Shown one piece after another: positions 1 through 64,000 of a stretch of DNA of 64,000 bases. The notes under the pieces are model-generated. The model made no database searches. It worked only from the letters and a program-made list of their open reading frames with translations, and was not told where the DNA came from. Every line of letters begins with the position of its first letter. Within the stretch, counting starts at the first letter, position 1. Origin of the DNA: Uliginosibacterium aquaticum (GTDB taxonomy: Bacteria > Pseudomonadota > Gammaproteobacteria > Burkholderiales > Rhodocyclaceae); the NCBI RefSeq assembly GCF_012972705.2, contig NZ_JABCSC020000001.1:310001-374000 (forward strand). Reading direction: 5' to 3'. Both the position numbers and the translations under genes were made by a program.

Positions 1-77
1 TTGGCCGTTCCGAGCCGGAGTTCACCTGGGAAGCGACCGACAAGGCCGCCGCCCTGCGCGCTGCCGCCGGACTCTGA
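1..77 (+). CDS. C-terminal end of an unidentified protein (partial)
   Basis: Reading from base 3, an open frame of 24 codons ends in TGA at 75-77. The tail reads ...EFTWEATDKAAALRAAAGL, which has a normal helical composition. A strong hairpin terminator follows about 30 bases later, as expected at the end of a real gene. Too little is present to name the protein. The upstream part lies outside the window. Confidence 0.5.
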   Translation, partial: GRSEPEFTWEATDKAAALRAAAGL

Positions 78-107
78 GAGCAGGGAGCCCGGCTCCCGGA
101 GCACTCG

Positions 108-136
108 AAAGCCTGCACATGTGCAGGCTTTTTTAT
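108..136 (+). terminator. Rho-independent terminator
   Basis: GCCTGCACATGTGCAGGC at 111-128 is a perfect 18-base palindrome flanked by AAA on the left and a T-rich tract on the right. It ends the partial gene before it. The symmetry means it could also stop transcription from the other side. Confidence 0.85.
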
Positions 137-186
137 TTTCGGGGAGTGGTGGTCGAGTTTTCTTCCCGCAATTGCCGGGTGCGGGC

Positions 187-215
187 AATAAAAAAGCCAG
201 ACTCAGATGTCTGGC
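187..215 (-). terminator. Rho-independent terminator of the tRNA-Gly gene
   Basis: On the minus strand GCCAGAC, a 6-base loop and GTCTGGC (209-215 with 196-202) are followed by a run of T. It lies just downstream of the 3' end of the tRNA. Confidence 0.8.
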
Positions 216-227
216 CGGCCGGATTCC

Positions 228-301
228 TGGAGCGGGCGATGGGAATCGAACCCACGGCTCTAGCTTGGGAAGCTAGGGTATTACCATTATACGACGCCCG
301 C
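228..301 (-). tRNA. tRNA-Gly (anticodon CCC)
   Basis: The minus strand reads GCGGGCGTCGTATAATGG... and ends ...CGCCCGCTCCA. The 7-bp acceptor stem (GCGGGCG with CGCCCGC), a D-arm and the T-arm core GGTTCGATTCC are all present. The anticodon stem CTAGC/GCTAG encloses the loop TTCCCAA, so the anticodon is CCC, which reads GGG. The 3' CCA is encoded. The gene has its own terminator about 13 bases downstream. Confidence 0.95.
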
Positions 302-313
302 TCGGGCCGCCGA

Positions 314-1489
314 TTATCCCGCAAAGCGGCGCCGGACGGAACCCCCGTGCGTGGTTTGGGACATATTCTCGAGAGCCAGGCGCAGATGCTGCTCGAAGCG
401 CTCAACGATATGACCCCAGTGCAGCGTTTCGACCCGCGCGCGACCCGCGTCTGAACATCGTTGCCGCAAGGCGGCATTGCTGGCCAGCTGGCAGGCTGCG
501 TCAATGAAGGCGGCTTCGTTGCCGCTGGGAGCGGTCAGGCCTTGTTCGCCGCTGATGATCAGTTCGGCCGCCGCCGCTTCGTGGTAGGCCACCACAGCCA
601 CTCCGCTGGCCATCGCTTCGGCTACGACGTTGCCATAAGTTTCGCTGAGGCTGGGGAACAGGAAGAGGTCTGCGCTGGCGTAGTGGCTGGCCAGATCCTC
701 GCCGTGGCGGGCACCGGAAAACTGGTGGAGCGGATGTTTTCTTTCGAGGGCCTTGCGCGCCGGGCCGTCACCGACCCATACCATGCGCGCGCCGGGCTGT
801 TGTAGCTGGATGGCAGCGAAGGCGGCGGCGGCCAGGCCGAGATTCTTTTCCGGCGCAAGACGGCCGACATTCATGACAACCAGATCATTTTCGCCTGCGC
901 CCCACTGGCGGCGCAGCGCCTGGCTGCGCCTGGAGGGCGAGAACAGGCGGGTATCGACGCCGCGGCCGAGAACCTGTGCACCGCTGATACCGGCTTGTCG
1001 CAGCTGCTTGACCAGCGTTTCGGTCGGGGCCATGGTGACCCCCGCGCGCCGGTGAAAGCCATGCAGCCAGCGGCGCACCAGTGGCGTGAGCAGGGCCGCA
1101 CCGTAGTGACGGCTGTAGCCATCGAAATGGGTGTGGTAACTGGAGCTGAGTGGGAGGTCCAGTGCCTCGGCGGTTTTGAGGGCAGACCAGCCGAGGGGGC
1201 CTTCGGTGACAAGATGCACAATGTCCGGGCGTTGTGCCTGCCACAGCCGGCGTAGCTGGCGCCCGGCGGGCAGACCGAACTGGAGGCCGGCATAGCCGGG
1301 CAGGGGCAGACCCGCGACGAGAAAATCTGGAGTCGTTGGGCTTTCTTCGCGTTGGCGCGGGCGGATGATCTGAACCTGATGGCCCTGACTGCGTAAGCCG
1401 GCGACCAGGCGGGAGATGGTCATGGCGACGCCATTGACCTCAGGAGGCCAGGTTTCGGTGACCAGCGCAATCTGCAGAGCGGCTTTCAT
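314..1489 (-). CDS. GT4-family glycosyltransferase
   Basis: A 391-residue two-Rossmann-domain (GT-B) retaining glycosyltransferase. The N-terminal acceptor domain starts with ALVTETWPPEVNGVAMTI. The C-terminal nucleotide-sugar domain carries NVGRLAPEKN near residue 210 and the E-x7-E signature as SETYGNVVAEAMASG near residue 290. It overlaps the upstream glycosyltransferase by 4 bases, so the two are translationally coupled. Together with the PlcP-like phosphatase at the head of the operon, this suggests transfer of sugar to a lipid such as diacylglycerol; that acceptor is inference. Donor sugar cannot be read from sequence. The extreme C-terminus is basic. Confidence 0.85.
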   Translation of the reverse strand: MKAALQIALVTETWPPEVNGVAMTISRLVAGLRSQGHQVQIIRPRQREESPTTPDFLVAGLPLPGYAGLQFGLPAGRQLRRLWQAQRPDIVHLVTEGPLGWSALKTAEALDLPLSSSYHTHFDGYSRHYGAALLTPLVRRWLHGFHRRAGVTMAPTETLVKQLRQAGISGAQVLGRGVDTRLFSPSRRSQALRRQWGAGENDLVVMNVGRLAPEKNLGLAAAAFAAIQLQQPGARMVWVGDGPARKALERKHPLHQFSGARHGEDLASHYASADLFLFPSLSETYGNVVAEAMASGVAVVAYHEAAAAELIISGEQGLTAPSGNEAAFIDAACQLASNAALRQRCSDAGRARVETLHWGHIVERFEQHLRLALENMSQTTHGGSVRRRFAG

Positions 1490-2667
1490 GCAGCCAGCTC
1501 CTGGAGCAAGGGATGGGTTGTGCGCGGGCGACGCAGGCTGCGATAAAGCTCGGCAAGGCGGGCGGTGAGGGCATGATCAGTCCAGCCACGCGCCCATTCG
1601 AGTCCGAGCTGGCGCATCTGGCGGGCGAGCTCGGGTTGCTCTAGCACCTGCACGATGGTGGCGGCGAATGCTGCGACGTTGTCTGCCGGGGTGAGGGCGC
1701 CGGAGCCGGCGGCGAGAACGTCGCGGGTGCCCATCTCGGCCAGCGCCACCACCGGCAGGCCAGCAGCCATGGCTTCGATGAGCACCAGCCCCTGGGTCTC
1801 GGTGCGCGAGGCGAAGACGAACAGGTTGGCGGCGGCATAGCAGTCCGGCAGAGCGGTGACGCGATCCATGTAGCCAATGAAGCGTACCGCGTGAGCCAGG
1901 CGCATCTTGTCGACTTTCTCCTGCAACGTACGCCGGGCCGGTCCTTCACCGGCAATCACCAGCAGCAGTTCGGGCTGGCTGCGCAGGGCGTGCGGCAGGC
2001 TGTCGATCAGGAAGTCGATGTTCTTCTCGTGCGCAGCACGGCCCACGTAAAGTGCCACCGGGCGGTCCGAAGGAATGTTGTGCTCGCGTCGGAAACGAGC
2101 TCCGTCGCCGCGGCCGAAATGCGCCAGCGGTACGCCGGTGGGCAGGATGTGCAGCGGCCGCGCTACACCATAGGCTTGCAGTCGTTCGGCGAGCGGCGAT
2201 GAGGGAACGACGATGGCATCCAGTCCGTTGCACTGCTGACGCGACACACGCCGCGCCAGACCACGCAGGCTGGCTGCGGGCAGGAAGGGTGCGTAGTGGT
2301 GCAGATATTCCTCGAACAGGGTGTGGTAACTGGCCACCACCGGCAAGTTACAGGCGCGGCTGGCAGCCAGCCCGGCGCCGTGTGCACAGAATGGTGTGTG
2401 GATATGAATCAGATCGCAGTCGCGCGCCGCTTCGATGGCGGCCTGACGAAACACGGCGGGCCTTACGAAACGGTCTTCCGGGTCCAACGGCACTCGCCAG
2501 CCAGCCAAGCGCTGGATTCCCGCTTCGTCGGCCTCGTTTTCATAGCGTGGGGCGATCAGCAGGGTTTCAATGCCGCAGTGTGCGAGTTGTTCGCGGTAGG
2601 TCTGGATCGCGGTGGAGACCCCGTTGATGCGGGGGAAGTAGACGTCGGACAGCATCAGTACGCGCAT
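1486..2667 (-). CDS. GT4-family glycosyltransferase
   Basis: A 393-residue GT-B glycosyltransferase related to, but clearly diverged from, the next gene in the operon. It starts MRVLMLSDVYFPRINGVSTA, the usual glycine-rich acceptor-side loop of GT4 enzymes. YVGRAAHEKN near residue 208 and the E-x7-E motif in SRTETQGLVLIEAMAAG near residue 288 mark the donor domain. It lies 3 bases downstream of the phosphoesterase gene and overlaps the second transferase through ATGA. Relatives make glycolipids, including glycosyl-diacylglycerols, or surface polysaccharides. The phosphoesterase neighbour favours glycolipids. Confidence 0.85.
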   Translation of the reverse strand: MRVLMLSDVYFPRINGVSTAIQTYREQLAHCGIETLLIAPRYENEADEAGIQRLAGWRVPLDPEDRFVRPAVFRQAAIEAARDCDLIHIHTPFCAHGAGLAASRACNLPVVASYHTLFEEYLHHYAPFLPAASLRGLARRVSRQQCNGLDAIVVPSSPLAERLQAYGVARPLHILPTGVPLAHFGRGDGARFRREHNIPSDRPVALYVGRAAHEKNIDFLIDSLPHALRSQPELLLVIAGEGPARRTLQEKVDKMRLAHAVRFIGYMDRVTALPDCYAAANLFVFASRTETQGLVLIEAMAAGLPVVALAEMGTRDVLAAGSGALTPADNVAAFAATIVQVLEQPELARQMRQLGLEWARGWTDHALTARLAELYRSLRRPRTTHPLLQELAA

Positions 2668-2670
2668 GAT

Positions 2671-3462
2671 TCAGAGACTCTCCACGGCCAGTTCGCTGGC
2701 CTCGGTTTCGGAGCACGCGGCGCGCGCCCATTCGATGAGTTCGAGGCGCCCGTCGAGATGCTCGACGATGGCCGTGCAGCTATCCACCCAGTCGCCGCAA
2801 TTGACGTAGCGCAGGCCATCGATTTCGCGGATCGTGGCCCAGTGGATGTGGCCACAGACCACGCCATCCAGGCCGCGTGTGCGGGCTGCATGAGTGACGC
2901 TGGCCTCGAAATCGAAGATGAACTGCAAGGCTGTCTTGACCTTGCGCTTGGCATAGCCAGCGAGTGACCAGTAGCCGCTGATGCCCAGCTTGCGCCGCGC
3001 CCACGACAGCCACACGTTCAGCCGCACCAGCAGGTTGTAGGACACATCGCCCAGTACTGCGACCCATCGATGGTGACGCGTTACCTGGTCGTATTCGTCG
3101 CCATGCACCAGCAGCAGGCGTTTGCCATCGGCGGTTTCATGCACCCACTCGCGCTCGACGCGGATGTCGCCAAAGCGCATGCCGCAGTAAAGGCGCAGCG
3201 CCTCGTCGTGATTGCCCGGGATGAGGATGATTTCTTCGCCGTGGCGGGCGCGGCGCAGCAGTTTCTGGATCACCGTGTTGTGGCTGGCGGTCCACGCCAG
3301 CGAGCGCTTCATGGCCCAGAAATCGATGATGTCTCCGATCAGGAAGACCTTCTCGGCCGGGTGCTCGCGCAAAAAAGCGAGCAGGCGGTCAGCCTGGCAG
3401 GCACGAGTGCCGAGGTGGATATCCGAGAGGAACAGGGTGCGTACGCGGGACATGCGGCGCAT
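2671..3462 (-). CDS. PlcP/LpxH-like calcineurin-type metallophosphoesterase
   Basis: A 263-residue binuclear metallophosphoesterase. All metal ligands are visible: DIHLG (residues 14-18), GDIIDFW (43-49), GNHD (83-86), HGDEYD (120-125) and GHIH (204-207). Automatic annotation usually names such proteins UDP-2,3-diacylglucosamine diphosphatase. The phrases FLSDIHLGTRACQAD, SHNTVIQKLLRRAR and GYWSLAGYAKRKVK, and the adjacent glycosyltransferases, fit the PlcP phospholipase C family better; that family frees diacylglycerol from phospholipids during phosphate starvation. This is inference from remembered family features. Starts at 3462 and 3453 are both possible; GGAGA precedes the first closely. 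It heads a three-gene operon. Confidence 0.75.
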   Translation of the reverse strand: MRRMSRVRTLFLSDIHLGTRACQADRLLAFLREHPAEKVFLIGDIIDFWAMKRSLAWTASHNTVIQKLLRRARHGEEIILIPGNHDEALRLYCGMRFGDIRVEREWVHETADGKRLLLVHGDEYDQVTRHHRWVAVLGDVSYNLLVRLNVWLSWARRKLGISGYWSLAGYAKRKVKTALQFIFDFEASVTHAARTRGLDGVVCGHIHWATIREIDGLRYVNCGDWVDSCTAIVEHLDGRLELIEWARAACSETEASELAVESL

Positions 3463-3524
3463 TCTCCGCAGGCACTGTTGCAGTCTTGTGACCCCGTCCG
3501 GCGGCCGGTCGGGCAGGGGGCGCG

Positions 3525-3533
3525 TGATAAACT
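3525..3533 (+). promoter_or_regulatory. Possible extended -10 promoter of thiS
   Basis: TGATAAACT matches an extended -10 element (TGn plus TAAACT). Initiation would fall near 3540, giving a leader of about 30 bases before thiS. That is too short for a TPP riboswitch, and no THI-box motif is seen. No good -35 hexamer is visible. Confidence 0.4.
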
Positions 3534-3571
3534 CGCGGGTGCTTCAACCCAGCTGTCCGAGGTTTCTCACC

Positions 3572-3775
3572 ATGCTCCAAATCACCCTGAACGGCGACCG
3601 CCGTTCCCTCGCCAGTGGCAGCTCTGTGCTGAACCTGCTCGAAGAACTCGAACTGGTCGGTAAGCGCCTGGCTGTCGAGCGCAATGGCGAGATCGTTCCC
3701 AAGGGCCTGCATGCCAGTACGGTGCTGGCAGAGGGTGATGCGCTGGAAATCGTGGTTGCAGTCGGTGGCGGCTGA
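3572..3775 (+). CDS. thiS: Sulfur carrier protein ThiS
   Basis: A 67-residue ubiquitin-like sulfur carrier for thiazole synthesis. It begins [20 protein letters not shown] and ends in the diagnostic Gly-Gly (VVAVGGG), whose C-terminus is adenylated and turned into the thiocarboxylate. The start is the ATG that gives the normal family length; the frame stays open far upstream but that part has no ThiS similarity. thiG follows 55 bases downstream, as in many betaproteobacteria. Confidence 0.93.
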
Positions 3776-3830
3776 GCCGCGCCCGCCTCTGCGTTTTCCC
3801 CAGCCTCCCGTATCTTTCAGAAAGCTCATC

Positions 3831-4616
3831 ATGAACGACCCCCTGCTGATCGCCGGCCGTGAATACCATTCCCGCCTGCTGGTGGGTACCGGCAAGTACA
3901 AGGATTTCGACGAAACCCGCCGCGCCATCGACGCTTCCGGCGCCCAGATCGTCACCGTGGCTGTGCGCCGAGTGAACCTTGGCCAGAACGTGGGCGAGCC
4001 GAACCTGCTCGACGCTCTGCCGATGAAGGATTTCACCTACCTGCCCAATACCGCCGGCTGTTATTCGGCTGACGAGGCCGTGCGTACCCTGCGTCTCGCA
4101 CGTGAGCTGCTCGATGGCCATGATCTGGTCAAGCTCGAAGTGCTGGGCGATCAGACCACTCTCTTTCCGAACATGCCCGAGACCCTGAAGGCTGCCGAGA
4201 CATTGGTGCGCGATGGTTTCAAGGTCATGGTCTACTGCTCGGATGACCCCATCCAGGCCAAGATGCTCGAAGAGCTCGGCTGTGTGGCCGTGATGCCGCT
4301 GGCGTCCCTGATCGGCTCCGGCATGGGCATCCTGAATCCGTGGAACCTCAAGCTGATCATCGAGCAATCGAAGGTGCCGGTGATTGTCGATGCCGGCGTG
4401 GGTACCGCCTCGGATGCCGCGATTGCGATGGAGCTGGGCTGCGATGGCGTGCTGATGAACACCGCTATTGCCGCAGCGAAGGATCCGGTGCTGATGGCCG
4501 GCGCCATGAAGAAGGCTGTGGAGGCCGGCCGCGAAGCTTTTCGCGCCGGCCGCATGCCGAAGAAGCTGTACTCGGCTACGCCGAGTTCGCCGACCACCGG
4601 CCTGATTGGAAGCTGA
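3831..4616 (+). CDS. thiG: Thiazole synthase ThiG
   Basis: A 261-residue TIM-barrel enzyme. It condenses deoxyxylulose 5-phosphate, dehydroglycine and sulfur from ThiS into the thiazole phosphate of thiamine. Lys101 in LVKLEVLGD is the Schiff-base lysine. The phosphate-binding segments [12 protein letters not shown] and [20 protein letters not shown] are intact. The ATG at 3831 gives the usual length and removes an upstream open stretch that overlaps thiS. It is cotranscribed with thiS and followed by trmB after 4 bases. Confidence 0.95.
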
Positions 4617-4620
4617 GCGC

Positions 4621-5343
4621 ATGACAGACTCTAACGACAAGCCGGATAGCTCCGCTGGTGAGCCCACAGGGCGCTTCTCGCGCCAGCCGATCCGTAGTTT
4701 TGTATTGCGCCAGGGGCGCATGTCTGACGCGCAGAAGCGCTACATGGACGAGCTTCTGCCGCGCTTTGCGATCCCCTACCGTGAGCAGACGCTGGATTAC
4801 GCCGCCACTTTTGGCCACAGCGCGCCGGTGGTGCTGGAAATCGGTTGTGGCATGGGTGACACCACGGCGAAGATCGCCCGCATCCGTCCGGATACCGACT
4901 TCATCGGCATCGAGGTGCACGGCCCCGGCGTGGGCAATCTGTGCAAGCTGATTGACGAGCAAGGTCTGACTAATCTGCGCGTGATGCAGCACGACGCCAC
5001 GGAGGTGGTGCGCGACATGCTGGCGCCGGATTCGCTGGCCGGCATTCATGTGTATTTTCCGGACCCCTGGCCGAAGAAGCGCCATCACAAGCGGCGCATC
5101 CTGCAACCAGCTTTTGTGGCGCAACTGGCCTCGCGCCTCGCGCCCGGCGGCTATCTGCACTGTGCGACGGATTGGGAAGAGTATGCCCAGTTCATGCTCG
5201 AGACGCTCTCCGCCGAGCCCTTGTTGCAGAACACGGCGGCCGACTATGCCGAGAAGCCGGACTATCGCCCGCTGACCAAGTTCGAAGCGCGTGGTTTGCG
5301 TCTTGGGCATGGGGTGTGGGATCTGGTTTTCAGACGCGTTTGA
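4621..5343 (+). CDS. trmB: tRNA (guanine-N7-)-methyltransferase TrmB
   Basis: A 240-residue SAM-dependent methyltransferase that makes m7G46 in the tRNA variable loop. Diagnostic stretches are [16 protein letters not shown] (SAM binding, about residues 78-93), [27 protein letters not shown] (the TrmB signature) and ATDWEEYA. The N-terminal 35 residues are polar and probably disordered, ending in the [16 protein letters not shown] lead-in. It starts 4 bases after the thiG stop, so it is likely read from the thi promoter. Confidence 0.95.
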
Positions 5344-5455
5344 GGCCGCAAAGAGTGATTCTGGCGTCCTTGCGCCTCCTTGCCGCGCTGAGCGTACTGT
5401 TTGCGTCGGCACGCCGCGCCAGAAACGTTTCACTTCATTTAGCGGCCACCTCGTG

Positions 5456-6025
5456 ATGAGCGCGCCGCTCGCTCTGCCGCCCACGCGCATCCTCGGTATT
5501 GATCCGGGCCTGCGCATCACCGGCTTCGGCGTGATCGAGCGCCAGGGCAGCCAACTGCATTACGTTGCCAGTGGCTGCATCCGCACGCCGGATGGCTCTC
5601 TGCCCGAGCGTTTGAAAGTGATCCTGGCCGGGGTGCAGGAAGTGGTTGATACCTACCATCCAGCTGAGGCTGCGGTGGAAATCGTGTTCGTGAACGTCAA
5701 TCCGCAATCCACCTTGCTGCTCGGGCAGGCGCGCGGGGCGGCGATCTGCGCACTGGTAAGCCGCGATCTACCGGTGTCCGAATACACCGCGCTGCAGGTC
5801 AAGCAGGCGGTGGTCGGCTACGGCAAGGCAAACAAGGAACAGGTCCAGCACATGGTCAAGCGCCTGCTGCAGCTTGCAGGCGATCCGCAGGCGGATGCGG
5901 CGGATGCACTGGCGGTGGCTATATCCCATGCGCATGGCGGTGCGGCGGCCGGTGGCCTGCTGGCAATGGCCAAGACTTCGCGTAAGCGGGGCGGGCGACT
6001 GATGAGTCTTCCTGAGAGAAAGTAA
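5456..6025 (+). CDS. ruvC: Crossover junction endodeoxyribonuclease RuvC
   Basis: A 189-residue Holliday-junction resolvase that works with RuvAB. The acidic quartet is present: Asp in [14 protein letters not shown], Glu in [14 protein letters not shown] and the two Asp of [12 protein letters not shown]. The family's [12 protein letters not shown] stretch is intact. A usual position after the catalytic Glu (often Gln) is Ile here. The ATG at 5456 gives normal length; a GTG sits one codon upstream. A 112-base gap separates it from trmB. The C-terminus is basic, as is usual. ruvA and ruvB are not in the window. Confidence 0.94.
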
Positions 6026-6030
6026 GAGCG

Positions 6031-6060
6031 GCCTCTGGCCGCGAGCTCGCGGTCAGAGGC
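6031..6060. repeat. Long intergenic hairpin, family A copy 1
   Basis: GCCTCTGGCCGCGAG is followed at once by CTCGCGGTCAGAGGC, which makes 15-base arms with a single mismatch. It starts 5 bases after the ruvC stop, so it may act as a terminator or mRNA 3' stabiliser. A related hairpin lies at 7077-7108. Confidence 0.7.
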
Positions 6061-6080
6061 GGTGTCAAAGCCCTGTTCTC

Positions 6081-6136
6081 GTAGGGCGGACTTCAGCCCG
6101 TTATTCATGTGTGGTGTGCGACTGAAGTCGCACCTA
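6081..6136. repeat. REP-like inverted repeat pair
   Basis: GTAGGGCGGACTTCAGCCCG at 6081-6100 faces GTGCGACTGAAGTCGCACCTAC at 6115-6136. Each half is a small palindrome around ACTTCAG or CTGAAGT and carries GTAGG at its outer end, the style of proteobacterial REP/BIME elements. The right half ends 2 bases before the stop codon of the fructosamine kinase gene. Confidence 0.7.
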
Positions 6137-6138
6137 CA

Positions 6139-7038
6139 TCAACGCCCGAGCTCGGTGGCGAGCATGGCCGCCATGCGTTCGGCCTGGCGCAGGTAGCCGC
6201 CACCGAAGAGATTCAGGTGGTTGAGGACGTGATACAGGTTGTAGAGCGCCTTGCGCTGCTCATAACCCTCAGCCAGCGGCCAGTTGGCGCGGTAGGCTGC
6301 GTAGAACTCCAGCGGCAAACCTCCGAAAAGCTCGCTCATCGCGACATCCGTGTCGCGGTCTCCGAAGTAGCAGGCCGGGTCGAACAGTACCGGCGTGCCA
6401 TCAGCCAGCGCCGCCAGGTTGCCGCTCCACAGATCTCCATGCAGCAGGCTGACAAGCGGCCGGTAATCGACAAACAGCCCCGGCGCGCGCTCGGCGATGC
6501 GCTCGCCATTGCGCTGCAGATCCCCTTTGAAGCCCTTGCTGGCGGCGAGTGCGAACTGCGGCTGGAGGCGTCTCTGCACGAAGAATTGAGACCAGTTGTC
6601 GGTTTCAAGGTTGCGCTGCGGGGTGCTGCCGATGAAATTGTCCTGCGCCCAGCCGTAATGCTCGCCGGTGCACTGGTGCAGGGCGGCCAGCGCTGCGCCG
6701 GCGCGGCGGGCCGTGGCCGCGTCGCGCAGCGGGCTCATGTCCAGCCATTCCAGAAACAGGAAGGCTTGATCTGCCGCTTCACCAATCCCCAGTACGGCCG
6801 GTACCCGGATTGCATCACAGTTGGTCAGTGCCTGAAGGCCATCGGCTTCAGCTGCGAACATGGCTGCGTCATGTGCTGGACGGAGTTTGGCGAAGATTGC
6901 GCCCTCGGGGCCTTCAAGCTTGAGTGTGGTGTTGATGTCTCCGCCGCTGACGGGCGTCACCGAATCGATGCGGAAGGCGGTGCCGAAAGCGGCCCGGGCT
7001 TGCGCTTCAAGTTCGGCATGCAACGAAGCGGAGAGCAT
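6139..7038 (-). CDS. Fructosamine kinase family protein
   Basis: A 299-residue small-molecule kinase of the fructosamine-3-kinase group, predicted to phosphorylate ketosamines on glycated proteins or free glycated amines so that they break down. The N-lobe carries SGGDINTTLKLEG and AIFAKLRP. The catalytic loop is LLHGDLWSGN and the metal-binding loop is LFDPACYFGDRDTD. Length fits the family. It is transcribed from the gap next to argH, where a hairpin repeat stands just upstream of its start. The substrate in the cell is unknown. Confidence 0.9.
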   Translation of the reverse strand: MLSASLHAELEAQARAAFGTAFRIDSVTPVSGGDINTTLKLEGPEGAIFAKLRPAHDAAMFAAEADGLQALTNCDAIRVPAVLGIGEAADQAFLFLEWLDMSPLRDAATARRAGAALAALHQCTGEHYGWAQDNFIGSTPQRNLETDNWSQFFVQRRLQPQFALAASKGFKGDLQRNGERIAERAPGLFVDYRPLVSLLHGDLWSGNLAALADGTPVLFDPACYFGDRDTDVAMSELFGGLPLEFYAAYRANWPLAEGYEQRKALYNLYHVLNHLNLFGGGYLRQAERMAAMLATELGR

Positions 7039-7076
7039 GGTAGCGATCCTTCAAGCGTGCGCTTTTATGGGAAACG

Positions 7077-7108
7077 GCCTCTGGCCACGAGTGCTTGCGA
7101 TCAGAGGC
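7077..7108. repeat. Long intergenic hairpin, family A copy 2
   Basis: GCCTCTGGCCACGAG and GCTTGCGATCAGAGGC form an imperfect hairpin whose first arm matches the one at 6031-6045 except for one base. It lies between the argH stop and the start of the fructosamine kinase gene. The two copies bracket that gene. Confidence 0.7.
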
Positions 7109-7125
7109 TATTCCTCCTGTGGTGC

Positions 7126-8541
7126 TTACTTTGCGAGGCGTGCCCGGGCACGGACAATTGCCGCGCGGACCTGCTCTGGCGCGGTGCCGCCGATGTGGTT
7201 GCGCGCGGCCAGCGAGCCTTCGACGGTGAGCACCGCAAAGATGTCATCACTGAGCTTTTCCGGCGCGCCCGGCACATGGGCCATAGAAGCGCGCAGCTCT
7301 TCGAGTGACATGTCGGGCAGGTCGCAGCCCTTGGTCTCAGCGGCACGCACGGCGAGCGCCACGGCTTCGTGCGCATCGCGGAAGGCGAGGCCTTTCTTGA
7401 CGAGGTAGTCGGCCAGGTCGGTGGCAGTGGCGAAGCCGAGCTTCAGGGCCTCGCGCATGTTGTGCGCCTTGACCTTGATGCCGGTAATCATGTCCGCATA
7501 GATGCGCAAAGTGTCGATCATCGTGTCGGCGGCATCGAAGATCGGTTCCTTGTCTTCCTGATTGTCCTTGTTGTAGGCCAGCGGCTGGCCCTTCATCAGG
7601 GTCAGCAGCGCGATCAGGTGGCCATTGACGCGGCCGGTCTTGCCGCGCACGAGCTCGGGTACGTCGGGGTTCTTCTTCTGCGGCATGATCGAAGAGCCGG
7701 TGGTGAAGCGGTCGGCCAGATCGATGAAGCCGAAGCGCGGGCTCATCCACAGGATCAGCTCTTCCGAGAGGCGCGACAGGTGCATCATGGCCAGCGCTAC
7801 GGCGGCACAGAATTCGATGGCGAAGTCGCGATCCGACACGGCGTCCAGCGAGTTCTCGCAGACTTCGTCGAAGCCCAGCTCGCGCGCCACGAATTCGCGG
7901 TCGATCGGATAGGTGGTGCCGGCCAAGGCGGCGCTGCCCAGCGGCAGGCGGTTGACGCGGCGGCGTACGTCGGCAAAGCGCTCGGCATCGCGGCGCAGCA
8001 TTTCGCTGTAGGCCATCAGGTGGTGGCCGAAAGTCACCGGCTGGGCGATCTGCAGGTGGGTGTGGCCGGGCAGCGGAGTGGCGGCGTGCTCTTCGGCAAG
8101 ATTCAGCAGATTGGTCTGGAAGTCGCCGATCAGGGCAAGGATGCTGTCGATGGTGTCGCGCAGCCACAGGCGGATGTCGGTGGCAACCTGGTCGTTACGC
8201 GAGCGGCCGGTGTGGAGGCGCTTGCCGGCCATACCGATCAGGGCGGTGAGGCGTTGCTCGATGTTCATGTGAACGTCTTCGCCGTCCAGCGTCCAGACAA
8301 ATTCACCGCGTTCGATTTCGCCGAGAATCTGCGCCATGCCGCGTTCGATGTCGGACAAGTCCTGCTCGCTGATGATGCGCTGCCTGGCGAGCATCTTCGC
8401 GTGGGCGAGTGACCCGCGGATATCCTGCGCAGCCATGCGGCAGTCGAAGAACACCGAGGCGGTGTAGCGTTTCACCAGATCCGAGACGGGTTCGGAGAAA
8501 CGACCGGACCAGGTACCGGTGGCGGATGATTTATCAGTCAT
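7126..8541 (-). CDS. argH: Argininosuccinate lyase
   Basis: A 471-residue cytosolic enzyme of the fumarase/aspartase superfamily. It splits argininosuccinate into arginine and fumarate, the last step of arginine synthesis. The superfamily signature [12 protein letters not shown] is intact near residue 285. ExxDVHMNIE (residues 83-92 region) and [11 protein letters not shown] are further hallmarks, and the catalytic His lies in LPGHTHLQ. It is divergent from the AlgZ/AlgR-type pair across 73 bases, the same arrangement known around argH in Pseudomonas. Confidence 0.97.
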
Positions 8542-8614
8542 AATCGCGGAATTCTTGAATCAGCTTTCGGGTTCGGGCCGCAACGAAGTGGCCCGTCAAG
8601 GCCGGTAAATAACC

Positions 8615-9667
8615 ATGGCAGCAGCGCCGGAGAAGTCCGCAAGTATAAAGCAAGCCTCGGAGCGCTCCGCGATCCCCGAGCGCCTGCGCGTGCCGGTGCC
8701 GGATTTTCGCAATCTCGGTGCCGTACTGAGGGTGCTGCTGGTCGGCAATGTGCTGATGCTCATTACCGTGCTGATCAGGGCGCCGGCGCTGGGGGAGATT
8801 GGTCAGACCCTGCTGATGATGGCCGGACGGGTTGAACTGCCGCTGATCCTGTTCGCGACGGCCTTGTTCGTGCTTGGCCACTGGTTGAGCCACCTGAACT
8901 GGCGTGACCTCACGCTTACTGTGGCGAGCCTGGCCCTGGCTTCGACCATCTTTTGCCAATCGTGGATCCTGCTGCCGGTGAATGCTGATGGTTATCTGCG
9001 TGGGATGATCTGGGCGCTGGCCAGCTCGATCTGTGTGATGGCCTACTTCCGCTGGCGCCAGATTGCCCAGATGCCGGCGCTGGGGGAAGCGCGGATCCTT
9101 GCGCTGACGGCGCGTATCCGCCCGCATTTCTTCTTCAACTCGATCAATGGCGTGCTAGGCGTGATCCGCTCGGACCCGAAACGAGCCGAGGAAGCACTGG
9201 AATCGATGGCCGAACTGTTCCGCGAGCTGATGCGCGACAGCCGCGAGCTTGTCACCTTGTGTGACGAAATCGAGCTTTGCAACCGCTACCTTGAGCTGGA
9301 GCGCCTGCGTCTGGGCGAGCGCCTGAAAGTGAAGTGGGAGCTTAAACATGCGCCGCTCAACGCCCAGGTTCCACCGCTCATGCTGCAACCCCTTATTGAG
9401 AATGCAGTGTTTCACGGTATAGAACCGAACCCTGAGCCTGGACAGATACTGATCCGCATTGTGCGTCGCGGCAACATGCTCGACATGCGGATCAGCAACC
9501 CCGCCCACAAGGTGGAGCGGCGGGCGACTGGTAACCGGATGGCGATGAACAACATCCGTGAGCGCTTGACCCTGTTTTTTGATCTTGAAGCAACCCTGAC
9601 AACCGAAGAAACCGACGGCGAGTTCAGGGTGCGTGTCCGCATCCCACTACGAAGGGAGGAGAAGTAA
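8615..9667 (+). CDS. algZ: AlgZ/LytS-type sensor histidine kinase
   Basis: A 350-residue membrane kinase of the His_kinase (PF06580) group. Four hydrophobic segments fall in the first 150 residues (about 32-55, 65-90, 105-125 and 130-148). The H-box RIRPHFFFNSINGVLGVI follows, with the predicted phosphorylated His. The N-box is LIENAVFHGIEPN. The stop TAA and the start of the response regulator share one base, so the pair is coupled. In Pseudomonas the homologous AlgZ(FimS)/AlgR pair controls alginate and type IV pili; whether that holds here is unknown. Confidence 0.88.
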   Translation: MAAAPEKSASIKQASERSAIPERLRVPVPDFRNLGAVLRVLLVGNVLMLITVLIRAPALGEIGQTLLMMAGRVELPLILFATALFVLGHWLSHLNWRDLTLTVASLALASTIFCQSWILLPVNADGYLRGMIWALASSICVMAYFRWRQIAQMPALGEARILALTARIRPHFFFNSINGVLGVIRSDPKRAEEALESMAELFRELMRDSRELVTLCDEIELCNRYLELERLRLGERLKVKWELKHAPLNAQVPPLMLQPLIENAVFHGIEPNPEPGQILIRIVRRGNMLDMRISNPAHKVERRATGNRMAMNNIRERLTLFFDLEATLTTEETDGEFRVRVRIPLRREEK

Positions 9668-10431
9668 TGGAAGCTGCAGCAACACTGGCCGTACTGATCG
9701 TTGATGACGAAGCCCCGGCTCGCGAGCGCTTGCGCGACCTGCTGGGCGACATTGCCGCAGATCAGCCTACCCGTGTGGCCGGGATGGCCGGCAATGGCCT
9801 GGAAGCGTTGCGCATGCTTGAAACCACTGCGGTGGACGTGATTCTGGTGGATATCCGCATGCCGGCCATGGATGGCATCGAATTCGCCCAGCATGCCAGC
9901 CGCCTCAAGAATCCCCCGCGTCTGATTTTCGTGACGGCCTATGACGAACATGCGGTACAGGCTTTTGAGCTGAATGCCATCGATTATCTGCTCAAGCCGG
10001 TGCGTGCCGAGCGCCTCTCCGCTGCGCTGCAGAAGGCCCGCCAGGCTACTCCGGTGAGTCGCGAGAATATCGACACGATCGCTGAGCCGCGTCGCCACCT
10101 GACCTGCAGCGAGCGCGGCAAGATCCATCTGATTCCGATCTCGGATGTGCTCTACCTGAAGGCGGAGCTCAAATATGTGACCTCCCGCACGGTGGCGCGC
10201 GAGTTCCTGCTCGAAGAGTCGCTGGTGCAACTGGAGCAGGAGTTTCCGGATCGCTTCGTGCGTATTCACCGCAATTGCCTGGTGTCGCGTGAGGCGGTGG
10301 TTGGCTTCGAGCGCTCGGTGGGTGAGGATGGGGGCGAAGGCTACTGGAGCGTGCGTCTCAATGGCCTCGCCGAACTGCTGCCAATCAGCCGTCGCCAGTG
10401 GGCCAACGTGCGGGCTGTGTTGGGCGATTGA
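9667..10431 (+). CDS. algR: LytTR-family response regulator (AlgR-like)
   Basis: A 254-residue regulator. The receiver domain has LIVDDEAPARE at the N-terminus, the phospho-acceptor Asp62 in ILVDIRMPAMDG, and Lys in YLLKPVR. A LytTR DNA-binding domain runs from about 145 to 250, with HLIPISDVLYLKAELKYV and RFVRIHRNCLVS. It is coupled to the kinase by a one-base overlap. A strong terminator follows 17 bases after the stop. Its targets are not visible here. Confidence 0.9.
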   Translation: MEAAATLAVLIVDDEAPARERLRDLLGDIAADQPTRVAGMAGNGLEALRMLETTAVDVILVDIRMPAMDGIEFAQHASRLKNPPRLIFVTAYDEHAVQAFELNAIDYLLKPVRAERLSAALQKARQATPVSRENIDTIAEPRRHLTCSERGKIHLIPISDVLYLKAELKYVTSRTVAREFLLEESLVQLEQEFPDRFVRIHRNCLVSREAVVGFERSVGEDGGEGYWSVRLNGLAELLPISRRQWANVRAVLGD

Positions 10432-10447
10432 AGGCTGCGTGCCTGTC

Positions 10448-10484
10448 AACGAAAACGCCGGCAGCCGCCGGCGTTTTCGTTTCC
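10448..10484 (+). terminator. Strong Rho-independent terminator
   Basis: AACGAAAACGCCGGC, a short loop and GCCGGCGTTTTCGTT form a 15-bp stem with A-rich and T-rich flanks. It lies between the convergent algR and TfoX-N genes and probably serves both. Confidence 0.9.
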
Positions 10485-10496
10485 GCCCGAGAGGAG

Positions 10497-10832
10497 TCAG
10501 GGCTTGCGCGCGCGCAGGGCCGCCGCCAGCGCGCTGCGCGCCCACGGGCGCATCAGCTCGGGCGAGTCCAGGGCTTCGTCCGGGGCACGGTGGTAGCCCA
10601 GCTGCACGATCTTGCCGCGCGCCTCATAGCGGAATGCTTCCAGTGCCTCGCGCTCGAACTCGGCGCGGTTCTCTGCATCGGTTTTGAGATAGAGCTGATC
10701 GTCGATGACGATGGCAAAGAAATGCTCGTCACAGTAGAGGCCTGCACCGCCGAACATGCGTTTGCTGCGGATGCGGCCGAGCGGAGCGAGAAGTTCGCAG
10801 ATGAAGGCCAGATAGTCGGCGGAGATGGGCAT
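10497..10832 (-). CDS. TfoX N-terminal domain protein
   Basis: A 111-residue single-domain protein. The TfoX-N pattern is seen in FICELLAPLGRIRSKRMFGGAGLYCDEHFFAIV, cited here by its key words KRMFGG and GLYCD, followed by DQLYLKTD and FRYEARGK. Full-length TfoX/Sxy regulates competence genes in gammaproteobacteria, but stand-alone N-domain proteins like this are common and mostly uncharacterised. It has no DNA-binding domain that I can see. It is convergent with algR. Confidence 0.85.
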   Translation of the reverse strand: MPISADYLAFICELLAPLGRIRSKRMFGGAGLYCDEHFFAIVIDDQLYLKTDAENRAEFEREALEAFRYEARGKIVQLGYHRAPDEALDSPELMRPWARSALAAALRARKP

Positions 10833-10980
10833 GGCTGCTAAATCCCGGCAGGCAAAAAAGTAATCTTATCCGCTGCCGGCTGGCCGTGCAGGTGAGGCTG
10901 CCGGGCAGGGCAGAACGCTTGGTCTAAAGTAGAGAGGCCGTTCGCTGCGGCATCCTCCAACTCTCGATAAGGACAGCATC

Positions 10981-11526
10981 ATGGCATTCAAACTTGTGGG
11001 TATTTCGGGCAGCCTGCGCAAGGCTTCGTGCAACAGCGGCCTGTTACGCGCGGCGCAGGAGGCCTTGCCGGCCGGAGTAACGCTGGAGATTGCCGATCTC
11101 ACGGATGTGCCCTTCTACAACGGCGATCTCACGGAGAAACCGGCGGCGGTTAAGCGTGTGCTGGCACAGATCGGGGCGGCGGATGCGCTACTGTTGGCCT
11201 GTCCTGAATACAACTATTCGGTCGCCCCGGCGCTGAAGAACATTCTCGACTGGGCGTCGCGCGAACCGGACAATGCCTTGCTGGCCGAGAAGGCGGTGGG
11301 CCTGATGGGCGCCGGTGGTGGCATGGGCACTTCCCGTTCGCAATATCACCTGCGTCAGAGCTGCGTGTTCCTGAATCTGCATCCGCTGAACAAGCCCGAG
11401 GTTTTCAGCAATGCCTTTGCTGGCGGCTTCGATGCGGCGGGCAATGTGACTGACCCGAAGATCCGTGAGCAGGTTGCAGGCCTGGTTGAGGCGCTGGTGG
11501 TGTGGGCAGGCAGGATCAAGGCCTGA
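10981..11526 (+). CDS. NAD(P)H-dependent FMN reductase
   Basis: A 181-residue flavodoxin-like reductase. The FMN phosphate loop is GISGSLRKASCNSGL at residues 8-22. PEYNYSVAPALKNILDWASR near residue 78 is the family signature, and GAGGGMGTSRSQ lines the flavin site. Relatives include chromate- and quinone-reducing enzymes (ChrR/YieF type), so a role in oxidative defence is possible. AAGGA lies 7 bases before the ATG. A hairpin follows the stop. Confidence 0.9.
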   Translation: MAFKLVGISGSLRKASCNSGLLRAAQEALPAGVTLEIADLTDVPFYNGDLTEKPAAVKRVLAQIGAADALLLACPEYNYSVAPALKNILDWASREPDNALLAEKAVGLMGAGGGMGTSRSQYHLRQSCVFLNLHPLNKPEVFSNAFAGGFDAAGNVTDPKIREQVAGLVEALVVWAGRIKA

Positions 11527-11558
11527 GCGCACGCGCACCAGGCGCCGCCATGGCACAA

Positions 11559-11587
11559 GGTGAAGCCCGGGTCACCCAGGCTTCACC
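11559..11587. terminator. Hairpin between convergent genes
   Basis: GGTGAAGCC and GGCTTCACC pair across an 11-base loop that itself contains CCCGGGT and ACCC. There is no clear T tract. It sits between the FMN reductase stop and the stop of the facing secreted-protein gene. Confidence 0.55.
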
Positions 11588-11594
11588 GGAGGGC

Positions 11595-12170
11595 TCAGAG
11601 CGATTCCAGTTTGATGGACTCGATCTTCACGCGGGCACCGGATTCGGCGCGCAATTGCAGGAAGGAGCGCGCATCGCCGAGGCTGGCGGTGAACACGTTG
11701 TCTCCGGTCTTCAACTCTTTCACCGGCACACGGGCGATGACAGAGGCTTCGCCATGCGGTGACAGCGTCATCTTGGTGCTGCTGTTGTTCACGTAGATGA
11801 AGAAGTTGTCCTTGCCTTCGACCAGGCTGCTGGCCTCAGTGATCCGCAGCGTGATGCGGTAGGGCTTGCTCAGGTCGATCACGCCTTCGGGGCGGCTGGA
11901 GGCGGAGGATTCCTCTATCTTGCCGGCAGCGCCGGACACTGCGCCGAGGGTGATGCGACCGTTCTCGAGGAGCAGGTTGCCGGCCTCGCTTTTCGGTTCG
12001 CCGAAGGTGATGGCGAAATAGGCTTTGGCCGGATCTCCCGGCAAGGCCTTGAAGGCCGGGGTGAAGATCTGCTCGCCGGTGAAGCGGGTATTGAGCAGGT
12101 CGGCAGAGTGGGCCAGGCCACACAGGCCGAGACCGAGGGCAAGCGCCAGTACGGTTTTACGAAGCTGCAT
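11595..12170 (-). CDS. Secreted protein of unknown function
   Basis: About 191 residues. From the start at 12170 there is a typical signal peptide, MQLRKTVLALALGLGLCGLA then HSADLL, with cleavage likely after HSA. GGAGA lies 7 bases before this ATG, so it is preferred over the in-frame ATG at 12188. The mature part is rich in beta-prone stretches and Ser/Thr, with no Cys. The stretch YRITLRITEASSLVEGKDNF followed by FIYVNNSST looks like a carbohydrate-binding or lyase-associated beta-sandwich. That is only an impression; I do not recognise a family. Confidence 0.7.
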   Translation of the reverse strand: MQLRKTVLALALGLGLCGLAHSADLLNTRFTGEQIFTPAFKALPGDPAKAYFAITFGEPKSEAGNLLLENGRITLGAVSGAAGKIEESSASSRPEGVIDLSKPYRITLRITEASSLVEGKDNFFIYVNNSSTKMTLSPHGEASVIARVPVKELKTGDNVFTASLGDARSFLQLRAESGARVKIESIKLESL

Positions 12171-12455
12171 TACAGAGTCTCCAATCATGTATCAGTTTTG
12201 TAGGCCGACGGACGAGTCATGATCCTGCCCGTGGCGGCTCCGGCGAGGCCGTGACCGGACTTGATGATGGAGGGATTCCCTGCTCTGAAAGGGGCCTTTC
12301 GTAAGGCTTTTGGTGACGTCCAGCGCGGCGAAGATATGCAATTGTGCTGGCTCTGAGATGAGCGGCGCAGCGTGCGGGAGCAACGGTAAAAGACAGGCTG
12401 CGCGCCCCTCTTGGGGGCGTCGCCGCCTGCCGCTTGGTGATGCGGGGTCGGCGCT
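12171..12455. other. Non-coding gap of about 285 bases
   Basis: No convincing gene. It holds the upstream region of the secreted-protein gene at its left. A small plus-strand hairpin, GCCTT-TCGT-AAGGC followed by TTTT, lies at about 12295-12312. GC-rich sequence fills the right part. I looked for c-di-GMP and other riboswitch cores and saw none that I could support. Confidence 0.5.
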
Positions 12456-12743
12456 TCAGCGCGGCGGGGGCGGTTGGCCGCCAGGGCCGCCCTTGGGCAT
12501 GGCGGCCAGCGTGCCATTGAAACTCTGGCAGGTGCCGCTGAAGGTCTGACCTTCCGGCCCGGCAAAGCTGACCTCAGAGCCCTCACTCTTGCCCTTGCAG
12601 GCGGCAATGGCTTCGGGGGGCGGGCCCGGCGGACGGCCAGCGGCGGTACTGGAGGCGGAACTGCTGGCAGCCTGGGTGCCGCTACTGCTCAGCAGGGCAA
12701 TGAGGAGGGCGGGGCCAAGCAAGGCGGGGAAACGACGCAACAC
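12456..12743 (-). CDS. Small secreted Pro/Gly/Ser-rich protein with a Cys pair
   Basis: 95 residues starting at a GTG, preceded by AGGAG with 6-base spacing. The signal peptide is MLRRFPALLGPALLIALLSS with a likely cut after GTQA. The mature protein has a Ser/Ala-rich linker, the phrase PPPEAIAACKGKSEGSEVSF, a second Cys in GTCQSF, and a Pro-rich tail GGQPPPPR. The two Cys could form a periplasmic disulfide. Similar short 'PPEAIAACKGK' proteins occur in other proteobacteria as uncharacterised exported proteins. No function can be given. Confidence 0.7.
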   Translation of the reverse strand: MLRRFPALLGPALLIALLSSSGTQAASSSASSTAAGRPPGPPPEAIAACKGKSEGSEVSFAGPEGQTFSGTCQSFNGTLAAMPKGGPGGQPPPPR

Positions 12744-12850
12744 GGGGATCTCCTGAGCGTGGATGACCCGCTCAGTATTGTCAGTGCGTTTTCGGCAAGC
12801 CAGTGTTTTGACCCCGGCAGCGGATTCTTTGCGGCGCTTTGCACCGGTTT

Positions 12851-14470
12851 TCAGATCCTGAACTGGCGCACGGTGTCCGTGAGCTCGCTCATGTTCTGGC
12901 GGGTCTGGCCGACGAGCTGGTCGAGTCCGCTGGCGTTGTGGCTGGTGGTGACGGCAGACTGGCTGACGCGTTCGATGGCCTGGGCAATGCTGTGCTGGCT
13001 TTGGCGCTGACCATCGAGGGTGGCACTGATGTCACGCATGTTGCCGAGTACGCCGGCGGCAGCGCGAGGGATTTCGGCAACCGCATCGGCCGATTCGGCG
13101 GCGCGGCTGATGCCGGCACTGACGACCTGCACGCTACTATCCACGCTGTTGACCGCGGCTTCGCTGGCATGACGAATGCGTTCGATGAGCTGAAAAATTT
13201 CATCGGTAGAGCGGCTGGTGCGCTCTGCCAGTTTGCGCACTTCATCCGCCACCACGGCAAAGCCGCGCCCCTGTTCGCCGGCGCGGGCTGCTTCGATGGC
13301 GGCATTCAGGGCGAGCAGATTGGTCTGATCGGCAATTGCGCGGATCGCCACGACCACTCCGGAAATTTCGTTGGCATGCTGAGCAAGGCTGCTGATGACG
13401 CTGGAGACTTCGCGCACGCTCTGGCCGATGCCTTCGAGCTGGTGGGCGGTGTCACGCACGCTGTCGGCGCCGCGCTGGGAGAGCTCGCCGGCACTCTGGG
13501 CCGCATGCACCGCATCGCGGGTATTGGTGGCAACGATTTCGATGGCCTCGGCCGCCTCTTCGAAGCCAGCCAAGGCCTGCTGCAACATCTGGCTCTGGTC
13601 GCTGGCGCCGCGCTGGACTTGCTCCGAGAGCTGGTGGGCGGCGTCCATGCCCTGCTGTACCGCGCGTGAGGTGGCATGGGTTTGGCTGATGACCTGGCGC
13701 TGACTGACCAGCATTTGTTGCAAGGCCTGAGCCACGCTGCGCACCTCGCGGCAGCCTGCCTCCTCGATAGGCAGGGTGAGGTCGCTGCTGCGCGCGATTT
13801 CGCTGGCGCTCTGGGCCAGCTGGCGCAATGCCGGCACGCTGCTGCGATGAACGAAAAAGGCAGCACCGCAGAGCAGGAGTATGCCGCTGAGGGCACTGAG
13901 CAGGATGTTGCGTCGGGCGCTATCGGCGGCTTGCTGGGCGAGGGCCGACTGCTCAGCGCTGCTCAGTTCGATGCTGTCGGTAAGGGCGGCGAGCTGGTCT
14001 TCGAGGGCTTCGAAATCGGCGTGAAAGCTGATGAGCCGGCTGTGCTGGGGGTCGTCCTGTGGTTGGGCGAGGAGAGTGGTGGCGCTGGCGAGGTAGCGCT
14101 CCAGTACCGGCCGGGCCTGCTCGGCGATCGTTTGAGCCGCCGACGGCAGTTGTGCGAGATTGGTGCTGAAACCCGATTTGAGCGCCGCCGCGTGTTCGTT
14201 GAAATCCTTGCGTGCCGCCTCCAGTTCGGGGCCGCCGCCGGCGTTGAGAAAGGCCTTGTAGACATCGGCACGGATGGCGTCATGCATCATGTCGACGTCG
14301 CTCTGGGTGCGGGTGAGCTTGCCGCTGTGCTGGATGGCCGCATTGGAGCTGGTCAGTGCCGTGAGGCTGGCCCAGCTGATGGCTGCGGACAGGGTGAGGA
14401 TCAGCATGGCCGTGGCGACCAGGCAGGCGAGCAGGCCGGCCAGAGGGGCGGCAGCAATGGTCTTGTTCAT
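12851..14470 (-). CDS. Methyl-accepting chemotaxis protein
   Basis: A 539-residue chemoreceptor. TM1 is at about 8-33, followed by a helical periplasmic sensor of about 155 residues. TM2 ([19 protein letters not shown]) is near 190-210, then HAMP, then the cytoplasmic signalling hairpin. The hairpin tip contains [20 protein letters not shown] and [18 protein letters not shown], the CheA/CheW contact region. It has no C-terminal pentapeptide for CheR/CheB tethering. A sigma-28-like promoter lies just upstream, so it is probably expressed with the flagellar regulon. The ligand is unknown. Confidence 0.94.
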
Positions 14471-14502
14471 CAGGCGGACCTCACGGTGCGGAGCACAAAG
14501 GT

Positions 14503-14529
14503 ATAACGGCCCGCTGCCGAGCGACTTGA
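14503..14529 (-). promoter_or_regulatory. Sigma-28 (FliA)-like promoter
   Basis: On the minus strand TCAA (14529-14526), a 15-base spacer and GCCGTTAT (14510-14503) compare with the FliA consensus TAAA-N15-GCCGATAA. That is 3 of 4 and 6 of 8 matches at the exact spacing. It is 33 bases upstream of the chemoreceptor ATG. Confidence 0.6.
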
Positions 14530-14557
14530 CCGGCTTGGCGGATGGCAGGGCTGCGCC

Positions 14558-15274
14558 TCAGCTGCATTGCAGCCAGCGCTGGCGTACGCTTTCCTGTAGG
14601 CGTTGCAGGCTGCCATCCTTCTGCATCTGCTGGAGCGCGCTGGCGAGCTGCCCGACGAGCTCGGCGTGCCGCTTGTTGAGGTGGTGGTAGAGGTCGATGC
14701 GGACCAGGCTGCCTTCCTGCATGCGGATGCCCTTGAGGCCTAGCTGCAGGGGGCGACAGGCACTGCCCCGGGTGAGCAGCACGAGGTCCACCCGGCCGGC
14801 CTCGAGCTGGCGGAAGGCCTGGTCGCCATCGGTGGCGTAGAGCACCTGGAAACCGTCCGCCGCGAGTTCCTCAAGTTCCTTGATGCCGCGCACCGTTGAC
14901 AGACGGAAGGGGCGCAGGCTTTCCTTGCCGGTGACGCGCAGGCGCTGGCCACGGCCGTAGGCCACGAAGTCATCCTGGGCGAGAGGGATGGGAACCGGGA
15001 TCAGGGCCGGGTAATTGGACATGCCGGGCGTGGTGCGCATCAGATCACCGTCGATGGCGCCGATGTTGGCCTCGACCAGGCCGCGCTCCAGCGGCATCGG
15101 GGTGATGCGCAGACTGTGGCCGAGGCGGCGGTAGGCTTCGGTGGCGACGCTCTGACTCATGTCCAGCGCCATGTGTGGCCGCCCCGGCGCACTGATGACG
15201 TATTCACGCGCGCTGGCCGTGCTGGTGAGCAGCAGGCAGATCAGGGCAGCGCAGAGTGGGCGGTGAAGACGCAT
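14558..15274 (-). CDS. Periplasmic solute-binding-type protein (SBP_bac_3-like)
   Basis: 238 residues with a clear signal peptide, MRLHRPLCAALICLLLTSTA then SARE. The mature protein follows the amino-acid-binding fold pattern: ITPMPLERGLVEANIGAIDG, a hinge near FVAYGRGQRLRV, DLVLLTRG, and a C-terminal helix LQQMQKDGSLQRLQESV. No ABC permease or ATPase lies beside it. Its neighbours are chemoreceptors, so it may present a ligand to a receptor rather than to a transporter; that is inference. Two other proteins of this broad type occur at 48202-50042 but are only distantly alike. Confidence 0.8.
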   Translation of the reverse strand: MRLHRPLCAALICLLLTSTASAREYVISAPGRPHMALDMSQSVATEAYRRLGHSLRITPMPLERGLVEANIGAIDGDLMRTTPGMSNYPALIPVPIPLAQDDFVAYGRGQRLRVTGKESLRPFRLSTVRGIKELEELAADGFQVLYATDGDQAFRQLEAGRVDLVLLTRGSACRPLQLGLKGIRMQEGSLVRIDLYHHLNKRHAELVGQLASALQQMQKDGSLQRLQESVRQRWLQCS

Positions 15275-15446
15275 GGCAGCACGGGTGGACAGAGCTGCTT
15301 GCAGTCTAGGGTGGGGCTCGCCGGCGTGCGTGGAGCCTGCGCCTCAGGGCGGGGTGGTCGGTGCGGCGGCCAGCGTGGGGGCTGCGTCACGCTAGGGCTG
15401 CCAGCTCACCGGCGCGCTGGTGGGGCCTGAAAATAGGCAAGGCCGT

Positions 15447-15878
15447 TCAAGGCGCTAATCCGCTGGCAGGCGCGGCTGCCTGGACGGCGAGTTCGGCAAG
15501 CTTGCGGTGGGCGGCATGGGTGGCGTGGGGCAGGAGGCTGGTGAGATCGGCAGGATCGAAGCGGGCAGGGTCGATCTTCTGGCCGTTGGCGAATGTGAGC
15601 TCCACCGCGCCCGGTTTTTGATGGCAGATGCCGATCAGGAGCAGGAAGGGCATCGGGTTTCCGATGCGGGGCACCGAGCCGCGCAGGGAATCTCCATTGA
15701 GGACGAGAAAGGGCAGGGCGTTGCTGCTGTGGCGCACCGTCCAGATGTGTTCGCGCTGGTCTGTCTTCGTTTCGAATTTGGTGATCGTGTTCCAGCGTGC
15801 GATCACGGCTTCGGCGGCCGCAATCAGGCTGCGCCAGTCAAGGCTGCTCTTCCACATGAATTCGTTGAGCCCGTTCAT
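15447..15878 (-). CDS. Hypothetical protein in the chemoreceptor cluster
   Basis: 143 residues with no signal peptide or membrane segment. The sequence has SSLDWRSLIAAAEAVIARW, HIWTVRHSSNALPFLVLNG and GNPMPFLLLIGICH, and an acidic-proline stretch KIDPARFDPADLTSLL. A single Cys is present. I do not recognise the family. It starts 14 bases after the stop of the 676-residue chemoreceptor on the same strand, so it is probably cotranscribed. Codon use looks normal. Upstream of its ATG on the minus strand is a recognisable GGAGGCAAAC ribosome site. Confidence 0.65.
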   Translation of the reverse strand: MNGLNEFMWKSSLDWRSLIAAAEAVIARWNTITKFETKTDQREHIWTVRHSSNALPFLVLNGDSLRGSVPRIGNPMPFLLLIGICHQKPGAVELTFANGQKIDPARFDPADLTSLLPHATHAAHRKLAELAVQAAAPASGLAP

Positions 15879-15892
15879 GTTTGCCTCCTGGC

Positions 15893-17923
15893 TTAGACGC
15901 CGTTGCGGATCTGGCGGATCTGGCCAGCCAGCTGGCTGGCCAGCGCATCCAGTGCGCGTGTGGTGATGAGGGTGCCCTGCGCGCTGCCATTGTTGGCTTC
16001 GGCCATCTGGGCAACGCGTTCGATGTTGCGGGCAATGTCGCTACTGGTCGCGCTCTGCTCGCGCAGGGCCGCCGAGATGTCGGCCACTACGCCGACCAGC
16101 CGCGCCGAGGACTGCTGGATGCTGCGCATGGCTTCGCCGGCTTCGCGGGTGAGGCCCACGCCATCGGCTACGCGGGCCACGCCTTGCTGCATGGAGCCAA
16201 CGGCATCGGTGGTGCCGCGCTGGATGGTTTCGATCATGGCCGTGATTTCGAGGGTGGCACGGGCAGTGCGCTCGGCGAGCTTGCGCACTTCGTCGGCCAC
16301 CACGGCGAAGCCACGTCCGGTTTCACCGGCCCGTGCGGCTTCGATGGCGGCATTCAGGGCGAGCAGATTGGTCTGCTCGGCGATCTCTTTGATGGTGCTG
16401 ACGATCACGCTGATGCGCTGCGAGTTTTCAACCAGCTCGTCGATTACCACCGAGGATTGCTGCACCGCCTCGGCGATTCGGCCGATCTCGGCTTCGGTGC
16501 GGGTAGACAGCTGCTCGCCGGCGGCGGAGGCCTTGCCTGAGGCCGCGGCCATGCTTTCGGCGTCTTCGGCAAAGCGTGCGATCTCGTTGATGCCCACCGT
16601 CATCTCTTCCATGGTGGCGGCCATCGCACCGGAGGCTTCGCTCTGGCGTGCGGATTCCTGCGATACGGCCTGGGCGCTGCTGCTCAGTTCGCGGGCCGCG
16701 GTTTCCACTGCGGCGGCGGTACTGGCTACGCGCTGGACAACGCCATCGAGCGATTCGAGCATGGCATTGAAACGCGTGGCGACTTCGCCGAGTTCATCCT
16801 GGGTGGTGTGCTCCAGACGATGGGCAAGGTCACCGGCGGCGGCGCGGCGGGTGCCATCCGTGAGCTGCTCGACGGTATCGCTGACCGCCAGATACATGCT
16901 GATACCGATGTAGGCCAGCAGCAGCACCATGCCCAGCGCCAGCAGGTTGAGCAGCCAGAAACGCGCGGTGAGTGAGAAACTGCGCCAGCCGATGATGCCG
17001 TCGAGCTCGTCGATGACTCCGTCGGCGGCCTTTTCGTCGAAACTGCGCATGGCTTTCAGGCTGGCGCTGGCGAAGTCTTCGGCCTTCATGTCACGCGAGC
17101 CGGCGAGGATGCTGCTGCGCACGCTCTCGGCGAACTGCTGGTTGGCTTCGCTGAGCGCCTTGTGGCCCGCGCTGAGTTGGGCGGCCAGGCCGCTGTCACC
17201 GCGTCCAGCGCGGGCAAGCTGTTCGGCGAGCGTTTCTTGCCCCGCATTGATGGCATCCAGCATGGCACCCATGCGGCGCCATTCGCGGGCGAAGCCTGCT
17301 ACGCCCAGCACCATGACACCGGTGTTCCTGAGCTCGGCGAGCTGATCGCCAAGCGCCGGCAGGGTGATCACTACGGCCTCGGCAAGATAGGCGGCGCGCG
17401 GGTCCGGATCGCGCATCAGGCCGGAGGCATCGGCCAGCTCGCGCAGGAAGGCCTGCTGGGCTTCGATCAGCGGGCGATGGGCCGTGGCGAGCGTGCTGCG
17501 CTCGGGTGGGGTGGCCGGATCGCGGAAGGCCTGCCAGGCGCTGTCCACTTTCTTCCAGGCTTCCGCAAGGCCCAGCTCGGGGGCATCGGCAACGGCCTCG
17601 GCGAGCTCTTTGAGCGCCTGGTCGGCCGCCGTGCGGCGCGCATTGGCGAGTTCCTTGTGTTTGTCGTCGCCTGCTGCGAGCAGGCTCACGCCGACGTAGT
17701 TCTGGGTGGCCAGCAGGGCTGCGCGGGCCTCGTTGTGGATTTCCAGTCCGAGTTCGGCGCGCTGGGTGCTGGTGAGCGCGCTGCGCATCTCGACGGCCAA
17801 CATGAGCATGAAGTAACCCATGGTGACGACAGCGAGGGCGCCAATGAGGCCGAACTTGAGGCGGAAGTCGAGCCGCTTGAGCAGCGCGATAGCCGGGGCG
17901 AGGAGCAGGGTAAGGAATTTCAT
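15893..17923 (-). CDS. Methyl-accepting chemotaxis protein
   Basis: A 676-residue chemoreceptor. TM1 is at about 24-45 ([19 protein letters not shown]). A long helical periplasmic domain of about 270 residues follows, then TM2 ([20 protein letters not shown]), HAMP and the signalling domain. The hairpin tip reads [20 protein letters not shown] plus [18 protein letters not shown]. The ligand domain is larger than the usual four-helix bundle, a size typical of double-bundle sensors such as HBM. It lies 20 bases downstream of its 737-residue paralogue and is likely in the same transcript. Confidence 0.94.
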
Positions 17924-17943
17924 GGTGGCGTTCCTGGGCGTGC

Positions 17944-20157
17944 TCAGGTGCGGAAGCGGCGGATGTCTTCGCCGAGGCGGGCGGACAGGCCAACCAGCTC
18001 GCGCGCGGTGTGGTTGGTGCGGGAGACCTGCGCATGGTTGGCTTCAGCCATCTGAGCCACGGCCTCCACGCTCTGGGCGATTTCGGTGCTGGCCGCCGCC
18101 TGCTCGCGCAGGGCACCGGAGATCTCGCTGACCGAGGCCAGCACGCGGGCCGATTCGTCGCGGATCTGCTGCATGGCGGCGCCGGCCTGGTTGGAGAGGT
18201 CCACCCCGCCCTGCACGCGGCGCACGCCGTCCTGCATGGCCGCCACGGCGCGGGTGGTGCCGGCCTGGATGGCGACCACCATGCCGCCGATCTCGGCGGT
18301 GGCGCGGGTGGTGCGCTCGGCGAGCTTGCGCACCTCGTCGGCTACCACGGCGAAGCCGCGGCCATCTTCACCGGCCCGCGCGGCCTCGATGGAGGCATTC
18401 AGGGCCAGCAGATTGGTCTGGTCGGCAATTTCCTTGATGGATTTGACGATGCCGCTGATCTGGGCGGAATTGCGCCCCAGCTCGCTGATGACTTCGGAGG
18501 AGCCACGCACCGCAGCGGCGATCAGCTCCATCTCGCTGACCGTGCGCGCCACCACTTCGCCACCGCTGGCCGAGAGCTGGCCGGATTGGGCAGCCACTTC
18601 ATCGGCCGCACCGGCGTTGCGCGAAATTTCGTCGATGCCAACGGTCATCTCCTCGACGGCGGCCGCCATGCTGGCGGCCGCTTCACTCTGTTGTTCGGAG
18701 CTCTGGGCGACCTGGGCGGCCGAGCTGGCGAGGCCTTCGGCGGCACTGCCGAGCTCCTGCGAGGTGCGCTGAACCTGCTGGATGATGGCAGCGAAGGCGC
18801 CGGCCATGTGATTGAACTGGGCGGCCACGCCGCGCAGCTCGTCGTGGGCAGAGTAGGCCACGCGGAAGCCCAGATCGCCCTCGCCGATGTGGCGGGCGCC
18901 TTCCGAGAGCTCGCGTACCGACTGCAGGATGCTCACGAACAGCGCGGCACCGCAGTAGAGCAGGCTCAACACCAGCAGGCTGCCGATCAGGCTGGCGATC
19001 CAGAAGCGTTCTTCGAGGCGGCTGGAGCGAGCCTGCAACTGCTTCTGCAGCACCCCGGCAAGCGGCGCGGTGTGTTCGAACTGCGCCAGGGCGGCGCTGC
19101 GGGCGCTGCCGAGGAATTCTTCACTGCTGAGCGCGAAGGCGCCTTTGCGGATCTCGCGATCGGTGACCTCGAGGATTTCCGCCCAATGCGTGCGCAGCTC
19201 ACCGGCTGCGGCTTCAAGCTCGCTGCGGTTGGCGGGATTGGCATTGGCCGTGCGGGCCAGGGTATCAAGCAGGGCATCACGTGCGCGCTCGGCGTCCGTG
19301 GTGATGGCGGCCATCCGGTTCCAGTCGGCGCCCATCTCCTTGCTGCCCAGCAGCAGGGCCGAGGTGTTGCTGAGTGCGGCGAGTTGTTCGGAGGCCTGGG
19401 GCAGTTTGCGGATCAGCAGGTCGGCGATCAGCGCGGCTTCGCGGCGGTCGTCCGCGAGGAGGCCGCTGGCTTCGCCGAGATCACCAATGAAGTCCAGCAG
19501 CAGGCGGCTGAATTTGGGCTGGGCGGTTTTCACGCTCTCGGCCGTGAGCGTTGCCTCGCCGCTACGCAGCTTCTGTGCTTCGCTGCGCAGGGCAGCCCAG
19601 CGTGGGGCGAGGGCGAAGCTGTCGCCTTCCTGCTTGAGTGCATTGTCGACGGCGGCGAGAGCGGATTCCAGCGCCGCCCCCTTGGCCGCCACGCCGGCCG
19701 CGAGGTTCGGATCGCCAGCGGCCGCCCAGGCCTGCAGGCTGTACAGACGGTTAGCCTGAAGGGCCTCTGCGAGAGGGGGGTAGAGCGCCAGGGCACGCGC
19801 TTCGCTGCGCGCCGCGTTGATTTCGCTGCGCATCGAGACATTCAGGCCGACCACGTAAAGGCCGGTGGTGGCCAGCGCCAGCGCCCCGAGCAGACCGAAC
19901 TTCCAGATGTAGCGACGGGCGTTGAGCAGGCGGATACCGGGGCCGAAGAAGGCGCGCAGGCCCCCTTCGCGGTAGGTGGCGAGGGCTTGCTGGCGCACGG
20001 CCTGGAGTTGGCCGAGCACCTGGCCCGGTTGCAGGCGCATGTGCAGACCGCTGGCCCGGGTGGCGAGGCCGGCCGGCAAGCGTGCAGCAAGGAAGCTCAG
20101 CAGAGGCTGGAAGAGCCGCTGGAGGAGGCTGAAGAGGAGTTTCAGGAGTCTCTGCAT
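17944..20157 (-). CDS. Methyl-accepting chemotaxis protein with long N-terminal extension
   Basis: A 737-residue chemoreceptor, paralogous to the next gene. It has about 83 residues before TM1 (84-106, [20 protein letters not shown]), mostly basic and amphipathic, for example [20 protein letters not shown]. The periplasmic sensor is about 270 residues, followed by TM2 ([20 protein letters not shown]), HAMP and the signalling hairpin with [20 protein letters not shown]. It lies 21 bases after the GGDEF-EAL gene, so c-di-GMP and chemotaxis signalling are cotranscribed. Confidence 0.94.
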
Positions 20158-20178
20158 GGAATCTCTCTCGCGGCGGGG

Positions 20179-22941
20179 TCAACCCGTCTGGATGGGAAGC
20201 GGGGCCTGCATCACCCGCAGGGCGGCGGCATGGGCCATGGGCTTGCTGAGCACATAGCCCTGGGCTTCGTCGCAGCCGTACTCGCGCAGGCGACTGAGGG
20301 TCGCGGGGTCTTCCACGCCTTCGGCCACGACCTGCAGGCCGAGGCTGTGGGCGAGGCCGATGGTGGAACGCACGATGATGGCGTCCTGATCGTCGTGGAG
20401 CATGTCGCGCACGAAGGAGCGGTCGATCTTCAGGGCGTGCAGCGGCATGCGCTTGAGGTAGGCCAGCGAAGAGTAGCCGGTGCCGAAGTCGTCGATCGAC
20501 AGGCGCATGCCGAGCTCCGCGAGGCGCTCGATGGTCTGCATGGCGCGGTCGGGGTCGGTCATCAGCGCCGTCTCGGTGATTTCGAGTTCCAGCGAGCCCG
20601 GCTGGAGGCCGTATTCCCGCAGCAGCTCGGCGAGGGCTTCGGGCAGGGTGATGTCCAGCAGATTGCGGGTGGACAGGTTGATCGAGGTGGAGATGCACAG
20701 GCCCGTCTGCTGCCACAGGGCCAGCTGGCGCACGGCGGTGCGTGCCACCCACAGGGTCAGCGGGCGGATCAGTTCGCTGGTTTCGGCAAATTGCACGAAT
20801 TCGCCGGGCGGGATGAAACCCAGCTTCGGATGCTGCCAGCGTACCAGCGCCTCGCAGCTGCACCAGCGCCCTTCCTGCAGGCTGTAGCGCGGCTGATAGT
20901 GGAGTACCAGTTGCTCGCTGCGGATGGCCGAGCCGAGCTCGGTGATCATGGCCAGGCGACGCGGGTTGTGGGCGTCGTGGCTGTTGTCGTAGAGGCTCAC
21001 CGAGCTGGCATTGCCCTTGGCGGCATACATGGCCACGTCGGCGCAACGCAGCAGGGCATGGCTGGTGCCGCCATGCTGCGGATAGACCGCCACACCGATA
21101 CTGGCGCCGAGTTCGATGAAGATGCCTTCGACCTCGATCGGGGTGCGCAGCGCCGCAACGATGCTGCGGGCGATGTTCTGGGCCTGGTCGGCATCTGTCA
21201 CCGAGCGCAGCAGGATCGCGAACTCATCGCCGCCGAGGCGTGCCAGCATTGCGTCCTCGCGTTCGATGGCGGCCTGCAGGCGGGTGGCGACGAGTTTCAG
21301 GAGCTGGTCACCGGTTCGGTGGCCCAGGGTGTCGTTCACTTCCTTGAAGCGGTCCAGATCGAGCAGCATCAGGGCCAGCTGGCGTGGGCTGCCGGCGATC
21401 CAGCGCAAGGATTCGGTGGCGTCGCGGTGCAGCTGGGTGCGGTTGGGCAGGCCGGTGAGCGAATCGTGGGTGGCCTGGAACTCGAGCGCCTGTACGCTGC
21501 GTGCGTTGGCCAGGGCCAGCGACACGGTCTGGCTGACGGCGCGCAGGATCTCCAGTTCGGCATCCGAAAACTCGTTGCCGCAGTCGTAGAACTGCAGGCC
21601 GATCACACCCAGCTGCTTGTCCTGATAGACCAGCGGCAGCACGGTGAAGGAGTGGATGCCGTCGATCAGTGAGCGCTCGCGGATGGCCGGATCGATACGC
21701 TCGTCGTCCTCGACGTTGGTGCAGTGCAGGATCTGGCCCAGGGCCAGGGCCTGACCGGAGAGGCTGCGCTCGATCGGCATGCGCCGGCGGGCGGCGATTT
21801 GCGCTGGGGTGTAGCCGGTTGAGGCGATGACTTCGAAGTGCTCGCCATCTTCGTCAGCCAGATGGAACAGGGACAGCGGTGCGCGCTGCAAGAGCTGCAG
21901 CACGCGCAGGGTTTCGTCGGCGATGGCTTCGGAGTCCGAGCTGCGGTGCAGCTGGCTGGCGAGGTTCAGCACGACCTGGAGGGCCAGGTTGCGCTGCTTG
22001 AGCAGCTCGGCCGAAGTCTGGCGGATCTGCTCGGCGAGGCGGCGCTCGGTTACGTCACGCACGATGGCGGTGACCTGGCAGCGCCCGGCCAGCCAGATCG
22101 CGGACAGGCTGACCTCGGTTTCGATGCGGCTGCCGTCGGCGCGGCGATGGGTCCATTCGTACTGCTGCGGGCCGACATCGATGGCTGCCTGCAGCAGGCC
22201 CTCGGCCTTGTCGTCAGAGCGCCGGCCATCGCCCTGGATGTCCGGCGAGAAGTCTGTCACCGGTTTGCCGATCAGCTCGGCACGCGGGCGCCCGAGCATC
22301 AGCTGGGCCTGGGGATTGCAGTCGGCGATGAGGCCATCGACGATGGTCAGGATGGCGTCGCCGGCGGCGTCGAAAATGCTGCGATAGCTGCGTTCGCGAT
22401 CCTTGAGGGTATGGAAGACCTGCAATTGGGAGAGCAGATCGGCCACCGAGATGGCCAGGAGCTGTTCGTCCCGGCTCCACAGGCGCGGGCTGCCCAGATG
22501 CTCCAGGCACAACACCCCGGCCAGCTGACCGGCTTCGTGGAGGGTGGCTTCGAGGCAGGCGCCGATGCCAAGCGGGCGCAGATGGCCCGGATAGCGTTCC
22601 TGCACACGCTGGTCGTTGGCGGCATCGGGCACGTCGAGCAGGCGTTCTTCATCGAGCACGCCGAAGTAATGCGGAAATTGCGCTGCCGGCAGGCTGGCGC
22701 CGGACTCGAAGCCCTGGCGGTCGGTACGGAACAGCAGCTGGCAGACCAGCTCCTGGCGGTCCGGCGACATCCGCCAGACGCTCGCGCGCCCCACCTCCAG
22801 CACCTCGGCGAGGGTGGTCGTGACATTGCGCAGGGCGCTGTAGAGATCGCCGCTCCACAAATGCTCGTCCTTGGCCAGCCGGATGAAGGCGGCCTGCAGG
22901 CGATTGCTCAGCTTGTCGAAGGAATCGGTGGCGGGATGCAT
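20179..22941 (-). CDS. GAF-PAS-GAF-GGDEF-EAL c-di-GMP signalling protein
   Basis: 920 residues with no membrane segment. Domains in order: an N-terminal GAF-like region (about 40-195), PAS (SIFDAAGDAILTIVDG onward), a second GAF (LASQLHRSSDSEAIADETLR onward), GGDEF and EAL. The cyclase motif LARLGGDEFAIL is intact, but the RxxD inhibitory site reads REDA. The EAL domain keeps CEALVRW, SINLS, EITETAL, SIDDFGTGYSSL, LKIDRSFV and AEGVED, so phosphodiesterase activity is expected. The ATG at 22941 is preferred over an upstream TTG at 23019. Confidence 0.92.
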   Translation of the reverse strand: MHPATDSFDKLSNRLQAAFIRLAKDEHLWSGDLYSALRNVTTTLAEVLEVGRASVWRMSPDRQELVCQLLFRTDRQGFESGASLPAAQFPHYFGVLDEERLLDVPDAANDQRVQERYPGHLRPLGIGACLEATLHEAGQLAGVLCLEHLGSPRLWSRDEQLLAISVADLLSQLQVFHTLKDRERSYRSIFDAAGDAILTIVDGLIADCNPQAQLMLGRPRAELIGKPVTDFSPDIQGDGRRSDDKAEGLLQAAIDVGPQQYEWTHRRADGSRIETEVSLSAIWLAGRCQVTAIVRDVTERRLAEQIRQTSAELLKQRNLALQVVLNLASQLHRSSDSEAIADETLRVLQLLQRAPLSLFHLADEDGEHFEVIASTGYTPAQIAARRRMPIERSLSGQALALGQILHCTNVEDDERIDPAIRERSLIDGIHSFTVLPLVYQDKQLGVIGLQFYDCGNEFSDAELEILRAVSQTVSLALANARSVQALEFQATHDSLTGLPNRTQLHRDATESLRWIAGSPRQLALMLLDLDRFKEVNDTLGHRTGDQLLKLVATRLQAAIEREDAMLARLGGDEFAILLRSVTDADQAQNIARSIVAALRTPIEVEGIFIELGASIGVAVYPQHGGTSHALLRCADVAMYAAKGNASSVSLYDNSHDAHNPRRLAMITELGSAIRSEQLVLHYQPRYSLQEGRWCSCEALVRWQHPKLGFIPPGEFVQFAETSELIRPLTLWVARTAVRQLALWQQTGLCISTSINLSTRNLLDITLPEALAELLREYGLQPGSLELEITETALMTDPDRAMQTIERLAELGMRLSIDDFGTGYSSLAYLKRMPLHALKIDRSFVRDMLHDDQDAIIVRSTIGLAHSLGLQVVAEGVEDPATLSRLREYGCDEAQGYVLSKPMAHAAALRVMQAPLPIQTG

Positions 22942-23015
22942 GCTGCCGCTTGGCTCTGTCTGTATTCGTTTGTCGGGGCGAAACGGGCCTACAGGCAGGA
23001 GTAACGGCAGAGACG

Positions 23016-23042
23016 GCAAAAACTGGAGGGGCTCAGCCCTCC
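23016..23042 (-). terminator. Terminator overlapping a stop codon
   Basis: On the minus strand GGAGGGC-TGA-GCCCCTCC is followed by AGTTTTTG. The TGA in the loop is the stop codon of the radical SAM gene, so the terminator stem uses its last sense codons. Confidence 0.65.
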
Positions 23043-24970
23043 TGGAGGGCGCGGGTGATGAAGTGCCTGGCGACCTGCGGGCGCGGCACGCGACACTCCT
23101 CGAACCAGTTGCGCACGTCCTGATCCAGCCCGATGCCGTGCATGAAGTTGTAGATGGCTTTCGACAAGGCCCGGCCCAGAAGGGCGTGATCGACGCCGCT
23201 GGGGTCGATGAAGGCGATGTCGTTGTTGGCGAATGTGCCCTTGGGGCGGGGGATCAGGCGGATGCCGTAGTCCTCCGGGTGCTGGCCGACCGGCGAGTGC
23301 ACGGTGCAGGAGAAGCGGTGGAAGAAGCCGGACTGGATGCAGCCGGCGGCAAACAGTTGGCGCACGTACTCGAGGGCATCGACCGTGTCCTGTACCGTCT
23401 GGGTGGGGAAACCGTACATCAGGTAGGCGTGCACCAGGATGCCGGCCTCGGAAAAGGCATGCGTGACGCGCGCCACCTGCTCGACCGAGACGCCCTTCTT
23501 CATGAGCTTCAGGAGCCGGTCCGAGGCGACTTCCAGCCCGCCCGAGATGGCGATGCAGCCGCTTTGCGCAAGCAGCTCGCAGAGTTCGGGGGTGAAGCTC
23601 TTCTCGAAGCGGATATTGCCCCACCAGGTGATGGCGAGATTCCGCCGCAACAGCTCTTCGGCCATGGCGCGCAGGGCTTTGGGCGGCGCGGCCTCGTCCA
23701 CGAAGTGGAAGCCGCTCTGACCGGTTTCGGCGATGATGGCTTCGATGCGGTCCACCAGGGTGCTGGCATTGGCGGCCTCGTAGCGCGAGATGTAATCCAG
23801 ACTCACGTCGCAGAAGCTGCATTTCTTCCAGTAGCAGCCGTGGGCCACGGTCAGCTTGTTCCAGCGCCCGTCTGACCACAGCCGATGCATCGGGTTGAGC
23901 ATGTCCAGCACCGACAGGTACTGGTCGATCGGCAGGCCGTCCCAGGTGGGCGTGCCGACTTCGTTGAAGGGCACGTCCAGCTCGGGGAAGTTCACATAGC
24001 GGACCCGACCCTCCGTGCGCAGGAAGGTGCGCACCAGGCGCTCCTGCGAGCGCTGGCCGGCAAGATGATCGAAGAGCGCGAGGGTCGGGCGCTCGCCGTC
24101 ATCGAGGGTGATGAAGTCGAAGTAATCGAAGACACGCGCTTCGCTGAGTTCGCGCAGTTCGGTATTCACATAGCCGCCGCCGAGCACCACGGTGATGGCC
24201 GGGTCATGGGCCTTGATCGTCTGGGCGATGCGGAAAGCCCCGTACACCGAGCCCGGGAAGGGCGTGGAGATCAGCACCACCTGTGGCGCATGGCGGGCCA
24301 GTGCCTGCAGGGTCAGGCTTTGCAGGGTTTTGTCGATCAAGTTCAGCGGTGCGGCCAGCGCGGCAGCCAGCGGATCGAAGCTGGCGGCGGACTGGGCGAT
24401 CGATTCGGCGTAGCGCACGAATTCGAAACGTTCATCGACGGCCTCGCGCAGTACATCGGCCAGATCGTTCAGGTACAGGGTTGCAAGGTGGCGGGCGCGG
24501 TCCTGCAGGCCCAGCGAGCCGAAGGCCCAGCCGAGCGGATCTTCGTCTTCCTCAACGAGGTATTCGTTGAGCGCGTTGAAACGAGCCCCCTCGGGCAGCA
24601 GCATGCGGCCGCAGATGCGGAAGGCCAGGGTCGAGTCGCGTCCCTGCAGGAAGGCGATCACCGGATCGATGGTGGCTGCGTAAGCGGCGAAATGCTCGAG
24701 GAAAAAGGCGGTCGCCGCGCTGCGCTGCTTCACTGGCAGGCGCTGCGCCACGCTGCGGATCTCTTCCAGTCCCGTGCGCGAGAACAGGCGAAGCACCAGG
24801 GCGATGGCCAGATCCTCCTGCGCCGCCGTGATTCCCTGCTGGCGCAGGAAGCCGGTGAGGTAGGCGGTGGAGGGGTAGGGCGTATTGAGCTGGGTCATCG
24901 GCGGGATGACGGACAGCACGCGGAGCGGAGAGACAGACATCGGCAGGGCGGCAGGGGGCGGAGACGCCAT
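23033..24970 (-). CDS. B12-binding-type radical SAM protein
   Basis: About 645 residues. A central Rossmann-like cobalamin-binding-type domain (VVLISTPFPGSVYGAFRIAQ, ITVVLGGGYVNTEL) precedes the radical SAM core. The cluster motif is CX3? to be exact C-Y-W-K-K-C-S-F-C, that is C-x4-C-x2-C, in HGCYWKKCSFCDV; the usual motif is C-x3-C-x2-C. No DxHxxG cobalamin motif is obvious. ISGGLEVASDRLL and AYLMYGFPTQT match the barrel. The start at 24970 has GGAG 9 bases upstream; 24940 (MSVSPLRVLSVIPP) is the alternative. The substrate is unknown. Confidence 0.82.
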   Translation of the reverse strand: MASPPPAALPMSVSPLRVLSVIPPMTQLNTPYPSTAYLTGFLRQQGITAAQEDLAIALVLRLFSRTGLEEIRSVAQRLPVKQRSAATAFFLEHFAAYAATIDPVIAFLQGRDSTLAFRICGRMLLPEGARFNALNEYLVEEDEDPLGWAFGSLGLQDRARHLATLYLNDLADVLREAVDERFEFVRYAESIAQSAASFDPLAAALAAPLNLIDKTLQSLTLQALARHAPQVVLISTPFPGSVYGAFRIAQTIKAHDPAITVVLGGGYVNTELRELSEARVFDYFDFITLDDGERPTLALFDHLAGQRSQERLVRTFLRTEGRVRYVNFPELDVPFNEVGTPTWDGLPIDQYLSVLDMLNPMHRLWSDGRWNKLTVAHGCYWKKCSFCDVSLDYISRYEAANASTLVDRIEAIIAETGQSGFHFVDEAAPPKALRAMAEELLRRNLAITWWGNIRFEKSFTPELCELLAQSGCIAISGGLEVASDRLLKLMKKGVSVEQVARVTHAFSEAGILVHAYLMYGFPTQTVQDTVDALEYVRQLFAAGCIQSGFFHRFSCTVHSPVGQHPEDYGIRLIPRPKGTFANNDIAFIDPSGVDHALLGRALSKAIYNFMHGIGLDQDVRNWFEECRVPRPQVARHFITRALQEG

Positions 24971-25008
24971 TCTACGTTGCTCCCGGCCGCCTTCCCCGGC
25001 GGGTGTTG

Positions 25009-25611
25009 TCAGCCGGCCTGACGTCTGGCAATGGTCGGGGTGATGCGCAAGGCCAGTTCGCTCTCGATTTCGTGGGCGGTGCCGCAATGCGAGCAGACGA
25101 AACGTGAGTGCAGGCGGCCATGCCCGCCCTGATCGGCGGGGGCGCGCTGGGTCTGGCGGGCGGCTTCGGCAGCGGATTGCCTGAGAACCGCTTCAGCGTC
25201 CGCAAGGCGCTGCTGAGCAACTTCCAGGCGCTCGAAGCCGGAGCGGTGCATCCAGTCTTCAGGAAAACTGGGTTTGGCGGCAGGCTTCGGCGGTGCAGCG
25301 GCTGGGCGGGGCGGCGGCAGATTGGGCGGCTGCAGCACGGGAGCGAGCGGGCTTGCGAACGCCGGCTGGTTCTGCAGGCCATCCATGGCTTCGACGCTGA
25401 CGAGCATGCCCAGAGTTTCAAGGGTTTGCTGGTAGAGCAGGGCGGCGGCGGCGTCGAGCCCCTGTTTGAGGGTCACGCGCTGGCCGGAGAAAATCTGGAT
25501 GGTCTGGCTGGCGCTCGCACCGAGGCGCAGCTTGGCCTGGGTCATCACATCCGTCCGGTTCAGGCCTGCTCGCAAGCGCCCCTCGAACACGATGCGAAAC
25601 TGTTTGTTCAT
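25009..25611 (-). CDS. Two-domain protein: 'FRIVFxG' domain plus CxxC motif (paralogue 1)
   Basis: 200 residues. The N-terminal 70 residues (MNKQFRIVFEGRLRAGLNRT onward, with IQIFSGQRVTLKQGLD) match the N-terminus of the next gene. A Pro/Ala-rich linker follows, then the segment WMHRSGFERLEVAQQRLADA, and a C-terminal zinc-ribbon-like half motif FVCSHCGTAHEIESE. Only one CxxC is seen, so metal binding would need a partner or dimer. GGAGAGGCGC precedes the ATG. I know this N-terminal domain from other proteobacterial proteins but no function for it. Confidence 0.75.
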   Translation of the reverse strand: MNKQFRIVFEGRLRAGLNRTDVMTQAKLRLGASASQTIQIFSGQRVTLKQGLDAAAALLYQQTLETLGMLVSVEAMDGLQNQPAFASPLAPVLQPPNLPPPRPAAAPPKPAAKPSFPEDWMHRSGFERLEVAQQRLADAEAVLRQSAAEAARQTQRAPADQGGHGRLHSRFVCSHCGTAHEIESELALRITPTIARRQAG

Positions 25612-25727
25612 GCGCCTCTCCGTTGTTTTTGTGGGTGCTGCGATGGGGCTTACAAGACTAGCGGAGAGGGGCCTTGTTCGGGGAGGAAACAAAACCTGGC
25701 GGGCCTTAAAACGGCCAAGGGTGTGAA

Positions 25728-26462
25728 TTAAGTCGCGCCCTGAGCGGCGCCCGGGGCTTTGGCTGCCGGCTCGCCGAGCAGCACCTGCCCCTGCAGGGTG
25801 TGGGCGTGGCCACAGTGCGGGCATTGCACGCTGCCACTGAGTGTCAGCCCGGCCGTTGCAGATTTGGCGGCGGAGGCTTGCTGCACCGTGACCGTCATGG
25901 GCGATGCGGCGGGGTCCGGGCGCGGCATGGCGGCGGGAGCCAGTGCCGGCGAGGAAATCACCACCGGGGTTTCCTCGCCACTGTTGCCATTGAGCAGGGC
26001 TTCGGCGCGGGCGAGGTTCAGGTGGGTGCGGGCGAAATCGGCAAACCCTGTCTCGCTCAGCCAGCCTTCGGTGCGGGTCGCACGCTCGGCAAAGGGCTCA
26101 CTCTTCGCCGGCTGAGGCTTGGCGGGCTGGGTTGCGGCAGGTGTCGGCGCGGTAGGTTCTTCGGGTTTGACGACCGGCACCGGAGGCTGGGCCGGGGTGA
26201 GCGACGGAATTTCCTGCGGAACCCGCGAGGCGGCGGGCGCTTCCAGAGTGACATCAAGTCCCAGTTCCTGCAGTTTGTGCAGGTAGCCCAGCGCAGAAGG
26301 CTCGTCGAGATCCTTCTTGAGTACCAGCGGGCGCCCTGAAAACATCCGTACGAGTTGCTCCGGCGTAGCCTTGAGGCGCTCGCGAGCGTGCCGGCGCACC
26401 AGGTCGAGCGAGAATCCGGGCAGGATGCCGCCGCTGAACACGATGCGAAAGACGCCAGACAT
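25728..26462 (-). CDS. Two-domain protein: 'FRIVFxG' domain plus CxxC motif (paralogue 2)
   Basis: 244 residues with the same plan as its downstream neighbour: MSGVFRIVFSGGILPGFSLD onward, VRMFSGRPLVLKKDLDEPSA, then a Pro/Thr/Ala-rich linker, the segment WLSETGFADFARTHLNLARA, and the C-terminal VQCPHCGHAHTLQGQ. Linkers differ freely while both ends are conserved, so these look like two functional modules. GGAG lies 8 bases before the ATG. A 116-base gap separates the paralogues. Confidence 0.75.
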   Translation of the reverse strand: MSGVFRIVFSGGILPGFSLDLVRRHARERLKATPEQLVRMFSGRPLVLKKDLDEPSALGYLHKLQELGLDVTLEAPAASRVPQEIPSLTPAQPPVPVVKPEEPTAPTPAATQPAKPQPAKSEPFAERATRTEGWLSETGFADFARTHLNLARAEALLNGNSGEETPVVISSPALAPAAMPRPDPAASPMTVTVQQASAAKSATAGLTLSGSVQCPHCGHAHTLQGQVLLGEPAAKAPGAAQGAT

Positions 26463-26562
26463 AAACTTGACTCCGGGTGTAGGTGTTTGTCCTACTTTAC
26501 CAAGAACTGCGGACTCCGCGTGAAACTAAATGTGTCTTTACAACTCACTGTTTTGGCAGCGC

Positions 26563-27030
26563 TTATTGCTCGGCAGCGGGCAGGCTGATGTGGGGCGAGA
26601 ATTTCGCCCGATGGACCGAAAAGAAGGCGCGCACATTGCGCACATTGGCGTCGGTGGCGAACAGGCGGCTGGCGGCAGCCTGATAGGCCGGCATGTCCGC
26701 CACCTGCAGGATCAGTACGAAATCCGGCCCGGAGCTGACGCGGTAGCACTGCTGCACAGCACTGTCGGCTACAGCCCGTGTCTCGAAGGCGCTCAGACGC
26801 TCGGCGGCCTGCTGGTCCAGCGTGAGCTCCACGATGGCGGTCAGGCCAGCACCCAGCTTCTCCGGTGACAGGATGGCCACCCGACTTTCAATGATGCCGG
26901 CGTCGATCAGACGCTTGACCCGCCGCAGGCAGGTGGCTGGCGAGATATGGACGCGCTCGGCCAGAGCCTGATTGGTCAGCGAGGCATCGAGTTGTAACTG
27001 GGCGAGGAGGCGTAGATCAGTAGCGTCCAT
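26563..27030 (-). CDS. Lrp/AsnC-family transcriptional regulator
   Basis: About 155 residues. The N-terminal winged helix reads MDATDLRLLAQLQLDASLTN, then ISPATCLRRVKRLIDAGII with the recognition helix. The C-terminal RAM/effector domain carries VLILQVADMPAYQ and FSVHRAKFSP. The ATG at 27030 is preferred to a GTG at 27054, because the GTG lies inside a 13-bp inverted repeat that is probably an operator. It is divergent from glmS. Lrp-type proteins usually repress their own gene and often the neighbour, in response to an amino acid; the effector is unknown. Confidence 0.9.
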   Translation of the reverse strand: MDATDLRLLAQLQLDASLTNQALAERVHISPATCLRRVKRLIDAGIIESRVAILSPEKLGAGLTAIVELTLDQQAAERLSAFETRAVADSAVQQCYRVSSGPDFVLILQVADMPAYQAAASRLFATDANVRNVRAFFSVHRAKFSPHISLPAAEQ

Positions 27031-27041
27031 GAGAAGGGCGA

Positions 27042-27079
27042 AATAAAATTTCACGAAAAATTGTTTGTGAAATTTTATT
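27042..27079. promoter_or_regulatory. Perfect inverted repeat, probable Lrp-type operator
   Basis: AATAAAATTTCAC (27042-27054) and GTGAAATTTTATT (27067-27079) are perfect 13-base inverted arms around an AT-rich 12-base spacer. It is the most AT-rich spot in the region and lies between the divergent regulator and glmS genes, 12 bases from the regulator ATG. This fits an autoregulatory site. Confidence 0.65.
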
Positions 27080-27166
27080 CTACTTACTGGCTAATTATGC
27101 AAGCTTGTTTTGTTCTGGCTTGTCTAGCATTCAGTCCATCGCATTCTTCCCGAAGTGGAGCTTTCC

Positions 27167-29005
27167 ATGTGTGGCATCGTCGCAGCCGTCGCCCAGCGCA
27201 ATATCGTGCCCATCCTCGTCGAAGGCCTCAAGCGCCTCGAATATCGTGGCTATGACTCCTGCGGCGTGGCCGTGCATCAGGATGGCGCCCTGCGCCGCGC
27301 GCGCTCCACCTCGCGGGTGGCTGAGCTGGATGCCCTGATCCACGAAGACAAGGTCGAAGGCTTTACCGGCATCGCGCACACCCGCTGGGCAACCCATGGC
27401 GTGCCGGCGGTGCGCAACGCACATCCGCATTTCTCGCGCGAGCGCATCGCCCTGGTGCACAACGGCATCATCGAGAACCACGACGAGCTGCGCGCCGAGC
27501 TGCGCGCCAAGGGCTACGAGTTTGCCAGCCAGACCGATACCGAAGTGATCGCTCACCTGGTTGATCATTGCTATGACGGTGATCTCTTCGCTGCCGTGAA
27601 ACAGGCCATCGTGCAGCTCAAGGGGGCCTATGCGATTGCCGTGTTCTGCCGCGACGAGCCGCATCGCGTGGTGGGCGCGCGCGCCGGTTCGCCCTTGATC
27701 CTCGGCGTGGGTGAAGGCGAGAACTTCCTTGCTTCAGACGCCATGGCACTGGCTGGCGTCACCAACCAGATCGTGTATCTCGAAGAGGGCGATGTGGTCG
27801 ATATGCAGCCCGGCAAGTTCTGGATCGAGGCGCGCCAGGGCGAGGGAGCGCAACTGGGTTTCGTGCGTGTCGAACGCGAAGTGCGCACGGTGTACGCCCA
27901 CTCCGGTGCTGCCGAGCTGGGGCCTTATCGTCACTTCATGCAGAAGGAGATCTTCGAGCAGCCGCGCGCGATTGGCGACACCCTGCAAGGCGTGGAACAT
28001 ATCAGTCCGGAGCTCTTTGGCGACGGTGCCTACAAGGTTTTCAAGGATATCGACTCGGTGCTGATCCTCGCCTGCGGCACCAGCTATTACGCTGGCTGCG
28101 CCGCCAAGTACTGGCTCGAATCGATTGCCGGCATCAGCACCCAGGTGGAAATCGCCAGCGAGTACCGTTATCGCGACAGCGTGCCGAATCCGCGCTCACT
28201 GGTGGTGACGATTTCCCAGTCTGGCGAAACCGCCGACACCATCGCGGCGCTCAAGCACGCGCGCAGCCTGGGCATGGAGCACACGCTCACCATCTGCAAC
28301 GTATCGACCAGCGCCATGGTGCGCGAATGCAAGCTGGCCTACATCACGCGTGCCGGCGTCGAGATTGGAGTGGCCTCCACCAAGGCTTTCACCACCCAGC
28401 TGGCAGGTCTGTTCCTGCTGACCCTGGCCATCGCCCAGACCCGTGGGCGCCTCAGCGATGCGCAGGAGGCCGATTACATCCGCCAGATGCGTCACCTACC
28501 GGTCGCGCTGCAGGCTGTGCTGGCGCTTGAACCGCAGATCATGAGCTGGAGCGAGGCCTTTGCGCGCAAGCACAATGCACTTTTCCTGGGGCGTGGCCTG
28601 CACTACCCGATCGCTCTGGAAGGCGCCTTGAAACTCAAGGAGATTTCCTACATCCACGCCGAGGCCTATCCGGCCGGCGAGCTCAAGCATGGCCCGCTGG
28701 CGCTGGTGGATGCCGAGATGCCGGTGGTGACGGTGGCACCGAATGATGCACTGGTCGACAAGCTCAAGAGCAACATGCAGGAAGTGCGTGCGCGGGGCGG
28801 CGAGCTCTATGTCTTCGCCGACGCCGACTCACGCATCGAGAGCGAGCCGGGCGTGCACGTCATCCGCATGCCCGAGCACTATGGTGCTCTGTCGCCCATC
28901 CTGCATGTGCTGCCGCTGCAGTTGCTGGCCTACCACACTGCCTGCGCCCGCGGCACGGACGTGGACAAGCCGCGCAATCTCGCCAAGAGCGTGACGGTGG
29001 AGTAA
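27167..29005 (+). CDS. glmS: Glutamine--fructose-6-phosphate aminotransferase (isomerizing)
   Basis: 612 residues. It makes glucosamine 6-phosphate from fructose 6-phosphate and glutamine, the entry step to peptidoglycan and LPS sugars. The start at 27167 places the nucleophile Cys directly after Met ([10 protein letters not shown]). The glutaminase domain keeps EYRGYDS and HTRWATHG. Two SIS domains follow, with CGTSYYAG and SQSGETADT in the first, and the C-terminus is the conserved ...KSVTVE. No glmS ribozyme is expected or seen. Its stop abuts the stop of the facing FHA gene. Confidence 0.97.
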
Positions 29006-29974
29006 TCAGCGCAGGCCGATGTCGAAGTACACCACTTCGGCACCGACCTCGGTCGGCGAGTAGCCGAAGGCGATGCGGCCGCGCAAGGGCAGGTCCGCTT
29101 CGCCACGGCGCAGCACCACTTCGTTGCCGGCATCGTCGACCATGAAGGTGCCGTTGGTGCTGGTGTCGATCAGCACGAAGTGGTTGTGCCGCCACTCGAT
29201 GCGGGCGTGATGGCGCGAGGCGCGGCGATCAGCAATGACCAGATCGTTGCCTTCCTCGCGGCCGGCCAGCACCACTGGCTGGTTGTCCGAGACCGACAGG
29301 GTGTTCTTGTTGTGGCGCAGCATCAGTGAAGTACGCTGAGGCGCTGTGGCGGCCTGGTTGAAGACCGGCGACTGGCTGTGCGGGGCCGTGTCAAAAGCGT
29401 GCTGATCCAGGGCCAGTGAGGTGGAGGTCGGTGCGAAAGCTTCGACCACGCTGGGCGCGGCGGCCGGCGTGTGGCCCGGACGGAAAACATAGGCTTGCTG
29501 AGCAAAGCCGGCAACCTGTTCCGGGGAAAGCTGGCTGCGCACGTTGTCGGGCATGGCGTTGGCGCCCTCGCTGCTGACCAGGACCTGATCCGCCGGGGCC
29601 AAGGCGACCAGTTTGCGGGCATCGGCAATGACGGCATCGGCCGGTTGCTGGCTCATGGCATCCAGATTGCCCGCATGAATCGCAACCTGTACAGAGAGAG
29701 CTACGCCGGAGACCGGCGGCAACTGCTTGACGCGTGCGCGCAGGTCGAAGGCGGCCAGGGCGGCATTCTCGCCGCGTGGGAAGTGGGCGATCAGGGTGCG
29801 GCCGTCGGCCTGCACGATGTAGCCGCGGTAGGCGTCTATGGAGCGCTCTGCGCGGTTGCGGCAGCGCTCGACGGCGCGTTGGGTTTCCACTGCGCCCAGT
29901 TTGCCGAGCAGCGGCGCATCGCCGGTGACTTCGGCGATGAGCACGCAGGTGTCAGGAGTGGGCTGGCTGGTCAT
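29006..29974 (-). CDS. FHA-domain protein with a degenerate cyclase-like N-terminal domain
   Basis: 322 residues from the ATG at 29974. Residues 1-170 follow the class III adenylate/guanylate cyclase fold ([51 protein letters not shown]), but the metal-binding Asp pair and transition-state residues cannot be found. The C-terminal FHA domain is canonical: [26 protein letters not shown] and STNGTFMV, a phosphothreonine-binding surface. It overlaps ttcA by 23 bases and meets glmS tail to tail with no gap. Role unknown; it may read Ser/Thr phosphorylation. Confidence 0.82.
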
Positions 29975-30950
29975 CGCTCTGGAGACTCCAAGGGTTTGCA
30001 GTTCGGGTGTCAGGGCTGGCTTGATTCCAGAATACGGTGCTTGCACCGCTTGCCGCCAGCGGCGAAACGGGAAGATCAGGCGCGTCGAAAGCGATGTCGC
30101 CCTCGCCAATCACGGCATCGCGGGTCAGATCCTTGAAGCCGAACAGCGCATTATCCGCCAGATGGCTGGGCACGACGTTCTGCAAGGAGGTGGCGATCGA
30201 TTCGATGCGCCCCGGGAAAATGCGATCCCACTCGGCCAGCTGGGCCTTGATCAGCTTGCGCTGGGCGTTCTCCTGCGAACCGCACAGGTTGCAGGGGATG
30301 ATCGGGAAGTCCATGGCGCGCGCGTACTTGGCCACATCTTTCTCGGCACAGTAAGCCAGTGGGCGGATCACCATGTGCTGACCGTCGTCCGACAGCAGCT
30401 TGGGCGGCATGGCCTTGATCTTGCCGCCGAAGAACATGTTCAGGAACAGGGTTTCGATCAGGTCTTCACGGTGGTGGCCGAGCGCAATCTTTGTGGCACC
30501 GAGTTCCTGGGCCGTGCGGTAGATGATGGCGCGGCGCAGGCGCGAGCACAGCGAGCAGGTGGTTTTGCCCTCGGGGATTTTTTCCTTGACGATGGAATAG
30601 GTGTCCTCGGTGACGATGCGATATTCCACGCCTAGAGATTCGAAGTAGCGTGGCAGCACGTCCTCCGGGAAGCCTGGCTGGCGCTGATCGAGGTTCATCG
30701 CGATGATGCGGAAACTCACCGGCGCGCGTTCGCGCATGGCCATCAGCAGGTTGAGGAGCGCATAGGAATCCTTGCCGCCGGAGCAGCACACCATGACCAC
30801 GTCGCCTTCCTCAATCATGTTGAAGTCGGCAATGGCCTGGCCGATAGCGCGGGTAAGGCGCTTCTTCAGACGCTGGGCGGTGTTCGAAAGATCTTCGACG
30901 GAGATGCGGGACTGGATGGTTTCCACGGTGCGATGCTTGCTGCTGGACAA
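29952..30950 (-). CDS. ttcA: tRNA 2-thiocytidine synthetase TtcA
   Basis: About 332 residues. This Fe-S-dependent PP-loop enzyme thiolates C32 of certain tRNAs. The ATP loop is [14 protein letters not shown]. The two cluster motifs are [11 protein letters not shown] and [12 protein letters not shown], and the family phrase [13 protein letters not shown] is intact. The frame opens at a TTG (30950). A GTG at 30926 is an alternative, and a TATAAT at 30957-30962 leaves almost no leader for the TTG. The C-terminal 40 residues are diverged. Its stop lies inside the FHA gene. Confidence 0.93.
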
Positions 30951-30956
30951 GTTCTG

Positions 30957-30962
30957 ATTATA
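30957..30962 (-). promoter_or_regulatory. Possible -10 element for ttcA
   Basis: The minus strand has a perfect TATAAT here. No convincing -35 hexamer stands 16-18 bases upstream. Initiation would be near 30950. Confidence 0.4.
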
Positions 30963-31079
30963 TCGGTGCGCTCCGCCTGACCGGGGTGACCCCGATCACA
31001 CTCGCGCAGATATTGCCTTGTTCCACGCAGGCTGGTACGCCGGCCGGCCCGGGTTTCGGGCGTTCCGTCTGAAAGCGGT

Positions 31080-32318
31080 TCAGCTTTCGCTGCGCCGACC
31101 CACCTGGATGCCCAGTTGCTTGAGCTTGCGGTAGAGGTGGGTGCGTTCCAGTCCGGTTTTCTCGGCCAGACGGGTGATGTTGCCGTCTTCGAGTTGCAGG
31201 TGGTGCTCGAAATAGATGCGTTCGAAGGTTTCACGCGCCTCGCGCAGCGGCAGATCCAGCGGCAGGGCGAGCGCTGCACTGGAGGCGCGGGAGACGAAGC
31301 GCACGACCTCATCGGCATTGATCTCGTCTTCCAGAGAACCAAGGGCCAGCGAGCGCACGGCGGCCTTCAGTTCGGGAAAGCCGCCGCCCCAGGGGCTGTT
31401 GCGCAGCGCGTTGAGTGCGCCGGTAGACAGCGTGCGTACTGGCACGTCACCGGTTTCGGCCAGATGTTGGAGGAGCTGGGTGACCATCTCGGGCAGCTCA
31501 TCCTTGAGCTCCAGCAGCGAGGGCGGCACCAGCGACACTTCAAACAGGCGGCGGACCAGCAACGGATCCCAGCCTTCCACGAGCAGTTCGTCGGCCGTGC
31601 GCGAGCAGGCGGCGAGCAGGCGTTGATCGTGTTTTTCGAGGCGATCAAGGGCGAAGGCGAGGTTCTTCTGCTGGGCGCGATTGAGCAGGCTCAGGTCTTC
31701 GATGAAGAGCATGCCGCCGCGCGCGGCCTCAAGATTCTGGATTTCGATCGGTTGGCCGAAGCTGCCCAGGTCCAGCCAAGGGCTACCCGCTGCCTGCAGG
31801 CTGCGGGCGCACAGTTCGGCCAGCGAGCCGGCGCCCACGCGCAGCAGCAGCACACGGCTCTTCTGGCAGAGCTGATCAAGGCGGCGGCGCAGATCGCGCA
31901 GTGGCGTGGAGCGAGTGAAGGCGTTCAGTGTGAGGTGAGTCTGGGCCTTGCTGGGCTGGCGCTGCAGGCCACGCTTGACGGTGGCAAGGAGCTTTTGCAG
32001 GGCGATCGGCTTTTCGAGAAAGTCCAGGGCACCGAAGCGGATCGCTTCCACCGCGGTATCGATGGTGCCGTGGCCGGACATCATGATCACCGGCATCGAC
32101 AGCAGGCCGGAGGCCGCCCATTCCTTGAGCAGGGTGACGCCATCAGTGTCCGGCATCCAGATGTCCAGCAGAACCAGATCCGGCCGTGCCGCCTGGCGGG
32201 CACTGCGGGCTGCCGTGGCATTTTCGGCAAGGATCACGTCGTAACCCTCGTCGCAGAGAATCTCCCGCAACAGTTCACGGATACCGATTTCGTCGTCAAC
32301 AACCAGAATCTTTGCCAT
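31080..32318 (-). CDS. ntrX: NtrX-like response regulator with degenerate AAA+ domain
   Basis: 412 residues. The receiver has ILVVDDEIGIRELL, the phospho-acceptor Asp52 in VLLDIWMPDTDG, and Lys in DFLEKPIALQKLL. The central region aligns by position with NtrC-type AAA+ domains, but the Walker A site reads RVGAGSLAELCA with no GKE/GKS. The part that should hold GAFTGA is missing, and the Walker B equivalent is GGMLFIEDLS. A Fis-type helix-turn-helix ends the protein (NITRLAEKTGLERTHLYRKL). It should bind DNA but not hydrolyse ATP or activate sigma-54. ntrY lies 25 bases upstream. Confidence 0.9.
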   Translation of the reverse strand: MAKILVVDDEIGIRELLREILCDEGYDVILAENATAARSARQAARPDLVLLDIWMPDTDGVTLLKEWAASGLLSMPVIMMSGHGTIDTAVEAIRFGALDFLEKPIALQKLLATVKRGLQRQPSKAQTHLTLNAFTRSTPLRDLRRRLDQLCQKSRVLLLRVGAGSLAELCARSLQAAGSPWLDLGSFGQPIEIQNLEAARGGMLFIEDLSLLNRAQQKNLAFALDRLEKHDQRLLAACSRTADELLVEGWDPLLVRRLFEVSLVPPSLLELKDELPEMVTQLLQHLAETGDVPVRTLSTGALNALRNSPWGGGFPELKAAVRSLALGSLEDEINADEVVRFVSRASSAALALPLDLPLREARETFERIYFEHHLQLEDGNITRLAEKTGLERTHLYRKLKQLGIQVGRRSES

Positions 32319-32343
32319 AGGTTCGGAGACTACCAGAGCAGGG

Positions 32344-34479
32344 TCAATTTGTTGTCGTTTCGCCCGGCGGCGTGGCGTCGAGCTTGGCCAGTCGCAGGCG
32401 CAGTTTTACTTCGGCACCGCCCTCGGGGCGATTGGCGATGAAAATCTCGCCACGGTGTTCCTCGATGATCTTGCGCACGATGGCCAGCCCCAGGCCCGAG
32501 CCGCGCGGCTTGGTGGTGACATAGGGCTCCATGGCGCGGCTGAGGATGTTGGGCGGGAAGCCACTGCCGTTGTCACGCACCACCAGCTCAACGCGCTTGC
32601 CATCCAGGCGCGTGACCAGTTCAACCAGCGGGGCCGTATGCTCGGCCACGGCATCCTGCGCGTTCTGTAGCAGGTTGTGGATGACCTGGCGCAACTGGCT
32701 GGCATCAGCCTGCACCAGGGGCAGGCCGGTAGCGAGGATCGGGCCGATCGGCACGGGCGCGGCTTCATACAGCATCAGCACTTCGCGCAGCAGGGCATTG
32801 AGATCCAGCGGGGCGAGCTGCGGCGCCGGTAGCCTGGCGTAGTCACGGAAGCCATTGACCAGGTTCTTCATGGCCTCGACCTGATTCACGATGGTCTGGG
32901 TGGAGCGATCGAGGAAGGCCCGGTCGGTGTCGCCCAGGCGGTCGGCCAGCTTGTGCTGCAGGCGTTCGGCGGAGAGCTGGATCGGTGTGAGCGGGTTCTT
33001 GATTTCGTGGGCCAGGCGGCGCGCCACTTCGGCCCAGGCTGCGTTGCGTTGTGCCGAGATGAGCTCGGAAATATCGTCGAACACCACCACGAAGCCGCCC
33101 GTGCTCTCGGGAAGCTGCGAGCCGTGCAGCAGCAAGGTCTGCACCGAGCCTTCGCCATGGGTGATTTCCAACTGACGGTGCCAGTCCGCCTCATGTTCGG
33201 CAAAGCCTGCCAGCACCGCATCGCGGAAGCTCAGGTGGGTCTGCCATTCGGCCAGGGGCACGGCTTCGAAGCCGATCAGATCGTCCTGCAGGATAGCGGT
33301 GGCTCCGCGGTTGGCTGCGCGCAGCTCGCCTTCGCTCGAGAAGGCCAGTACGCCGGCCGAGAGGTTGGCGAGCACGCTTTCCAGATAGGCCCGTGCGGCG
33401 TCGACAGCCGAGCGGTTTTTCTCGGCCAGTGCCCGCGCATCCTGCAACTGGCGGGTCATGCGGTTGAAGGATTGAGTCAGCACGCCCAGCTCGTCGCGGG
33501 CCGGCAAGGCTTGGCGTGGCGAGAGGTCGCCTGCCGCTACGGCCTGGGTGCCTTCGGCAAGGATCAGCAAGGGGGCCGAGAGTGAGCGCGCAAACAGGAA
33601 GGCTACTGCCATGGCGGCGAACATGGCCAGCAGCAGGGCCAGGGTCAGGGTCACGAGGTAAATGCTCTTGAGGCCCTGGCGCGAGAGCAGCAGTTCCTGA
33701 TAGTTGCGGTGCAGTTCCTGGATCTGGTCGGCGCTGTGGGCGAGTGCTTCCGGTACGGAGGCACGCACCTGCAGCAGCAAGGGGTCGACCTGCAGGAAGC
33801 GGCTCGGCACCGGTACGACCACACGCATCACGAGTTTTTCGCCCTCTCCTTCAACGGCACGATATCCCATCGATTGACGGGCCTGGCGCAGCTGAGCGGT
33901 GGCCGGTACGTCCGGCACCAGGCCGCCCTGCGCCGCGCCCGTGGAGCTGACAACGCGCCCGCTGGTGGTGAGGAGGGTGATCTCGTCGGCGTCGAGACGC
34001 TCGCGCAGGCGGATCAGGGCTGGCAGGCTGGGTGGGGTGAGCTGGTCGCCGAGCTCCAGGGCGACGTTGCGACTGCGCTCGGCCAACTGGTCGAGCAGGG
34101 CATCCAACGCGCTGCGACCGAGGGTGATGCCGGACTCCAGGGCCGAGTCAACGCGCACGTTGTACCAGGACTCGATCGAGCGCACCGCGAACTGCACAGA
34201 GATCACGTAGATCAGGGTGCCGGGAGCAATCGCGAGCAGCAGGAACATGCCGATCAGCTTGAGCTTGAGGCGGGAGCCGAACTGGCGCGAGCGGTATTCG
34301 ATCCACAGCTTGCGCAGTTGCAGGCCGACCAGCACCGCCAGCGCCACGGCCAGCGCAATGTTCAGCCCCAGCAGGACCGGATAGTTGTGGGCAAAGAGCG
34401 AGGAGTTGGCGCCTGCCGAGGCCAGCAGGAAGAGCAGGATGGCGCCCAGCGCGAGCACGACAATGAGCAGTCGCCTCAT
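32344..34479 (-). CDS. ntrY: NtrY-like membrane sensor histidine kinase
   Basis: 711 residues. Three hydrophobic segments near the N-terminus (about 4-22, 35-56 and 75-97) are followed by a periplasmic domain and a fourth TM (about 270-297, VTLTLALLLAMFAAMAVAFL). HAMP and PAS domains come next. The kinase core has H-box RRLAHEIKNPLTPIQLSAER, N-box NLLQNAQDAV and G-boxes DNGSGFP and GSGLGLAIV. It overlaps DUF4390 by 4 bases and precedes ntrX. Family members sense redox or nitrogen status; the signal here is unknown. Confidence 0.93.
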   Translation of the reverse strand: MRRLLIVVLALGAILLFLLASAGANSSLFAHNYPVLLGLNIALAVALAVLVGLQLRKLWIEYRSRQFGSRLKLKLIGMFLLLAIAPGTLIYVISVQFAVRSIESWYNVRVDSALESGITLGRSALDALLDQLAERSRNVALELGDQLTPPSLPALIRLRERLDADEITLLTTSGRVVSSTGAAQGGLVPDVPATAQLRQARQSMGYRAVEGEGEKLVMRVVVPVPSRFLQVDPLLLQVRASVPEALAHSADQIQELHRNYQELLLSRQGLKSIYLVTLTLALLLAMFAAMAVAFLFARSLSAPLLILAEGTQAVAAGDLSPRQALPARDELGVLTQSFNRMTRQLQDARALAEKNRSAVDAARAYLESVLANLSAGVLAFSSEGELRAANRGATAILQDDLIGFEAVPLAEWQTHLSFRDAVLAGFAEHEADWHRQLEITHGEGSVQTLLLHGSQLPESTGGFVVVFDDISELISAQRNAAWAEVARRLAHEIKNPLTPIQLSAERLQHKLADRLGDTDRAFLDRSTQTIVNQVEAMKNLVNGFRDYARLPAPQLAPLDLNALLREVLMLYEAAPVPIGPILATGLPLVQADASQLRQVIHNLLQNAQDAVAEHTAPLVELVTRLDGKRVELVVRDNGSGFPPNILSRAMEPYVTTKPRGSGLGLAIVRKIIEEHRGEIFIANRPEGGAEVKLRLRLAKLDATPPGETTTN

Positions 34480-35048
34480 CGCGGATCAGGCCCTTGAGCA
34501 AGGAAATTCCACTGCACCCAGCCGGTAGAGACATCCAGCTCGCGATTACCGAAGACCACGACCTGAAAGGGCTTGGGCAATTGCGACATGTCCAGCCGGA
34601 AACGCAGCGAGGCCTTGTAGGTCTCGCCGGGTGTGAGGCGGTTGCGGTCGATCACCGACCAGTTGCGGATCGATAGCAGGGCGCGCAGGGCATCCTCGAA
34701 GCTGCCGAAGCTGCGGTGGATGCTGCCTACCGAGAGGCGATACTGACGGGTGAGGGCGTGATAGGAGAGGCGGAAGTCCAGATTCCGCTCGACCACGCTC
34801 TCATCGAGCCAGTACCAGCGTGCGCGGGTCAGGGTGAATTCAGCCTGAAAGGGGATCGAAACCCCGCTGGCGATCATTTCCTCCAGGCGCGGATTGGCCT
34901 GCATCTCGAGCGACGCATTGACCACATACACCTGATCGACCGGGACGATCTCCTGGAAGCGGAAGTCCAGCCCCTTGCCGGCCGCCAGCGCGGCCGGCGC
35001 GCAGAGCAGCATGAAGCTCAGCAGCCACAGCCGGCGCAGCAGACACAT
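34476..35048 (-). CDS. DUF4390 exported protein
   Basis: 190 residues with a signal peptide, MCLLRRLWLLSFMLLCAPAA then LAAGKG. Conserved-looking parts are LEEMIASGVSIPFQAEFTLT, RWYWLDESV, HRSFGSFEDALRALLSIRNW and LDMSQLPKPFQV. The family is found almost only in the rsmB-DUF4390-ntrY-ntrX operon of betaproteobacteria, which supports a link to NtrYX signalling at the membrane; the role is not established. The start at 35048 is the only one with a signal peptide; the frame runs upstream into rsmB. It overlaps ntrY by 4 bases. Confidence 0.88.
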   Translation of the reverse strand: MCLLRRLWLLSFMLLCAPAALAAGKGLDFRFQEIVPVDQVYVVNASLEMQANPRLEEMIASGVSIPFQAEFTLTRARWYWLDESVVERNLDFRLSYHALTRQYRLSVGSIHRSFGSFEDALRALLSIRNWSVIDRNRLTPGETYKASLRFRLDMSQLPKPFQVVVFGNRELDVSTGWVQWNFLAQGPDPR

Positions 35049-35076
35049 GACGGCAGCCCTCGTCCCGAGCTGACGC

Positions 35077-36504
35077 TCAGGCGCTTTTCTCCAGCAGGGC
35101 GAAGTAGAAGCCGTCATGTTGCGCGGTGGGCAGCCAGTGTCTCTCGAATGTACCGTCCGGCAGGCGAGCGCGGCGGCAGTCCTTGTGGCGGGCGGCGAAG
35201 CGGGCGACCTGCCTTCCGTTCTCCTCTTCGAAGACGGAACAAGTGAGATAAAGCATTTTCCCGCCCGGCGCCAGCACTTGCCACAGGGCCTCGAGGATTT
35301 CGGCCTGAACCGTTGCAAAACCCGCAATGTCCTCTTCGCGGCGCAGCCACTTGATGTCCGGATGGCGACGCGCTACGCCCGAGGCGGAGCAGGGTACGTC
35401 GGCGAGGATGCGCTCGAAGGGCTGGCCGTTCCACCACTCGTCGAGATGGCGGCAGTCGGCCGTGCGGACTTCGGCAGAAAGGCCGAGGCGGGCAAGGTTG
35501 TCGCGCACGCGCTGGCTGCGCTTGTCTTCCACATCCAGTGCCAGCAAGGCGATGTCTGCGGACTCAAGCAGGTGAGCGGTCTTGCCACCGGGGGCGGCGC
35601 AGGCGTCCAGCACGCGCTGACCCGCGGCGAGATCCAGCAGCGCGGCCGCTTGCTGGGCGCCCCAGTCCTGCACCGAGACGCGGCCTTCGGCAAAGCCGGG
35701 CAGGCTGGAAACGGGCCGCGGTGTGTCGAGCTGAAGAGCCAGTGGGGCGAGTTCGGTGAAGGTGATTGCGGCCTCGGTGAGCTCGGCGCGGTAGGCGTCT
35801 GCGCTGCTGCGGCGCGGATTCACGCGCAGGCTCATCGGCGGGTGGGTGTTGTTGGCGGCCAGCAGGGCCTGCCAGTGCTCCGGATGCTGACGCTGTACGG
35901 CCTTGATCCACCAGGCGGCATGGCGCCAGTGCGCGGCGGGGTCGGCATCGGCGGCGGCAAGCAGGGCGGCCCACTGACGTAGCGCGTTGCGCAGCACGCC
36001 ATTGACCAGCGCCTTGAGGCGCCCCTCGGCGAGGCGGGCGGCGGCTTCAACGGCCTGATCGACGACGGTGTGGGCGGTGTCCGGCCGGGTTTCGAGGCGG
36101 TAGAGGGCAAGCAGCAGCAGAGCTTCGATGCGTGGCTCCTCAAGCGGCTTGCTGAGCAGCTTGGCGAGAATGAAGCTGCCGCGCCCGCAGTCACGTAGGG
36201 TGCCGTAGAGCAGATCCTGCACAGCGCCGCGGGTCGCCGGCAGCAGGTCCGGGTAGGCTTGCCACAGGCCCAGCAGGCCGTCGTTCAGCGCATAGCCCTT
36301 GAGCACGGCGGCAAGGCCATCGCTGGCAACCAGCAAGGCTTCGCCGAGCGTGCCGGCGGCCAGTGGTGGCAAGGCCGGGCCGCGTGGGCGGTGATCACGG
36401 GCTGGCGGGGGGGTACGGGAGTCCTGCGTGGGGCGGGAGCGGGCGGGGCCACGGCCGGTGGCCGGGCGGGCGCCGGTGCGGCGGGGGAAAGGTTTCTTGT
36501 CCAT
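35077..36504 (-). CDS. rsmB: 16S rRNA (cytosine967-C5)-methyltransferase RsmB
   Basis: 475 residues. The first 45 are a basic Pro/Arg-rich tail (RRTGARPATGRGPARSRPTQ) unlike the compact start of E. coli RsmB. A NusB-like domain follows, then the SAM methyltransferase core: VLDACAAPGGKTAHLLE binds SAM, and the two catalytic cysteines lie in DVPCSASGV and YLTCSVFEEEN. It heads the operon with DUF4390 and ntrYX. A TACAAT 6 bases upstream of the ATG hints at a very short or absent leader, which is weak evidence. Confidence 0.94.
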   Translation of the reverse strand: MDKKPFPRRTGARPATGRGPARSRPTQDSRTPPPARDHRPRGPALPPLAAGTLGEALLVASDGLAAVLKGYALNDGLLGLWQAYPDLLPATRGAVQDLLYGTLRDCGRGSFILAKLLSKPLEEPRIEALLLLALYRLETRPDTAHTVVDQAVEAAARLAEGRLKALVNGVLRNALRQWAALLAAADADPAAHWRHAAWWIKAVQRQHPEHWQALLAANNTHPPMSLRVNPRRSSADAYRAELTEAAITFTELAPLALQLDTPRPVSSLPGFAEGRVSVQDWGAQQAAALLDLAAGQRVLDACAAPGGKTAHLLESADIALLALDVEDKRSQRVRDNLARLGLSAEVRTADCRHLDEWWNGQPFERILADVPCSASGVARRHPDIKWLRREEDIAGFATVQAEILEALWQVLAPGGKMLYLTCSVFEEENGRQVARFAARHKDCRRARLPDGTFERHWLPTAQHDGFYFALLEKSA

Positions 36505-36565
36505 GCCCGCATTGTACGGGTTCGGCTCTGCGGAGGCGGGAGACGAAGCGCTTGCAGCGCCTCAG

Positions 36566-36599
36566 TGAGCGCAGCGATGGTGCTGGATCGCTGCGCTCA
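36566..36599. terminator. Perfect hairpin after the PilT-like gene
   Basis: TGAGCGCAGCGAT and ATCGCTGCGCTCA are 13-base perfect arms around an 8-base loop. It lies between the stop of the PilT-like gene and the start of rsmB. There is no T tract, so a terminator role is only likely. Confidence 0.55.
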
Positions 36600-36605
36600 A
36601 GCCCG

Positions 36606-37751
36606 TCAGCGCTTCAATTCCTTTACCATGCCGGCAAATTTCAGCGGATCGGTGCTGGCGCGGCGGGCGTCTTCCACGCTGACCTTGCCGGCCGTGATGA
36701 GGCGCAGCAGATCGTCGTTCATGGTGTGCGAGGAGGCGTTGCGCTCCAGGCTCTGGATGTCCAGCAGGCCGCGGATGCCGCTGAAGTTGGCGCTGCCGAT
36801 GAGATGGGCGGCTTCCTGATTCACGGTGAGGCATTCGGTGGCAAGCTGGTAGCCGTCACCGGCCGTGTTTGGCAGCAGGGCCTGGCACAGCACGCCCCGC
36901 AGGCTGCTCGCCAGCGTCTGGGCCTGGGCTTCGCCGTTGCCGAGGAGACGCAGCATCTTCTGCAGTCCCAGTTCGGTGCTACGCGCGTGCAGTGTGGCGA
37001 GGACCAGCGGCCCGGCCTCTGACAGGGCCAGGGCTTCCTGTGCGGTGGCCGCATCGCGGATCTCGCCGATCAGGATCACGTCCGGGCGCTCGCGCAGGGC
37101 ATCCAGCGCGCCGAGGTAATAGCTCGCAACGTCGCCGTCGGTGCCGACCTCGCGTTGGGTGATGATGCTCTTCCTCTGCGGGATCAGGGTTTCGACCGGA
37201 TCCTCGATGGTGATGATATGGCCCGGGCGGGTCTTGTTGATCTCGTCGAGCAGGGACGCGATGGTGGTGGACTTGCCCTGGCAGGTGTCGCCAACGATCA
37301 GCACCAGTCCGCTGGTGAACTTGGCGAAGGCCTGGGTGTTGGGGCGCAGCCCGAGGCTGGCGAGCGGCAGCGGCTCGGCCGGGAAGCGGCGAATTACGCA
37401 GCCCAGGCGTTTGCGGGCGTGAAAGGAGAAGCAGTTCACGCGCAGGCGGGCGCTGTAGAGATCCTTGGCACGGTCGAAAGCGCGCTCAAGAATGCGTTCT
37501 TCCCAGGCCGGCTCGATCACTTCGAAGAATTCTTCAAGCTCCTGGCCGGTGACCGGAATGTCTGACACGGCCACCAGGCGCTTGGGCTGACGCAGCATGA
37601 CCGGACTGTTCTGGTGAATGATGATGTCGGAGAACACGATCTCCGAATTGAGCAAGCTGAGGATCTGCTCGATCAGCGTGCCCGAGCCTGGGTAATCGAG
37701 ATTCTCGGTCGGCGAGAGGGTTTCGATCAGCGAATGATGGGTCTGGTCCAT
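36606..37751 (-). CDS. PilT/PilU-like secretion ATPase (orphan)
   Basis: 381 residues of the type II/IV secretion ATPase superfamily. The N-terminal domain has FSDIIIHQNSPVMLRQPKR, like the 'GASDLHL' start of PilT but changed. Walker A is GDTCQGKSTT in place of the usual GPTGSGKSTT. The Asp box is IITIEDPVE, Walker B is VILIGEIRDAATAQEAL and the His box is LATLHARST. The PilT C-terminal motif AIRNLIRE is not seen. No pilus gene adjoins it, since ppc and rsmB are its neighbours. It could be a PilU-like or DotB-like accessory ATPase. Confidence 0.85.
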   Translation of the reverse strand: MDQTHHSLIETLSPTENLDYPGSGTLIEQILSLLNSEIVFSDIIIHQNSPVMLRQPKRLVAVSDIPVTGQELEEFFEVIEPAWEERILERAFDRAKDLYSARLRVNCFSFHARKRLGCVIRRFPAEPLPLASLGLRPNTQAFAKFTSGLVLIVGDTCQGKSTTIASLLDEINKTRPGHIITIEDPVETLIPQRKSIITQREVGTDGDVASYYLGALDALRERPDVILIGEIRDAATAQEALALSEAGPLVLATLHARSTELGLQKMLRLLGNGEAQAQTLASSLRGVLCQALLPNTAGDGYQLATECLTVNQEAAHLIGSANFSGIRGLLDIQSLERNASSHTMNDDLLRLITAGKVSVEDARRASTDPLKFAGMVKELKR

Positions 37752-37835
37752 GGCGTGCCCCGGCGGTAATTTTGTTCGACCCGAATCCTTGCCCGAGCGG
37801 GCAGGAATTGCAAGCGTCGGGTGATGGAAGTAACA

Positions 37836-37865
37836 AGGCCCCAGTCGCGTTTGCGTCTGGGGCCT
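37836..37865 (-). terminator. Rho-independent terminator of ppc
   Basis: On the minus strand AGGCCCCAG, a 12-base loop and CTGGGGCCT are followed by TGTTACTT. It begins about 30 bases after the ppc stop. Confidence 0.75.
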
Positions 37866-37895
37866 GGGTGCGTAAGGCGGCGTGTTCGAGCTTGC

Positions 37896-40664
37896 TTAGC
37901 CGCTGTTGCGCAAACCTGCCGCCACGCCGTTGATGGAGAGCAGGATGCCGCGACGCACGCGGTCGTCCTTGTCGCCTTCACGGTAGCGGTGCAGCAGCTC
38001 GACCTGAACGTGATTGAGCGGGTTCAGGTAGGGCAGGCGGTTGCGGATCGAGCGGGCCAGCAGCGGATTGCCTTCGGTGAGTTCCTTCTGACCGGTGATG
38101 GCCAGCAGCACTTCGAGGGTGGACTCCCATTCGGCCTTGATGCGCGTGAAGATGGCGTCGCGCAGCGAGGCGTCCTGCACCAGTTCGGCATAGCGCGAGG
38201 CGATCGCCAGATCGCTCTTGGAGAGCACCATGTCCATGTTGGCGAGCTGGGTGGCGAAGAAGCTCCATTCCTTGTACATCGACTGCAGCTGGGCCATGCC
38301 GGCGTCGCCGCGCTTGGCGAGGAAGGCCTTCACGGCCGAGCCGAAACCGAACCAGCCCGGCAGCATCACGCGGGACTGCGCCCACGAGAACACCCAGGGG
38401 ATCGCACGCAGATCTTCGATGGCCGTGCTCTTCTTGCGTGAAGCCGGGCGCGAGCCGATGTTGAGGTTCGCAATTTCCGAGATCACGGTGGATTCCCAGA
38501 AATAGGTTTCAAAGCCCGGGGTTTCGTAGACGAGATTGCGGTAGGCCTTGAAGGCGGCATCCGACAGTTCGTCCATGATGGCCAGGTAGTCGGCGCAGGG
38601 CGCGGCTTCCGGGTGGGCCAGCAGAGTGGCTTCGAGGGTGGCGGCGGCCAGTACTTCGAGGTTACGGCGGCCCACTTCCGGGTTGGAGTACTTGGAGGCG
38701 ATGACTTCGCCCTGCTCGGTGAGGCGGATCTGACCTTGTACCGCGCCGCCCGGCTGGGCCAGGATGGCCTGATAGCTCGGGCCGCCACCACGACCGACCG
38801 AACCGCCGCGGCCATGGAACAGGCGCAGGCGCACGCCGTGTTTCTTGAATACTTCGATCAGCTGGATCTCGGCTTTGTAGAGTTCCCAGCCGGAGGTCAG
38901 GAAGCCGCCGTCCTTGTTGGAGTCCGAGTAGCCGAGCATGCATTCCTGAGCTTCGTCGCGTGAGGCGACGAGCTTGCGGAAGACCGGGATGCTGAAGATA
39001 CGGTCCATGATGCCCGGGGCGTTCTGCAGGTCGCCAATGGTTTCGAACAGCGGGATCAGGTTGACGTCCAGGGTGCCGGCGGCGGGGTTCAGCAGACCAA
39101 CCTCCTTGAGCAGCACGGCCAGCTCCAGCATGTCGGAGACGCCGTCGGTCTTGGAGATGATGGCGTTCTGCACGCAGCATTTGCCGTAGATGCGGTGCGA
39201 TTCGGCAATGGCGCGGAAGATGGCCAGCTCACCGGTGGTCTCTTCGGAATACTGCAGGCAAGGCGAGGACAGCGGGCGCGAGGTGGCGAGCTCCTGCAGC
39301 AGGATGGCGATGCGGCCTTCTTCGTCTTTTTCCAGATACTTCGTGCCGGGGTGCGCGGCTTCAAGCAGTTCGGCCACGCTGCGCTCATGCACATCGGAGT
39401 TCTGGCGTACGTCGATGCTGGCCAGATGGAAGCCGAATACCGAGGCAGCGCGCTGAAGCTCACGCAGCTTGCCGTGGGCGAGGGCGGGCGAGCAGTACTT
39501 GAGCAGGGAGTTGTGGATGATGTCCAGATCCGTGCGGAAAGTTTCGGCATCCGGATAAGGCTCGGCGGCGGCACCGGGCTGGCGGCCTATCGGCTGGATA
39601 CCCAGTTTCACGGCGGTCGCCCACAAGCGTGCGTGGATGCCACGCATGGCGCGGCGGTAGGGTTCATCCTCGGTGTGGGCACTCTTGTAGGGCGAGCGTT
39701 CGGCCAGAGCGACCAGCTCCGGGCTGACGTCCACCAGCCCGCTGGAAAGCGAGAGGCGGTTGCTGAGGCGGCTGCTTTCCTCGATGTAGAAATTAAACGC
39801 GACCTGGGACTGCAGTTGCAGCGCGCGGCGCAGGATGTCGGCGGTTACGAAGGGGTTGCCGTCGCGGTCGCCACCAATCCAGCTGCCCATGCGCAGGAAG
39901 GAGGGCAGATCGAAGTGCTCGCCGTTCTGGCTGCGCGCGGAAAGCTGGTCTTCGAGGCGGGCATACAGCTTGGGCAGCTCGCGCAGGAAGGTGTAGTCGT
40001 AGAAGGACAGGCCGTTGGCGATTTCGTCGACGACTGACAGTTTGGTCAGGCGCAGCATGCGCGTTTCCCACAGCAGCAGGATTTCGCGGCGCAGGGATTC
40101 TTCGTTTTCCTCTTCCTCTTCCGGGGTGAGGGCCACGCGGTCGCGCTCGTCGAGCAACTGGGCGATGCGCAGCTGGCAATTGAGGATGGACTTGCGCTGC
40201 ACTTCGGTCGGGTGGGCGGTCAGTACTGGGCGGATCATCGCCGTGTCGAAGAACTCCTTCAGACGCGCATCATCGATGCCGGCCTGGCTGGCGAGGGTCA
40301 GGGCGTGAGCCATGCTGCCCTCGCGTGGTGCGGAGCCCGCCCGCAGGTGGGCACGCGAGCGGCGGATGTGATGCTCGTCTTCGGCAATGTTCGAGAGCTG
40401 CGAGAAGTAGCTGAAGGCACGTACCACGTTGAGAGTGTTTTCGTGTGCCACTTCCTTCAGCATGGCCTCCAGCTCGTGGCGGGCGTCACTGTCGTCATCG
40501 CGGTGGAAGCGCACCGAGGTCTGGCGGATGCGTTCGATGAGACCGAAAACGTCGACGCCTTCCTGGGCGCGCACAGTGTTGCCGAGGATGCGCCCGAGCA
40601 TACGGATGTCGTCGCGGAGCGGGGTGTCCTTGTCCTGATCGGTGAGGGGGGCGTGATTGTTCAT
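37896..40664 (-). CDS. ppc: Phosphoenolpyruvate carboxylase
   Basis: 922 residues. The enzyme fixes bicarbonate onto phosphoenolpyruvate to refill oxaloacetate. Hallmarks are [15 protein letters not shown] (catalytic His), [13 protein letters not shown]-type sequence as [14 protein letters not shown], the glycine loop [14 protein letters not shown], and the C-terminal ...AAGLRNSG. Length and both signature patterns are complete. It is divergent from hemC over about 128 bases and has its own terminator. Confidence 0.98.
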
Positions 40665-40743
40665 GCTGGCTCTGAGGGCTAAAAAGCTGTTTTTCTGGGC
40701 GGACTGCAGAATATAGCAGCCCGGCGGCCCGCCCGGGCACGCG

Positions 40744-40752
40744 TGCTAAGAT
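40744..40752 (+). promoter_or_regulatory. Possible extended -10 promoter of hemC
   Basis: TGCTAAGAT is an extended -10 element (TGn plus TAAGAT). It puts initiation near 40759, 34 bases before the hemC ATG. A -35 is not seen, which is usual for extended -10 promoters. On the other strand TATATT at 40710-40715 may serve ppc. Confidence 0.4.
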
Positions 40753-40792
40753 CGAACCGTTCCCGATCAAGCAAGAGCCGTACCCCATCCGA

Positions 40793-41749
40793 ATGCCGAA
40801 TTCCGCCAAAGCCAGGGTGCAAACCCCCTCCCGCATCGTGATCGCCACCCGTGAGAGCCGCCTGGCCTTGTGGCAGGCCGAGCATGTCAAAGCCCGTCTT
40901 GAAGTGACCTGGCCCGGCTGCGTGGTGGAGCTTCTGGGCATGACTACGCGCGGCGATCAGATTCTCGACCGCTCGTTGTCCAAGGTCGGCGGTAAGGGGC
41001 TTTTCGTGAAAGAGCTGGAGCAGGCGCTGGCCGATGGCCGTGCCGATATAGCCGTGCACTCCATGAAGGATGTGCCAGCGCAGATGCCCGAGGGTTTCGC
41101 CCTGATCGCTACGCTGGAGCGCGAAACGCCGCTGGATGCTTTTGTCTCCAACCGCTACGAGACGCTGGCCGACATGCCGCCGGGCACCGTGGTCGGCACC
41201 TCCAGTCTGCGCCGCGAGGCGCAACTGCATGCCCAGCACCCCTATCTGGGCGTGCTGCCCCTGCGCGGCAATCTGGACACACGCCTGAAGAAGCTTGATG
41301 AGGGCCAGTACGACGCGATCATCCTTGCCGCCGCCGGCCTCAAGCGCCTGGGGCTAGGCAATCGGATCCGCAGCGTGCTCAGCAGCGAGGACAGTCTGCC
41401 GGCCGCCGGTCAGGGCGCGCTGGGCATCGAGGCGCGGGCCGACCGGCCCGAAGTGGCGGCCTGGTTGGCGCCGCTGGTTGATCCGGTTACTACTGCCTGC
41501 GTGGCCGCCGAACGTGCACTGACGCAGGCCCTGCAAGGCGGCTGCGATGTGCCGATCGGCGCCTTCTGCGAGTCGCAGGCCGATGGTCGTCTCTCCATGC
41601 GCGCTTTCGTAGCGACGCCGGATGGTGCGCAGATCGTGCGCAGCGCGGGCGAGGCGGCTGCGGCCGAGGCGGAAACGCTGGGCCAGCGTCTGGCGGCGGA
41701 CTTGTTGGCCCAGGGCGCGGCCGCGATTCTTGCCTCCTTGCGCGAATGA
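40793..41749 (+). CDS. hemC: Porphobilinogen deaminase (hydroxymethylbilane synthase)
   Basis: 318 residues. It polymerises four porphobilinogens into hydroxymethylbilane in heme synthesis. [56 protein letters not shown] and [11 protein letters not shown] line the active site. The dipyrromethane cofactor is held by the Cys in [12 protein letters not shown]. The first ten residues are extra and polar. It overlaps hemD by 4 bases and starts the run hemC-hemD-hemX-hemY. Confidence 0.97.
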
Positions 41750-42513
41750 AGCCGCTGGCCGGGCGCTGCATCGTCACCACCCGCCCGGCCGCGCAGGCCG
41801 CCGTGCTAGGGCGCGAGTTGCAGGCGCTGGGCGCTGAAGTGCTGAACTTTCCGGTGATAGCTATCGCGCCCGCCGATCCAGCGCCGCTGCGGGCGCTCGA
41901 TCTGGCTGGCTTCGAGCTGGCTTTCTTTGTGTCGGCGAACGCGGTCGAGCAGGCTTTTGCGATCAGGCCGCGCGCACAGTGGCCGGCCAGTCTGCGGGTG
42001 GCGACGGTGGGGCCGTCCAGCGCGCGGGCCCTGAGGGATCACGGCTGCAGCGAGGTCATCGTGCCGGCAGAGGGCTTCGACAGCGAAGCCGTCCTGGCCC
42101 TGCCCGAGTTTCAGGCGGCGGCCATTGCCGGCCGGCGTGTGCTGGTGCTGCGCGGCGATGGCGGGCGCGAGTTGCTGGCCGACACCCTGCGTGAGCGCGG
42201 GGCTGCTGTTGAACAGGTCAGCGTTTATCGGCGCAGCTGTGCTGCACTGGATCCCGCCCCCTTGTGGGCGCGTTTTGCGCGCGGTGAGTTGAGTGCATTG
42301 CTGTTTACGGCCAGCGAAGGTTTGCGTTTCTTCCTTGAAATCACCGGCGAGGAGGGCCGTATGATGCTCGCCGGCCTGCCCTGTTTTGCCCCGCATCCGC
42401 GCATCGCAGAAGCCTTGCGGGCGGCTGGGGCCACGCAGGTCGAGCAGACCCTGCCGGGCGATGCCGGCCTGCTGGCGGGCCTTGCGGCCTTTTTTGCTGC
42501 CCCTTCTGACTAA
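41746..42513 (+). CDS. hemD: Uroporphyrinogen-III synthase
   Basis: 255 residues that cyclise hydroxymethylbilane to uroporphyrinogen III with inversion of ring D. The family diverges strongly, but the pattern is clear: [17 protein letters not shown] at the start, [46 protein letters not shown] and [13 protein letters not shown]. Position after hemC, with an ATGA overlap, confirms it. Confidence 0.93.
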
Positions 42514-42547
42514 GCCCGCAGAGGGGCCTATCGGTTAAGATTCGGTC

Positions 42548-43642
42548 ATGGAAAACCAAGTCCTCCCTCCGCAGCCTTCCGCGCCCGAAGCGAAGCACCG
42601 CAGCGGCCCGCGCTGGAACCGTATCTACACTTCTGCAGCCGTCGCTGCGCTGGCCTTGCTGGGCTGGCTGGCTTACGACACACGCCACGATCTGGCGAGC
42701 GTGCAGGCCGAATTGCAGCAGCGCGTGGCCGAGGGCGATAAATCTGCCCAAGAGGCCCGCACGCTGGCGCGTCAGGGGCTGGAGCAGCTGGAAACCGCGC
42801 AAGGCCGCATCACCACCCTGGAGGCGCGCCTGCATGAATCCGAAACCCAGTACGCCTCGGTCGAGGCCTTGCGGGCCGAGTTTGCCCGCATGCGCGACGA
42901 GCGTGCGCTGGACGAAATTGCCCTGGCCATCGAGATCGCCGTGCAGCAACTGCAGTTTGCCGGCAACGTGCCGGCGGCCCTGAATGCACTCAAGGCTGCC
43001 GATACCCGTCTGGCGCTGCTCGATCAGAGCCGTTACCTGCCGCTGCGCAAGCTGGTCACGCGCGACATCGAAACCCTCAAGACCCTGCCTGGCGCAGACA
43101 CCGCCAGCGTGGCCCTGCAACTGGAAACCATCATTGCGCGGGTCGATAGCCTGCCGCTGGGGTTCGAGCGTCAGGTGCCGCCACCGCCCAAGGCCGCCAA
43201 GGCGCCGACCAAGAAGGCCGCCGCCTCCTCTTCCAGTGCGGCAGCCGAAGCGTCGGCACCGCTCTCCAGCCCGAATGCCCTGATGAGTCTGCTGGGAGAT
43301 CTGTGGCAGGAGTTCCGCGGCCTGATCCGCATTGAGCGCCTGGATCGCCCGGATCCGGCCCTGCTGGCCCCCAGCCAGGCGGCCTATCTGCGCGAGAACC
43401 TGCGTCTGCGCCTGCTCTCGGCGCGGGTGGCACTGCTCCAGCGCGAGGGCAAGCTGTTTGCCGAAGACATGCAGCAGGCGAGCCTCTGGCTCAAGCGCTA
43501 TTTTGATCTTGAAGCGCCCGCAGTGGCCGGCACGGCCGAGGAACTGGCCCGCATCGCGCAGGCGCGTCCGGGTGTTCAGCTTCCCGCACTTGAGGACACG
43601 CAGGCTGCCCTGCGTGCGCTCAAGTCCGGCAGCAAGCGCTGA
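42548..43642 (+). CDS. hemX: HemX-like membrane protein
   Basis: 364 residues with one TM (about 30-47, AAVAALALLGWLAY) after a short cytoplasmic tail. A periplasmic coiled coil (about 50-115) and a helical domain follow, with a Pro/Lys/Ala/Ser-rich linker PPKAAKAPTKKAAA near 205. Annotated in databases as uroporphyrinogen-III C-methyltransferase-like, but no SAM-binding motif is present, so it is not an enzyme of that type. Its exact role beside hemCD and hemY is unresolved; a scaffold for heme synthesis is often supposed. Confidence 0.85.
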   Translation: MENQVLPPQPSAPEAKHRSGPRWNRIYTSAAVAALALLGWLAYDTRHDLASVQAELQQRVAEGDKSAQEARTLARQGLEQLETAQGRITTLEARLHESETQYASVEALRAEFARMRDERALDEIALAIEIAVQQLQFAGNVPAALNALKAADTRLALLDQSRYLPLRKLVTRDIETLKTLPGADTASVALQLETIIARVDSLPLGFERQVPPPPKAAKAPTKKAAASSSSAAAEASAPLSSPNALMSLLGDLWQEFRGLIRIERLDRPDPALLAPSQAAYLRENLRLRLLSARVALLQREGKLFAEDMQQASLWLKRYFDLEAPAVAGTAEELARIAQARPGVQLPALEDTQAALRALKSGSKR

Positions 43643-43650
43643 GGTCCGCC

Positions 43651-44823
43651 ATGCGTGCACTGACCTGGCTGATCGGGCTCTTCGCGATGGCCGTGGGGAT
43701 CGTCCTCGCGGCGCGTTACAACGAGGCCTATACCCTCTTCGTGTGGCCGCCCTACCGCGTGCAGGTGTCCATGAACCTGCTGCTGCTGCTGCTGTTGGTG
43801 GTTTTCTTGCTGAGTTACCGGGTGGCGCGGATTGCCGTGCGCGCCGTTGAACTGCCGGGCGAGGTCAATGTGTGGCGCAAGCAGCGCCGCCGTGAGCAGG
43901 CCCAGAACGCCTTGGCTGAAGCCGAGCGCTTCTATCGCGAAGGGCGTTACGGTCAGGCCTTCCGCTCAGCCACCCATGCCTATGCCGGTCTGCCGCAGCC
44001 GGGCCTCGCGGCCTTGCTGGCGGCGCGGGCGGCACATGCCATGCGCGATTTCGAGCGGCGCGATACCTGGCTCGCCCACGCGGCCGCGCATGATCGTGAA
44101 ATCCGCCTGGCGCGCTTGATGACCGAGGCCGAGCTGGCGATTGCCGACCGCCGCTTTGAAGATGCGGCCAGCAGCCTTGAAGGCTTGCGTGCCCGCGGCC
44201 ATCGCCATCTCGCCGCGCTGCGCCTGTCGCTGCAGGTCGAGCAAGGGCGCGGGCGCTGGCCCGAAGTGGCACGTCTGGCGCGCACCCTGCACAAGCACGG
44301 CGCGCTGACGGCAGAGCAGACAGCTCCGCTGCTGCGCCGCGCCCAGCTTGAGCAGTTGCGCGAGGCAGACGGTGATCTGAGCGCCCTGGAACGCGTCTGG
44401 CAGGGGGTTCCGGATGCCGAGCGACGCGACGCGGGCTTCTTGTTGCGCGCTGTACCGCACCTGATCGGTGCCGGGGATGACAAGCTCGGCGTGGCAGCCA
44501 TCGAGGAAGCCCTCAAGCATGACTGGGAGCCCGAGCTGACCAGCCTTTATGGTCGTTGCCAGAGCAAGGATCTGCGTGCCCAACTGGCTACTGCGGAAGC
44601 CTGGCTCAAGCAGCATCCGGAAGATGCCAGCCTGCTCCTCGCGCTGGGGCGTTTGTGCCTGCGTGCCCAGTTGTGGGGCAAGGCGCAGAGTTACTTCGAA
44701 GCGTCCTTGTCGCAGCAGGCTTCGCGCGCAGCACATCTGGAGCTGGCGCGGTTGGCCGAGCGCCTTGAGCGCAAGGAAGTGGCCGAGCGTCACTATCGCG
44801 AAGCCGCTGTGCTGGGGGCCTGA
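43651..44823 (+). CDS. hemY: HemY-like TPR membrane protein
   Basis: 390 residues. It begins with two TM segments (about 4-20 and 45-62) around a short loop [18 protein letters not shown], the HemY_N pattern. Tetratricopeptide-like helices continue to the end, for example [20 protein letters not shown] and [20 protein letters not shown]. This is the proteobacterial HemY, not protoporphyrinogen oxidase. It starts 8 bases after hemX and ends 2 bases before ybeY. Confidence 0.88.
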
Positions 44824-44825
44824 GC

Positions 44826-45281
44826 ATGTCAGCAGTTCCCCGTCGTCTGAATCTCTCGGTGCAATACGCCCTGCAAGCCGAGGGCCTGCCCGAGCGCAGC
44901 CAGCTGCGCGGCTGGATCCGCGCGGCCGAGCCGGGCGCGGCCCAGCTTACGGTGCGCTTTGTTGATCGCGAAGAGGGACGCGGCCTCAACGCCGAGTATC
45001 GCGGCAAGGATTACGCCACCAATGTGCTGTCTTTCCCCTATGAGCAGGAGCCAATCCTGACCGGCGATCTGGTGCTGTGCTGGCCGGTGGTGGTGGAAGA
45101 GGCTGCCGCGCAGGACAAGCCGGTGGAGGCCCATTGCGCCCACCTGATCGTGCACGGTGTGCTGCACCTGCAGGGCTGGGAGCATGAAGAGGATGCCGAA
45201 GCCGAAGAGATGGAGCAGGAAGAGCGCACGATTCTTGCTGAGCTGGGCTATCCCGACCCCTACGCCAACGAAAAGGCGTGA
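44826..45281 (+). CDS. ybeY: Endoribonuclease YbeY
   Basis: 151 residues. A metal-dependent RNase that acts in 16S rRNA 3' maturation and ribosome quality control. The zinc-binding signature H-x3-H-x5-H is [34 protein letters not shown] and GDLVLC are further family stretches. It is usually next to corC, as here. Only 2 bases separate it from the hemY stop. Confidence 0.95.
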
Positions 45282-45298
45282 TGGCCCGTTCCACGAAC

Positions 45299-45332
45299 GT
45301 CGGATTACGCCCTGCGGGCTAATCCAACCTAC
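45299..45332. repeat. Intergenic inverted repeat before corC
   Basis: GTCGGATTACGCCC, TGC and GGGCTAATCCAACCTAC form a hairpin with the two internal mismatched A/A-type positions of the common 'GTAGGTTGGATTAGC...GTAATCCGAC' element of many proteobacteria. It ends 6 bases before the corC ATG and replaces any ribosome-binding site. Confidence 0.75.
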
Positions 45333-45338
45333 AAAACC

Positions 45339-46181
45339 ATGGACCCTTCCAGTAGTCGCCCCAGTATCCTTGAACGCCTCTCCTCCCTGCTCACGCGTGA
45401 GCCGGACGACCGCGAGGCTTTTGTAGACCTGCTCCACTCGGCGCATGAGCGCAAGCTCTTCGATGCTGACGCCCTCAGCATCATCGAGGGGGCGCTGCAG
45501 GTGGCCGACATCCCGGTGCGCGAAGTGATGGTGCCGCGTGCGCAGATGGATGTGGTGCATATCGAGCAGAGCTTCGACGAGATTCTGGATATTGCCATCA
45601 GCACGGCCCACTCGCGTTTTCCGGTGGTGGGCGAGAACCGTGACGATGTGCTCGGCGTACTGCTGGCCAAGGATCTGTTGCCGGCTTTGCGCCAGGACGA
45701 CTTCAACCTGCCGGGCCTGATCCGGACCGTGGCCTTCGTGCCGGAAACCAAGCGCCTCAACGAACTGCTGCGTGAATTCCGGGTCAGTCGCAATCACATG
45801 GCCATCGTGGTTGACGAGTACGGCGGCGTATCCGGGCTGGTGACCATCGAGGATGTGCTGGAACAGATCGTGGGCGATATCGAAGACGAGTACGACTTCG
45901 ATGAGCATTCCGACGATATCGTGGCGGTGCCCGGCGGGCGCTGGCGCGTGAAGGCGCTGACGGCGGTGGATAGCTTCAATGAACGCTTCGGCAGCCAGCT
46001 CGAACGCGATGGTGTGGACACCATTGGCGGCCTGGTGCTGCAGCATTTCGGCCGCGTGCCGGCGCGCGGCGAGATGATCGAGATCCGCGGCTTCCGCTTC
46101 AAGGTGCTGCGGGCTGACCGTCGCCGGGTCTACACCCTGCTGGCCGAGCCTTTGCCGGCACCGGACGGCGTGGGCGGCTAG
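45339..46181 (+). CDS. corC: CorC/HlyC-family CBS-domain protein
   Basis: 280 residues with no membrane segment. A CBS pair (VREVMVPRAQMDVVHIEQSF; HMAIVVDEYGGVSGLVTIED) is followed by a transporter-associated (CorC_HlyC) domain, WRVKALTAVDSFNERFG to RRVYTLLAEP. E. coli CorC (YbeX) has been tied to Mg/Co efflux and to ribosome function. It lies after ybeY, as in many proteobacteria. A palindromic repeat occupies its 5' flank. Confidence 0.93.
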   Translation: MDPSSSRPSILERLSSLLTREPDDREAFVDLLHSAHERKLFDADALSIIEGALQVADIPVREVMVPRAQMDVVHIEQSFDEILDIAISTAHSRFPVVGENRDDVLGVLLAKDLLPALRQDDFNLPGLIRTVAFVPETKRLNELLREFRVSRNHMAIVVDEYGGVSGLVTIEDVLEQIVGDIEDEYDFDEHSDDIVAVPGGRWRVKALTAVDSFNERFGSQLERDGVDTIGGLVLQHFGRVPARGEMIEIRGFRFKVLRADRRRVYTLLAEPLPAPDGVGG

Positions 46182-46192
46182 GTTCTGAGATC

Positions 46193-46648
46193 ATGATGAA
46201 TGCTCCCCGGATGGCGGCGAAGCACGCGGAAGAATTGTTTGCTTCAGGCTTTTTCTGCGCGGAGAGCGTCTTGCTTGCGCTCGCACGCGCGCAGGGCATT
46301 GAAAGTGATGTGCTGCCCAGGATAGCCACGGCCTTTTGCAGTGGTATGGCACGTACCTGTGGGACCTGCGGCGCCCTGACCGGAGCCATGATGGGAATCG
46401 GCCTTGGCTCGGGCCGTACGGCCCAGACGGATTCTGTGCAGGCCACCTACGAAGCGACCCGGCAACTCATCAACGCCTTTGAGGCCGAATTCGGTTCAAG
46501 GGATTGTCATTCCTTGCTGGGGTGTGATCTTGGAACGCCGGAAGGGCAAGCCACTTTTCGTCAGGATCGGCTTGGCCGGAAGTGCGCGGAATACACGCGC
46601 CGGGCAACTGAAATCGCCGTAGAAGTCCTCAACCAGACCGCTGCCTGA
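46193..46648 (+). CDS. C_GCAxxG_C_C family (redox-type) protein
   Basis: 151 residues. The cysteine spacing of PF09719 is present in diverged form: FFCAESVLLALARAQG, then ATAFCSGMARTCGTCGALTG in place of GCAxxG, then RDCHSLLGCDLGTPEG and GRKCAEYTRRA. Such small Cys-rich helical proteins are thought to be redox-active or metal-binding, often near iron-sulfur or respiratory genes; the function is not settled. It starts 11 bases after corC and separates corC from lnt, which are normally adjacent. Confidence 0.85.
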   Translation: MMNAPRMAAKHAEELFASGFFCAESVLLALARAQGIESDVLPRIATAFCSGMARTCGTCGALTGAMMGIGLGSGRTAQTDSVQATYEATRQLINAFEAEFGSRDCHSLLGCDLGTPEGQATFRQDRLGRKCAEYTRRATEIAVEVLNQTAA

Positions 46649-46728
46649 GTCTTCGGGCAAGCGAGCATCCATGCGCCTGTCACACGGTCGCGCGTAGAAT
46701 CGCGGCGGCTTCTTCCGGGTTCGTCACC

Positions 46729-48195
46729 ATGTCCTTCCTGATTGCCCTGCTGGCGGGTGCTGCTAGCGTGCTGGCCTATGCGCCCTTCGAACAGTTCTGG
46801 CTGATGCCGCTGAGCTGGGGCGTGCTGTATTTCTTCCTGCGTCAGCCGGATCTGCGACCCGGGCAGGCTTTTCTCACCGGTTGGGCCTGGGGCAGTGGCG
46901 CCTTGTTTGCCGGTCTGTGCTGGCTGGTGGTGGCGCTCAACCGTTTCGGCGGCCTGTCGGCGCCGCTCGCCGTATTCCTGATCCTGCTCTTCTGCTGCGC
47001 GCTGGCGCTGTATCCGGCCTTGCTCTCGGCGCTGTTTGCTCGCCTGCGCCCCGCGCATTGGGCTGGCCGGGTTGTGCTGATGGCAGCGTGCTGGACGCTG
47101 TGTGAGCTGTTGCGCGGCCAGGTGTTTCCCGCCTTCCCGTGGTTGGCGATCGGCTATACCCAGACGCCGCCGAGCCCGCTGGCAGGCTGGGCTGCCGTGC
47201 TGGGCGTGTATGGCATGAGCTTTCTGCTGGCCGCCACGGCTGCTTTGCTGGTGGAGGCCTGGCGTGAGCCGGCGCTGCGCCGGCGGGCGCTGGTCTGGGC
47301 GCTGCTGCCCTGGCTGGCCGGGGCCAGCCTGCGCCAGATCGAGTGGAGCGCCCCGGTCGGGGCGCCCGTCAGCGTGTCACTGATCCAGACCAATGTGGCG
47401 CAGGACCAGAAGTGGCGCGCCGACACCCTGATGGCTCAGCTGCAGCTCAATGCCGAGCTGCTGGCGCGCTATCCCGCCCGGATCATGGTGCTGCCCGAGA
47501 GCAGCCTGCCGCTGTTCGTGGACCAGTTGCCGCAAGGCTTTCTTGAGCATATCGAGCAGCAGGCGCGGGTCGCTGGCGGCGATGCGATCCTGGGCGTGTT
47601 CACCAGCGATGCGGCCGGCGGGGTCTTCAACAGCGCGATCACGCGTGGCGTAAGCAGCCCTCAGCAGTACAGCAAGAATCATCTGGTGCCCTTCGGTGAA
47701 TTCCGCCCCTGGGGCTTTGGCTGGTTTTTCGATCTGGCCAACATCCCGATGGCCAACCAGACCCCTGGCGGTGACCGCCAGCCCTTGCTGGAACTGGCCG
47801 GCCAGAAAGTGGCCATGAACATCTGCTACGAAGACGTGTTCGGCGAAGAGCTGCGCCGCGCACTGCCCGAGGCCACGCTGATGCTGAACATCTCGAATCT
47901 GGCCTGGTACGGTGATTCGCATGCCCAGCCGCAGCATCTGCAGATGTCGCGGATTCGCGCGCTGGAGTCGGGCCGGCCACAGCTGCGTTCAACGAATACC
48001 GGCATGACCGCCATCGTGATGCCTGATGCCACAGTGAGTGCCGTGCTGCCGACCTTCACTCAGGGCGCACTGCAAGCAGAGGTGCGTGGTTACCAGGGCG
48101 TGACCCCCTTCGTGCTGCTGGGCGACTGGCCAATCTGGTTGCTCGTGTGGCTGGTGTTGCTGGGCGCGTTGATCCGTAAACGTCGGTTGGGCTGA
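46729..48195 (+). CDS. lnt: Apolipoprotein N-acyltransferase
   Basis: 488 residues. It adds the third acyl chain to the N-terminal Cys of lipoproteins at the inner membrane. The first 170 residues are about six TM segments. The nitrilase domain carries the catalytic triad: Glu in VLPESSLPLF, Lys in YSKNHLVPFGEF and Cys in NICYEDVFGEE. A last TM is at about 465-482. A TAGAAT at 46695-46700 may be its own -10, needed because the inserted upstream gene ends 80 bases away. Confidence 0.95.
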   Translation: MSFLIALLAGAASVLAYAPFEQFWLMPLSWGVLYFFLRQPDLRPGQAFLTGWAWGSGALFAGLCWLVVALNRFGGLSAPLAVFLILLFCCALALYPALLSALFARLRPAHWAGRVVLMAACWTLCELLRGQVFPAFPWLAIGYTQTPPSPLAGWAAVLGVYGMSFLLAATAALLVEAWREPALRRRALVWALLPWLAGASLRQIEWSAPVGAPVSVSLIQTNVAQDQKWRADTLMAQLQLNAELLARYPARIMVLPESSLPLFVDQLPQGFLEHIEQQARVAGGDAILGVFTSDAAGGVFNSAITRGVSSPQQYSKNHLVPFGEFRPWGFGWFFDLANIPMANQTPGGDRQPLLELAGQKVAMNICYEDVFGEELRRALPEATLMLNISNLAWYGDSHAQPQHLQMSRIRALESGRPQLRSTNTGMTAIVMPDATVSAVLPTFTQGALQAEVRGYQGVTPFVLLGDWPIWLLVWLVLLGALIRKRRLG

Positions 48196-48201
48196 GCAAG
48201 C

Positions 48202-49116
48202 CTATCTGGCTGCTCCGAACTCGGCCGAGAAATCGTCCCACCAGCGAGGGTCGGAAAGTGGTGGTGCGAACCCCGAGAGTTCTGGGTTTTCAAGCCGGAA
48301 AAGCCGGCGTCCGGCCAGTGGCAGATCGCGAAGCACTTCGCGTTTGTAGGCCCTGTAGAGGCGCTCGAACTCTCCTGTTGCGGCTAAGCGTTGTAGGCCA
48401 TCCCGGATGCGTTCGGCCATCTTTTCACCGGTCGGTGTGCGTGGCACAAAGTAATAGCGCGCAAGCGGATAGAGCAGGGCAAGGTGTTTCTCTATCGTCA
48501 AGCCCGGCACCGTTTCACGTCGGCTGATCCACTCGGCTCGGATCTCGTTAGCCCCGCGTGAAAACAGCTCGAAGCGATTGGCCTCTAGCCCCTTGAACAG
48601 TCCCTCGAAGCTGTCTGTTGCAACCACCTCAAGGCCGTTGTGGCGAAGGATCGTTGTGTCTGTCCAGCTTGGTCGTTGCCCGATTCTGAAGCGCCGCAGC
48701 ATGTCCAGATTGTTGACCTTCTCAAGGGCCGCCTGTTGGTGCTCCATGATGAGGAAAAGGCGAAGACCGAGTAGCCCCTTATCCAGCGGTAAGGGTATAG
48801 CCAGAAGCTTCTGCTCCAGCACCCGGCTTGTGCCCGGCGCAAAGATGTTGACGCGCTCCCCTCCGGACTCCAGCTCCAACTGGATGCGCTGATAGTTCAT
48901 CGGTACCGGGAAGGCTTCTAGCGTGTACTCACCGTATTGGTTCCGATTGCTTTCCAAGATGGCCGCAAGCAGCCGCCAGTAATAGACTTGGCGTTGATCG
49001 TCTGCGTTTTCCGGTGCCGGGTAGGTGAAACGCATTGGATCCGCTGCAGCTGTAACAGCAGTCGCAAGCATCCAGAGCAGCAGGATCCGTAGCAAGTGGC
49101 GACGTCGGGAGGGCAT
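48202..49116 (-). CDS. Solute-binding-type exported protein (tandem paralogue 2)
   Basis: About 304 residues from the ATG at 49116, with a signal peptide MPSRRRHLLRILLLWMLATA then VTAAADP. It shares its whole length with the upstream gene: YYW near the start, LPLDKGLLGLRLFLIM, FELFSRGANEIRAEW, RYYFVPRTPTGEKMAERI and WWDDFSAEFG. The fold is that of bacterial extracellular solute-binding proteins, with no transporter genes nearby. Codon use is visibly less GC-biased than in its paralogue. The ligand is unknown. Confidence 0.82.
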   Translation of the reverse strand: MPSRRRHLLRILLLWMLATAVTAAADPMRFTYPAPENADDQRQVYYWRLLAAILESNRNQYGEYTLEAFPVPMNYQRIQLELESGGERVNIFAPGTSRVLEQKLLAIPLPLDKGLLGLRLFLIMEHQQAALEKVNNLDMLRRFRIGQRPSWTDTTILRHNGLEVVATDSFEGLFKGLEANRFELFSRGANEIRAEWISRRETVPGLTIEKHLALLYPLARYYFVPRTPTGEKMAERIRDGLQRLAATGEFERLYRAYKREVLRDLPLAGRRLFRLENPELSGFAPPLSDPRWWDDFSAEFGAAR

Positions 49117-49118
49117 TT

Positions 49119-50042
49119 TCAGCGCCCAGTACGATTCGATGGAGCCAGCTCGGCGGCGAGATCGTCCCACCAGAATTTGTCAGTGAGTGGCGGCGCCTTG
49201 TCCGAGAGCTGGGTGTTGGTGAGGCGAAAGACCTTGCGCCCGGAGAGATCCAGATCCGCCAGCACCAGCTTCTTGTAGGCCTGATAGCGGCGCTCGAACT
49301 CGCCGGATTTGGCCAGGCGGCGCAAGCCGTCCTCGATGCGCTCGGCCATTTTCTCGCCATCCTTGTTGCGCGGCACGAAGAAGTAGCGTGGCATCGGATA
49401 GGCCAGCACGAACTTTTTCTCGATCGCGAGGCCGGGGATCTTGTCCTTGTGGGCCAGCCATTCGGCGTGAATCTCGATGGCGCCGCGCGAGAAGAGGTCG
49501 TAACGGCGTACGCCCAGCATCTGGAACAGGCCTTCATAGTTGTCGGCCAGCACCAGTTTGAAGTTGTTATCGCCGAGGATTTTCGTGTCGGTCCATACCG
49601 AGGCCTGGCCGATCGTGAGCTGCTTGAGCTCCTCCAGCGTCTGCACCTTGTCCAGTCTGGTCTGGGTTTCCGGCATCACCAGAAACATCCGGTAGCCGAG
49701 CAGGCCCTTATCCAGCGGGATCGGAATCGCGCGCAGGCGCTCTTCCAGCTCCAGATTGGTGGCGCGTGAAACGATATTGATGCGCCCCTTCTCGCCGGCC
49801 TCGACTTCGGCGGCTGCGCGCTGGAAATTCATCGGCGTGCCGTAGGACATCACCTTGTAGTCACCGTACTTGCTGCGGTTGGACTGCAGGGCGGCCTCGA
49901 GGATCTCCCAGTAATAGGTGTGACGCTTGTCCGAGGCATTCTCCGGTGGCGGATGAATGAAGCTCATCGGCTCGGCCGCCCGCGCCGGCAAGGCCGCGTT
50001 CAGCAGGCAGCTCAGCAGCAGGCACAGCGCGCTGACTCTCAT
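49119..50042 (-). CDS. Solute-binding-type exported protein (tandem paralogue 1)
   Basis: 307 residues with a signal peptide MRVSALCLLLSCLLNAALPA then RAAEP. Mature motifs are HTYYWEILEAALQSN, IPIPLDKGLLGYRMFLVM, YDLFSRGAIEIHAEW, RYFFVPRNKDGEKMAERIED and FWWDDLAAEL. Shared blocks with the next gene show a tandem duplication; 2 bases separate them. It may be a stand-alone periplasmic sensor or receptor, because no ABC or TRAP genes adjoin. Divergent from glyQ. Confidence 0.82.
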   Translation of the reverse strand: MRVSALCLLLSCLLNAALPARAAEPMSFIHPPPENASDKRHTYYWEILEAALQSNRSKYGDYKVMSYGTPMNFQRAAAEVEAGEKGRINIVSRATNLELEERLRAIPIPLDKGLLGYRMFLVMPETQTRLDKVQTLEELKQLTIGQASVWTDTKILGDNNFKLVLADNYEGLFQMLGVRRYDLFSRGAIEIHAEWLAHKDKIPGLAIEKKFVLAYPMPRYFFVPRNKDGEKMAERIEDGLRRLAKSGEFERRYQAYKKLVLADLDLSGRKVFRLTNTQLSDKAPPLTDKFWWDDLAAELAPSNRTGR

Positions 50043-50188
50043 CCTTGTCTCCTCCTCATCGCGGGCAATCCACTATAACCAAACTTGCGGGCCTGCCAAG
50101 CAGGGCCTGCCCCTAGGCGGGCGCTTGCCTGTAAAATCCCCGCTTTCGCATCCGCTGCAGGCGCGGCCGCTCCGGTCGCCCCCCTCAC

Positions 50189-51130
50189 ATGAACGCCAAA
50201 CCAAGTTTTCAGGACATCATTCTCAAGCTCCAGTCCTACTGGGGCAGCCAGGGCTGCGCACTGCTGCAGCCCTACGACATGGAAGTCGGCGCCGGCACCA
50301 GCCACACCGCCACTTTCCTGCGTGCCATCGGCCCGGAGCCCTGGCGCGCCGCCTATGTGCAGCCGAGCCGCCGTCCCAAGGATGGCCGCTACGGCGAGAA
50401 CCCCAACCGCATGCAGCACTACTATCAGTTCCAGGTGGTGCTCAAGCCGGCGCCTGCCAATATTCTCGACCTCTACCTCGGTTCGCTTGAGGCCCTCGGC
50501 TTCGATCTGAAGAAAAACGATGTGCGCTTCGTTGAAGACGACTGGGAGAACCCGACGCTGGGAGCCTGGGGTCTGGGCTGGGAAGTGTGGATGAACGGCA
50601 TGGAGGTGACCCAGTTCACCTACTTCCAGCAGGTCGGTGGCATCGACTGCAAGCCGATCACCGGCGAGATCACCTACGGCATCGAGCGTCTGGCCATGTA
50701 TCTGCAAGGCGTCGAAAACGTCTTCGATCTGGTGTGGACCACCTGGGAAGAGAATGGTCAGACTCGCGTGCTGAAGTACGGCGACGTGTTCCACCAGAAC
50801 GAAGTCGAGCAATCGACCTACAACTTCGAGCACAGCGACGCCGAATTCCTGTTCACGGCCTTCGGTGCGCACGAGAAGCAGGCCAAGCACCTGATGGAGG
50901 CCAAGCTCGCGCTGCCTGCCTATGAGCAAGTGCTCAAGGCCGCGCACACCTTCAACCTGCTCGACGCCCGTGGCGCCATCTCGGTGACCGAGCGCGCTGC
51001 CTACATCGGCCGCATCCGCAATCTGGCCCGCAGCGTCGCGGCCTCGTATCTGGAAAGCCGTGAGCGTCTGGGCTTCCCGATGGCACCCAGGGAATGGGTC
51101 GCCGACCTCCCGAAGAAGGAGGAGAAATAA
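50189..51130 (+). CDS. glyQ: Glycyl-tRNA synthetase alpha subunit
   Basis: 313 residues, the catalytic alpha chain of the bacterial alpha2beta2-type enzyme. Conserved stretches include [72 protein letters not shown] and [21 protein letters not shown] at 50132-50137 may be its -10. glyS follows after 2 bases. The tRNA-Gly it serves includes the one at 228-301. Confidence 0.97.
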
Positions 51131-51132
51131 TC

Positions 51133-53304
51133 ATGAACAAGAATCTGTTCGTAGAACTGTTTGTTGAAGAACTGCCGCCCAAGGCACTGAAGAAGCTGGG
51201 TGAGGCGTTTGGTGTGGGTATTGAAACCGCCCTCAATAGATCCGGACTTATTTGGGAAAGTAAGGTCACCACATATGCATCTCCTCGCCGGTTGGCGGTG
51301 CATTTCACGGATGTGCGTGACATTGCTCCGAATATTCAGATCTCTCAAAAATTGATGCCGGTGTCTGTTGGTTTGGACGCCAATGGCGCCGCCACCCCGG
51401 CACTGCTCAAAAAATTGGCTTCGCTGGGCGCTGACGAATCGGCCGTGGCGGGGCTCAAGCGCGTGGGCGAAGGCAAGGCCGAAACCCTGATGTTTGACTC
51501 GGTGCAGCCGGGCGTGGCACTGGCTGCTGGTTTGCAAAAGGCGCTGGAAGACGCGCTGGCCAAGTTGCCGATTCCGAAGGTGATGGGCTATCAGCTCGCC
51601 GATGGCTGGAGCACGGTGAGTTTCGTGCGCCCGGCGCACAAGCTGATCGCCCTGCATGGCGCGGAGATCGTCGATGTCGGCGTGCTGGGCCTCAAGTCCG
51701 GCCGCGAAACCCTGGGTCATCGTTTCGAAGCCGCCCAGTCGGTGGTAACTATTCGCGATGCCGATAGCTACGCCGAGCAGCTCAAGAGCGAAGGCGCGGT
51801 GATCGCCTCGTTTGCCGAGCGCCGTGCCGAGATCGTGCGCCAGCTCGCCGCAGCCGCGGCCAAGGTCGGCGGTGGTGTGAAGGCCATTGAAGACGAAGCC
51901 CTGCTGGATGAGGTGACTGGTCTGGTCGAGCGCCCGAATGTGGTGATCGGGCAGTTCGAGACGGAATTCCTCGCCGTGCCGCAGGAATGCCTGATCCTCA
52001 CCATGAAGGCCAACCAGAAATACTTCCCGCTGCTGGATGCCAATGGCAAGCTGACGAACCAGTTCCTGATCGTCTCCAACATCGCCCCGGCAGACGCCAG
52101 CGCGGTGATTCAGGGCAATGAGCGCGTGGTGCGCCCGCGTCTGGCGGATGCCAAGTTCTTCTTCGATCAGGATCGCAAGAAAACGCTGGCTTCGCGCGTC
52201 GAAGGCCTGGGCAAGGTCGTGTATCACAACAAGCTCGGCACTCAGGGCGAGCGTATCGAGCGCGTGCGCGCGATTGCCAAGGCGATTGCGGCCAAGCTGG
52301 GCGTGGATGCAGCGGCAGCCGATACCGCTGCACAACTGGCCAAGGCTGATCTCTTGACCGACATGGTCGGCGAATTTCCCGAGCTGCAAGGCATCATGGG
52401 TGGCTACTACGCCCGCCACGACGGCCTCGGCGAGACGATTGCCGACGCAGTGGAAGATCACTACAAGCCGCGCTTTGCCGGTGATGATTTGCCGCGCAAC
52501 GAAGTGGGTGTGGTGGTGGCGCTGGCCGACAAACTGGAAACGCTGGTGGGTTTGTTCGGCATCGGCCAGCTGCCGACCGGCGACAAGGATCCGTTCGCGC
52601 TGCGTCGTCACGCGCTGGGCGTGATCCGCATGCTGATCGAGCGCGATCTTCCGCTTGATCTCAATGAAATTTTGCGTCTCGCATTTAGGCAAATTGATGG
52701 AATTGTTCAAATCGGGGGAGATCCGGAAGCCCACCGTTCTCACACAATTTTCGGCGCTGATGCAGAACTGATCCCGCTGCTGCGGGGGGCAGAGGATTCC
52801 TTGCGGTCGTTTATCTACGATCGCCTCGCTGGCAGCCTGCGCGAGCAGGGCTATTCGGCGCAGGAAGTCGAAGCCGTGCTGGCCTTGCGCCCGCAACGCC
52901 TCGGCGACATCGCCAAGCGTCTGGCTGCCGTGCGCGCCTTCGCGGCGCTGCCGGAAGCGGCTGCGCTGGCTGCGGCCAACAAGCGCGTCGGCAACATCCT
53001 GAAGAAAATCGAAGGCGAACTGCCGAGCAGCGTTACACCGGCCTTGCTCGCCGAAGAGGCCGAGAAGGCCTTGTTTGCCGCGCTGGGCTCGATTGCCCCG
53101 CAGGCGAATGCTGCCTTCGACTCGGGCGATTACACCGCATCCCTGCAGGCCCTGGCGGCACTGCGTGGCCCGGTTGATGCTTTCTTCGACGGTGTGATGG
53201 TCAATGCCGAAGAGGCTGCGCTGCGTGCCAATCGCCAGGCCTTGCTGAACCAGTTGTATGGTCTGATGAATCGCGTGGCGGATCTTTCGAAGCTGTCGGC
53301 GTAA
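51133..53304 (+). CDS. glyS: Glycyl-tRNA synthetase beta subunit
   Basis: 723 residues from the ATG at 51133 (MNKNLFVELFVEELPPKALK). It binds tRNA; the HD-like and anticodon-binding regions occupy the C-terminal half. ECLILTMKANQKYFPLLDANGKL, RPRLADAKFFFDQDRKK and GIMGGYYARHDG are family marks. Two stretches, about 51225-51375 and 52660-52770, have visibly lower GC and different codons (AGA, ATA-like and GGA/CTT use) than the rest. The protein stays in frame across both. Normal length. Confidence 0.97.
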   Translation: MNKNLFVELFVEELPPKALKKLGEAFGVGIETALNRSGLIWESKVTTYASPRRLAVHFTDVRDIAPNIQISQKLMPVSVGLDANGAATPALLKKLASLGADESAVAGLKRVGEGKAETLMFDSVQPGVALAAGLQKALEDALAKLPIPKVMGYQLADGWSTVSFVRPAHKLIALHGAEIVDVGVLGLKSGRETLGHRFEAAQSVVTIRDADSYAEQLKSEGAVIASFAERRAEIVRQLAAAAAKVGGGVKAIEDEALLDEVTGLVERPNVVIGQFETEFLAVPQECLILTMKANQKYFPLLDANGKLTNQFLIVSNIAPADASAVIQGNERVVRPRLADAKFFFDQDRKKTLASRVEGLGKVVYHNKLGTQGERIERVRAIAKAIAAKLGVDAAAADTAAQLAKADLLTDMVGEFPELQGIMGGYYARHDGLGETIADAVEDHYKPRFAGDDLPRNEVGVVVALADKLETLVGLFGIGQLPTGDKDPFALRRHALGVIRMLIERDLPLDLNEILRLAFRQIDGIVQIGGDPEAHRSHTIFGADAELIPLLRGAEDSLRSFIYDRLAGSLREQGYSAQEVEAVLALRPQRLGDIAKRLAAVRAFAALPEAAALAAANKRVGNILKKIEGELPSSVTPALLAEEAEKALFAALGSIAPQANAAFDSGDYTASLQALAALRGPVDAFFDGVMVNAEEAALRANRQALLNQLYGLMNRVADLSKLSA

Positions 53305-53457
53305 TGCAATGACGGGGCGGGCGAGGCGTGTGCGAGCACTGCGCCCACTCCTTTCTGCCCGATGTGTTGAACGGGAAGCGGGCGAAGCCGGGCCGGAATC
53401 GATCCCCTACCGCTTCACCCTTCCCCCTTCTCTTCAACCCTCTTCCCGGAGAGCCAA
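53305..53457. other. Gap between glyS and gmhB
   Basis: About 150 bases with no gene. The right part is pyrimidine-rich (CCCTTCCCCCTTCTC) and ends in the gmhB ribosome site GGAGAGCCAA. No terminator hairpin was seen, so read-through from glyS is possible. Confidence 0.45.
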
Positions 53458-54000
53458 GTGAAACTGATCATTCTCGACCGTGACGGTGTCATCAACATCG
53501 ATTCCGCCCAGTTCATCAAGTCGCCGGAGGAGTGGAAGCCGATTCCCGGCAGCCTTGAAGCGATTTCCCGCTTGGGCGAGGCTGGCTACAAGATCGTGGT
53601 GGTCACCAACCAGAGTGGTGTCGGGCGCGGCCTCTTCGACATGGATACGCTCAACGCGATCCACGACAAGATGATCAAGAGCCTTGCCACCGTGGGCGGG
53701 CGCATCGACGCGATTTTCTTCTGCCCGCATCCGGCTGACTCCACCTGCGATTGCCGCAAGCCCAAGCCCGGCATGTTCCAGCAGGTGGCCGAGCGCTTCA
53801 ACATGGACCTCAAGGGCGTGCCGGCCGTGGGTGACAGCCTGCGCGATCTGGTGGCCGGCCAGGCGCTGGGCTGCACGCCCTATCTGGTGCTGACCGGCAA
53901 GGGCAGCAAGACCGCCCTCGACCCTGAGCTGCCAGTGGGGACCAAGGTCTTCCCGGACCTCTCTGCCGTCGCCAATCACCTGCTCGGATACAAGGCCTGA
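53458..54000 (+). CDS. gmhB: D-glycero-beta-D-manno-heptose-1,7-bisphosphate 7-phosphatase
   Basis: 180 residues, HAD superfamily, a step in LPS-core heptose synthesis. The start is a GTG with GGAG 7 bases before it. The nucleophile and acid are in ILDRDGVIN, with further HAD motifs in VVTNQSGVGRG, CDCRKPKPGM and AVGDSLRDLVAG. Cysteines of the structural zinc site are seen in FFCPHPADSTCDC. Its stop overlaps the plsC start by one base. Confidence 0.94.
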   Translation: MKLIILDRDGVINIDSAQFIKSPEEWKPIPGSLEAISRLGEAGYKIVVVTNQSGVGRGLFDMDTLNAIHDKMIKSLATVGGRIDAIFFCPHPADSTCDCRKPKPGMFQQVAERFNMDLKGVPAVGDSLRDLVAGQALGCTPYLVLTGKGSKTALDPELPVGTKVFPDLSAVANHLLGYKA

Positions 54001-54767
54001 TGCTGAACCTGTTGCGCTCACTGGTCTTTGCGCTGTTCCTGCTCTTTGTTTTCCTGCCCTTCACCGGTTTTGTGGCCCTCACGCGCTGGATGAGCCTGCG
54101 CCAGCGCTACGACTTCGTGACTGGCTGGAATGCCCGCTACACCCTCGGCGCCTTTCGCCGCCTTCTCGGCATCACCCATCGCGTACAGGGCCTGGAGAAC
54201 ATACCGGCCGAGCCGGTGGTGTTTCTCGCCAAGCATCAGTCAGCCTGGGAAACCCTGGCGCTGGCCGCGTTCCTGCCGCCCTCGGCGTATGTGGCCAAGC
54301 GTGAACTGCTGCGCATCCCCTTCTTCGGCTGGGGGATGGCTCAGATGCCGATCGTGACCATCGACCGCAGTGCCGGCAAGGATGCCTTGCGCCAGGTGGT
54401 GGAGCAGGGTGGAGCCTTGATGAATGAGGGCTATTCGGTGGTGATCTTCCCGGAGGGCACGCGCACCGCTGTGGGCGGGCAGCGGCGTTACAAGATCGGC
54501 GGCGCCACGCTGGCGGTGGAGACGGGCCGCAAGGTTGTGCCGATTGCGCATAACGCTGGAGAGTTCTGGCCGCGCAATGCCTTCGTCAAGCGTCCCGGGG
54601 AAATCACCGTGAGCATCGGCCCCGCCATCGAGACGGCCGGCCGTAGCGCCGAGACCGTGAATGCCGAGGCGGCTGCCTGGATCGAGGGCGAGATGCATCG
54701 CCTCTTCCCGCAGCACTATCGTCAGTCGCTTGGCAGCAAGCGCGAAGCGGCCCGGGTCGCCCATTGA
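54000..54767 (+). CDS. plsC: 1-acyl-sn-glycerol-3-phosphate acyltransferase
   Basis: 255 residues. It acylates lysophosphatidic acid to phosphatidic acid at the inner membrane. An N-terminal hydrophobic segment (about 5-27) anchors it. Motif I is KHQSAWET, an H-x4-E form of the usual H-x4-D known in betaproteobacterial relatives. Motif III is IFPEGTRT, and motif IV is VVPIAHNAGEF. It is coupled at both ends by TGATG overlaps with gmhB and the YgjP-type gene. Confidence 0.93.
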   Translation: MLNLLRSLVFALFLLFVFLPFTGFVALTRWMSLRQRYDFVTGWNARYTLGAFRRLLGITHRVQGLENIPAEPVVFLAKHQSAWETLALAAFLPPSAYVAKRELLRIPFFGWGMAQMPIVTIDRSAGKDALRQVVEQGGALMNEGYSVVIFPEGTRTAVGGQRRYKIGGATLAVETGRKVVPIAHNAGEFWPRNAFVKRPGEITVSIGPAIETAGRSAETVNAEAAAWIEGEMHRLFPQHYRQSLGSKREAARVAH

Positions 54768-55525
54768 TGGAGCTGCAGCGCACCGCCCAGAGTACGACCG
54801 GCGCGGAACAGCGCACTCTCCGGCTGGGGCCGCGCGAGATCGTATTCACCTTGCGCCGCAGTGCGCGCCGCACGCTGGGCATGCAGATCGACCGGCGCGG
54901 GCTTACCGTGACCATCCCACTGCGTGCCAGCCTGCGCGAGACCGAAGCCTTCATGCGCGAGCGTGCGGCCTGGATCGTCGAGAAGCTTGATGAGTGGGCG
55001 CAGCGCCAGCCGCCACCCTCCGTGCAGATCAGTGACGGTATGCAACTGCCGGTGTTTGGCGAGCCCTGCACGGTGCATTGGACGGCCGGTGCCAACCGCA
55101 CGCGCTGGGTGGAAGGCTATGCGCGGCGCGAGCTGCATCTGCATCTGCGCCGTCACGAGGATGCGCCGCGCGTACTCCTGCGCGGCCTGCAGGAGTACGC
55201 GCTGCCCTACTTTGCCGGCCGCCTCGATGAGTATGTGTATCTGCTCCAGCGCACTTACCCCGAGATCCAGCGCCCGCCCCTGTATCTGTCGAACGCACGC
55301 ACGCGCTGGGGCAGCTGCTCGAAGCTCTCCGGCATTCGTCTCAACTGGCGCCTGATCCATCTGCCACGACCACAGATCGATTACGTGGTGGCACATGAGG
55401 TTGCCCATCTGGTTGAAATGAATCACTCGCCGCGTTTCTGGCGCCTGGTCGGTGAGCTCAAGCCCGACTACGAGCGCGACGAAGCGGCGCTCAAACAGGC
55501 TCACCGCGTCATTCCGGTGTTCTGA
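54767..55525 (+). CDS. YgjP-type zinc metallohydrolase (DUF45)
   Basis: 252 residues. The zinc signature is YVVAHEVAHLVEMNHSPRFW, of HExxH type with the third His in the next turn. Upstream are RTRWGSCSKLSGIRLNWRLI, the family phrase, and an N-terminal beta-rich region. Proteins of this kind (YgjP, SprT-like) are predicted metalloproteases or hydrolases with unknown natural substrate. The ATG at 54767 overlaps the plsC stop as TGATG; a TTG one codon upstream is less likely. Confidence 0.9.
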   Translation: MELQRTAQSTTGAEQRTLRLGPREIVFTLRRSARRTLGMQIDRRGLTVTIPLRASLRETEAFMRERAAWIVEKLDEWAQRQPPPSVQISDGMQLPVFGEPCTVHWTAGANRTRWVEGYARRELHLHLRRHEDAPRVLLRGLQEYALPYFAGRLDEYVYLLQRTYPEIQRPPLYLSNARTRWGSCSKLSGIRLNWRLIHLPRPQIDYVVAHEVAHLVEMNHSPRFWRLVGELKPDYERDEAALKQAHRVIPVF

Positions 55526-55564
55526 TTCACGGGAGCTCTGCTCCCCACTTTCAAGGAGTTACAT

Positions 55565-55954
55565 ATGCGCGTACTGCACACCATGATCCGCGTTGGCGAT
55601 CTGGATCGCTCGATCAAGTTCTACACCGAAGTGCTGGGCATGAACGTGATTCGCACTTCGGATCACCCCGAAGGCAAGTTCACCAACGTCTTCGTTGGCT
55701 ATGGCAGCGAAGCGGACGGTGCGGTCATCGAACTGACCTACAACTACGGCGTGGAAAGCTATGAGCTGGGCACCGGCTTTGGCCATGTAGCGATTGCGGT
55801 AGAGGATGCCTATGCCGCCTGCGCTGAGATCAAGGCCCGTGGTGGTGTGGTGACGCGCGAAGCCGGCCCGATGAAGCACGGCACGACCGTGATCGCCTTC
55901 GTGCAGGATCCGGATGGCTACAAGATCGAGCTGATTCAGCGCGGTACGCTCTGA
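55565..55954 (+). CDS. gloA: Lactoylglutathione lyase (glyoxalase I)
   Basis: 129 residues. It isomerises the methylglyoxal-glutathione adduct to S-lactoylglutathione. The metal ligands His5 (HTMIRV), Glu (VIELTYNYG), His (GFGHVAIAV) and Glu (YKIELIQRG) are all in place. [12 protein letters not shown] is the family start. AAGGAG stands 6 bases before the ATG. A strong terminator follows the stop. Confidence 0.96.
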
Positions 55955-55977
55955 GTCTTGTCCCGCTGATTCGCCCA

Positions 55978-56010
55978 AAGAGAAAGCCCCGCACGCGGGG
56001 CTTTCTCTTT
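55978..56010. terminator. Bidirectional Rho-independent terminator
   Basis: AAAGAGAAAGCCCCGC, one A and CGCGGGGCTTTCTCTTT form a near-perfect stem with A and T tracts on either side. It separates gloA from the convergent hypothetical gene and can serve both. Confidence 0.9.
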
Positions 56011-56023
56011 GGTGGGGCTAGAT

Positions 56024-56551
56024 TCAGGCCGGCCGGCGGATCTGCTTGTATTCCGTGCTGCCGGGACGGGTGTAGCGATGCAGGATGAAGTCGGCCAGCA
56101 CCACATTGCCGGCGTTACCACTGCTGTTGTGGCTGTCGCTCAAGCGCTCGGCGAGGAACAGCCGGCCGAGCAGGGTGCTGCGCCAGGCTTCGCCGCCCGC
56201 GAGCTGATAGAAACGAGTGCGTTCCAGATGCGCAACCCGCAGCAGGCGGATCGCCTCGCGCGGCGGCCGGGCCATGATGGTGGCGAGCGTCATGCTGTTG
56301 AGCACGACGGTGTCCAGCGCGTCATAGAAAGCACGGGTTTCCTGGCCGCTGAAGGATTCGTAGTAGCGATGCCAGTCCTGCGGATGCAGCGGAATCAGAT
56401 CAGTTTGCGGTTTGGTCAGCCAGTACAGGTTCCAGGCCACGGCGTCCTGGTACTTGTACATAAGGCGGAAAATGCAGTGCTCGGTGCCCGGAATGGCGTA
56501 GTACTCCGGTGAGCGCGGGGCATACATCAGGGACCCGTTCCAGAATTTCAT
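56024..56551 (-). CDS. Hypothetical protein
   Basis: 175 residues with no signal peptide or clear TM. It is rich in aromatic residues at the start (MKFWNGSLMYAPRSPEYYAI, FRLMYKYQDAVAWNLYWLT), then helical (DALDTVVLNSMTLATIMARP, GRLFLAERLSDSH). GGAG stands 7 bases before the ATG. I do not recognise the family. It shares the terminator with gloA and is upstream of nothing on its own strand. Confidence 0.7.
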   Translation of the reverse strand: MKFWNGSLMYAPRSPEYYAIPGTEHCIFRLMYKYQDAVAWNLYWLTKPQTDLIPLHPQDWHRYYESFSGQETRAFYDALDTVVLNSMTLATIMARPPREAIRLLRVAHLERTRFYQLAGGEAWRSTLLGRLFLAERLSDSHNSSGNAGNVVLADFILHRYTRPGSTEYKQIRRPA

Positions 56552-56659
56552 GGTGCTTCTCCAGCAGCGGCGGCAAAACTGCCGATCTTGTCCGGAGTAA
56601 CGGGCGGCGGCGGGCGAGCTTGAGTGCGGGAAAGCCTGGGCTTTGTAAAACTTGGTGCC

Positions 56660-56911
56660 TCAGCTACGTGGATGGAAGTTCACCGGCGTGCTTTCCGCTG
56701 GTTTTTCGCAGCCACCACAACTGCCGCAGCCGCTATTGCAGGCTGCCGGGCTACCAAAAAGCCGGCTGGCGACCGCCTCCGGCAGGCCCGCCTTGCGGGT
56801 AGCGGCGCCGATCAGCAGGGAGAGCTTGGGAGCCGCCTTGCGCAGGGCCAGCCACAGGCTGAAGACCAGCACCAGCGCGAGGATGACGGGTTCGAGCGAG
56901 GCGTAGCTCAT
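56660..56911 (-). CDS. Cys-rich small membrane protein of the feo operon (DUF6587-like)
   Basis: 83 residues. An N-terminal TM (about 4-24, LEPVILALVLVFSLWLAL) is followed by a basic stretch and a Cys cluster AACNSGCGSCGGCE. It overlaps feoB by ATGA and so is made with it. Small proteins of this layout occupy the FeoC place in many betaproteobacterial feo operons and may help FeoB handle ferrous iron; that is inference. The C-terminus ends NFHPRS. Confidence 0.82.
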   Translation of the reverse strand: MSYASLEPVILALVLVFSLWLALRKAAPKLSLLIGAATRKAGLPEAVASRLFGSPAACNSGCGSCGGCEKPAESTPVNFHPRS

Positions 56912-58764
56912 GTCAGTGCGGCCGTGATGTGGAAAGTGAGGAAGGCGGCGCCGTAGGCGAGGCCGGTCAGGAGCGCAGCCCATACGGCGGTGGCGCGCCA
57001 GGAGGCGGTTTCGCGGCGCACCACGGAGAGTGTGGCGAGGCATTGCGGGGCGAACACATACCAGGCGAGCAGGGCGAAAGCGGTGGCCAGTGACCATTCA
57101 TTGGCGATCGCGGCACCCAGCAACTGGGCGGTTTCCTCTTCGCCGCTGCCGGCCACGGCATACACCGAGGCCAGGCCGGCGACGGCCACTTCGCGCGCAG
57201 CCAGACCCGGGATCAGGGCTACGCAGATCTGCCAGGAGAAGCCGATCGGCTCGAAGAAGATGGCCAGGGCGCGGCCGATATGGCCAGCGAAGCTGTACTC
57301 GATGGCCGGGCGGGTCCAGTCCGCCGGCGGAGTCGGGAAGGTGGCGAGGAACCACAGCAGCACCGACAGGGCCAGGATCAGGGTGCCGGCGCGGCGCAGG
57401 AAGATCATGCCGCGCTCCTTGAGGCCCAGCAGTACGTCGAGCGGGTTGGGCAGGCGCCAGGCCGGGATTTCCATCATCAGGGCCTGTTCTTCTGCACCGC
57501 GACGACCGAGCAGGCGGGCCACCCAGGCCACGCCCAGTGCGCCGAAGATCCCGGCCATGTAGAGCGCGAAGAGGGTCAGGCCCTGCAGGTTGAACACGCC
57601 ACCAATGGCGCGGTCAGGGATGAAGGCGCCGATCAGCAGGGCATACACCGGCAGGCGGGCCGAGCAGGTCATCATCGGCGCGACGAGGATGGTCAGGAAG
57701 CGATCGCGCGGATCCGGGATGCTGCGGGTAGCCATGATGCCGGGAATCGCGCAGGCGAAGCTCGACAGCATCGGGATGAAGGCGCGGCCCGAGAGGCCTG
57801 CACCGACCATGAAGCGGTCCAGCAGGAAGGCTGCGCGCGGCAGGTAACCGGATTCTTCGAGCACCAGGATGAAGAAGAACAGGATCAGGATCTGCGGCAG
57901 GAAGACCAGCACGCCGCCTACGCCGGCGATCACGCCGTCGACCAGCAGGCTGCGCAGCAGGCCTTCCGGCAGGTGTTCGCCCGCCAGTTCGCCGAGCAGG
58001 CCGACTCCAGCCTCGATACCGTCCGAAAACGGCCCGGCCCAGGCATACACTGACTGGAAGACCACCAGCATCACGGCGGCGAGGATTGCCAGGCCCAGCA
58101 CCGGGTGCAGTACCCAGCGGTCGATGGCGGCGTCGACCGGGCTGGTCGGGCTCGGCATGCTGACCGTGGCGGCCAGGATGCGGCGGGTTTCGGCATGCAG
58201 GTCGGCGTCTTCCGCGAGTTTCGGTGGAGCCGGCGGCAGGTGACCGTCGAGGGCCGCGATCAGGTTAGCCGCACCCTTCTTCTTGATGGCGATGGTCTCG
58301 ATGACCGGGATGCCGAGAATGGCCTCCAGCGCCTGGGCATCGATGCGGATGCCACGGCGGGCGGCGGCGTCGGCCATGTTCAGGGCCAGTACCATCGGGC
58401 GGCCGAGGCGTTTCAATTCAAGTACGAAGCGCAGGTGCAGACGCAGGTTGGTGGCGTCGGCCACGCACAGCAGCAAGTCCGGCTGTTGTTCGGCCGGATG
58501 CTGGCCCAGACACACGTCGCGGGTCACCGCCTCGTCAGGACTGGTGGCGTTGAGGCTATAGGCACCGGGCAGGTCCAGCACGCGGGCATGGCGGCCTGAG
58601 GGCAGTACGAAGAAGCCTTCCTTGCGCTCGACGGTGGCACCGGCGTAATTGGCCACTTTCTGGCGGCTGCCGGTGAGGCGGTTGAAGAGGGCCGTCTTGC
58701 CGCAGTTGGGCACGCCAACGAGGGCCAGGGAGAGCGGGGTGGTGATCAGGCTGGCGCTGTTCAT
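56908..58764 (-). CDS. feoB: Ferrous iron transporter FeoB
   Basis: 618 residues, shorter than the 773-residue E. coli protein. The N-terminal G domain has G1 GVPNCGKTALFN, G3 LDLPGAYSL and G4 LNMAD. The GDI-like helical region follows, then the membrane part with Gate motifs (ESGYLPRAAFLLDRFM; SFACAIPGIMATR) and the second half MTCSARLPVYALLIG. Tail positions match other betaproteobacterial FeoB. feoA overlaps it by 4 bases upstream. Confidence 0.96.
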   Translation of the reverse strand: MNSASLITTPLSLALVGVPNCGKTALFNRLTGSRQKVANYAGATVERKEGFFVLPSGRHARVLDLPGAYSLNATSPDEAVTRDVCLGQHPAEQQPDLLLCVADATNLRLHLRFVLELKRLGRPMVLALNMADAAARRGIRIDAQALEAILGIPVIETIAIKKKGAANLIAALDGHLPPAPPKLAEDADLHAETRRILAATVSMPSPTSPVDAAIDRWVLHPVLGLAILAAVMLVVFQSVYAWAGPFSDGIEAGVGLLGELAGEHLPEGLLRSLLVDGVIAGVGGVLVFLPQILILFFFILVLEESGYLPRAAFLLDRFMVGAGLSGRAFIPMLSSFACAIPGIMATRSIPDPRDRFLTILVAPMMTCSARLPVYALLIGAFIPDRAIGGVFNLQGLTLFALYMAGIFGALGVAWVARLLGRRGAEEQALMMEIPAWRLPNPLDVLLGLKERGMIFLRRAGTLILALSVLLWFLATFPTPPADWTRPAIEYSFAGHIGRALAIFFEPIGFSWQICVALIPGLAAREVAVAGLASVYAVAGSGEEETAQLLGAAIANEWSLATAFALLAWYVFAPQCLATLSVVRRETASWRATAVWAALLTGLAYGAAFLTFHITAALT

Positions 58765-59015
58765 GCACGGGCTCCTGGCAGTTCGATGGTGATGCGCGCG
58801 GCTTCCGAGCGGCGCAGGGCAAAGCGTGTGAAGCCGATCTGCACCAGCAGCGGCTCGGCGCCGAAAGGTCCGTGGGCGACCAGACTGACCGGCTCACCCG
58901 CCACAAAGCCGAGATCGCGCAGGCGGCTGGCGATCGGATCGGGACTGCCTTGTTCGCAGACTTGCAGGACGGTGGCCGGCACACCCGGCGTGAGTTCGGA
59001 CAGCTTCATGGTCAT
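58761..59015 (-). CDS. feoA: Ferrous iron transport protein FeoA
   Basis: 84 residues with the SH3-like FeoA fold: MKLSELTPGVPATV, RLRDLGFVAGEPVSL, GAEPLLVQIGFTRFALRR and SEAARITIE. The two starts (59015, MTM; 59009, MKL) are both possible. A Fur-box-like palindrome stands 22 bases upstream. It is the first gene of feoA-feoB-Cys-rich. Confidence 0.95.
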   Translation of the reverse strand: MTMKLSELTPGVPATVLQVCEQGSPDPIASRLRDLGFVAGEPVSLVAHGPFGAEPLLVQIGFTRFALRRSEAARITIELPGARA

Positions 59016-59036
59016 CAGTATGCGATGTATTGCAAT

Positions 59037-59051
59037 TGAGAATACTTCTCA
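59037..59051. promoter_or_regulatory. Fur-box-like palindrome
   Basis: TGAGAATACTTCTCA against the Fur core TGATAATCATTATCA matches at 11 of 15 positions and is a clean palindrome. It lies 22 bases before feoA, where a repressor site is expected. Confidence 0.65.
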
Positions 59052-59115
59052 TCGACTGTTTTGTGAACAGGGTTTTATCAAGCTTTTGCCAAATCCTGTG
59101 TCTTCACCAATAATT

Positions 59116-59129
59116 ACTGACCGGTTAGT
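59116..59129. promoter_or_regulatory. Probable TetR-family operator
   Basis: ACTGACCGGTTAGT is a palindrome with one mismatch, extended by TA and CA outside. It looks like the TGACTAACCGGTCA-type sites of AcrR/TetR repressors of efflux operons. It is 83 bases upstream of the regulator ATG and may be the autoregulatory site. Confidence 0.6.
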
Positions 59130-59211
59130 CATTTGTCTGGCTGATGGCCCCGGCGGCTTGTTGCCTTTCCATCTTTTGTTGCCTTTGCTGCACTGACCCT
59201 GCTTGTCTTCC

Positions 59212-59856
59212 ATGACCCGTGCCATTCGCCAGCGTCGCAAGGAAACCCGCCCGGCCGAACTGCTGGCGGCGGCGCTCGACGTTTTCGTCGACAAGGGCTT
59301 CGCTGCCGCACGCATGGATGACATTGCCCGCCGCGCCGGCGTTTCCAAAGGCACGGTGTTTCTTTATTACGAGAGTAAGCAAGCCCTGTTCCGGGCCGTG
59401 GTGCAGGAGGCGGTGCTACCGCATCTGGCCGCCGGCGAGGCTTTGCTGGAGCGACTCGATGCCGATCCGGAGCAGTTGTTGCGTGAGTTGCTGCTGCGTT
59501 ACTGGCAGGTGCTGGGCAATCCGCGCCTGGGCGGCATTTCAAAGCTGGTGATGGCCGAGGCGGGCAATTTTCCAGAGATTGCGGCCTTCTATCACGAACA
59601 TGTCGTGCAGCGCGGCCGTGCCCTGTTCGCGACGGTGCTGGAGCGCGGCATCCAGGCTGGCGTGTTTCGCTCCTGTGATCCGCTGGTGATGTGCCAGCTG
59701 GCCATTGCCCCGCTGATGTTCAGTTGTCTGTGGCAGCAGTCCTTTTCTGGCTGCGAGATGCAGACCGTTTCACCCGATCTTTACGTCCAGACCCATCTGG
59801 ACATGTTCATGCGCGGTTTGCTGTGCGAGCCGCCGCCTGCCAGGAGTTCCCGATGA
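59212..59856 (+). CDS. TetR/AcrR-family regulator of the RND operon
   Basis: 214 residues. The HTH is in MDDIARRAGVSKGTVFLYYE, preceded by ELLAAALDVFVDKGF. The ligand domain reads to LYVQTHLDMFMRGLL. The ATG at 59212 is preferred to a TTG three codons upstream. Its stop overlaps the adaptor gene by ATGA, so repressor and pump share one transcript, an autoregulated efflux operon. The inducer is not known. Confidence 0.92.
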   Translation: MTRAIRQRRKETRPAELLAAALDVFVDKGFAAARMDDIARRAGVSKGTVFLYYESKQALFRAVVQEAVLPHLAAGEALLERLDADPEQLLRELLLRYWQVLGNPRLGGISKLVMAEAGNFPEIAAFYHEHVVQRGRALFATVLERGIQAGVFRSCDPLVMCQLAIAPLMFSCLWQQSFSGCEMQTVSPDLYVQTHLDMFMRGLLCEPPPARSSR

Positions 59857-60950
59857 AAAGCCCCGTTTTCCTGATCGCCAGCGTTCTGACGCTGTCTGCC
59901 TGCCACAAGGCCTCCCCGCCGCAGGCGGCGGCGCAGGCGGCGGTGGTCATCCGGGCCGGCAGCTCCGCTGGCGTGAATACCCTGGCCTATGCGGGCGAGG
60001 TGCGCTCGCGCTACGAAGCTGATCTGGCTTTCCGCGTGGCCGGCAAGCTGCTTGAGCGACGCGTGAATCTGGGCGACACGGTACGCAAGGGACAGGTGCT
60101 GGCTCGGCTTGACCCGGCAGATCTGGGCCTCTCGGCCAAATCCGCCGAGGCCCAGCTGGCAGCCGCCGAAGCGGATCTGGCCCTGGCCAAAGCCGATTAC
60201 GAGCGGGCGCAGAATCTCTTCGCACAGAAATTTCTCAGTGTCAGCGCCGTGGATGCGCGGCGTAGCCAGTTCGAGGCGGCCCAGGCTCGCCGCCAGCAAG
60301 CCCTGGCCGCGCGTGAAGTGGCGCAGAACCAGCTGGGCTACGCGCAACTGGTGGCCGAGCGCGATGGCGTGATCACGGCGGCGCCGGTTGAAGTAGGCCA
60401 GGTGCTGGCGGCTGGCCAGCTGGTGCTGCGGGTTGCCGACCCGGCCCAGCGTGAGGTGCTGGTGTGGATTCCGGAATCCCGCGTAGCCGGCCTCAAACCG
60501 GGTCAGGTGGCCCAGGTGCAGGCCTGGAGTGCGCCGGACAAGATCTATCCTGGCGTGCTGCGCGAGCTTGCCGCGAGTGCCGACGCCAGTACCCGCACCT
60601 ATGCCGCGCGCATCAGCGTGACGGCACCCGACGAGCATCTGGGCCTGGGCTCCACGGCAGCGGCGGGTTTTGTGCTGCCCATCCCTGCCGGGGCGAATAT
60701 TGAGCTGCCTTTGGCCGCGGTGATCCGCGGCGACGGGGGCAAGGGCCGGGTGTGGATAGTCGATGAGCAGGATCAGGTGCAGCCGCGCGAGGTGGAGGTG
60801 GCGGCCTGGGGGGATGAGAAGGTGCGCCTGGCGGGGGGCGTGAAGCCCGGCGAGCGGGTGGTGACGGTGGGCGCCCATGCGCTGTCTGCCGGTCTCAAGG
60901 TGCGGCCGGTGGAGCAGGGCGCACCGGTGGTACTGGATGTGAAGCGATGA
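59853..60950 (+). CDS. RND efflux periplasmic adaptor lipoprotein
   Basis: 365 residues. A lipoprotein signal ends in LTLSAC, so Cys17 or so is the lipidation site. The membrane-fusion layout is clear: beta-barrel/lipoyl halves (RVAGKLLERRVNLGDTVRKG with LARLDPADL; GVITAAPVEVGQVLAAGQLV), an alpha hairpin (KSAEAQLAAAEADLALAKAD to RQQALAAREVAQNQL) and the C-terminal proximal domain (LAGGVKPGERVVTVGAHAL). It overlaps the regulator and the pump by 4 bases each. Confidence 0.94.
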   Translation: MKSPVFLIASVLTLSACHKASPPQAAAQAAVVIRAGSSAGVNTLAYAGEVRSRYEADLAFRVAGKLLERRVNLGDTVRKGQVLARLDPADLGLSAKSAEAQLAAAEADLALAKADYERAQNLFAQKFLSVSAVDARRSQFEAAQARRQQALAAREVAQNQLGYAQLVAERDGVITAAPVEVGQVLAAGQLVLRVADPAQREVLVWIPESRVAGLKPGQVAQVQAWSAPDKIYPGVLRELAASADASTRTYAARISVTAPDEHLGLGSTAAAGFVLPIPAGANIELPLAAVIRGDGGKGRVWIVDEQDQVQPREVEVAAWGDEKVRLAGGVKPGERVVTVGAHALSAGLKVRPVEQGAPVVLDVKR

Positions 60951-63900
60951 AAAGCTTCAATCTTTCCGACTGGGGGTTGCGGCACCCGCAGATCGTGTTG
61001 TTCATGATGCTGGTGGCGACGCTGGTCGGCCTGTTCTCCTATACGCGTCTGGGTCAGAGCGAAGATCCGCCCTTCACTTTCAAGGTGATGGTGGTGACCA
61101 GCAAATGGCCGGGCGCCAGTGCGCTGGAAGTCGAGCAGCAGCTGACCGACAAGATCGAGAAGAAGCTGCGCGAGATGAACGAGGTCGAGACGCTGAGAAG
61201 CTACTCGCGCCCGGGTGAGTCGCAGATCATCGTGGTGGCGCGTGATTCGCTCAAATCCAGCCAGATGAAGGACATCTGGTATCAGGTGCGCAAGAAGGTG
61301 GGCGACATGCGCCACACCCTGCCGACCGGTGCCCAGGGCCCTTTCTTCAATGACGAATTCGGCGACACCTTCGGCAATATCTTCGCGCTGACTGGCGAGG
61401 GGCTTTCCTACACCGAACTCAAGCGCCATGCCGAAGCGATCCGCCTCGAATTGCTGCGCCTGCCGGACGTGGCTAAGGTGGAGTTCTTCGGCGAGCAGGA
61501 GCAGCGCATCTACATCGAGTTCTCGCCGCTGCGCATGGCGACCCTGGGCATCGATCCGAAGACCCTGATGGCGGCGATCGCCGAGCAGAACAGTAAGCTC
61601 GCCGGCGGCTATTTCGAGCTGCAGGACGAGCGGGTATTCCTGCGTGCCAAGGGCGAATTTGTGTCGCTCGACGACATCCGTGCGCTGCCGCTGCGCGCGG
61701 GTGGGCGCAGCCTGCGCATCGGTGACGTGGCCGAGGTCAAACGTGGCTATGTCGACCCGCCGGCCACCAAGATGCGCTTCATGGGCCGCGAGGCGCTGGG
61801 CATCGGCGTGTCGATGCGCGAGGGGGGCGACATCATCGCGCTGGGCCGCCACATGGATGAGGCCAGCGCGAAGATCGAAGCGCAGTTGCCACTGGGCGTG
61901 AAGTTCGAGCGGGTGGCCAACCAGCCGCGCGCGGTGACTGAGTCGGTGCAGGACTTCGTGCGCTCGCTGACCGAAGCAGTGGTCATCGTACTGGCCGTGA
62001 GCCTGCTCTCGCTGGGTTTTCGCACCGGCGTGGTGGTGGCGATCAGTATTCCGGTGGTGCTGGCGATCACCTTCCTGTTCATGTACTACTTCAACATCGG
62101 CCTGCACAAGATTTCGCTGGGCGCGCTGATCCTCGCGCTGGGTCTGCTGGTGGATGACGCCATCATTGCGGTGGAGATGATGGCGACGAAGATGGAGCAG
62201 GGCTGGGAGCGCGCCCGGGCGGCCGCCTTCGCCTATACGTCGACGGCCTGGCCGATGCTCTCCGGCACGCTCGTCACCGCCGCCGGCTTCCTGCCGATCG
62301 CCACCGCAGCTTCTTCGACCGGTGAGTACACGCGCTCGATCTTCGAGGTCACGGTGATCGCGCTGCTGGTGTCCTGGGTGGCGGCGGTGCTCTTCGTTCC
62401 CTTCATCGGTTACTGGCTGCTGCCGGATTTTTCCAAGAACTCCGGCAAGACCGGCATCGTCGTGCGCCTGCTGGCGAAACTGGCGCCGCGCCTCGCGGTG
62501 CGCCTGATCGAGCGCAGCCACCACACCCACTCCGAAGCGGCGATCTATTCCACGCCCTTTTACGCGCGTTTTCGCCAGACCGTGGGCTGGTGCGTGCAGC
62601 ATCGCTGGATGGTGATCGGCGCGACCCTGCTGGCCTTCGCCGTGTCAATCTGGGGCTTCCGTTTCGTGCCGCAGCAGTTCTTCCCAGATTCGACCCGCCC
62701 CGAGCTGCTGCTCGATCTGCGCCTGCAGCAGGGCGCCTCGCTGAAGGCCGTGGAGCGTTCGGTGGAGCGCATCGAGCACTACCTGCGGCAGCAGGAAGGC
62801 ATCGAGAACTACGTGGCCTATGTGGGCGGGGGGAGCCCGCGCTTCTATCTGCCGCTGGATCAGCAACTGCCGCAGGCCAACTTTGCCCAGTTCGTGATCC
62901 TCACGCGCGGCATGCCGGAGCGCGAGGCCTTGCGTGCGCGCCTGATCGAACTCTTCCAGCAAGACTATCCGGAGCTACGCGCCTCCATCAACCGGCTCGA
63001 GAACGGGCCGCCGGTGGGCTTCCCGGTGCAGTACCGGATCAGTGGGCCGGAGCACGAACGCATCCAGCAGATCGGTAGCCAGCTGGCTGGTGTGATGCGT
63101 GCCAATCCGCATCTGTCGAATGTGCAGAAGGACTGGGAGGAGGCCTCGAAGGTCGTGCGCCTGCATGTGGACACCGAGAAGGCGCGGCTGGCCGGCCTGT
63201 CACGCGAAGCGGTGCAGCAATTCCTTGCCACCGCGCTGAACGGTGTGTCGGTGAGCCAGTTCCGCGAAGGCAGCGAAGTCATCGAGTTGCAGATGCGCAG
63301 CAGCCGGCGCGATCTGGGCCTGGCCTGGCTCTCCGAGCTGGTGATCCCGGTCGGCAGTAGCCGCGGTGTGCCGCTGTCGCAGCTCGCCACCCTCGAATAC
63401 GACTTCGAGCCAGGTCTGATCTGGCGCCGCAACCAGCTGCCGACGGTGACTGTGCGTGCCAGCCTGTATGGCCGCGTTCAGCCGGCTGAAGTGGTCCAGC
63501 AACTGGCGCCGCAGATCGAGGCGATTCGCGCGGCCTTGCCACTGGGCTATCGCCTGGAGGTGGGTGGAGCGGTGGAAGAAAGTGCCAAGGGCGGCAGTTC
63601 GGTAGCCGCGGGTGTGCCGCTATTCATCATCGTGGTGCTGACCATTCTGATGCTGCAGATGCAGAGCTTCGCACGCATGTTGATGGTGCTGCTCACCGCG
63701 CCGCTGGGCATGATCGGGGTGACCATCGCGCTGCTGGTCTTTGCGCAGCCTTTCGGCTTCGTCGCCATGCTGGGCACCATCGCGCTCTCGGGCATGATCA
63801 TGCGCAACTCGGTGATCCTGATCGACCAGATCGATCAGGACGAAAAGAACGGAGTCCCTCCTGCGCAGGCGATTGTCGAGGCAACCGTGCGGCGCTTCCG

Positions 63901-64000
63901 CCCGATCATGCTGACCGCCCTGGCGGCCATCCTGGCGATGATTCCGCTATCGCGCTCGGCCTTCTTCGGGCCGATGGCGGTGGCAATCATGGGGGGGCTG
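60947..64000 (+). CDS. RND efflux pump inner-membrane subunit (3' end missing)
   Basis: 1018 residues to the window edge; a full pump of this class is near 1030-1050, so only the last piece is cut off. TM1 is in LRHPQIVLFMMLVATLVGLF. The proton-relay acidic pair lies in ALGLLVDDAIIAVEMM in TM4. The second TM repeat is present (GGSSVAAGVPLFIIVVLTIL to LGTIALSGMIMRNSVILIDQ). The QSEDPPFTFKVMVV start matches the VexF/MdtB-type, AcrB-superfamily pumps of betaproteobacteria. Substrates are unknown. No outer-membrane factor is seen before the end of the window. Confidence 0.94.
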   Translation, partial: MKSFNLSDWGLRHPQIVLFMMLVATLVGLFSYTRLGQSEDPPFTFKVMVVTSKWPGASALEVEQQLTDKIEKKLREMNEVETLRSYSRPGESQIIVVARDSLKSSQMKDIWYQVRKKVGDMRHTLPTGAQGPFFNDEFGDTFGNIFALTGEGLSYTELKRHAEAIRLELLRLPDVAKVEFFGEQEQRIYIEFSPLRMATLGIDPKTLMAAIAEQNSKLAGGYFELQDERVFLRAKGEFVSLDDIRALPLRAGGRSLRIGDVAEVKRGYVDPPATKMRFMGREALGIGVSMREGGDIIALGRHMDEASAKIEAQLPLGVKFERVANQPRAVTESVQDFVRSLTEAVVIVLAVSLLSLGFRTGVVVAISIPVVLAITFLFMYYFNIGLHKISLGALILALGLLVDDAIIAVEMMATKMEQGWERARAAAFAYTSTAWPMLSGTLVTAAGFLPIATAASSTGEYTRSIFEVTVIALLVSWVAAVLFVPFIGYWLLPDFSKNSGKTGIVVRLLAKLAPRLAVRLIERSHHTHSEAAIYSTPFYARFRQTVGWCVQHRWMVIGATLLAFAVSIWGFRFVPQQFFPDSTRPELLLDLRLQQGASLKAVERSVERIEHYLRQQEGIENYVAYVGGGSPRFYLPLDQQLPQANFAQFVILTRGMPEREALRARLIELFQQDYPELRASINRLENGPPVGFPVQYRISGPEHERIQQIGSQLAGVMRANPHLSNVQKDWEEASKVVRLHVDTEKARLAGLSREAVQQFLATALNGVSVSQFREGSEVIELQMRSSRRDLGLAWLSELVIPVGSSRGVPLSQLATLEYDFEPGLIWRRNQLPTVTVRASLYGRVQPAEVVQQLAPQIEAIRAALPLGYRLEVGGAVEESAKGGSSVAAGVPLFIIVVLTILMLQMQSFARMLMVLLTAPLGMIGVTIALLVFAQPFGFVAMLGTIALSGMIMRNSVILIDQIDQDEKNGVPPAQAIVEATVRRFRPIMLTALAAILAMIPLSRSAFFGPMAVAIMGGL

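Follow-up and report, generated by a model that had tools for sequence, protein, structure and literature searches.

The ntrX locus and its ATPase motifs

At positions 31080-32318, the window (a 64,000-nucleotide stretch of the Uliginosibacterium aquaticum genome) encodes NtrX, the partner of the adjoining NtrY kinase. The features of the locus are as follows.

31080..32318 (-): ntrX (plrR-like), 412 aa response regulator with a degenerate AAA+ domain; one intact ORF
31107..31247 (-): HTH of the Fis type, residues 358-404, whose recognition helix ERTHLYRK is unchanged across 66 orthologs (Pfam and alignment)
31281..31943 (-): degenerate AAA+ domain, residues 126-346, predicted to be folded, pLDDT 93 (structure prediction)
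31368..31391 (-): WGGGFPEL, remnant of sensor II without its Arg, residues 310-317 (alignment)
31545..31571 (-): R-finger region WDPLLVRRL, residues 250-258 (alignment)
31695..31718 (-): Walker B remnant GGMLFIED, residues 201-208 (alignment)
31743..31769 (-): deletion site of the L1/GAFTGA loop and its flanks, residues 184-192 (alignment)
31806..31841 (-): RVGAGSLAELCA, remnant of Walker A in which Ala takes the place of Lys, residues 160-171 (alignment)
31959..32318 (-): receiver domain, residues 1-120; D8, D9, D52, S81, and K103 invariant (Pfam and ortholog alignment)
32163..32165 (-): codon of the phospho-acceptor Asp52; Asp found in 220/220 aligned rows
32344..34479 (-): ntrY, sensor histidine kinase and cognate partner, 25 bp upstream of ntrX
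34476..35048 (-): plrP, DUF4390 periplasmic protein, with a 4-bp overlap with ntrY
35077..36504 (-): rsmB, 16S rRNA methyltransferase, a conserved neighbor

The first-pass annotation described this protein as an NtrX with a dead AAA+ domain, and both parts of the description hold. The identity follows from the pairing with NtrY and from the place of the gene in an rsmB-plrP(DUF4390)-ntrY-ntrX cluster, the order of the beta-type NtrX/PlrR that has been described for betaproteobacteria (PMC13001219). An NtrY-type kinase adjoins NtrX in 205 of the 227 loci compared, as it does in the window, and among the loci with enough flanking sequence, those with the long form of NtrX contain plrP in 74/75 cases and rsmB in 75/75, whereas plrP is present in 21/21 of those with the short form. 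The protein itself combines a receiver carrying the phospho-acceptor Asp with a Fis-type HTH, both complete, as had been claimed (Pfam E values of 3.5e-28 for the receiver and 6.6e-6 for HTH_8).

Five ATPase residues were scored, namely, the Walker A Lys, the Walker B Asp and Glu, the R-finger Arg, and the sensor II Arg, and none of the five is canonical in the window protein, although the AAA+ domain is so diverged that the exact residue at each catalytic position is uncertain in the alignment. The Walker A remnant, RVGAGSLAELCA, lacks the GK, as annotated, and the Walker B motif, also previously flagged as altered, is GGMLFIEDL, with D replaced by E and E by D. The R-finger segment is WDPLLVRRL where FREDLYYRL is expected, and sensor II is WGGGFPEL where WPGNVREL is expected. 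The GAFTGA region is deleted as reported, and about 20 further residues around the loop are missing. The protein lacks the Walker A/B motifs, the R-finger, and the GAFTGA loop of canonical sigma-54 enhancer-binding proteins, as well as the intact nucleotide-binding AAA+ domain of alpha and gamma NtrX; at the same time, it differs from the PlrR type, which has no AAA+ domain, in keeping a degenerate one.

In Pfam searches, the central domain yields a weak match to the sigma-54 activation family PF14532 (E 6.9e-17) and a match to the AAA+ lid; seven strong PF00158 domains (215-252 bits) are encoded elsewhere in the genome, and NtrX is absent among the PF00158 matches of this genome. The top NCBIfam model is NF051870 (NtrX), with an E value of 7e-64 but a score of 216 bits against a cut-off of 600 bits, and the top full-length PDB match is the Brucella NtrX 5m7n (E 2.6e-45). 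An artefact or a pseudogene is excluded, given that the ORF is intact, conserved, and subject to purifying selection.

Also at this locus, a gene at 29006-29974 (-) encodes a protein with a C-terminal FHA domain, the N-terminal ~150 aa of which resemble, by eye, a class III nucleotide-cyclase domain. A Pfam search of this protein gives no cyclase match, and it contains, perhaps, another degenerate enzyme domain beside ntrX.

Three grades of the AAA+ domain among NtrX orthologs

Orthologs were found in 61/61 near relatives, in 173/180 genomes drawn across the order, and in 119/185 genomes across the class. Same-genus orthologs (83-87% identity) have the same AAA+ degeneracy, and alignment with other betaproteobacterial NtrX, the check suggested in the first-pass annotation, showed that each of the 165 long orthologs from the order retains 0-2 of the five ATPase residues, the Walker A Lys being present in one only. 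An oddity of the window alone is thereby excluded: the decay of the AAA+ domain is a clade-wide trait, which the annotation had missed. The sole long beta ortholog with the Walker A Lys (L233 in genome G161, GEPGSGKRTC) sits among Lys-less relatives.

Gammaproteobacterial NtrX (L167-L195) are orthologous by sequence and usually have an adjacent ntrY, but are about 455 aa long and mostly retain the ATPase residues: among the 29 sequences, the Walker A Lys is found in 25, the R-finger Arg in 25, the sensor II Arg in 26, the Walker B Glu in 17, and the Walker B Asp in only 14. GAFTGA is missing from these proteins as well. The absence of this motif is a general trait of NtrX, a correction to the annotation, and the beta-specific change is the loss of the ATPase residues together with the larger loop deletion. 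From gamma to beta NtrX, mean conservation falls from 0.83 to 0.51 in the catalytic columns and from 0.68 to 0.54 in the other AAA+ columns. Single ATPase residues are lost in several gamma proteins, the Walker A Lys being missing in 4/29, and judging from these sequences, the erosion seems to start outside the beta lineage.

The AAA+-less orthologs (24 rows in 10 of the 51 sampled families) are 211-268 aa long, and in them, a Pro/Ala-rich linker of 21-76 residues joins the receiver to the HTH, domains that match those of the window protein at a mean of 76 and 70%, respectively. No AAA+ traces were found in these linkers by BLAST (best E 0.18), which consist of P/A/S/T/E by 56%. On the best tree, built from the receiver, the HTH, and the NtrY kinase core, the short forms require three changes; a single excision origin for all of them is not rejected (AU p = 0.20). 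Excision is limited to certain families, and most families of the order (about 40/51) hold the dead domain.

Beta NtrX are stated to lack the AAA+ domain in PMC13001219, citing Bonato 2016, so that the fully AAA-less form, which the annotation did not mention, is already present in the literature. That statement is to be refined into three grades: intact, dead but folded, and excised. We found no description of the intermediate grade in the literature examined, the scope of which did not extend to Bonato 2016, Fernandez 2017, and Atack 2013.

Several sequences in the survey stand apart. Three MAG contigs titled Bordetella parapertussis (L073, L074, and L083) encode long-form NtrX that branch far from the short-form clade, and these labels look wrong. 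Genomes G100 and G058 carry, in addition to a normal decayed NtrX, longer NtrX-like paralogs (L228 and L229, 613 and 505 aa in the respective rows) that retain the motifs in part (GESGTGREAF, FRRDL).

Selection, predicted fold, and sigma-54

The same-genus dN/dS is lowest for the HTH (0.04), followed by the receiver (0.08) and the AAA+ remnant (0.20); these values are rough because dS exceeds 1. Relative to the receiver and HTH, the AAA+ domain evolves at a rate of 2.9-3.2 in beta NtrX compared with 1.64 in gamma NtrX, that is, about twice as fast. In the remnant, 51 of the 65 hydrophobic core positions are retained. Fold comparison with the whole-chain model (pTM 0.57) did not show how the domains are arranged, the rmsd being about 18-20 A, and accordingly, the AAA+ domain was modelled alone; AlphaFold2 then predicted it with a pLDDT of 93 and a pTM of 0.87. 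Fold comparison of this model matched FleQ (Z 19.0), NtrC1 (Z 18.0), FlrC, Brucella NtrX (Z 17.3), and VpsR (Z 17.2), overall with Z of 17-19 and rmsd of 3.1-3.8 over about 208-216 residues. The non-catalytic residues G164, E168, A171, R172, W181, Q217, P266, R306, and W310 are 85-100% conserved in beta long forms; most of the conserved non-catalytic positions show the same conservation in gamma NtrX and look structural. From the sequences and the model, the remnant appears to be folded and to be under selection that is real, although weak, and it has no recognizable ATP site.

The window genome encodes rpoN, which excludes loss of sigma-54 as the driver of the decay in this genome. The sigma-54 gene was not detectable in three genomes that are 98-100% complete (G075, G120, and G124), all of which keep the long dead form, nor in G066, where NtrX is of the short form. 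Given that the long dead form persists in those three genomes without rpoN, the remnant does not depend on sigma-54. The claim of the annotation that NtrX is not tied to sigma-54 gains support, at the sequence level, because the ATPase residues and the sigma-54 loop are gone, AAA+-less orthologs exist, and the dead form occurs in rpoN-less genomes.

Proposed mechanism and alternative roles of the retained domain

We consider it highly probable that this protein regulates by binding DNA under the control of phosphorylation, independently of sigma-54 and ATP, and that its AAA+ remnant is a folded but catalytically dead spacer. NtrX is the response regulator in the NtrYX (PlrSR) two-component system of betaproteobacteria. 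Under this scheme, its D52 would be phosphorylated by NtrY, with modulation by PlrP; this would alter receiver pairing and hence how strongly the Fis-type HTH binds DNA, and NtrX would activate or repress ordinary sigma-70-class promoters by binding close by. ATP binding, hydrolysis, ring assembly, and sigma-54 remodelling would all lie outside this mechanism. The catalytic residues would have been lost no later than the common ancestor of the order, with the dead domain persisting as a folded spacer that preserves the geometry between receiver and HTH; a short flexible linker would have taken its place in several lineages, with three losses on the best tree.

Phosphorylation-controlled DNA binding is proposed because D8, D9, D52, S81, and K103, along with the helix ERTHLYRK, are invariant. 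In Bordetella, the ortholog PlrR, which has been described as lacking AAA+, is essential in vitro and requires D52 phosphorylation (PMC13001219). The ntrX gene of Azoarcus olearius, where the long form is expected from family membership, is putatively essential (PMC9769520), and that of Herbaspirillum seropedicae is a candidate for essentiality (PMC5086560). We infer action at sigma-70-class promoters, most likely through promoter-proximal binding, by analogy, because sigma-70 promoters are where non-canonical NtrC proteins without GAFTGA work (PMC10274813). We likewise put forward a lack of ATP binding and a role as spacer conditionally: weak nucleotide binding is still possible with a degenerate P-loop, another ligand for the remnant would be compatible with the sequence, and a spacer-only role leaves it unexplained why the domain is retained under selection in about 40/51 families and dropped elsewhere.

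Receivers and Fis-type HTHs are able to dimerize by themselves, which counts against the role given to the remnant in the annotation, that of a dimerization scaffold holding two protomers so that the HTH pair binds DNA. The AAA+ domain is not a general requirement for dimerization because the 24 short orthologs lack it, and these retain the receiver, the HTH, and the gene neighborhood. Such a scaffold is nevertheless a possibility of some weight, if not the favored one, considering that the remnant is predicted to be folded, is under purifying selection, and has among its closest fold matches the non-canonical enhancer-binding protein VpsR, for which a 'novel dimeric architecture' is described. 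Long retention under selection and the strong conservation of the non-catalytic residues listed above could instead reflect repurposing of the dead domain, which would then modulate NtrX by sensing another ligand or a protein, such as a nucleotide second messenger, PII, or a subunit of RNA polymerase; c-di-GMP is bound by FleQ and VpsR on related domains, according to PDB titles. We regard such repurposing as unlikely, given that gamma NtrX conserve most of these positions to the same degree and that lineages without the domain stay viable; if true, a repurposed module would explain retention in about 40/51 families as opposed to excision in the others.

Neutral decay toward deletion appears about equally improbable. 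The roughly twofold acceleration of the AAA+ domain and the occurrence of full excision, three times on the best tree, are what such decay would produce, but the dN/dS of the remnant is far below 1, its hydrophobic core is largely retained, its fold is predicted at high confidence, and a single reading frame persists across the order. Brucella NtrX reportedly binds nucleotide without hydrolysis, and nucleotide binding of this kind could have been kept as a conformational switch in the window protein, which belongs to the same family; the Brucella protein was crystallized with ATP and ADP (5m7n, 5m7p). However, Brucella NtrX retains GPSGAGKE and WPGNLRQL, whereas the window protein is altered at the Walker A Lys, both canonical Walker B acidic positions, the sensor II Arg, and the R-finger, so that a switch is the least credible of these readings, with only a slim chance of being correct.

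Compared with known systems, the regulator with a dead spacer that we favor shares with PlrR of Bordetella and the short NtrX of Herbaspirillum the operon (rsmB, plrP, ntrY/plrS), the receiver, the HTH, the phospho-Asp52, and, by inference, the lack of ATPase activity; PlrR-type proteins are without any AAA+ domain, whereas the window NtrX retains a dead one that is predicted to be folded. Brucella abortus NtrX (5m7n/5m7o/5m7p) is the best match in sequence and fold over the full length, with the same receiver-AAA+-Fis architecture and no GAFTGA, but keeps the Walker A Lys and the sensor II Arg, both of which the window NtrX has lost along with about 20 residues near loop 1. Uncoupling of an NtrC-type architecture from sigma-54 is also seen in the sigma-70 enhancer-binding proteins, that is, Caulobacter and Rhodobacter NtrC, VspR, and VpsR. 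The non-canonical proteins in PMC10274813 are defined by GAFTGA loss, and Caulobacter NtrC is predicted to still use ATP (PMC10274813), whereas the erosion in the window NtrX is broader and affects all ATPase motifs.

To say that beta NtrX are devoid of the AAA+ domain is a simplification that these observations correct, given that most of the sampled families hold a dead one. Within a fixed operon, a single orthologous, apparently essential regulator presents a natural series from an intact ATPase through a dead but folded domain to its excision, and with this series, domain swaps and deletions can be used to test how a motor-type enhancer-binding protein becomes a plain DNA-binding regulator.
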